Of a stretch of 32,195 nt of DNA, positions 1 to 32,195 are shown one piece after another. Source of the DNA: Candidatus Hydrogenedentota bacterium. GTDB lineage: Bacteria > Hydrogenedentota > Hydrogenedentia > Hydrogenedentales > GCA-2746185. The translations under genes were made by a program, and so were the position numbers. A model generated the notes under the pieces. It was not told the DNA's origin, did not search any database, and was given only the letters and a program-made list of their open reading frames with translations. How positions within the stretch are numbered: the stretch's first letter is position 1; each line of letters starts with the position of its first letter. The stretch spans positions 1 through 32,195 of the forward strand of contig JAPYPO010000007.1 of the NCBI GenBank assembly GCA_029937645.1, in the 5' to 3' direction.

Positions 1-2
1 AC

Positions 3-47
3 GACGATGCGGACTACCTGTTCTTCGAGACCTCCATTTCTTTCTAA
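3..47 (+). CDS. C-terminal fragment of a protein truncated by the window edge, ending ...DDADYLFFETSISF*; possible outer-membrane beta-barrel protein
   Basis: Open frame from the window edge to TAA at 45-47, followed directly by an intrinsic terminator; terminal Phe and alternating aromatic/hydrophobic residues resemble a beta-barrel assembly signal. Confidence 0.4.
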   Translation, partial: DDADYLFFETSISF

Positions 48-75
48 GGTCTCCAAGAGCGCTATACGTAACACC

Positions 76-105
76 AAAACCCCCGCGGGCTTCCGCGGGG
101 GTTTT
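76..105 (+). terminator. Rho-independent terminator
   Basis: Perfect 13-bp stem AAAACCCCCGCGG / CCGCGGGGGTTTT with GCTT loop, ending in a T tract, 28 nt after a stop codon. Confidence 0.9.
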
Positions 106-212
106 CTTATGGTGCGCGGACGACCGACGTGAATTTCTCCTTTACCCTGGATCCTCCGGTGGCGTATGATCGTCCCCTTATCCCGTGAACGCGCCTACCA
201 GGAGGAAGTCCC

Positions 213-1604
213 GTGGAGTTTAGAGTCGAAAAAGACACAATGGGTGAGATGAACGTCCCGGCTGACCGATACTACGGTTGCCAGACCGCCCGTTCCATCG
301 AAAATTTTAAGATCGGCGACGAGCGCATGCCGCGCGAGTTGATTCGCGGCTTAGGTATTCTGAAGAAGGCCGCTGCGCTCACGAATCACGATCTCGGCCT
401 CTTGGACAAATCGATCTGCGACGCTATTGGCCAGGCTGCCGATGAAGTTATCGAGGGAAAGCTCGACGATCACTTCCCCCTCGTCATCTGGCAAACGGGC
501 AGCGGTACGCAGACAAACATGAACTCCAACGAGGTTATCTCGAACCGCGCCATCGAGATGCTTGGAGGGGAATTGGGCAGCAAAGACCCCGTCCATCCGA
601 ACGACCATGTGAATATGTCTCAGTCCTCAAACGACACCTTTCCCACCGGCATGAGCATTGCCGCGGTCGAACAAATTCACCGCCACCTCGTCCCTGCGCT
701 ATCGTTGCTGCGCGACACGTTGGCCGCGAAAGCCGAACAGTTCACCGACATCATCAAGATTGGGCGCACTCATCTGATGGACGCCACGCCCCTCACGCTT
801 GGGCAGGAGTTCTCCGGTTACGCGCAACAATTGACCAATGGAATCGAGCGTGTCGAATCTACGCTGGAGAAACTCGCCGAATTGGCCCTGGGCGGGACCG
901 CCGTCGGGACGGGTCTCAACACGAAGCGCGGCTACGACGTGAAAGTCGCAGAGCACATCAGCACGATCAGCGGAATGACGTTCCGCACGGCCCCGAACAA
1001 ATTTGAATCCTTGGCCGCACACGACGCGATGGTCATGACCTCCGGAGCGCTCAAGACCATCGCATGCAGCCTGATGAAAATCGCGAACGACGTGCGGTTC
1101 CTTGCGAGCGGTCCGCGATGCGGGTTGGCCGAACTCATCATCCCCGCGAACGAGCCGGGCTCCTCCATCATGCCCGGAAAAGTGAACCCAACCCAATGCG
1201 AAGCGGTTACCATGGTCGCGGCGCAGGTAATAGGCAACGATGTGGCGGTGAACGTAGCGGGCGCGACGGGCCATTTCGAGCTCAACGTGTTCAAGCCGGT
1301 CATCATTCACAACGTGTTACAGTCCATTCGGCTCTTAGGCGATGCCGCGCGTTCCTTCAACGACAACTGCGCAGTGGGGATCGAGCCGAACCGAGAACGG
1401 ATCGATGAATTGCTTCACAAGTCGCTCATGCTTGTCACCGCGCTGAATCGGAAAATCGGATACGACAACGCGGCGAAGATCGCCAAGACCGCCTACGCGA
1501 ACGGCACCACCCTGCTCGAAGAGGCGATCAGTCTGAAACTGCTGACCGAAGACGAGTTCCGCGAAGCAGTCGATCCGTCGAAGATGATCGGCCCCTCCGA
1601 CTAA
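213..1604 (+). CDS. fumC: Fumarate hydratase class II
   Basis: GTG start after AGGAGG at 200-205; fumarase/aspartase signature [35 protein letters not shown]; full length 463 aa. Confidence 0.96.
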
Positions 1605-1609
1605 ACCCC

Positions 1610-2011
1610 GTGGATAACCTACCGCCCGATACCGGCATCATCCTCGTCGATCATGGCTCGAAAGTTGCCGAGGCCAACGCCATGCTCTTGGAGGTCGTGG
1701 CCATGTTTCGCGAGGTTTCCGGGGCCCGAATCGTAGAGCCTGCGCACATGGAACTCGCGCCGCCGACCCTCGGGGAGGCCTTCGAGAAATGCGTGGAACA
1801 AGGCGCGGTACGCGTCGTGATTCATCCATACTTCCTCGCGCCGGGCCGCCACAGCGCGGGCGACATTCCACGAATGGTCGCCGAAGCAGCGGCAGCATTC
1901 CCCGGAACGCCCTTTACGGTGGCCGAGCCTCTGGGAGTCGACGGCCGAATCGGAGAGGTTATATACGAGCGCATCGCCACAGCGCTCTCGAAACCGCCAT
2001 TCGCCCCGTAG
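1610..2011 (+). CDS. CbiX/SirB-family sirohydrochlorin chelatase-like protein, short single-domain form
   Basis: LVDHGSK near the N-terminus and HPYFLAPGRHSAGDIP motif; 133 aa; 5 nt after fumC. Confidence 0.85.
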   Translation: MDNLPPDTGIILVDHGSKVAEANAMLLEVVAMFREVSGARIVEPAHMELAPPTLGEAFEKCVEQGAVRVVIHPYFLAPGRHSAGDIPRMVAEAAAAFPGTPFTVAEPLGVDGRIGEVIYERIATALSKPPFAP

Positions 2012-2136
2012 CAAGCACCAAACTTTCGTATCCCCGCCAGGGATTTGGGAGGCGTAATGTATGGGGCTCGGCGGCAAGACTTTCATTGAAGGCAGGAATA
2101 GAGTTTGAAGCTGTGGAGCCATGGGAGTGAGGGCTG

Positions 2137-3192
2137 ATGTTTTCTTGGGCGAGCGTGCGAGCCGGGACGATCCAGCTTCGCACACGCATACTCCGTGCGA
2201 CGGTCATCGTCCTCATTCCAGTCCTGTTTGTAATCCTGCTTGAGGGCGCATTCCTACTTCTAAATCACGTCACCGCGGATCATCCCGACCAGCTCACCCC
2301 GTACCTATTCGAATTTAGCATCCCTTTGGGCTACAAGCCCATCCCCGGCGCCGACGAACGCGCCTTCCTCAAAGATGGGGACCGCTTCGTATTCGACGTC
2401 GCCTACCGAACCGACGCGTACGGGCGACGTCGTTGTCCCGAACCTTCGCAACCAGCCGCGAACTTTACCGCCTTCTTCGGAGGTTCCTTCACCTTCGGAG
2501 AGGGGTTGGCCGACGCCGACACCTTGCCCGCGCAGTTTGCCGCACACACGCCGGACATGCACGTTTACAACTACGGCTTCTCCGGCTACGGTCCCCAACA
2601 GGTGATCGCCAAACTCGAAGAAAAGACCCTCGCCGAGGAGATCCCCCAGTCCAACGGCACCCTCGTATACGTGTTCATGTCGGCCCACGTCCGGCGCGCC
2701 ATCGGCTCCATGCGCATGTGGGTGCAATGGGGCCGTCATTTCCCCCATTACGCATACGGGGAAGACGGAATCGTGGAACGCAGGGGCAGTTTCTACACGG
2801 GCAGGCCATGGCGAACCCGGCTATACGATCTCCTCAAACGCGAGCAAGTGTTGCGCTACTTCGAGGTTGATTTTCCGCCCCGGATCCTTCCGCGCCACGA
2901 AGTCTTCACCGCCGACCTCATCGCCGCGTCAAGAGATGCCTTCCTCGCACAATACCCCGACGGCCGATTCGTCGTGTTGCTCTACCCACACGCCCCGGAT
3001 TTGGAATACGATGCCCAAGGCATGGCCCCCTTATTAGATGAGCGTGAAATCGAGACCCTCGATCTAACCCACCTGATCGACCTGTCCCAGTCCGAGTACC
3101 GGATTCCCATCGATGCCCATCCTTCCGCCCTCGCCCAGGAGAAGGTGGCCGAAGCGCTGGCCCAGTACCTTCAGGGATCGCCCGCGAAGTAA
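2137..3192 (+). CDS. Membrane-anchored SGNH/GDSL-hydrolase-like protein
   Basis: N-terminal TM segment (VIVLIPVLFVILLEGAFLLL); GGSFTFGEGL (block I-like), YNYGFSGYGPQQ (block II-like), DAHPSALAQEKVAEAL (block V D-x-H-P). Confidence 0.65.
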   Translation: MFSWASVRAGTIQLRTRILRATVIVLIPVLFVILLEGAFLLLNHVTADHPDQLTPYLFEFSIPLGYKPIPGADERAFLKDGDRFVFDVAYRTDAYGRRRCPEPSQPAANFTAFFGGSFTFGEGLADADTLPAQFAAHTPDMHVYNYGFSGYGPQQVIAKLEEKTLAEEIPQSNGTLVYVFMSAHVRRAIGSMRMWVQWGRHFPHYAYGEDGIVERRGSFYTGRPWRTRLYDLLKREQVLRYFEVDFPPRILPRHEVFTADLIAASRDAFLAQYPDGRFVVLLYPHAPDLEYDAQGMAPLLDEREIETLDLTHLIDLSQSEYRIPIDAHPSALAQEKVAEALAQYLQGSPAK

Positions 3193-3271
3193 CGGCGGAA
3201 TCAACGGAATATTCACAGCCGGATTCGTTTGCGCGCACATCCGCCGCGCTTGTCGGTAAGCCGTCTATCGA

Positions 3272-4198
3272 TCACGCATGCGGATGGGCGTCTTGGTAGA
3301 CCTGCCGAAGGCGTTCGAGGCTGACGTGCGTGTAGATTTGGGTGCTGGAAAGACTCTCATGGCCCAGCAGCTCTTGGACCACACGAAGGTCCGCGCCGCC
3401 GTCGAGCATGTGCGTGGCAAAGGTGTGGCGCAGGGTGTGCGGCGTAACGGTTCGCCCCGCGGGAATGACTTGACGGACGTATTTCTCGATGACGCGTTGA
3501 ACGCTGCGCGTGGTAAGGGGGCCGCCCCGCGCATTCAGAAACAGGGTCGTCTCAGACGTATTCCCGAATTCCGGCCTCGCGCGCAGGTAGTGCTCAATCG
3601 CCTCGACCGCAAACGTTCCAAGTTGGGCTATCCGTTCTTTGCGGCGCTTGCCGAGCACGCGAATGGTGCAGCCAATCAGATCTACGTCCCGGATCTGGAG
3701 TCCGGCCAATTCGGCGGCGCGAATACCGCTTGAGTAGAGCGTCTCAAGGATGGCCCGGTCGCGGACGCCTAGGGCCACCGAGGTATCGGGGGCTTCGAGC
3801 AACGCCGTGACTTCTGGAATGCTCAGGACATCCGGAAGGTCGCGCCCGAGTTTCGGGGAACGCACGGACTTCGCCGGGTTTTCCGAAAAAAGGCCCACGT
3901 GAATATAGAATTTATAAGCGGCTCGAATAGACGCGAGTTTGCGCGCCGAGGTTTTCGGCGATCCGCCTTGGGTCTGAACATGGCCGAGAAATGCCCGAAC
4001 GTCATTGCGCGTGGCCCGTTGCAACCGGTCGAGCGAAGGCGGTTCGCGCTCTCCTTCGCCATCAAACGCGGCGGGTCCTCGCTGAAGATAGTCGCAGAAA
4101 TCCTCCACATCGCGAAGATACGCACGCACCGTGTGGACGGAAAACCCTCGCTCCACCTCGAGGTACGTCACGAAGGTCTGAAGCCCTGAATCCGGCAC
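3272..4198 (-). CDS. Tyrosine recombinase, XerC/XerD family
   Basis: N-terminal SAM-like domain; catalytic set R (SSGIRAAEL), K (VLGKRRKERI), HTLRHTFATHML, GHESLSSTQIYTHVS. Confidence 0.92.
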   Translation of the reverse strand: MPDSGLQTFVTYLEVERGFSVHTVRAYLRDVEDFCDYLQRGPAAFDGEGEREPPSLDRLQRATRNDVRAFLGHVQTQGGSPKTSARKLASIRAAYKFYIHVGLFSENPAKSVRSPKLGRDLPDVLSIPEVTALLEAPDTSVALGVRDRAILETLYSSGIRAAELAGLQIRDVDLIGCTIRVLGKRRKERIAQLGTFAVEAIEHYLRARPEFGNTSETTLFLNARGGPLTTRSVQRVIEKYVRQVIPAGRTVTPHTLRHTFATHMLDGGADLRVVQELLGHESLSSTQIYTHVSLERLRQVYQDAHPHA

Positions 4199-4244
4199 CG
4201 AATCATCCTTGGCCGTAAAAATTTCTGCTGTGGCTAAATCGCTC

Positions 4245-5924
4245 TTACGAAAGCGTAAGCTTCCGATACCGATTGCGCCGATTCTCGAAGAGCGCCGAGC
4301 CCAATTCCTTCATGCGCCAGGCTTCATACTCATGATAATTCCCTTCAAACCAGCGGACCTTCCCTTCGCCCTCGAAGGCCAAGAGATGCGTACAAACGCG
4401 GTTGAGGAAAAACCGGTCATGACTCGTCACCAGTACACAGCCGCTAAACGCCAGCAGCGCGTCCTCCAGCAAGCGTAGCGTATTCACATCCAGATCGTTC
4501 GTCGGTTCATCCAGCAGCAATACGTTTCCGCCGTCCTTGAGAAGCTTGGCAAGATTGCAGCGATTGCGCTCGCCGCCGGAAAGTTGGTCGGCCCGCTTTT
4601 GTTGATCCGCGCCCCGAAAACCGAACCAAGAGAGATATTGCCGTATGGACACCTCGCGCTTTCCGAGGATGACTACTTCCGACTGCCCGCCGACTTCTTC
4701 GACTAAGCTCACGTCGCCTGTGATGGATTGCCGTTCCTGATCCACATACGAGAATCGGACCGTGCTCCCGACCACCAAGTCACCACTATCCGGCGACTCC
4801 TCGCCCACGAGCATCCTCATCAATGTCGTCTTACCCGTCCCGTTCGGCCCGACGAGTCCGACAATGGCGCCTTTCGGAACAATAAAATCCACATCCTTGA
4901 ACAGGATATTCCCATCGTAAGCTTTCGAGAGATGCGCCGCTTCGATCACTTGATCGCCCAGATGCTCGCCCGGCGCCACCTGAATCACCGTCGAGTCTCC
5001 CTTGTTCGCCGCTGTTTCGCGAGCCACGAGGCGCTCGTAATCCGCGAGGCGGCCGCTCGTCAGTTCATGACGATCAGCATCGCTCATCTGAATCCACTTC
5101 AATTCGCGGTCCAACGCGCGCGCGCGGGGGGATTCCGTCTTTTCCTTCGCCACGAGGCGCGAGAGTTTCTGTTCCAACCAGGACGAATAATTCCCCTCGA
5201 AAGGAATGCCGTGCCCGCCTTCCAACTCCAAAATCCACTTCGTCACATTGTCCAGGAAATACCGATCATGAGTGACGATAATTACCGTCCCGGGATAATC
5301 CTTCAATTGAATTTCCAACCAATCCACCGTTTCCGCGTCCAGGTGGTTGGTGGGCTCATCGAGCAACAAAAGGTCCGGGCTTTCCAGCAGGGCTTTGCAC
5401 AGGGCCACCCGCCGTTTCTCTCCGCCGCTGAGTGTTCCTACGATGCGGTCATCGTCGGGCAGACACAACGCTTCGCCGGCCTGGTCGAGGCGCTGATCCA
5501 GGTTCCACGCGTCCGCCGCGTCGAGTTGATCCTGCAACACGCCCATGCGTTCGATGGCCTGTTCCATCTCTTCATCCGAGATTTCCTCGCCCATCTTAAC
5601 GCCCAGGTCCTCGAATTCCTTGAGCAGCGCCACCGTTTCGCTGAAGGCTGATTCGATGACGTTGCGCACCGTGGCCTCGGGGTCCAGTTGCGGTTCCTGG
5701 GGGACAAGGCCCGCGCTGTAGCCCTTCGACAACTCCGCCTGCCCATCGAATTCGGTATCCAGACCCGCCATGACGTGGAGAACCGTTGACTTTCCCGATC
5801 CGTTTTCGCCGACGATGCCAATCTTCGCGCCCGGGAAAAAACTGAGCGAAATATCTTTGAGTACTTCATTGTGGCCATAGCGTTTCGCCAAGCCGATCAT
5901 GGTGTAAATATATTGTTCAGCCAT
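4245..5924 (-). CDS. ettA: ABC-F ATPase, energy-dependent translational throttle protein
   Basis: Two ABC domains (GENGSGKST, GPNGTGKTT; LSGGEKRRVALCKALL, LSGGERNRCNLAKLL), linker between them, EttA-like MAEQYIYTMIGLAKRYG start; start placed at the internal Met at 5924 rather than the ORF start at 5954. Confidence 0.92.
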   Translation of the reverse strand: MAEQYIYTMIGLAKRYGHNEVLKDISLSFFPGAKIGIVGENGSGKSTVLHVMAGLDTEFDGQAELSKGYSAGLVPQEPQLDPEATVRNVIESAFSETVALLKEFEDLGVKMGEEISDEEMEQAIERMGVLQDQLDAADAWNLDQRLDQAGEALCLPDDDRIVGTLSGGEKRRVALCKALLESPDLLLLDEPTNHLDAETVDWLEIQLKDYPGTVIIVTHDRYFLDNVTKWILELEGGHGIPFEGNYSSWLEQKLSRLVAKEKTESPRARALDRELKWIQMSDADRHELTSGRLADYERLVARETAANKGDSTVIQVAPGEHLGDQVIEAAHLSKAYDGNILFKDVDFIVPKGAIVGLVGPNGTGKTTLMRMLVGEESPDSGDLVVGSTVRFSYVDQERQSITGDVSLVEEVGGQSEVVILGKREVSIRQYLSWFGFRGADQQKRADQLSGGERNRCNLAKLLKDGGNVLLLDEPTNDLDVNTLRLLEDALLAFSGCVLVTSHDRFFLNRVCTHLLAFEGEGKVRWFEGNYHEYEAWRMKELGSALFENRRNRYRKLTLS

Positions 5925-5996
5925 AGGGGTGTGTTTTTCTCCGTTGATACCCAAGGGTTGTTCCGGATCTCAGTAACCACCGGCAGAGTCGGTGGC

Positions 5997-7550
5997 TCAG
6001 CGATTCGTTAGATCATAAAGATAGAGGCGCGCATTATTCCACGTATGGTGTTCCACACGCGAGCCGACGGCATCCAACCGGTTCAGGAAAAACTGCTCCT
6101 CCCCTTCGCCGAGATGCGGGGCCACGTCTATGAACAGGAACCAAACCCGGGGATTTCCGCGTAACGCTTCGATTTCCGCTTCGTAGTAGTCCCACTCGTT
6201 TCGGGCTGTGATGCCCGCCTGGGCCCGCGACGCGTCGTACCCAGCGCGGTCCGCGTAGTAGCGAAATTCGAATTGAGACCAGTGGTAGAGATAGAGGGCA
6301 TCGCCGGGTTCTTCTTGCTCCGCCAGGGTTTGTACGGCCTCCCGGACGCCGCCGTAGGGTTCGTCCGCGATTCCGTTTGCTGCGACGAGCAGGGGTTGAA
6401 GAAACAAGAGCATGACGAAGGCCGCGCCCAGCAGTTTCGAGTTGAGCCAAGAGACTTGCGCGATGCGATAGGCGCCCGATCCGACAACAAGCGCCAGGCC
6501 CGGCGCCGCAAAGATGAGGAAGCGTTCGGTAAAGGGGTAGGCATGAAGGGCCGAAGCGATGAGCGCAAATCCCAGGGGCAGCACAACCATATACAGCTCG
6601 GCCGTCCGCGTTCGGTGGAGCGTCTGGCAACCGATAACAAACGCGAGTACACCGAGCCCCGGAAGTACGAGACCGAGGGGATGCTCGAAAAGGGAAACAA
6701 ATGTCCAAGCCAGCCATTTTACAGCCGCCGCCGTCAGGGGCGGCCACGGCATGAAGGAATCCATCCACCAACTGCTGAGATTCGTGTTGCCGCGCGTGGG
6801 TGCGAGAAATTTCATGTAATTCACCGCAAACGATGCTACCCATACGATCGCCACGCCCAGGAGAAAAGCGATACGCCGCCCATCCCGATCACGAAGCGCC
6901 ACGCAGCCGAGAACCAGTCCGGTTCCCGCGAGCACGAAGACGGAGGCAAGCGAAAACCAAACCGACACGCCGCCGGCTATGGCAAACACTACGAATCGCC
7001 ACCGGTCTTGGGGCCTGTCATGGAGGGCTATGGCGAGCAGAAGGATGAGCGCCGCGATGGCCGCGTCCCCGCTGTATTGCTTGAGCTCGGAGGCGTAGCG
7101 AATCAGCGGAAAGGACAACGCCGTGACGGCCAGCGCAAACGTGGCCGCAGGTTTTTCAAGCACTCGGCTCGCCAGAACCGCGACAAGTAAAAAGCCCACG
7201 ATTCCCGCCGTAAGGGAGTACGAGCGCAGGGCAAATTCACAGGAGCCGAATGTCGTAACAATCGCCTTGATTGCCATAAGATATCCGACGGGTGCGCTCT
7301 GATCGTAGGAAAGCGGATCGAGTAACCCGCGGAGGTCTCGGTCAACGATGTTCAGCGCCAGGAAGGCCTCATCAAGCCAGAGCGCGCGATTGCGGGCAAA
7401 GTACAGGCCGCGAAGTATGATTCCGAGCGCTACGACGCAGAAGAAAAATACGCCCGAGCCAAGAAAAACAAGCGCGCGATTTCGAGGAGGCGTCGCCTCT
7501 GGAAGAGGTTTGCTCGCGGTTTCGATCGGTTTAGACGAAGGCTCGCTCAT
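5997..7550 (-). CDS. GT-C glycosyltransferase, family 39/PMT-like membrane protein
   Basis: Many TM segments; early luminal ALWLDEAFLALNIV Asp-Glu motif typical of GT39/ArnT-like enzymes; start MSEPSSKPIE chosen over the upstream in-frame ORF start. Confidence 0.75.
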   Translation of the reverse strand: MSEPSSKPIETASKPLPEATPPRNRALVFLGSGVFFFCVVALGIILRGLYFARNRALWLDEAFLALNIVDRDLRGLLDPLSYDQSAPVGYLMAIKAIVTTFGSCEFALRSYSLTAGIVGFLLVAVLASRVLEKPAATFALAVTALSFPLIRYASELKQYSGDAAIAALILLLAIALHDRPQDRWRFVVFAIAGGVSVWFSLASVFVLAGTGLVLGCVALRDRDGRRIAFLLGVAIVWVASFAVNYMKFLAPTRGNTNLSSWWMDSFMPWPPLTAAAVKWLAWTFVSLFEHPLGLVLPGLGVLAFVIGCQTLHRTRTAELYMVVLPLGFALIASALHAYPFTERFLIFAAPGLALVVGSGAYRIAQVSWLNSKLLGAAFVMLLFLQPLLVAANGIADEPYGGVREAVQTLAEQEEPGDALYLYHWSQFEFRYYADRAGYDASRAQAGITARNEWDYYEAEIEALRGNPRVWFLFIDVAPHLGEGEEQFFLNRLDAVGSRVEHHTWNNARLYLYDLTNR

Positions 7551-7572
7551 AGTTTCCCTGGAGGCGGTGGCT

Positions 7573-9153
7573 CTATTCCGCCTCCATCTCACGTTTGCCC
7601 GAGACGATGGCGTAAAATTTCTCTTCGCCTTCCGGGTTCGGCGTCGTCATGACGGAAAATAGGGGAACGGCTACCAGGGGCAGTAGCGTGGTCAAATACG
7701 AGGGATCCAACCCTGTGCCGGTACCCATAAAATCTCTGAAGAAAAGGTGTACGGTGCGCACGAGGAGACTCGAGCCTTCGGGCGCGGTGAAATCAACGGC
7801 CTCGGCCCAACGAATGAGCCCGTAAGCGATGATGCCGCCCGCATAGCCGACGATCATGCCCCAATAGGCACCGGGCTCGGTGGTTTTCTTATAGTAGATG
7901 ACGTAGCCGATGGCGATGGCGGGCGGTACAACCATCGCGAACCCAAAAAGTAGGATCTCCATAATGGTAAGAGGGGCATCCGCAATAGACCACAGGTAGG
8001 CCATGATCGCGGCGATAACTCCGTTGACAATGGTGGTAATACGGTAAGCGCGAAGCTTTTTTTGAGACGAATATTTTCTCGTGAAGGTAAGCCAATCGCG
8101 GACAATCATGGTCGAACTCGAAAGGAGTATCGGGCCGCCGGAGGAAATGACTGCCGCCAGAATCGCGGCGAGCGCAATGCCGCCGACCCACACATTAATT
8201 TCGGTTGGAAGGGCCGTGAGATTCTTGTAACCCCCGAGCCCTGGGTCGAGGCCCTTCGCGGCGAGCGTTTGCATGCCCACCAGCCCGGCGAGCAGCGGCA
8301 TGACGGAAGCGATGACGCCTGCGGCGAGAAAGGCGGGCAGGATCATCTTCTCCGAGCGTGCCGAGGTAGCGAAATTGGTATACACCGAGGCTGCGGGCGT
8401 GTGAATGGCCGACGAGAACACGAGCCCGAATACGGCAAAACCAGAGGCCCCCATAAAGCTCCACCAAATGGTCCCGTCCTTTCCAGCTTCGGCGAGGTGC
8501 GCGTCAATCTGCGCCGTCATCGCGTCCCAGCCGCCGAGGTGACCGATACCAAGATAGCCGACCAGGCCGAGCCCAATTAGGATTGTGGCGCAGTGGATGA
8601 GGTTTGTGGCCGCCGATCCCCACAGCCCGCCCAACGATATGTAGGTAATGAGAATGAGCGCGGCGATGGCCACGGTGACGTACATGGGCAAGCCCGTTAC
8701 GCCGGTAAGAATGATGCCGATGACGTAGGCTTCAATGACATTCACGAGGAAGTACTCGGTCTGGACGCAGAGGCTCGTGAGCGCTTGGCAGCGTGCCGAT
8801 CCAAAACGGTGCGCGAAGATTTCCCCTACGGTATGCAGCTTCAGGCGGCGAAACGGGACGGCGTAGAATCCGCCCACCAACGCCATGGCGATTATGGTGC
8901 TGATGCTGTACCACCACATGTTCCACATGCCGCCGCCGAGATCGCCGTTCATCACATTGCCCGCAACGCCATACGTCCCCCCGCCGCCGATGCGTGATCC
9001 GGCGACGCCGACGGTGACCATCAGCATGCTCATCCCGCCGCCGGCGACCGCCCAATCGCTTGAACTTCGCGTTCGGCGGGAAAGCGCCGCGCCCACGACG
9101 GTGACGACGACGAGGTAGGCGACGATGATGGCGAGGGGTATGTACTCTTCCAT
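7573..9153 (-). CDS. Sodium:solute symporter (SSS) family transporter
   Basis: Multi-TM 526 aa; Gly-rich segment in TM1-2 (GGGMSMLMVTVGVAGSRIGGGGTYGVAGNVMNG) and internal TM pattern of SSS proteins. Confidence 0.88.
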   Translation of the reverse strand: MEEYIPLAIIVAYLVVVTVVGAALSRRTRSSSDWAVAGGGMSMLMVTVGVAGSRIGGGGTYGVAGNVMNGDLGGGMWNMWWYSISTIIAMALVGGFYAVPFRRLKLHTVGEIFAHRFGSARCQALTSLCVQTEYFLVNVIEAYVIGIILTGVTGLPMYVTVAIAALILITYISLGGLWGSAATNLIHCATILIGLGLVGYLGIGHLGGWDAMTAQIDAHLAEAGKDGTIWWSFMGASGFAVFGLVFSSAIHTPAASVYTNFATSARSEKMILPAFLAAGVIASVMPLLAGLVGMQTLAAKGLDPGLGGYKNLTALPTEINVWVGGIALAAILAAVISSGGPILLSSSTMIVRDWLTFTRKYSSQKKLRAYRITTIVNGVIAAIMAYLWSIADAPLTIMEILLFGFAMVVPPAIAIGYVIYYKKTTEPGAYWGMIVGYAGGIIAYGLIRWAEAVDFTAPEGSSLLVRTVHLFFRDFMGTGTGLDPSYLTTLLPLVAVPLFSVMTTPNPEGEEKFYAIVSGKREMEAE

Positions 9154-9207
9154 AGTGGCTCAAATCCTGATTGTATTCGCGCGTGGGGCGATCGGAACGC
9201 GTTGGTA

Positions 9208-10245
9208 CTACAGAGTGGGGGCGTCGTCGAGGGGATAGCGCCGGATGTCGCGGTTTGCCTTGGCGACGATGATGAGGAGGCGTTCCAGTTCAGCATAGTA
9301 CGCGTCCGGCTCGATGCTCTCCTTCTCGCGCTTGAGCTGAAATATCAGGTCGAGTGTCTCCACATAGGTATTGATTAACTCCTGCGGCACCGTGGGATCG
9401 AAGCTGTATTCCTTCAGGTAGGTCACGGCCGCAAGGATTCCATCAGAACCCTCTTCACGGATGTCGCTTTCCCCGAGTCCTTCGATAGGGAGCCTGGTGC
9501 CTAAGCCGTCGCCGTTGTCATCGAGGATGGCATGCTCCGTCGCGATAAGGCCCTCGCCCACGAACCACGCGTTGGTCAATTGCGTCGCGTAATGGGCGGC
9601 TTCGATGATCGTGATACGCTCGTCTCGGTTGCCGTCAGCGCTGCCGCTTTCCAGCCCCTCGATGAAGAACTCCATGAACTCGGTGGCGTTAATTTCGTCC
9701 ACCCCCTTCGTGGCCGAGAGGATAACCCGGTCGGGCCCACTCACGCTGTTAATAAACCCTGCGCCGCTGGAGATGGCGACAACGAGGACAATGCGCCGCG
9801 CGGAAATCGCATCAAGCCGATCGGCGAGGTCGCCCGCCGTGAGATCGCGCGAGGGGATATGCAGCTTCGTGTCCCGCTTGAAGTGACTGCCGTGTCCAAT
9901 GAGGTAAACGTAGAGATCGTCCTCGGGCTGAACGCGTTTGGAAAGCGCGTCGAACGCTTGGTAAATCGTATCCAGGGAGATGGTGGATTCCGGTTGGGAT
10001 GGCCCCTCGAGAGGTTCTGCAAGCGGGGTGACATTTTCTTTGGGAATGGACAATTGTTGGGTGAGCGCTGTGTAGAGGCGCGAGTTCCATTCCTGAAATT
10101 GCTGTTGATAGAACTCTTCGCCACCGCTTCCGGAGAGGATGAGATGGTGCGACGCCGCCCCCGCCAATCCCGGAGCAAGAGCGCATAGGGCGATCGTAGC
10201 GGACAGAATTGCGATGGGAAAGCGCTTCCAGATGAACCGGCTCAT
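9208..10245 (-). CDS. Secreted C13/caspase-like (CD-clan fold) protein, predicted catalytically inactive
   Basis: Signal peptide; LYVYLIGHGSHF His-Gly motif; RRIVLVVAISSGAGF aligns to the A-C-x-S-G catalytic loop with Ile at the Cys position; EF-hand-like DGNRDERITIIE. ATG overlaps the upstream stop (ATGA). Confidence 0.75.
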   Translation of the reverse strand: MSRFIWKRFPIAILSATIALCALAPGLAGAASHHLILSGSGGEEFYQQQFQEWNSRLYTALTQQLSIPKENVTPLAEPLEGPSQPESTISLDTIYQAFDALSKRVQPEDDLYVYLIGHGSHFKRDTKLHIPSRDLTAGDLADRLDAISARRIVLVVAISSGAGFINSVSGPDRVILSATKGVDEINATEFMEFFIEGLESGSADGNRDERITIIEAAHYATQLTNAWFVGEGLIATEHAILDDNGDGLGTRLPIEGLGESDIREEGSDGILAAVTYLKEYSFDPTVPQELINTYVETLDLIFQLKREKESIEPDAYYAELERLLIIVAKANRDIRRYPLDDAPTL

Positions 10246-12662
10246 GCGCGGCCCCTCCTACGACGTAAATACCATTCCAGGGCCAGCATGGCCACGAGGG
10301 CGATGTAAAAGCCGGGGAGGGGCCAGATATGGAGGATTACCTCCTCGGCGTCCTCACGGTCGGGCAAGGGAATGCGTTCGGGCAGTGTCGCGATTTCGCT
10401 GAGATCGACGAACGCGCCCCCTGTTGATTCGGCCAAGTCGCGGAGGAAATCAGGATTATACTTAGCCATCTGGAATTCACGCCGATCCGGCTCGACCAGA
10501 AAGGCTTCGGTGAGGGTGCCAACGACTTCGTCCTTTTCGTTCAGAGACGAGAGCACCAAATTGTAAACGCCGGTTTCCTCGGGCGTGAAACGGCTGGAAT
10601 AGAGCCCCGCCTCTTGGATGGATTCATCCACAGAGAGCGCGAGTTCCTGGTTGTTCGGACTTGTCAGCGTGACGCTCGTGCGCAGGCCTTCCCGCCGGTC
10701 GAAGTTATCGTCGCGAATGATAAAGTCGAGATCGATAGGGGCACCTTGCGCATAGACATCCTGCTTGCCGCGCAGAAACGTAGGCTCCGGCGCATCGTGA
10801 ACGAGATTACGGACCACCTGCCGCCACAGCCGCTCGTGTCGGTCATCGTCCGCGTCGAGCCGCATTTGCCATTGCCAGGTGTCGCTCGTCGCCAAGATGG
10901 CGCATTTGCCTTCCCCGTAACGCTGGACCGCAAACACGGGGCGCGCGCCTTCATCGGATCCAGCGACGAAGGCTTCGGCCATTACCGTCGCGCCGGGGCG
11001 CAGCACCGGAAAGAGGTCGAGCCCGAAGAGCTCGGGCATTTCCGCCCAGAGCTGCATGTCTGACTGTTCGTCCGTATCCAAGGCCCAAGAGCCCCCGAGG
11101 CGGCCTTCCACCGTGGGACGCGCGGAGAATAATGTCCTCTCTCGAATCGAAGGATCATTCGCGGACTGATGCAACACGACGGGAAGCATGCCTTCCAGGA
11201 GGCTGCCTGCGTAGTCCCCGTTGGTAAAGGATTTCGGGCCACCCAAAACCAGGAGGGCCCCGCCACGCTTTTCGACGTAGTCGCGGGTTACCTCCATTTG
11301 CGTGTTGTTGAAATAGGGCTTTTCGACGTCGCCCCAGATAATGAGATCGTACCCAAAGAGTTCCTCGGCGGTGACCGGGTAGCCCGACTTCACCTCCGCC
11401 GCATTCTCGCCGATGGCGACGAACACCGCTTCGTCGTACCGGGGCGAATCGATGTCGTCGCTAAACCCCTCGAGCAGCGGGTTCACCACCGACGTTTCTT
11501 TCCCCTTGAATTCAAACTTGCGATCCGCCGTGGAAATGCAAATAAGCGTAGTCATCTTGAGTTGCTGCCTGTCCGGCCACAAGGCATTGCGGACGAATTT
11601 ATTCTCCCAGTTCGGGCGGCCCGACACGTAGAGAATCTGGTATTCCTTGTCCCGGTTGTCGACCACAAAGCGCCGCATGTTGTTTTCTTTGATACGGTCC
11701 TCAGGGATGGCCTCGCCCTCCGGTTCGGGCGTGGATTTGATGAGGCTCACCCGCGCCTCGTATTCGAGCCAGCCGGGGCGGTCGGGGATAAATTCGAGGC
11801 GCACCTGCTGGTCTTGACGATCTTCAGAGATCGAAATGCGCTTAGACTTGACCACCCGTACGCCATTGATTACTGCTTCAACCAACGCTTCGCGACCCGC
11901 GAGGCCTGTGGAATGAATATCGATATCGAGCACGACCGGGCTCTTGTCGAAATCGGTTCGGTTGACAGAGATGCGGCCCAGCTCTACATCGCGCCAGTTC
12001 GAAACCGAATCGACGCCCACCGTGAATACGGGCGCCGTGTCCGGCAAATCTTGGATCGCGACAAAATCATTGGAAGTCTGGTAGACGCCGTCGCTGAAGA
12101 CGATGATGGCGGACACATGGGTGCCTTCCATATCGGCAAAAGCCCGGGCCACGCCGCCGGTGAGGTCGCTCTCCCGCTGGTCAAATTTCAGATTGTTCAC
12201 CGATTGCAGCGCTTCGATGCCCGCGCCCAAGCCGTAGCGGGCCACCTGATGCTTGCGCCGAAGTTCACCTTCGAATTCCGCAGACACCGCCGCGTACGAT
12301 TCGAGGAGGCGCGCTCCCCGGGATTGGCCACTTTGCCCTTCGATATTCATGCTCTGCGAGTCATCGAAAAGGAGCAGCACGAACTGCTCGCCCGGACGGA
12401 TCCGCTCCGCGACGATAGACGGGTCGAGGGCGATGAACAAGGCGATGACAATGACGGCAACGCGAAGGAAGACCAGAAAAATACGAGTCTGTTTTTCCAC
12501 TCCATCCAGGCGCCGCCAATAGTACAGGGCCATGCCGACGCCCGCCCCTGCAATCAGCAGTAGGCATAGGAACCACGGCAGCGGAACATTAAATCCGAAA
12601 CGCGTGGGCGTGAGATCATCCGCGCCGTTTCCCGCGAGCCACTCGGTAATTCGTTCGAGCAC
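10242..12662 (-). CDS. Membrane protein with vWA domain and glutamine-amidotransferase-like domain
   Basis: TM helices at both ends; MIDAS-like FVLLLFDDSQSMNI; GATase1-like segment YDLIIWGDVEKPYFNNTQMEVTRDYVEKRGGALLVLGGPKSF. GTG start 2 nt after the upstream TAA (TAA-ac-GTG) preferred. Confidence 0.82.
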   Translation of the reverse strand: MLERITEWLAGNGADDLTPTRFGFNVPLPWFLCLLLIAGAGVGMALYYWRRLDGVEKQTRIFLVFLRVAVIVIALFIALDPSIVAERIRPGEQFVLLLFDDSQSMNIEGQSGQSRGARLLESYAAVSAEFEGELRRKHQVARYGLGAGIEALQSVNNLKFDQRESDLTGGVARAFADMEGTHVSAIIVFSDGVYQTSNDFVAIQDLPDTAPVFTVGVDSVSNWRDVELGRISVNRTDFDKSPVVLDIDIHSTGLAGREALVEAVINGVRVVKSKRISISEDRQDQQVRLEFIPDRPGWLEYEARVSLIKSTPEPEGEAIPEDRIKENNMRRFVVDNRDKEYQILYVSGRPNWENKFVRNALWPDRQQLKMTTLICISTADRKFEFKGKETSVVNPLLEGFSDDIDSPRYDEAVFVAIGENAAEVKSGYPVTAEELFGYDLIIWGDVEKPYFNNTQMEVTRDYVEKRGGALLVLGGPKSFTNGDYAGSLLEGMLPVVLHQSANDPSIRERTLFSARPTVEGRLGGSWALDTDEQSDMQLWAEMPELFGLDLFPVLRPGATVMAEAFVAGSDEGARPVFAVQRYGEGKCAILATSDTWQWQMRLDADDDRHERLWRQVVRNLVHDAPEPTFLRGKQDVYAQGAPIDLDFIIRDDNFDRREGLRTSVTLTSPNNQELALSVDESIQEAGLYSSRFTPEETGVYNLVLSSLNEKDEVVGTLTEAFLVEPDRREFQMAKYNPDFLRDLAESTGGAFVDLSEIATLPERIPLPDREDAEEVILHIWPLPGFYIALVAMLALEWYLRRRRGRA

Positions 12663-12664
12663 GT

Positions 12665-15600
12665 TTAGCGGGTTCCTTCGGATTCGGACAAGCCGGTAAA
12701 GTAGTCGGCGACCCACGCCTTGAAGCGTTCGGGAATTTCGCCTTCGTCAGCCATGATGAATTCTTGCTCATCGAGAAGTTTTTGAATGTCGCGTTGCAAC
12801 TGATCCGCCGTTTCCACCAATGGTTTTTGCACCACATCAAGGAACAAGTCGAACCGCGGCGCCTTACTGTTGCTGCGGTACTGGCGGCGCATATTTTCAA
12901 TTTGTTCACGGGCACGCGCTATCTGCGTCCGGTATTCGCTATCCTGGGGGAGCAGAGACTCCGCATTCCGCAGCTCTTCCAGCCAACCGCGGTAATCATT
13001 CTGTATGAAGCCGTCCATATCGAAGGCCGGGATGGGCCCGTTGTCCGACCAACCGCCGGTCCTGTCCCCACCAAACCGACGGGCGCCGCCGCTGGACCCT
13101 CTCTGATTGTTACCGCCCTGCTGTCCTTGCTGACCCTGCTGTCCTTGCTGACCCTGCTGTCCTTGCTGACCCTGTTGGCCTTGTTGCCCCTGTTGACCTT
13201 CTTGCCCCTGCTGGCCTTGTTGCCCCTGTTGACCTTCTTGTCCCTGTTGACCTTCTTGTCCCTGTTGACCTTCTTGCCCCTGCTGACCGTCTTGCCCCTG
13301 CTGACCTTGTTGCCCCTGCTGACCTTCTTGCCCCTGCTGACCTTCTTGCCCCTGCTGACCGTCTTGCCCCTGCTGACCGTCTTGCCCCTGCTGACCTTCT
13401 TGCCCCTGCTGACCGTCTTGCCCCTGTTGACCTTCTTGTCCCTGTTGGCCAGCAGTCACACGCTCAAGTGCTTCGAGGGCGAGCTGCATCCCTTCCAACT
13501 CGCTTTCCACGATCGATTGAGCGACTTGGTGGAGCTTTTCGGCAGCGCCATCAAGTTTTTCAGCAATTTTTTCTTCTTCACCGATAGCCGTATCCCACAC
13601 TTCGTATTTGATGTAGGGCATCGTTTCGATGATGTCCTCATAGATGCCTTCGCGGCTCGTCTCGCGCAGCCAGTCATTGAGTTCATTCGTCATCAACTCT
13701 TGCGTCTGACGCCCACGCTCGGCGAGTTCGCCCGCTTCATTCATCATCTCGCTGAAATCTTGCGCGAGTTGTTCCTTTCGTTCGACAAGTTCCTGCTTAC
13801 GCTCGTCCAGGTCATCTCCAATATCGAAGTTCGGGATATTGTGTTCCTTCTGAAATTCCCCCGCCTGCTGAACAACCCCATCCTGAGCCTGCTGCAATTC
13901 TTCCATCTGCTCGATGATTTCTTTCATCCGTTGCGCTGCCGCCTCCCGGCCGAATTGCCGCAACTGGCTCTGGATATCATCCAGGGGTTGGGTGGCGCGG
14001 TTCCCGGAGGCCTGCGCCTGCTGGTAGCGGTCATCTTGAAGGTGATCGAGAGCGCGGTTCATATGCTCACGCGATTCTTCGAGGCCCTCACGCGCCTGGC
14101 GGGTTTGTTCGGGACTCATCCCCTCAGTGGCCAGGTCTTGCCGTACCTCATCCAAGCGGTCGAGATTTTTCTGCTGCTCGTCTTCCAAGCGTTCCAGCTT
14201 GCGGCGAATCTCCTCCTTCTCTTCCTCCGTCTTCGCGTTTTGGAGTTCCGAGATGAGGCGTGCGATTTCCTCGTCGATCAATTCTTGGCGTTGCGCAAGC
14301 TCCGAAATCTTTTTCAGGAACTCGTCGGCCGCTTGCTGTTGCTGCTCTTGCCCGACCCTGTTTTCCTCTTCATAAAAATTCTTGTTTCGAGACATTTCAA
14401 GCGCAGAAATATCAGGGCGCTCCTGACTGCCTCCGCCACCCTCGCCTTTGCCGCTGCTTTGCGTCACTTCGCTCCGGTCAGGCTTCATCTTCAGAAGTAG
14501 GCGATAGGATACGTTTTGATTTACGAGTGCTTCGGACAGCGCGGTTTCCGGCTCAGGCATCTCCGATTGCTTAAGGATATTGGCCGACTCGCTCATTGCC
14601 TTGCCAAGGCGGATGCTTGCCGGGCTCGGGGTGCCCGCCTCCCTGTTTCTCTTGGACACTTTGTTTTGAAGCTTCTCTTGCGTCTCGACGATCAGGTCGC
14701 GCCGTTCGTTAAAGACCTTTGGCTCGATAAAGGGCGCTTCGCCGCGGAGGTTCCACGTCGCGATAATGATTTGCTTTTGGACCTTCGTGTCTTCGTCCTC
14801 TTGCTCACCGCCTTTGCCGCTGCCGCCATCAGACACGACTTCTTCATAGCGCTTGCGGAACGGTCGGATTTCCAGGAAGAATGGATCGCCGAGCAGTTCA
14901 AACTCGCTGCGACCCGGCTTCGCGTCCTTCGCCCAGACGGTCCACGTAATAAAGTCGCCCACCTCAAGGTCGAGGGTTTCAAGCTCGATTTCGTGTTCGC
15001 CCTCCGCATCGTTCAGCACGGCGTCCGACTCATTCAACGCCAGGCGCACCGGCTCGCGACCCGAGATTTCATAAAGCAGTCCATATTCCTTAAAGCCGTA
15101 GTCATCCGTTACCTTGAATTCAAAAGGGACCTCCTCCAGCATTGTCACTTCGCTATCGCCCCTGGGAAATCGTATCCGGATATCCGGCGGTCTGTCGCGA
15201 TCGATCGCGATGGCGTACCGCGGATTGTATTCGCTGGGCTCCTCTTGCAAGTCGACCAGCTCGATGTGGTATTTATCGTTCCTCGTCAACTCAATCGATG
15301 TGGTCCAGAGGGCTTCTGAGGTTTCCACCAGCGAAACGCGTGTGCCGCTGCCGAGCACCATTTCCGCGCTCGCGAGCTTCTTATTGACCCAAAAAGACAT
15401 GGCCACCTGGCTGCCTTCGATGCCAGAAACGTTGCCGCTGTTGGGCACTTCCCGTGGCTCTCGCTCCAGGTATTCGGGAAAGGTGTACAGGAGATCGATC
15501 GAGGTTACCTCGGGCGGTGTCCACGCGGTCAACTCGAAAGTCGCCGACCGCTTCCTGCCAAACTGGACGTCGTACTCGATATCGGTTTGCACATCGGCAA

Positions 15601-16354
15601 AGAGGTACATGTATATGTTTTCCGACGGGCTGCGCTCCATTTCGCTGACCTGCCAGTCCCCGCCGGCCATGCGCCATCGAAGCTGCACTTTATTATTCAG
15701 TTTGTCCGATCGTACCCATATCGTTTGATTGTCCCCGCGGCGGACGCGGGCGTTACCAGGCTCAACCGTGAAGGGCAGTGCCGTGCGCCGCGCCAACTCA
15801 TCGGGGATGACGCCGATTGTGGGCATCCAAAAATTGCTGAAGAGGACTACCGTGCCCGCAGACAAGGCCAGCAACACGGCAGCGGCTGCACCGAACGTAA
15901 ATACAGGCGTGGTGTCGAGTACATCGGAGAACGACACCTTGCGGACGATCGGGGTTGTTTCTTCCAGGAACTGCTGAATGATCCACGGGGAATCGTCGGC
16001 ATGACCACCGGCACTGAATTCCACCGCGCTGGCGATACGGTTTTCCAATTCCGGGTGCTTTTCGTCGATGAACAGCGCTACCTGCTCCGTCGTGATGGGG
16101 GTACGCATGGGAAGGAATAGCCAACGCCACGCCGCCACCGCCTCGCACAGAGAAAAGGCCGCGAGGAAATACCTGGCCGTGTCGTCGCCCCGCGGCACGA
16201 ACGCCAGCATGAGGGTGAAAAGGAACGTCAGGGCGAGCGTGGCCACGCCGAAGCGCGCCCAACTTCTCAGGGCGCGGTTTCGCCTGCATTGGCGCGCCAC
16301 TTCCTGAATGCGCAGCCCAAGCTCTGGATGTAATTTCGTGGAGCCTTTTCGCAT
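12665..16354 (-). CDS. DUF4175-like large membrane/coiled-coil protein with Gly-X-Y hexapeptide repeats
   Basis: N-terminal TM pair, HPELENRIASAVEF-type motif, long Glu/Gln-rich coiled-coil, QGQ repeat tract; start MRKGSTKLHPELG has a good RBS (AAGGAG). Confidence 0.82.
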   Translation of the reverse strand: MRKGSTKLHPELGLRIQEVARQCRRNRALRSWARFGVATLALTFLFTLMLAFVPRGDDTARYFLAAFSLCEAVAAWRWLFLPMRTPITTEQVALFIDEKHPELENRIASAVEFSAGGHADDSPWIIQQFLEETTPIVRKVSFSDVLDTTPVFTFGAAAAVLLALSAGTVVLFSNFWMPTIGVIPDELARRTALPFTVEPGNARVRRGDNQTIWVRSDKLNNKVQLRWRMAGGDWQVSEMERSPSENIYMYLFADVQTDIEYDVQFGRKRSATFELTAWTPPEVTSIDLLYTFPEYLEREPREVPNSGNVSGIEGSQVAMSFWVNKKLASAEMVLGSGTRVSLVETSEALWTTSIELTRNDKYHIELVDLQEEPSEYNPRYAIAIDRDRPPDIRIRFPRGDSEVTMLEEVPFEFKVTDDYGFKEYGLLYEISGREPVRLALNESDAVLNDAEGEHEIELETLDLEVGDFITWTVWAKDAKPGRSEFELLGDPFFLEIRPFRKRYEEVVSDGGSGKGGEQEDEDTKVQKQIIIATWNLRGEAPFIEPKVFNERRDLIVETQEKLQNKVSKRNREAGTPSPASIRLGKAMSESANILKQSEMPEPETALSEALVNQNVSYRLLLKMKPDRSEVTQSSGKGEGGGGSQERPDISALEMSRNKNFYEEENRVGQEQQQQAADEFLKKISELAQRQELIDEEIARLISELQNAKTEEEKEEIRRKLERLEDEQQKNLDRLDEVRQDLATEGMSPEQTRQAREGLEESREHMNRALDHLQDDRYQQAQASGNRATQPLDDIQSQLRQFGREAAAQRMKEIIEQMEELQQAQDGVVQQAGEFQKEHNIPNFDIGDDLDERKQELVERKEQLAQDFSEMMNEAGELAERGRQTQELMTNELNDWLRETSREGIYEDIIETMPYIKYEVWDTAIGEEEKIAEKLDGAAEKLHQVAQSIVESELEGMQLALEALERVTAGQQGQEGQQGQDGQQGQEGQQGQDGQQGQDGQQGQEGQQGQEGQQGQQGQQGQDGQQGQEGQQGQEGQQGQEGQQGQQGQQGQEGQQGQQGQQGQQGQQGQQGQQGQQGQQGGNNQRGSSGGARRFGGDRTGGWSDNGPIPAFDMDGFIQNDYRGWLEELRNAESLLPQDSEYRTQIARAREQIENMRRQYRSNSKAPRFDLFLDVVQKPLVETADQLQRDIQKLLDEQEFIMADEGEIPERFKAWVADYFTGLSESEGTR
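13115..13450 (-). repeat. 18-nt tandem repeat encoding 18 x GQQGQ[E/D/Q] plus GQQG (112 codons)
   Basis: Read directly from the sequence; three perfect 18-nt copies CTGTCCTTGCTGACCCTG at 13121-13174 on the + strand. Confidence 0.95.
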
Positions 16355-16410
16355 AGTCCCGCTCCTTGCTATCGGTAAACCCTTCAACGGGAGGGATCGG
16401 TTCCAATCAA

Positions 16411-16422
16411 ACCGGATCCGGT
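16411..16422. repeat. 12-bp perfect palindrome ACCGGATCCGGT in the BatA/DUF4175 intergenic gap
   Basis: Direct reading. Confidence 0.6.
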
Positions 16423-16451
16423 AGGATCACGCCGTAGCTTACCGTAGAATT

Positions 16452-18575
16452 TTACCCTTTTAAGGCAGACATATACCAACTCTCAAGAAGGAGTAATAAA
16501 ACTAAGAAAACCAAGAAATACCTTCCGTATTCCGTGCGGACGATAAAGTCACTCGGCGCGCCACTGATGAGCGCATCCATATCCTCATCCAAAGCCAATG
16601 GAGCCGACGAAAGCTTCAGCTCGAATTCCGCTAGAGATACGGGCGTCGGGTCGCCTTCGCTGGGAACAACATTGACCGCGTCCACCTGAAGCCAGTCTCC
16701 ATCCGTCGTCGTCCGCGTCCGAAAGAAGCCCGCGTGCCGGAGCAGCAGGTTCGCGTTCGCACCGACATCCTCCAGAGTTACTTCCACCGGCTGATCGAGT
16801 CCGGGGGCGGAGATAACCGTAATCCCTGCCTCGTCGAAGACCACCGAGTCGGCCCCGACGCGCTGGGCCACATTCCAGGTTACATCAGCCTCTTGGAATC
16901 CGCTCAGATAGGAAAGCGTTTGGTACAGCAATGGCACGAAGCGGGCGGTTTTGGGGAGGTTCGTCCAATCCAACAATACCGCGAAGGGCCAGATGACCAC
17001 GCGCCCCTCGCCGACGCGCGCCTCGACCATCGCGGGCGAGTCGTCGTCGAACCGGGCCAGGACCCGGAGGTCCTCGGTGTCCTCGCCGATGTCCATGGTG
17101 TAATGGTTGTGGAAGCGTAGCGACGAAAAATCGTTGAACCGGGCCCCGGCAAAGGGCACGAATATTTCATGCTCAAAGTTGAGCCAGGCAAGGACCTCGT
17201 AGCGCGATTCGCGTTGCGCATCGTGGCGAAGCCCGGTGATCGGCGCGCCGATGGGCGACAAGAGCAGCTCGTTAAGTCGCTCATAATCCGTGCCTTCGTC
17301 AAGGGTCAGGAGGAGTTGCCCGCCATTTCTCGTAAATTCGAGCAACTGTGCTGCCGTTTCCTGACGCAGCCCGTCGAGGCCGCTAACAATGATCACGGCT
17401 GGCCTCTGCGCAGGATTGCCGAGGGCTTCCGGCAGTTCGATTTGCGACGCGACACTGGCGACCCAGGGAATATCCAATCGTTTGGGCAGCGCTCTGCTCA
17501 TGAACATAGCCGAAGGATATACCAGGCCGGGCTTCTCGTCGGCGAGAATCAACACATTCCGCTTGCGCGGTGGGTTCCAGGTGAAGTAACGCACGTTATC
17601 CGGCGTCACGCCATCGCCGGTGAGCTGGAGGCGGCCCTCCAGCGGATCGTTGGTCGTCACATCGAAGGTAAACGACGTTTGCGAGGCATTGCCGCCCTTC
17701 ACATCCAGCACGTTTGCGGCCTGCTCTACGCCGCCCAAAATCATCTTGATTTCCAATTGGTCCGCATCGTCCTCGGACCAGTTCTTTACTTTGCCCAAAA
17801 TCCGGAGGCCACCGTCCTGCATTTTCTTGAGGCCCACATCGGTCAGCGCATAGTTCACCGTGTCGCCGTATTCCACCTGAACGGTCTTCAACTGAATTCC
17901 CGGGGAAAGCTTCCAGCCAGTATATTGCTCCGGCATGCCGTTTTTCTGGAAATCGGAGATCACATACAAAATCTTGCGGGTGGAGGCCCCCGATTCCTCG
18001 TCGAGCCCCGCCGTCAGGAGTGCCTGCGCGTGTTGCAGGGCCGGCAGGTACGCCGTGTTTTCATCCGTCAATTCCGCGCTTTGGATGGCGAGGCGGGCGC
18101 GATCATGCGATCCGACTTCGGGGTCGGATTCGGATTCGATGGCGGCGGCAGTCGTGTGCGAACGGCCGAATACCACGACGCCTACGGGTTCCTCTTCGGG
18201 GATATCGCCGAGAATGGACAGGGCTTCGGCCTTCGCTTCGTCGAAGGCGCCGCCCGCGCCCATGCTGTACGACGCATCGACCAGGATGAGGTGGCGAAGG
18301 GGGCCATCGTTGACGTCGAAGGCCGCAGGGGCCGTCCAGAAAGGCCGTGAGAAGGCGAGGGCCAGTAGCAAGAACAACAACATGCGTAGCAGCATAAGCA
18401 GGATATGCTGGAGCTTGCGGCGCTCGATAACCTCCTTCGGAATATTGGGAATAAAGAGAATGCTACTGAAGGCCAGGGGCTCCCGTTCGGGCCGCCGGAT
18501 TTGGTGGATGAGGAAGGGCGCGGCGAGCAACGCGACGCCGCCAAAAAAGAACGGGGCTAGAAACGAAAGGCCCAT
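16452..18575 (-). CDS. BatA-domain/vWA-domain membrane protein
   Basis: N-terminal BatA-type region (FLAPFFFGGVALLAAPFLIHQIRRPEREPLAFSSILFIP); MIDAS DASYSMG, T in ENTAYLPAL, D in YVISDFQ; C-terminal TM. ATG overlaps the DUF58 stop (TGATG). Confidence 0.88.
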   Translation of the reverse strand: MGLSFLAPFFFGGVALLAAPFLIHQIRRPEREPLAFSSILFIPNIPKEVIERRKLQHILLMLLRMLLFLLLALAFSRPFWTAPAAFDVNDGPLRHLILVDASYSMGAGGAFDEAKAEALSILGDIPEEEPVGVVVFGRSHTTAAAIESESDPEVGSHDRARLAIQSAELTDENTAYLPALQHAQALLTAGLDEESGASTRKILYVISDFQKNGMPEQYTGWKLSPGIQLKTVQVEYGDTVNYALTDVGLKKMQDGGLRILGKVKNWSEDDADQLEIKMILGGVEQAANVLDVKGGNASQTSFTFDVTTNDPLEGRLQLTGDGVTPDNVRYFTWNPPRKRNVLILADEKPGLVYPSAMFMSRALPKRLDIPWVASVASQIELPEALGNPAQRPAVIIVSGLDGLRQETAAQLLEFTRNGGQLLLTLDEGTDYERLNELLLSPIGAPITGLRHDAQRESRYEVLAWLNFEHEIFVPFAGARFNDFSSLRFHNHYTMDIGEDTEDLRVLARFDDDSPAMVEARVGEGRVVIWPFAVLLDWTNLPKTARFVPLLYQTLSYLSGFQEADVTWNVAQRVGADSVVFDEAGITVISAPGLDQPVEVTLEDVGANANLLLRHAGFFRTRTTTDGDWLQVDAVNVVPSEGDPTPVSLAEFELKLSSAPLALDEDMDALISGAPSDFIVRTEYGRYFLVFLVLLLLLESWYMSALKG

Positions 18576-19516
18576 CAAGTCGTCCCTCCAGCCGTGTTAC
18601 GGCGCTGCTTCAAGCTGGTCGTCATGAGCGCGTGCGCACGATGCCGCAAGAAAAAATATAGTGCGCGATCAAGAGGTTCATCGGTGGTAAATTCAGCAAG
18701 GTCAATTTCCGAAGCGAGACATTCCTGGCGGAGGAGCGCGAAGTGGCTTTCCCGGTTCTCAAGGTATTGCTCGCGGACCGTGTCCGGAACGGCGTACTGT
18801 TCGCCGCCGCTCTCCATATCGACGAAGGTGGTCGTCCGCTCGAAGGGAAAGGTTTGCTCTGCCGTGTCGCTGATTTGTATGACGAGCACATCGTGGCGGC
18901 GGGCGCGCAGCGACTTGAGATGCTTGATCGTTTCTTCGACCGGGTGGAGAAGATCCGAAATGAGGACCACCATGCCACGCGGCTGCAACACGTCACCCAA
19001 ATAATGAAGCGCGCCCGTGGCATCCGTCTGTCCCGCCGCATCGAGATTGTCCAAGTCCACCAGAATCCGATTGAGGTGATGCGGAGCCGTGCGCGGTGGC
19101 ACATAGTCCAGCAACGCTTCGTGGTGCGCGATGAAGCCAACGGCGTCGCGCTGCTTGTGGAGGATCATCGCCATACACGCCGCCAGCATGCGCGCGTACT
19201 GAAACTTATTCAAATCGCCCGAGCCGTAGCCCATGGAGGCGCTACAATCGAGAATCAGGGTACAGCGCAGATTCGTTTCTTCCTGGAATTGTTTGATGTG
19301 CAGGCGGTCGGTGCGGCCGTAGAGGTTCCAGTCGATGTGCCGCGGATCATCGCCCTGGGTATAGGGGCGGTACTGGGCGAACTCGATGGACGACCCCGAA
19401 TGCGGGCTTCGGTGCAGGCCGGACAACATCCCCTCGACAACCGTGCGCGCCAAGAGCTGGAGATCGGCGATCTTCGCAAGTTGAGCGGGATCGATAGAAC
19501 TCAAAGTGGGTGCCAT
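18575..19516 (-). CDS. DUF58 domain-containing (vWA-like) protein
   Basis: HSGSSIEFAQYRPYTQGDDPRHIDWNLYGRTDRLHIKQFQEETNL signature followed by LILDCSASMGYG. Confidence 0.93.
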   Translation of the reverse strand: MAPTLSSIDPAQLAKIADLQLLARTVVEGMLSGLHRSPHSGSSIEFAQYRPYTQGDDPRHIDWNLYGRTDRLHIKQFQEETNLRCTLILDCSASMGYGSGDLNKFQYARMLAACMAMILHKQRDAVGFIAHHEALLDYVPPRTAPHHLNRILVDLDNLDAAGQTDATGALHYLGDVLQPRGMVVLISDLLHPVEETIKHLKSLRARRHDVLVIQISDTAEQTFPFERTTTFVDMESGGEQYAVPDTVREQYLENRESHFALLRQECLASEIDLAEFTTDEPLDRALYFFLRHRAHALMTTSLKQRRNTAGGTT

Positions 19517-19565
19517 GTACTACCTTGCGTTGCCAAGAAAACTTCCTTGGGTTAATGCGGCGGCT

Positions 19566-19658
19566 TAGAGCATCTTAAGCAATTATGAATACGCATCTAC
19601 TTGTTGCGGCGTCGGCTGGCGGCGTATCTTCGCATCCATAATTAGTTAAAATGCTCTA
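19566..19658. mobile_element. Candidate MITE-like element or long hairpin, TA...TA bounded, about 28-bp terminal inverted repeats
   Basis: TAGAGCATCTTAAGCAATTATGAATACG versus reverse complement of the right end TAGAGCATTTTAACTAATTATGGATGCG; 23 of 28 identical, 4 more become G:U pairs in the minus-strand transcript. Confidence 0.6.
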
Positions 19659-20723
19659 GAGGCCTGATTTCGGCTGAGGAACAGCTTCCAACAACTTTTG
19701 GATGATGTCTTCCACGCTAGCGTGATCGGCTTCCGCCCGGAAATTGGTCAATATGCGGTGCCGCAGCACAGGCCCGGCAATGGCTTGTATATCGCTTATT
19801 GAAACATGGTAACGGCCCTGCAGCAGCGCCCGGGCTTTCGCGCCCAGGATCAGGTTTTGCGAGCCACGCGTACCGGCGCCCCAACTCACCCAGTCCTTAA
19901 TAAAGTCATAGGCCTCGGGGCGGTCCGGGCGGCTCGCCTGGCACAGATTGACCGCGTAGCGTGCCACTGGTTCCGCGATGGGAACCATCCGCACCAGCCG
20001 TGCGAAGGCCGTCATATCCTCACCCGAAAACACGCTTTGCGGCGCATCTTTGTGCGTCGAGGTCGTCGTCGTCGCCACCGTCAACTCGTCCGCTTCACTC
20101 AGGTAATCAATTCGAATGTTGAGCATAAAGCGGTCGAGCTGGGCCTCCGGCAGGGGGTACGTGCCCTCCAACTCGATGGGGTTCTGCGTGGCCAACACGA
20201 AAAAAGGTTTCTCAAGTTCGCGTACATCGCCCGCGACCGTAACCTGCCGCTCCTCCATCGCTTCGAGGAGCGCCGCTTGCGTCTTTGGTGGGGTCCGGTT
20301 TATTTCGTCAGCGAGCAGGATGTTCGTGAATACCGGGCCTTCGATAAAGCGCAATTCGCGGTGGCCCGTTGCGCGGTCCTCGTCGATAATCTCCGTGCCC
20401 GTGATATCCGAGGGCATCAGATCCGGCGTGAATTGAATGCGCTTAAACTTCAAATCGAGGATCTGCGAGATGGTCCTTATCAGCAGCGTTTTCGCGAGGC
20501 CGGGCGCGCCCGTGATTAAGCAGTGGCTGCCCGAGAAGAGAACGATCATGAGTTCGTCGATGACCTGTTCCTGCCCAACGATAACGCGCCGAATCTCGCC
20601 AAGCATTTTGTCGCGCCCAGCCTTCAGGCGCTCGAGAGCCTCTTGCTCGAAGGCGGATTCATCTTGAACGGGCAGCGCGGGAGGCGTCGCCGGTGTTTCT
20701 TCCGGTTGAAGATTCGCTTCCAA
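19656..20723 (-). CDS. MoxR-family AAA+ ATPase
   Basis: Walker A GAPGLAKT, Walker B ILLADEINRTPPKTQAALLEAMEERQVT, sensor FVLATQNPIELEGTYPLPEAQLDRF. Confidence 0.95.
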   Translation of the reverse strand: MEANLQPEETPATPPALPVQDESAFEQEALERLKAGRDKMLGEIRRVIVGQEQVIDELMIVLFSGSHCLITGAPGLAKTLLIRTISQILDLKFKRIQFTPDLMPSDITGTEIIDEDRATGHRELRFIEGPVFTNILLADEINRTPPKTQAALLEAMEERQVTVAGDVRELEKPFFVLATQNPIELEGTYPLPEAQLDRFMLNIRIDYLSEADELTVATTTTSTHKDAPQSVFSGEDMTAFARLVRMVPIAEPVARYAVNLCQASRPDRPEAYDFIKDWVSWGAGTRGSQNLILGAKARALLQGRYHVSISDIQAIAGPVLRHRILTNFRAEADHASVEDIIQKLLEAVPQPKSGL

Positions 20724-20772
20724 TAGGGGCCTTCTTTCTTTCAGTTGCAGTCTCGCGCGCGCAGCCGCGCAC

Positions 20773-20784
20773 GGAACCGGTTCC
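20773..20784. repeat. 12-bp perfect palindrome GGAACCGGTTCC in the DUF4159/moxR intergenic gap
   Basis: Direct reading. Confidence 0.6.
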
Positions 20785-20796
20785 CAACGCGCCGCG

Positions 20797-21651
20797 CTAA
20801 TGCGTCATTGCGTATACGACGATATTAATGCCCATGGGATAGGCTTTCGGGACCGAGATGGCTTGGAAATAATCCTCCCGTTCGCCCTCTCGCTCCCAGC
20901 CATCACCCAAGTCCGTGTTGTGGCAAACGATGACCATGAGGCGACCGTTCTTGTCGTGAATGCCTTTGTAGTGCGGCACGCGAGAATCGTACCCCTTCTC
21001 GCTCGTGTCGCCGCCCGAGCTGACCCAATAATTAATGGACGGCACCTGGGGGAATTCGTCCAGCTTGAACACAATATTGAATACGGGGTGATCGAGCGTA
21101 AGATCTTTCATCTCATATTCGATCGGATCGAGCACATTGCTAATCTGAATAAGCCAGTTCAGCCACTCATCTTCACCCCAGAAATCGTCGACCATGAGAA
21201 ATCCGCCCCGCAGCAAATAGGAACGCAAGGCTGTGGCTTCCTCCTCGGAGAATACGAGCCTACCGACTTCCAGCATGTAGATGAATGGATAATCGAAGAG
21301 CGTCTCGTCGGTGAGATCGACCACGACATGCTTAGGGTCGCCGTTTTCCTGGTGCTCGATTTTGATGGTCGTGAGCTGTTCCAAGCGGATCGGAAAGTTG
21401 AGATCGGAGGCGGGGTAGTCTGTATCCCAATTGAAGCCATACCCGTAGCTGCTGTAGCGCACCCGGGCGAAGGTGAAGGCGCCGGTGGGGAAAATGTCGC
21501 GCTCCGGCTGGCGGATAGGGTAGCCCCGACCGCCAAAACCGAGCCTGCTGCCGCGCTGCGCATCGGCGGCGGAGGACAGCAACAACAGGAATACTCCCGT
21601 GAGGGCCACTGCGGCGCCAATCAGGCAATATGTGCGGGTTCGATAAGTCAC
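20797..21651 (-). CDS. DUF4159 domain-containing protein
   Basis: Signal peptide/TM; FARVRYSSYGYGFNWDTDYPASDLNFPIRLEQLTTI and LRSYLLRGGFLMVDDFWGEDEW typical of DUF4159. GTG start overlaps the upstream TAG. Confidence 0.85.
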   Translation of the reverse strand: MTYRTRTYCLIGAAVALTGVFLLLLSSAADAQRGSRLGFGGRGYPIRQPERDIFPTGAFTFARVRYSSYGYGFNWDTDYPASDLNFPIRLEQLTTIKIEHQENGDPKHVVVDLTDETLFDYPFIYMLEVGRLVFSEEEATALRSYLLRGGFLMVDDFWGEDEWLNWLIQISNVLDPIEYEMKDLTLDHPVFNIVFKLDEFPQVPSINYWVSSGGDTSEKGYDSRVPHYKGIHDKNGRLMVIVCHNTDLGDGWEREGEREDYFQAISVPKAYPMGINIVVYAMTH

Positions 21652-24395
21652 TACTTGAAGTCGGGCAGAGAAGCCTCTCCACCCGATCCCTCTTGGTCTT
21701 GTTCAACAGGCGCTTCTGGATTGAGATTCGGTTCCGACCCGCCGGCCTCCCCGACCGGATCGATGAGTTCCAACAACAACGCTTGCGCATCCCAGAAGTT
21801 GGGGACATTTTCAAGCACTCTAACCACTTCCGCGCGCGCGGGCGCAGTTTCACCCAAGTCACGGTAGATCCGCGCGCGGTGAAGGCGGTGATCGATCGCG
21901 TGGGCGCTGTCGAGATGGGCGAGCACGTTGAGCGGCCGGAGGGCTTCCTGTTCGCGCGCGGAATTCAGCAGCCCTTCGATGTAGGCTTCATGGAAGCCCT
22001 TCTCATAGGGGTCGATTCCCAGCGCCCAGTCGGCGATGCGCGCCACTTCATTCCATTTGCCATTGGCCGAATAAATTTCGATAAGTTCTTCAGACGCCGC
22101 CAGCTCAGCGGGCGACGACCCGAAAATCTCAAGTAAGGTTTCCGTTAACGCTTCGGCGCGCTTCGTATGCCTATACAACTCCGCCAACAGAAAGAGGGGC
22201 GCCTGTTCGCCCAGTAAGTCGGGAAAGAGCTCGTGCGCTTCCTTGAGCGCGGCTTCCGCTTCGTCCCAGCTTTCTTGCGTCAGGGCTTCCTGGGCCTTCC
22301 GCATGGCGACGGCGAAGGGCGCATCCTCCGGGGACGGCGTGTCCTGGATGCGTTCCATGAGTTTCTCGACCAGACCCGGGCCGCTGGCCAAGTGGCCTTC
22401 CGGGAGTTCCACCTGGGGGAGGTTGTCGAAGGGCTTGACCCGTTCGGCCAGATGGTCCTGATAGCCGCGGTCAAGCTCGCGTGGAGGTTCGCCGCTTGCT
22501 TCAGCGAGGGCCCGCACAGCCTCTGCTCCCTCGCCGATGGCGTCCAGCGCCGTATTCATGGCCGTCATACCGAATGCCGCCGTGTAATATTCCACAAACT
22601 CGCCCGCGGCGAAGTAGCCGAACATCAGATGGTTGGGTGACTTGGGCTCCAGGAAGAAGTTCGTCAGGTCGCGCACGCGCAGCGCGTCTTCCGTGGCGAG
22701 AATCACACGGAAGTCCGGGTCCAATTTAGAACGCCACGCCGGCGAGTATTGATGCTCTTCGTAGACGGAGATGCCCTCGGACAACCAGCGGGGCATCAGA
22801 TTATTCGTCTTTTGCAGCGTGATAACATGCATAAATTCGTGCCAGAGGACCGAGCGCCAGTTCCAGGAACCGCGGGGCCGCGCGGAAGGCGAATCCATCG
22901 TGACCAACTGGCCAAAACAGATGCCGAGGTGCCCTGCGTTGCCCGGCAAGCCGACAGAGCGCACCATGAAGTCATCGTGTTTGTCGAACATTTCGATGAG
23001 CACGGGCTTCGTCAAGTCAATAGCGTATTTGGCCTCAAAAGTTTCAATAGCCTGGTCGAGGAGACCGAGGGCGTCTTCCGCCAGCAGGTCTGCTTCGTGC
23101 GCAGGGAGCCGCAGAACAAACGCGCCGCGCTCGATGGTCGTGAAGGTTTCCAGCGTGTCCATCAAACTAATAAGGTTGAACAATTGAACGTTGTACGGGT
23201 CTTCCTTGAAGGCCCATTCCAGCTCCGCGCGCCCTTCGACTTCCTTGCCCAGGCGCAGCAAGTCCTGCGTATAGTAGCCGCGGGCTTCATAGTCGTCGGG
23301 ATCAAGCTCCAACGCTTTCTCTTGGAAGGCCGCGCCCTCGGCAAAGCGGTACTGACGCGAAGCGATACGGCCCGTTGTCCGCAAGATTTCGCTGGATACC
23401 TGGTTGATGGCCGATCCAACAAGCTGGGTGCGGGCCATGGCTTCGGCTTCCGCCTCGACGAAATGGGCGGCGGACTTGAGGGCGAGGAAACGCAAGCTCT
23501 TCGGGTTGATGGCAAGCGCTTCGCCGATAAGCTTGAGGGCTTCTTTGCCCTTCGCCCGGTCGAGGAGCAATTCCACCTGGATGGCCCTCGCCCGCGGATT
23601 ATTTGGATTGAGATCCAGGATCCGTTGGAGCATCGGGTCGAGCCGCCCGTCGTGCGATTTCCAATAGCACTCCGCGAGGCCTACCAGCGCTTCCTGCAAT
23701 TGCTGGGGCTTGGGTTTCTCTTCGAGGGCGGCATCGAACCGTTTCGCGGCCACATCGTAATTCCCCTTCCGATAGGCCAAGCCGCCCGCGCCCAAGTGGA
23801 CCACCGCCAAGCGCGGATCTCGATCATTCTCCGAAAGGGGCTCATAAATCTGAGCCATGATGTCCTTCGGGTTCAGCTTGGCTAATTCGTAGACCCGTGC
23901 CATCGCCACCGCATTCTCGTTGCGGCGGTAATACTGCCAGTTGCGGCCGCTGCCATACCGAGATTCAGCCAGGCGCAGCATGCGCTCAAAATCGTCGTTC
24001 CGCCCCACATATTTATAGAAAAGGGCCAGCTCGACGCAGTACGCCGGCTCACGATTATCGTTGCACACCTCCTCCATTTTCTCGATGGCCTTGTCCAACT
24101 GACCATTTTCAAAACGGAGCCAGGCCAAGTCCCGCCGATCCGAGGTTTGCACGTAGCCCCTTGCATTCTCGATCGTGTCTTCCAACAGCGCCAGGGCTTG
24201 CGCGTATTCGCCGCGTGCCCAGAGCGATTCGTAGGATTCCTCCTCCTCCGCCTGCTGAGCCAGGGCCGACCCGAATAGGGGAGAAACGAGGAGGATAGCC
24301 GTAATGCAGAGGAAACGGACGCGTGCAGCGGCGTCGCAAATGCTCCGTAAAGCCGTAGAGAAATCAAAGGTTACGACATGCAGCCCTGTCGTCAT
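21651..24395 (-). CDS. TPR-repeat protein with gluzincin (peptidase MA-like) metalloprotease domain
   Basis: WHEFMHVITLQ zinc motif followed by LPRWLSEGISVYEE; TPR-like helices on both sides; signal sequence; ATG at 24395 with AAGGAG RBS preferred over the longer ORF to 24623. Confidence 0.85.
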   Translation of the reverse strand: MTTGLHVVTFDFSTALRSICDAAARVRFLCITAILLVSPLFGSALAQQAEEEESYESLWARGEYAQALALLEDTIENARGYVQTSDRRDLAWLRFENGQLDKAIEKMEEVCNDNREPAYCVELALFYKYVGRNDDFERMLRLAESRYGSGRNWQYYRRNENAVAMARVYELAKLNPKDIMAQIYEPLSENDRDPRLAVVHLGAGGLAYRKGNYDVAAKRFDAALEEKPKPQQLQEALVGLAECYWKSHDGRLDPMLQRILDLNPNNPRARAIQVELLLDRAKGKEALKLIGEALAINPKSLRFLALKSAAHFVEAEAEAMARTQLVGSAINQVSSEILRTTGRIASRQYRFAEGAAFQEKALELDPDDYEARGYYTQDLLRLGKEVEGRAELEWAFKEDPYNVQLFNLISLMDTLETFTTIERGAFVLRLPAHEADLLAEDALGLLDQAIETFEAKYAIDLTKPVLIEMFDKHDDFMVRSVGLPGNAGHLGICFGQLVTMDSPSARPRGSWNWRSVLWHEFMHVITLQKTNNLMPRWLSEGISVYEEHQYSPAWRSKLDPDFRVILATEDALRVRDLTNFFLEPKSPNHLMFGYFAAGEFVEYYTAAFGMTAMNTALDAIGEGAEAVRALAEASGEPPRELDRGYQDHLAERVKPFDNLPQVELPEGHLASGPGLVEKLMERIQDTPSPEDAPFAVAMRKAQEALTQESWDEAEAALKEAHELFPDLLGEQAPLFLLAELYRHTKRAEALTETLLEIFGSSPAELAASEELIEIYSANGKWNEVARIADWALGIDPYEKGFHEAYIEGLLNSAREQEALRPLNVLAHLDSAHAIDHRLHRARIYRDLGETAPARAEVVRVLENVPNFWDAQALLLELIDPVGEAGGSEPNLNPEAPVEQDQEGSGGEASLPDFK

Positions 24396-24455
24396 GGGAA
24401 CTCCTTGTGGCGAATTCGCCAACAGCCTGAGGGGAGCAGCCGTACCGCCCCTCGT

Positions 24456-24491
24456 AACCTGTAGTTTCTCATGTACAGGTTGCTCTGTCAA
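24456..24491 (-). promoter_or_regulatory. Candidate promoter/operator of the 8-gene operon: TTGACA box (24486-24491) plus inverted repeat AACCTGTA-N10-TACAGGTT (24456-24481)
   Basis: Direct reading; 61-96 nt upstream of the preferred start of the first operon gene. The -10 box is weak. Confidence 0.45.
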
Positions 24492-24591
24492 TTTTAGTGG
24501 GCGACCCGCCTTGCCCCAAAGATGGTCTTGGGTCCGATCCCTTCTGGGCCCCAAAAAGTTCCGGCATCCTCGCCAGTTACGCCTACTCCTT

Positions 24592-25374
24592 CTACTTGAA
24601 GGCATCACGCAAGAACGATTCAACCCCGCGCATCTTCTTCCGGTAGAGAGTCGGATCCCCTTTCACCGCCACACCATCCAGGCGCAACGACTTGCGCGTA
24701 GGTGCGCGCCAATCTTCGGCATCGTATAACCCGAGGAGCGTGAAGCCCGCCTCATCCAGCGCTTTCCTAACTTCGTCCACCGTGTGAATCCGCTCCTCGA
24801 TGACCGATGGCAACTGTTGATTCACCGTCACAGCGGTTCGGGCGATCGAGGTCTTCCGGTCGAAAACGCCTTCCCACGAAGTAGAAAAACCGCCGTTCGA
24901 CTCGACCCACTTCCGGTTCTCGAAATGTTCCGTGACCATCCGCTCCGTGATGATGTCAAAATAAAACAACCCGTCGTCCGCCAACGACGTTGCAATTTCG
25001 CGTACGGCGACGCGCAAGCCCTCTGCGGTCAACAAGAAATTCAGACTATCAAAGAGGCACGTCGCGTAGTCGAACTGGCCCACGACAGGAAGGCTCCGCA
25101 TGTCCGCCGCGGCCGTTACCGGAAGCGGCCCGGAGCGGCGGCCATTCCGAAGCATCGATTGCGAGATGTCCACGCCCATCGAATTCCACCCGTAGCGCAA
25201 CAGTTGCTTCATGAGGAGAGACGTGCCGCACCCGACATCCAGATGCGTGAATTGTTTCGTGGGGAAGAGTTCCGCGACCGCCGTTGTCACCACCAGCCAA
25301 CGGTCGTAATCTACGTCCGACATGATCGCGTCGTAGTAGCGCGCCAGATCGGAAAAGGGCTCGGAGATATTCAT
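24592..25374 (-). CDS. Class I SAM-dependent methyltransferase, YqeM-like
   Basis: HLDVGCGTSLLMKQL, MGVDISQSML, CLFDSLNFL; N-terminal YYDAIMSDVDYDRW; ATGA overlap with the upstream HD gene. Confidence 0.85.
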   Translation of the reverse strand: MNISEPFSDLARYYDAIMSDVDYDRWLVVTTAVAELFPTKQFTHLDVGCGTSLLMKQLLRYGWNSMGVDISQSMLRNGRRSGPLPVTAAADMRSLPVVGQFDYATCLFDSLNFLLTAEGLRVAVREIATSLADDGLFYFDIITERMVTEHFENRKWVESNGGFSTSWEGVFDRKTSIARTAVTVNQQLPSVIEERIHTVDEVRKALDEAGFTLLGLYDAEDWRAPTRKSLRLDGVAVKGDPTLYRKKMRGVESFLRDAFK

Positions 25375-26015
25375 CCGTTCCACTTCTCGGCCACCCAGTT
25401 GCCGAACGCCGCCGACGTGGGGTCCACCGTAAATTGACGCGCGACGTAGTCAAGCTTCATCTTTGTGGCATAGACGACCGCCGCGCGAAACCCCTCCTCG
25501 CGCAACACTTCGCGCGCCTCCGCTGCCTGGCCCAACGTTCGAAGCGGCTCCGCGAAATCGGCCAAATACAGCGCCAATCCTACGGCATTCCAATCCGGAC
25601 GTCCTGTCGTATGCCAGAAGATCGCGTCGAGAACATCCGGGTCGGCAATTCCCAAATCCGCCTCGCATACCGCCGCGGCGACCGGGCCGTGAAGCAGCGC
25701 GGGGCTATCCAATTGCCGTTCTGTCAATTCCAGGCCATGCGCCTCCACGGCTACGTTCAATTCGGCGGGCTTCATTGCCTTGCACAGATCATGCAGGAGC
25801 CCCGCATTTACCGCTTGTTCTCGGCTGATCCCAGCCTCTTCATGGAAGGTCAACATAAACTCCGCGACGGATAGGCAATGCCGAAACGTCTTCGTCGGAA
25901 GCTGTCCGCGAAGCAGTTCCACAAATTCCGCCGCGCGCGGCGTATCGAAGCGAGGAGAGCCCGTTACGCGCGAGCCAGAGAGAGTCGGATCGTCGGGACT
26001 ATACAACCTACTCAT
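25371..26015 (-). CDS. yqeK: HD-domain hydrolase, YqeK-like (Ap4A hydrolase family)
   Basis: FRHCLSVAEFM, AGLLHDLCKAM, LLHGPVAAAV, AIFWHTTGRPDWNAVGLALYLADFAEP; adjacent to nadD. Start at 26015 or 26030. Confidence 0.85.
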   Translation of the reverse strand: MSRLYSPDDPTLSGSRVTGSPRFDTPRAAEFVELLRGQLPTKTFRHCLSVAEFMLTFHEEAGISREQAVNAGLLHDLCKAMKPAELNVAVEAHGLELTERQLDSPALLHGPVAAAVCEADLGIADPDVLDAIFWHTTGRPDWNAVGLALYLADFAEPLRTLGQAAEAREVLREEGFRAAVVYATKMKLDYVARQFTVDPTSAAFGNWVAEKWNG

Positions 26016-26595
26016 AAATCCCTCGTTCATGGATGAGCGCCTCGACCGCCGCAGGCACCACGTCATCAATAGGCGTGCCCCGCGCGATACGAACACGAAT
26101 CTCGGTAGACGAAATATCCGTTTCCTCAAAAGGAATGACGCAGTATTTCCCCGCCACCATGTCCGGAGCCGCAGTTCCATTTCCCGGCCTGGGCACCACG
26201 AGTAATTCTGCATGTTCCAGGATTGTTTCCGGATCCTTCCACTTGGGTAAGTCCGCCAACGAGTCCATGCCGATAATCAAGTACAGTTCCGATTCGGGAT
26301 AGTGCTCATGCAATTCCACGAGCGTCTGGCTTGTATAGGATGGCCCCTCGCGCCGCATCTCCACGTCGCTGGATTCCATCCCCGCCTCGTCCAAGACCGC
26401 CGCTTTCACCATTGCCATGCGATCTTCCGGCGTTGCGAACGTTTCGTTTTCCTTGTGCGGGGGGCGCGCGGCCACCACGATGAGAACGACATCCAGCGCC
26501 GCACACCTCCGCGCGGCACGGGCGATTTCGAGGTGGGCGTTGTGTACCGGGTCAAAGGTACCGCCGTATACTCCGATTCGCTTTGGGTTCATCAT
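26008..26595 (-). CDS. nadD: Nicotinate-nucleotide adenylyltransferase
   Basis: RIGVYGGTFDPVHNAHLEIA; ISSTEIRVRIARG; start MMNPKRIGVYGG preferred. Confidence 0.94.
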   Translation of the reverse strand: MMNPKRIGVYGGTFDPVHNAHLEIARAARRCAALDVVLIVVAARPPHKENETFATPEDRMAMVKAAVLDEAGMESSDVEMRREGPSYTSQTLVELHEHYPESELYLIIGMDSLADLPKWKDPETILEHAELLVVPRPGNGTAAPDMVAGKYCVIPFEETDISSTEIRVRIARGTPIDDVVPAAVEALIHERGIYE

Positions 26596-26609
26596 GCGGG
26601 CTATCCCGG

Positions 26610-27881
26610 TTACTGGCGAATCTGGCCCGACCCGCGGATGACATACTTCAACGACGTGAGTTCCTTGAGCGCCATCGGGCCTCGGCAATGCAGCTTACTC
26701 GTGCTAATCCCGATTTCCGCCCCCAAACCAAACATGAAGCCATCCGTAAAATACGTGGACGCGTTTACATAAACCGTCGCACTGTCAACCGCATCCAGAA
26801 ACCGCTCGGACGCGGAATAACTGTCCGTCACAATCGCATCCGAATGGTGGGATCCAAACTCGTTAATATGGGCGATGGCATCTTCCAGCGAATCGACAAC
26901 CTTGATCGCCAGAATCGTATCCAGATACTCCGCCGTCCAGTCATCCTCGGTGGCCTCGGCGCATTCGATGTGCTCGCGCGTACGTTCGCAACCGCGCAGT
27001 TCGCAGCCCGCCTCCCCAAACGCGGCTGCAACATCCGGCAAGAAGGCCTCCGCGACGGCTGCGTCAACGATCATCGTTTCCATAGCATTGCACACCGAAG
27101 GCCGTTGCAGCTTCGCGTTCAGGCAAATCGACTTCGCCATGGCGAGGTCCGCGCCTTCGTGGACATAGGTGTGGCATACGCCATCGAGATGGGCGACCAC
27201 GGGGATACGCGATTCATCGTAAATCCGTTCGATAAGCTGCTTGCCCCCGCGCGGCACGATCACATCGATATACCGGTCGAGCCGAAGCATCTCGCCTACC
27301 GCCGCCCGGTCCGTCGTTCCGATTAGTTGCACGGCATGTTCAGGCGCTTCGGCGGAGACCGCTCCGTCCACAAATATTTTCGCGATAGCGAGGTTTGAAT
27401 GAATCGCTTCGGAACCGCCGCGCAGCACACAGGCGTTACCCGATTTCAGGCAGAGCCCCGCTGCGTCTGCCGTTACATTCGGACGGCTCTCATAAATAAT
27501 CCCCACGACCCCGAGCGGCTGCCGAATCTGTGCGATCCGCAACCCGTTGGGACGAACGACCTGGCTTTCGATTTCCCCGACCGGGTCCGGCAGCGCCGCC
27601 ACCGTTTCCAGTCCCACCGCCATGCCCTCAATACGCGCGTCCGTTAGCTCAAGACGATCCAGCATGGCGCCGCGCAGGCCCTTCGCCTGGCCCGCGGCCA
27701 AGTCCTTCGCATTCTCTTTCTTCAAGAGTGGAGCGCTCTCGCGCAGCCGTCGCGCAATCTCCAACAGCGCGGCATTCTTCACCGTGCTCGACATCGAACG
27801 CAAAGAATCCGAAGCGCGCCGGGCTTGCTTCCCGATTCGTTGCAACTCATCGCGCAACGCGGCGGCGTCCGCTACAGCCAT
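26610..27881 (-). CDS. proA: Gamma-glutamyl phosphate reductase
   Basis: QPLGVVGIIYESRPNVTADAAGLCLKSGNACVLRGGSEAIHSN; VCNAMETMI; C-terminal GLGAEIGISTSKLHCRGPMALKELTSLKYVIRGSGQIR. Confidence 0.97.
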   Translation of the reverse strand: MAVADAAALRDELQRIGKQARRASDSLRSMSSTVKNAALLEIARRLRESAPLLKKENAKDLAAGQAKGLRGAMLDRLELTDARIEGMAVGLETVAALPDPVGEIESQVVRPNGLRIAQIRQPLGVVGIIYESRPNVTADAAGLCLKSGNACVLRGGSEAIHSNLAIAKIFVDGAVSAEAPEHAVQLIGTTDRAAVGEMLRLDRYIDVIVPRGGKQLIERIYDESRIPVVAHLDGVCHTYVHEGADLAMAKSICLNAKLQRPSVCNAMETMIVDAAVAEAFLPDVAAAFGEAGCELRGCERTREHIECAEATEDDWTAEYLDTILAIKVVDSLEDAIAHINEFGSHHSDAIVTDSYSASERFLDAVDSATVYVNASTYFTDGFMFGLGAEIGISTSKLHCRGPMALKELTSLKYVIRGSGQIRQ

Positions 27882-27900
27882 TGGTTCTTCTCCTTGATTA

Positions 27901-28121
27901 GCTACAGAGTTCCGTCTATCCGTACTTGCATTCCCATTTTACTTCCAGCGCATCGCTTGGTCTGAATTGACACGGACGTATGCATTTTCGCCGAGGACCG
28001 TGGGAACGAGAGGGAAACAGTGCCGACGTGATGGCGGCGGCTAAAGTGCGGCTCGCGAGTACGCTCGCCCTCCCAATCGTTTGCCGTCGGCTCCTGTAAT
28101 TCGCTCTGTGTCCTCTGTGGC
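27901..28121. repeat. proB-proA intergenic spacer with degenerate repeat-like segments
   Basis: Unusually long (~240 bp) gap in an otherwise compact cluster; contains CTCTGTG direct repeats (28104-28110, 28113-28119) and GC-rich inverted elements. Confidence 0.3.
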
Positions 28122-29258
28122 TTAAAGCAACACCAAATTATCCCGCTGTATCACCACATCGTAATCTTTATACCCTAGGATGCCTTCAATGTCACCGCTC
28201 TGGCAACCTTTGATCCGCTCAATTTCTTCGCTTGTATAGTTTGTCAACCCGCGCGCCACGTCGTGGCCACCGGGATCCTTAATCGTGACCGCTTCCCCAA
28301 GGCCGAAGGCGCCTTCCACCGAAACGATACCCGCCGGCAACAGGCTTTTCCCGCGATCGATCAGCGCATCCCGCGCGCCCCTATCAATCCGCAACGCGCC
28401 CCGGGACGAACGCCCAAACGCGATCCAGCGCTTCCGTTGCGTCAACCCATTTTCCGAAGAGCCAAAGGTCGTCATGGGGCCTTTTCCATCCAGCACATCC
28501 GATACAGCGCCCGGCCGCAGTCCGCTCGCGATCACCATCGGCAACCCCGAGGAACACGCGATACGCGCCGCGTCCAATTTCGTCTTCATGCCGCCGATAG
28601 AGTGCGAGGCGTGGGCTCCACCGGCCATCGCTTCAATTTCCGGCGTGAGCGCATCCACATGCTCGATGAGCGTCGCGTCCTTGTTTGCGCCGGGATCCGA
28701 GTCGTACAGGCCATCCACATTGCTCAAGACAACCAACAAATCTGCATCGACTTTCGCAGCGACCTTCGCTGCAAGCGTGTCGTTATCGCCGAACTTCAGC
28801 TCCTGCGTCGCGATCGAATCATTCTCATTGACGATAGGCACGACATTCTTAAAATCCAGAAGCGCCCGCACGGTGTTGCGCACATTCAGATAGCTCGCGC
28901 GTTCATCCAGATCCGTTGCCGAAAGAAGGATCTGCGCCGTGCGCAGCCCATCGCCGTAGGTTTGAAACAGTGCTTCATAGTAATGCATGAGCCGCGCTTG
29001 GCCGACCGCCGCCGTCGCCTGCTTCACCGGCAACAGCACCGGGCGCTCCTCCATGCCGAGCCGCTCCATGCCGCAGCCCATCGCGCCCGACGTGACCACC
29101 ATCAGGTTCAGGCCTCGGGCGTGTTTAACCCGTGCGAGATCCTTCACGATCTCTTCAAGGACTTGGCCTTTGAAGCCGTGTATCCCGTCGCTCAGCAGCG
29201 CCGTGCCGATTTTCACGACCAGCGTCTTTATGTTCGGATATCCCGTATGCACACGCAC
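28122..29258 (-). CDS. proB: Glutamate 5-kinase with C-terminal PUA domain
   Basis: VVKIGTALL, VTSGAMGCGMERLG, VNENDSIATQELKFGDNDTLAAKVA, GGMKTKLDAARIA; PUA-like C-terminus. Confidence 0.96.
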   Translation of the reverse strand: MRVHTGYPNIKTLVVKIGTALLSDGIHGFKGQVLEEIVKDLARVKHARGLNLMVVTSGAMGCGMERLGMEERPVLLPVKQATAAVGQARLMHYYEALFQTYGDGLRTAQILLSATDLDERASYLNVRNTVRALLDFKNVVPIVNENDSIATQELKFGDNDTLAAKVAAKVDADLLVVLSNVDGLYDSDPGANKDATLIEHVDALTPEIEAMAGGAHASHSIGGMKTKLDAARIACSSGLPMVIASGLRPGAVSDVLDGKGPMTTFGSSENGLTQRKRWIAFGRSSRGALRIDRGARDALIDRGKSLLPAGIVSVEGAFGLGEAVTIKDPGGHDVARGLTNYTSEEIERIKGCQSGDIEGILGYKDYDVVIQRDNLVLL

Positions 29259-29263
29259 CTCGA

Positions 29264-30520
29264 TCAGTCAGACCGGTACTCGAGTTCAACACCACCCACG
29301 ACGATAGACTGCCCTTCCTTCGCGCCCATACGTTTGAGCGCCTTAAACAGGCCCATCTTGTCCAGGGTCTTCTGCATGTGGCGTACCGCGTCATCGTTCG
29401 TAAAATCAGTCATCATCACGGTGCGGTCTATCGCCTTGCCCGTTACGACAAATCCGCCCTCCGCCTTGTCAACGGAATACGGGGCCTCATACACATATTC
29501 CACCTCCGGGGCCACGGGAATCTCGATACCCGCCTCCTCCTTGCGCACCCGGTCAACTGATCCCCAGAGCGTTTCGAGCAGCGCGCCCACGCCCTCACCC
29601 GTCACCGCCGAAATAAAAAAAGCGCCTTCAATCGTTTTCGACACCTCGGCGAAGCGTTCGCGATTTTCCGTCACATCCGCTTTATTGAATACTATATGCT
29701 TTGAACGCGTCGCAAGCACGGCGCTGTATTGGGCCAGTTCATTTTCCAGAACCGCCAGCGTCTCCGAGGGGGATTCATCCCCTGCGTCAATGAGAAATAC
29801 GAGTACCTTCGTCCGCTCAATGTGGCGCAGGAAATCGTGGCCAAGCCCCTTGCCGTCCGCCGCGCCCTCGATGATGCCGGGAATATCGGCGATGGTGAGG
29901 GTACGGAAGTCGCCCAGATTGACCACACCCAAGTTGGGGCTAAGCGTCGTGAAAGGGTAGTCGGCGATCTTAGGCCGGGCCGCGCTTACGCGCGAGAGAA
30001 GGGTAGACTTGCCCGCATTCGGGAGGCCAACCAGGCCCACATCCGCGATGACTTTAAGCTCCAGGGAAAACTCGGCGAATTGACCCGGCTCCCCCAGCTC
30101 CGCAAAGCGGGGCGCACGGTCCGTTGAGGTAGTGAAACGGGCATTTCCTCGGCCGCCCTTGCCCCCCGATACCGCCAGGAAACATCCGTCCGGATCCGTG
30201 AGGTCGCTCAGAATTTCCTTCGATTCCCAATCCCGAATGACCGTGCCGGGTGGGACTTTGATGAAGATATCCTCGCCCTTCTTGCCATGGCAGTCGCTGC
30301 CTCGGCCGTGGACGCCACGATTGCCTTTCCAGTGAGAATGGAAATGGACATCGAGCAGAGAGGAGAGGTGGTCGTCGACCTGAATCGAGATGTCGCCGCC
30401 ATCGCCGCCATCGCCGCCGTTTGGACCGCCGTGCGCGACGTACTTCTCCCGCCGGAAACTACAGCAGCCTTTGCCGCCCGCTCCCGCGGTTAATCTGATA
30501 CGCGCGCGATCGATAAACAT
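29264..30520 (-). CDS. obg: GTPase Obg/CgtA with C-terminal OCT-like domain
   Basis: GAGGKGCCSFRREKYVAHGGPNGGDGGDGGDI; GLPNAGKSTLL; DIPGIIEGA; NKAD; C-terminal FTNDDAVRHMQKTLDKMGLFKALKRMGAKEGQSIVVGGVELEY. Confidence 0.97.
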   Translation of the reverse strand: MFIDRARIRLTAGAGGKGCCSFRREKYVAHGGPNGGDGGDGGDISIQVDDHLSSLLDVHFHSHWKGNRGVHGRGSDCHGKKGEDIFIKVPPGTVIRDWESKEILSDLTDPDGCFLAVSGGKGGRGNARFTTSTDRAPRFAELGEPGQFAEFSLELKVIADVGLVGLPNAGKSTLLSRVSAARPKIADYPFTTLSPNLGVVNLGDFRTLTIADIPGIIEGAADGKGLGHDFLRHIERTKVLVFLIDAGDESPSETLAVLENELAQYSAVLATRSKHIVFNKADVTENRERFAEVSKTIEGAFFISAVTGEGVGALLETLWGSVDRVRKEEAGIEIPVAPEVEYVYEAPYSVDKAEGGFVVTGKAIDRTVMMTDFTNDDAVRHMQKTLDKMGLFKALKRMGAKEGQSIVVGGVELEYRSD

Positions 30521-30544
30521 GAGGGGCTGCCATGGACGGAGAGG

Positions 30545-30805
30545 CTAGTCTTCCGCCGTGATAACGTCAATACACTGACGGTCTTTACGCGTGTGGCGGA
30601 ACTGCACCACACCATCCGTCAACGCGAATAACGTGTAGTCGCCGCCCATACCCACATTGGTACCGGGATGAAACTGCGTGCCGCGCTGGCGCACAAGAAT
30701 ATTGCCCGCGATTACCGCCTGCCCGCCGTACTTTTTCACGCCGAGCCGTTGTCCACGGCTGTCGCGACCGTTGCGCGAGCTACCGCCTGCTTTCTTATGT
30801 GACAT
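30545..30805 (-). CDS. rpmA: 50S ribosomal protein L27
   Basis: [48 protein letters not shown]. Confidence 0.98.
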
Positions 30806-30866
30806 GGGTACTCTCCTAAAAATTCATTTTCGGATCGCGTCTTGTGTGGGGCTTGCCACGGGCTGC

Positions 30867-31178
30867 TTAGCCCTCGATCGACTGCACCCGAAGTTCGGTG
30901 TAATCCTGACGATGGCCGTACGTCCGCTTATAGCCCTTGCGCCGTTTCATCTTAAAGACGCGAATCTTTTTGGCCCGGCCATGATCCGACACTTGGCAAA
31001 CGACTTTGGCCGCTTCAAGCGCACCCGCGTCCACGACGATCGAGTCGTCCTTGGCCAGTAGGGAAACCTTATCCAGTTCGATTGTATCGCCGACATTCGC
31101 TTCGAGCTTCTCGACGCGGACCACGTCGCCTTCTTCCACTCGAAATTGCTTACCGCCTGTTGTGACCACTGCGTACAT
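30867..31178 (-). CDS. rplU: 50S ribosomal protein L21
   Basis: [25 protein letters not shown]...[26 protein letters not shown]. Confidence 0.97.
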
Positions 31179-31264
31179 GTGTTCTCTCCGTCTGACCGCG
31201 CGGCTATCCGGCGCGGACAATCTACCAACGCTACTGCGTAAAAAAGTCTATTCTGGGCCGACGC

Positions 31265-32140
31265 CTACTCGCGCGATCCCACATCTTGTGCTGCATCCGC
31301 GCGAAGCGCAAACGCAGCGGCCGCGGCACGCACCGCCGCACAAGCCGACAGCGACGCCAAATAACTCGAACGCGCATTCCGCGGCGACGGCAAGTTTTCC
31401 GTCAACGTCTTCAATCGGCCAAACGCGCCTTCCGCAACCACCTCGTGAGAATTCAGCGTGGCCCTCGGATCCGCAATCACGCGAACCTTCGTTTCATCCG
31501 GCCCGATACCCGCAAAACTCAGTGCCGCCGCCACATTTACGTTTTGTGGAAACGCCTTCACCGCCTCGCGGGCCGTGCCTTCAAACACTGTCAGCGGATC
31601 GTCTAGCCCGTTGACATCAATGCCCTGCTCTATTAAATACGGAGCGCCTTCTAAACCCTTCGGCGGCTTCCGCGTCGTCAATTCAACCGTATGAAGCCCC
31701 GCCTCCATCGCCGCCCGAATACCATCGAGCCCAGACAGCGCGCCCGAGGGCAGTTGCAATTCGATGCCGCTGTCACGTGCTCGGTCAAACAGGCTCGGGT
31801 TAGCCATCAACCCGCCCACACTCATAATCAAGCAACTCGTATGCGCACGAATAGCGGCTTCCGCCACATCCTCCACCGCCATCGCGGTGGCGCATTCGAC
31901 AAGATAATCCACCTTCTCGGCGTTTTCGGTGACGCTGCACACGTCCGCATTCAACTGAAACGACCGCTGCAGGACCTTCGCTCGCGAATCGTCTATATCC
32001 GTCAGCGCGGTAATTTCAGCCGGAATTGCGCCCTTTTGGAGAGCAATACAGATGTCGGCACCAATGTTGCCACATCCAATAAGCCCAACCTTCAACCTAG
32101 CCAACGCACGCCTCTCCCGTCGGGAAATTGCCCTAAACAC
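31265..32140 (-). CDS. nadX: L-aspartate dehydrogenase
   Basis: Rossmann KVGLIGCGNIGADI; SGALSGLDGIRAAMEAGLHTVELTTRKPP; TLNSHEVVAEGAFGR; ~291 aa. Confidence 0.87.
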   Translation of the reverse strand: MFRAISRRERRALARLKVGLIGCGNIGADICIALQKGAIPAEITALTDIDDSRAKVLQRSFQLNADVCSVTENAEKVDYLVECATAMAVEDVAEAAIRAHTSCLIMSVGGLMANPSLFDRARDSGIELQLPSGALSGLDGIRAAMEAGLHTVELTTRKPPKGLEGAPYLIEQGIDVNGLDDPLTVFEGTAREAVKAFPQNVNVAAALSFAGIGPDETKVRVIADPRATLNSHEVVAEGAFGRLKTLTENLPSPRNARSSYLASLSACAAVRAAAAAFALRADAAQDVGSRE

Positions 32141-32195
32141 GGCGTATAATCACCACCGCTCATTCCCCACAAAAACACGACCAGGCACGGCCACG

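Follow-up and report, generated by a model that had tools for sequence, protein, structure and literature searches.

MoxR-Bat operons are widespread and their job is unclear. When all bat genes of Leptospira biflexa were deleted, no growth, morphology or oxidative-stress phenotype was observed (PMC3557215). MoxR and vWA genes are also found in ternary conflict systems, in which the caspase effectors are mostly inactive and the third component is VMAP, iSTAND, FtsH or a beta-propeller (PMC7159879). The bacterial pseudo-orthocaspases carry a C14 p20 domain with the His-Cys dyad replaced, commonly by Tyr-Ser (PMC6426788), while MCA4 of Trypanosoma brucei is a metacaspase with a Cys to Ser change which is described as inactive but functional (PMC6657590). 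Caspase-fold pseudopeptidases are already known; a text search of the literature on DUF4159, DUF4175, DUF58 and C13 with MoxR found no description of the operon-linked, Cys-less family reported here, although a negative of this kind is weak evidence.

The gene, its fold and the nucleophile position

The window (the whole stretch of DNA that was analysed, 32,195 nucleotides) contains at positions 9208-10245 of the minus strand an open reading frame predicted to encode a C13/caspase-like pseudopeptidase of 345 amino acids, in which the string LYVYLIGHGSHF was confirmed. An N-terminal signal peptide without a lipobox was recognised from the sequence (residues ~1-30 with a predicted cleavage site; 10156-10245, minus strand), and C21 within it is the single Cys of the protein. 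The ATG of the gene lies on the TGA of the upstream gene in an ATGA overlap (10242-10245, minus strand). The clan CD catalytic-His motif, G117-H118-G119, is located at 9889-9897 (minus strand), while the loop A157-I158-S159-S160-G161-A162-G163-F164 (9754-9777, minus strand) stands in place of D-A-C-x-S-G-G-F; it forms part of VVAISSGAGF, within which the codons GTC GCC ATC TCC AGC GGC occupy 9780-9763. A sequence-only reading of this DNA had described an unbroken frame translationally coupled to the upstream gene, these loop codons on the minus strand, an intact His-Gly motif, a secreted location and a sole Cys in the signal peptide (hence no alternative Cys nucleophile), all of which were borne out.

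The AlphaFold (AF2) model of the protein (pLDDT 85.6, pTM 0.81) has the caspase-like alpha/beta/alpha fold of clan CD. When the model was compared to the PDB with Foldseek, legumains were the top matches (E 5.7e-8), followed by the GPI transamidase PIG-K, metacaspases and MALT1; metacaspases were also matched by the family profile. The match to Pfam C13 (PF01650) was sub-threshold (17.8 bits against a cut-off of 22.8, E 0.0026), and four other family members that were scanned all fell under the same cut-off, the best scoring 22.0 bits (L022). There was no match to C14 (PF00656) in the window protein, nor in its own genome using a profile search, and no match for the window protein in NCBIfam or in a PDB search with the single sequence. 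In the model, strand 3 (residues 110-117) ends at the HG motif, which puts H118 where clan CD carries its catalytic His, and this His was present in 135/135 homologues. Strand 4 (residues 151-158) is followed by helix 162-168, and the catalytic Cys of (A)-C-x-S-G after strand 4 is absent, with Ser159 found here and Cys in none of the 135 homologues. The sequence-only reading had predicted a dead protease of caspase/C13 type, and a caspase/C13 fold without the catalytic Cys is indeed a predicted pseudopeptidase.

Its identification of the replaced residue did not stand. The reading had matched A-C-x-S-G to A157-I158-S159-S160-G161, thereby putting Ile at the Cys position, a register which is off by one. 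Because a gap of two columns lay next to the motif in a MAFFT alignment, the register was rechecked with, and taken from, profile alignments. Using a family profile (A1) built from 20 Cys-less members against all loci, the Cys of relatives (NPCHSG, NSCYSG, DACYSG) fell gap-free on Ser159, and hhalign of six Cys-bearing relatives against the family placed C on S159 (probability 99.9, E 1.4e-32), the profile-profile alignment at the slot being ARRIVLVVAISSGAGF over ANNIVSVMDQCYSGGF. Cys falls on Ser159 in both alignments. Strand 4 ends at residue 158, so that the nucleophile-bearing loop of this fold begins with Ser159, and the substitution is accordingly one of Cys by Ser159 (codon TCC; 9769-9771, minus strand). 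A change of Cys to Ile158 was ruled out by the two profile alignments and the model; Ile158 is the position before the slot. Gly161 replaces the Ser of C-x-S-G, a second change which the window protein has in common only with relative L004/L024.

Homologues, conserved residues and gene order

Homologues were drawn from the window's phylum, a whole-collection scan and samples of phyla taken around other hits, chiefly from metagenome assemblies, giving 165 distinct relatives that span the motif, 135 of which scored at least 200 bits. In these 135 the slot residue was Ser in 118, Thr in 12, Ala in 3, Pro in 1 and Glu in 1, while position 161 was Ser in 132, Gly in 2 and Ala in 1. Ser codons of the AGY as well as the TCN class were found at the slot, plus Thr codons able to link them. 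In each of the five members without a slot hydroxyl the VWA gene immediately precedes the gene and the His is retained. Orthologues in the same operon, where the sequence-only reading had proposed that the Cys position be examined, gave no Cys in the slot among 146 operon-linked homologues, which practically excludes a sequencing error. The local loss in one protein which that reading implied was thus not upheld, as none of the 135 close homologues, which span several phyla, has Cys in the slot: its loss is family-wide in the sampled homologues and not peculiar to the window genome. Having Cys in the slot would cost a sequence no more than a few bits, and such forms should therefore not be hidden from a profile of Cys-less sequences; the result applies to the sampled phyla, and operon-linked Cys forms may exist elsewhere.

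At the thresholds used, a match was found in 15/68 genomes of the window's own phylum, 60/121 (phylum of G071), 37/149 (phylum of G072), 16/64 (phylum of G070), 13/119 (phylum of G075) and 7/115 (phylum of G076), fractions which rest on samples of each phylum and not on complete sets; most genomes holding the family have one copy. The record titles in the whole-collection scan, mostly of assembled metagenomes and some possibly wrong, were Hydrogenedentota/Hydrogenedentes, Omnitrophota, Acidobacteriota, Latescibacterota, Gemmatimonadetes, Planctomycetota and Verrucomicrobia. In a tree of 73 homologues the deep part was poorly resolved and the Cys-bearing outgroup lay on long branches, and no conclusion is therefore drawn on one versus several losses of Cys.

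Over 157 close pairs, dN/dS (computed on model columns) had a median of 0.18 and a maximum of 0.33. Purifying selection on the family is clear and the gene is kept, in agreement with the earlier view of an intact frame that is maintained and not decaying. Near-invariant residues over 119 full rows were G39, G42, G117-H118-G119, D134, R173, T179, F190, D204, E215, E237 and D243, as well as G132, which is Ser in the window protein. The E237-HAILDDNGDG motif (9505-9537, minus strand) is conserved, and its LDDNGD is also seen in Cys-bearing relatives. An EF-hand-type loop, D204-x-N-x-D-x-R-I-T-x-x-E215 (9601-9636, minus strand), lies between helices 190-200 and 213-230 of the model, giving a helix-loop-helix, and its pattern (D-x-[DN]-x-[DNS]...E) was found in 135/135 homologues; residues 204-215 are accordingly a predicted Ca2+ site. 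Cys-bearing relatives also carry the loop, which is therefore not specific to the dead form and probably predates the loss of Cys.

Nine relatives have Cys in the slot (L095, L099, L100, L196, two in L188, L189, L199 and L039), one of which, L039, is a weak C13 match (YGACHSG) in the window's own genome. No operon gene was found near any of the nine in the flanks read, which were longer for L095 (about 8 kb), L099 and L100 (as L167, L168 and L172) and at most ~1.5 kb for the remaining relatives.

The window gene lies at the end of a run of genes on the minus strand. The likely first gene of the cluster encodes a TPR protein with a Peptidase_MA-like domain (21651-24623) and is followed by genes for DUF4159 (20797-21651), a MoxR AAA+ ATPase (19656-20723; AAA_3 E 3.4e-63), DUF58 (VWA; 18575-19516), BatA/VWA (16452-18578), a DUF4175-like membrane protein (12665-16387) and the upstream partner (10242-12716), which combines a VWA domain (DDSQS) with a GATase1-like domain. 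The sequence-only reading had the gene ending the MoxR operon, which is correct in part: 54 bp beyond it, in the same orientation, lies a sodium:solute symporter gene (7573-9153), and a symporter comes next to the end of the operon in L021 as well. The VWA/GATase gene lies directly before 139 relatives, and before 132/135 of those with at least 200 bits, with a 4-bp overlap in 95/139 (taking the nearest in-frame start codon); some operon gene was near 146 relatives. The same operon slot was found in genomes titled Hydrogenedentota, Acidobacteriota, Latescibacterota, Planctomycetota, Verrucomicrobiota and others.

Further features of these operons were observed. In the VWA partner, the GATase1-like domain has LGG and no Cys at the nucleophile elbow in 16/16 aligned homologues, making it a second inactive-looking enzyme-like domain in the operon, and the DUF4175-like protein contains a long collagen-like Gln-Gly repeat region (QGQEGQQGQ). 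In L160, L165, L166, L169, L017 and L195, at the same operon slot, GQAN replaces GHGS and the loop is mostly LDCPGAG, so that both the His and the normal nucleophile are lost while the EF-type loop is largely kept; these six form one clade in the tree (support 99). In L161, L162 and L164, and also L121 and L126, a Cys lies one residue past the slot (PCSG, SCSG, TSCSG), and the PCSG/SCSG versions adjoin DUF4159. The occurrence of several inactive-looking sites at the operon position agrees with a binding role. Two fusions were also seen, one of the caspase-like domain to DUF3857 and a transglutaminase core beside MoxR-DUF58-BatA (L174:5709-8333, minus strand) and one to TPR repeats (L162:7797-11609).

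Proposed role and alternative explanations

The protein is most probably an ancestral secreted, Ca2+-binding pseudopeptidase which would be a subunit with a binding function in a MoxR-VWA (Bat-type) complex of the envelope, the binding role, the partner and the calcium being the conditional parts of this proposal. The absence of Cys from all operon-linked relatives across several phyla suggests a long-ago re-use for binding and not cutting, and a slot occupied variously by S, T, A, P and E, together with a fixed His, fixed acidic residues, a fixed Ca2+-type loop and a nearly constant VWA neighbour, fits a binding pseudopeptidase. On this proposal the protein would belong to an ancient family of exported pseudopeptidases with the C13/caspase fold of clan CD, mostly present as one copy per genome and encoded at the end of MoxR-DUF58-BatA-DUF4175-VWA/GATase operons. 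The window protein would be unable to cleave peptides, would hold Ca2+ through residues 204-215 and could retain a peptide or partner in the former substrate groove. Gene order suggests that it acts in a complex with the VWA and MoxR proteins, possibly as a subunit of an envelope assembly which the cytoplasmic MoxR ATPase and membrane-bound VWA proteins would assemble or regulate.

The site is under more constraint than its full abandonment would need, with Ser or Thr in 130/135 homologues and an invariant His. This is as expected if Ser159 (Thr in some) and His118 were a working dyad of a Ser/Thr-nucleophile hydrolase or transferase on a caspase fold, in which case the position of Ser159 at the end of strand 4, that of the nucleophile in the model, and the use of AGY and TCN Ser codons with linking Thr codons, as if the hydroxyl were kept, would also be explained. 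However, Ala, Pro and Glu also fill the slot, in operon-linked members that are otherwise unremarkable and retain the His, which makes such a nucleophile unlikely; the window protein has in addition lost Ser161, and inactivity is reported for T. brucei MCA4, a clan member with a natural Cys-to-Ser change (PMC6657590). An enzyme of this kind is considered improbable, and its fuller version, a living Ser/Thr159-His118 enzyme, perhaps Ca2+-controlled and serving the envelope MoxR-VWA complex, slightly more so.

It is a little less probable again that the protein without Cys inhibits an active C13-type peptidase of the same cell or acts as its decoy. Some genomes of the phyla surveyed do contain Cys-bearing relatives, the window's own genome with L039 among them, and inactive caspase effectors have been proposed as dominant negatives in MoxR-vWA conflict systems (PMC7159879); few surveyed genomes have a Cys-bearing close relative, however, and the Cys-less form is almost always in a MoxR-type operon. 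Finally, a loss that is recent or restricted to one lineage, or else a gene in decay, in the window genome only (a one-codon sequencing error included) might be read from Gly161, where nearly all homologues have Ser, and from a loop more changed than most, but was rejected by the homologue survey and has a negligible probability given the uniform lack of Cys, the intact frame and the low family dN/dS.

Comparison with known systems

The binding pseudopeptidase proposed here resembles Peptidase C13 of clan CD (legumain, PIG-K) in its fold, HG histidine motif, nucleophile-loop position and sub-threshold Pfam match, and differs in lacking the catalytic Cys, in scoring below the Pfam cut-off and in having an EF-type loop, a C-terminal helical hairpin and a MoxR/Bat operon. 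It is also like the Cys-bearing secreted bacterial C13-like proteins (L095, L188, L189, L196), which have the HG motif and the EF-type loop, with an LDDNGD-like stretch shared by L095, L188 and L189 and the hhalign match given above; unlike the window family, these four retain C-x-S-G, and no operon gene was found in the flanks that were read around them. Within clan CD the window family seems to represent an old branch in which Cys is lacking throughout. That a secreted pseudopeptidase is constantly present and coupled to a VWA gene across several phyla points to extracytoplasmic binding of a peptide or partner in the job of MoxR-Bat operons, and a search for the ligand could begin with this single small, soluble protein.

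T. brucei MCA4 is likewise a clan CD Cys-to-Ser pseudopeptidase, with its biological function kept (PMC6657590), but is a eukaryotic metacaspase with an unrelated genomic context. The pseudo-orthocaspases are caspase-fold pseudoenzymes in which Cys is often replaced by Ser (PMC6426788); they belong to C14 p20 and usually have His changed to Tyr, whereas in the window family the His is invariant, no C14 match was found and the dyad is His-Ser and not of the Tyr-Ser type. The MoxR-vWA ternary conflict systems also combine MoxR and VWA genes with inactive caspase-fold domains (PMC7159879). None of VMAP, iSTAND, FtsH or a beta-propeller was among the Pfam matches of the window operon genes, the MoxR protein matching bpMoxR weakly beside AAA_3; in contrast to the conflict systems, this operon has the standard MoxR-DUF58-BatA-DUF4175 order, and the pseudopeptidase is a constant, signal-peptide-bearing component of it across distant phyla.
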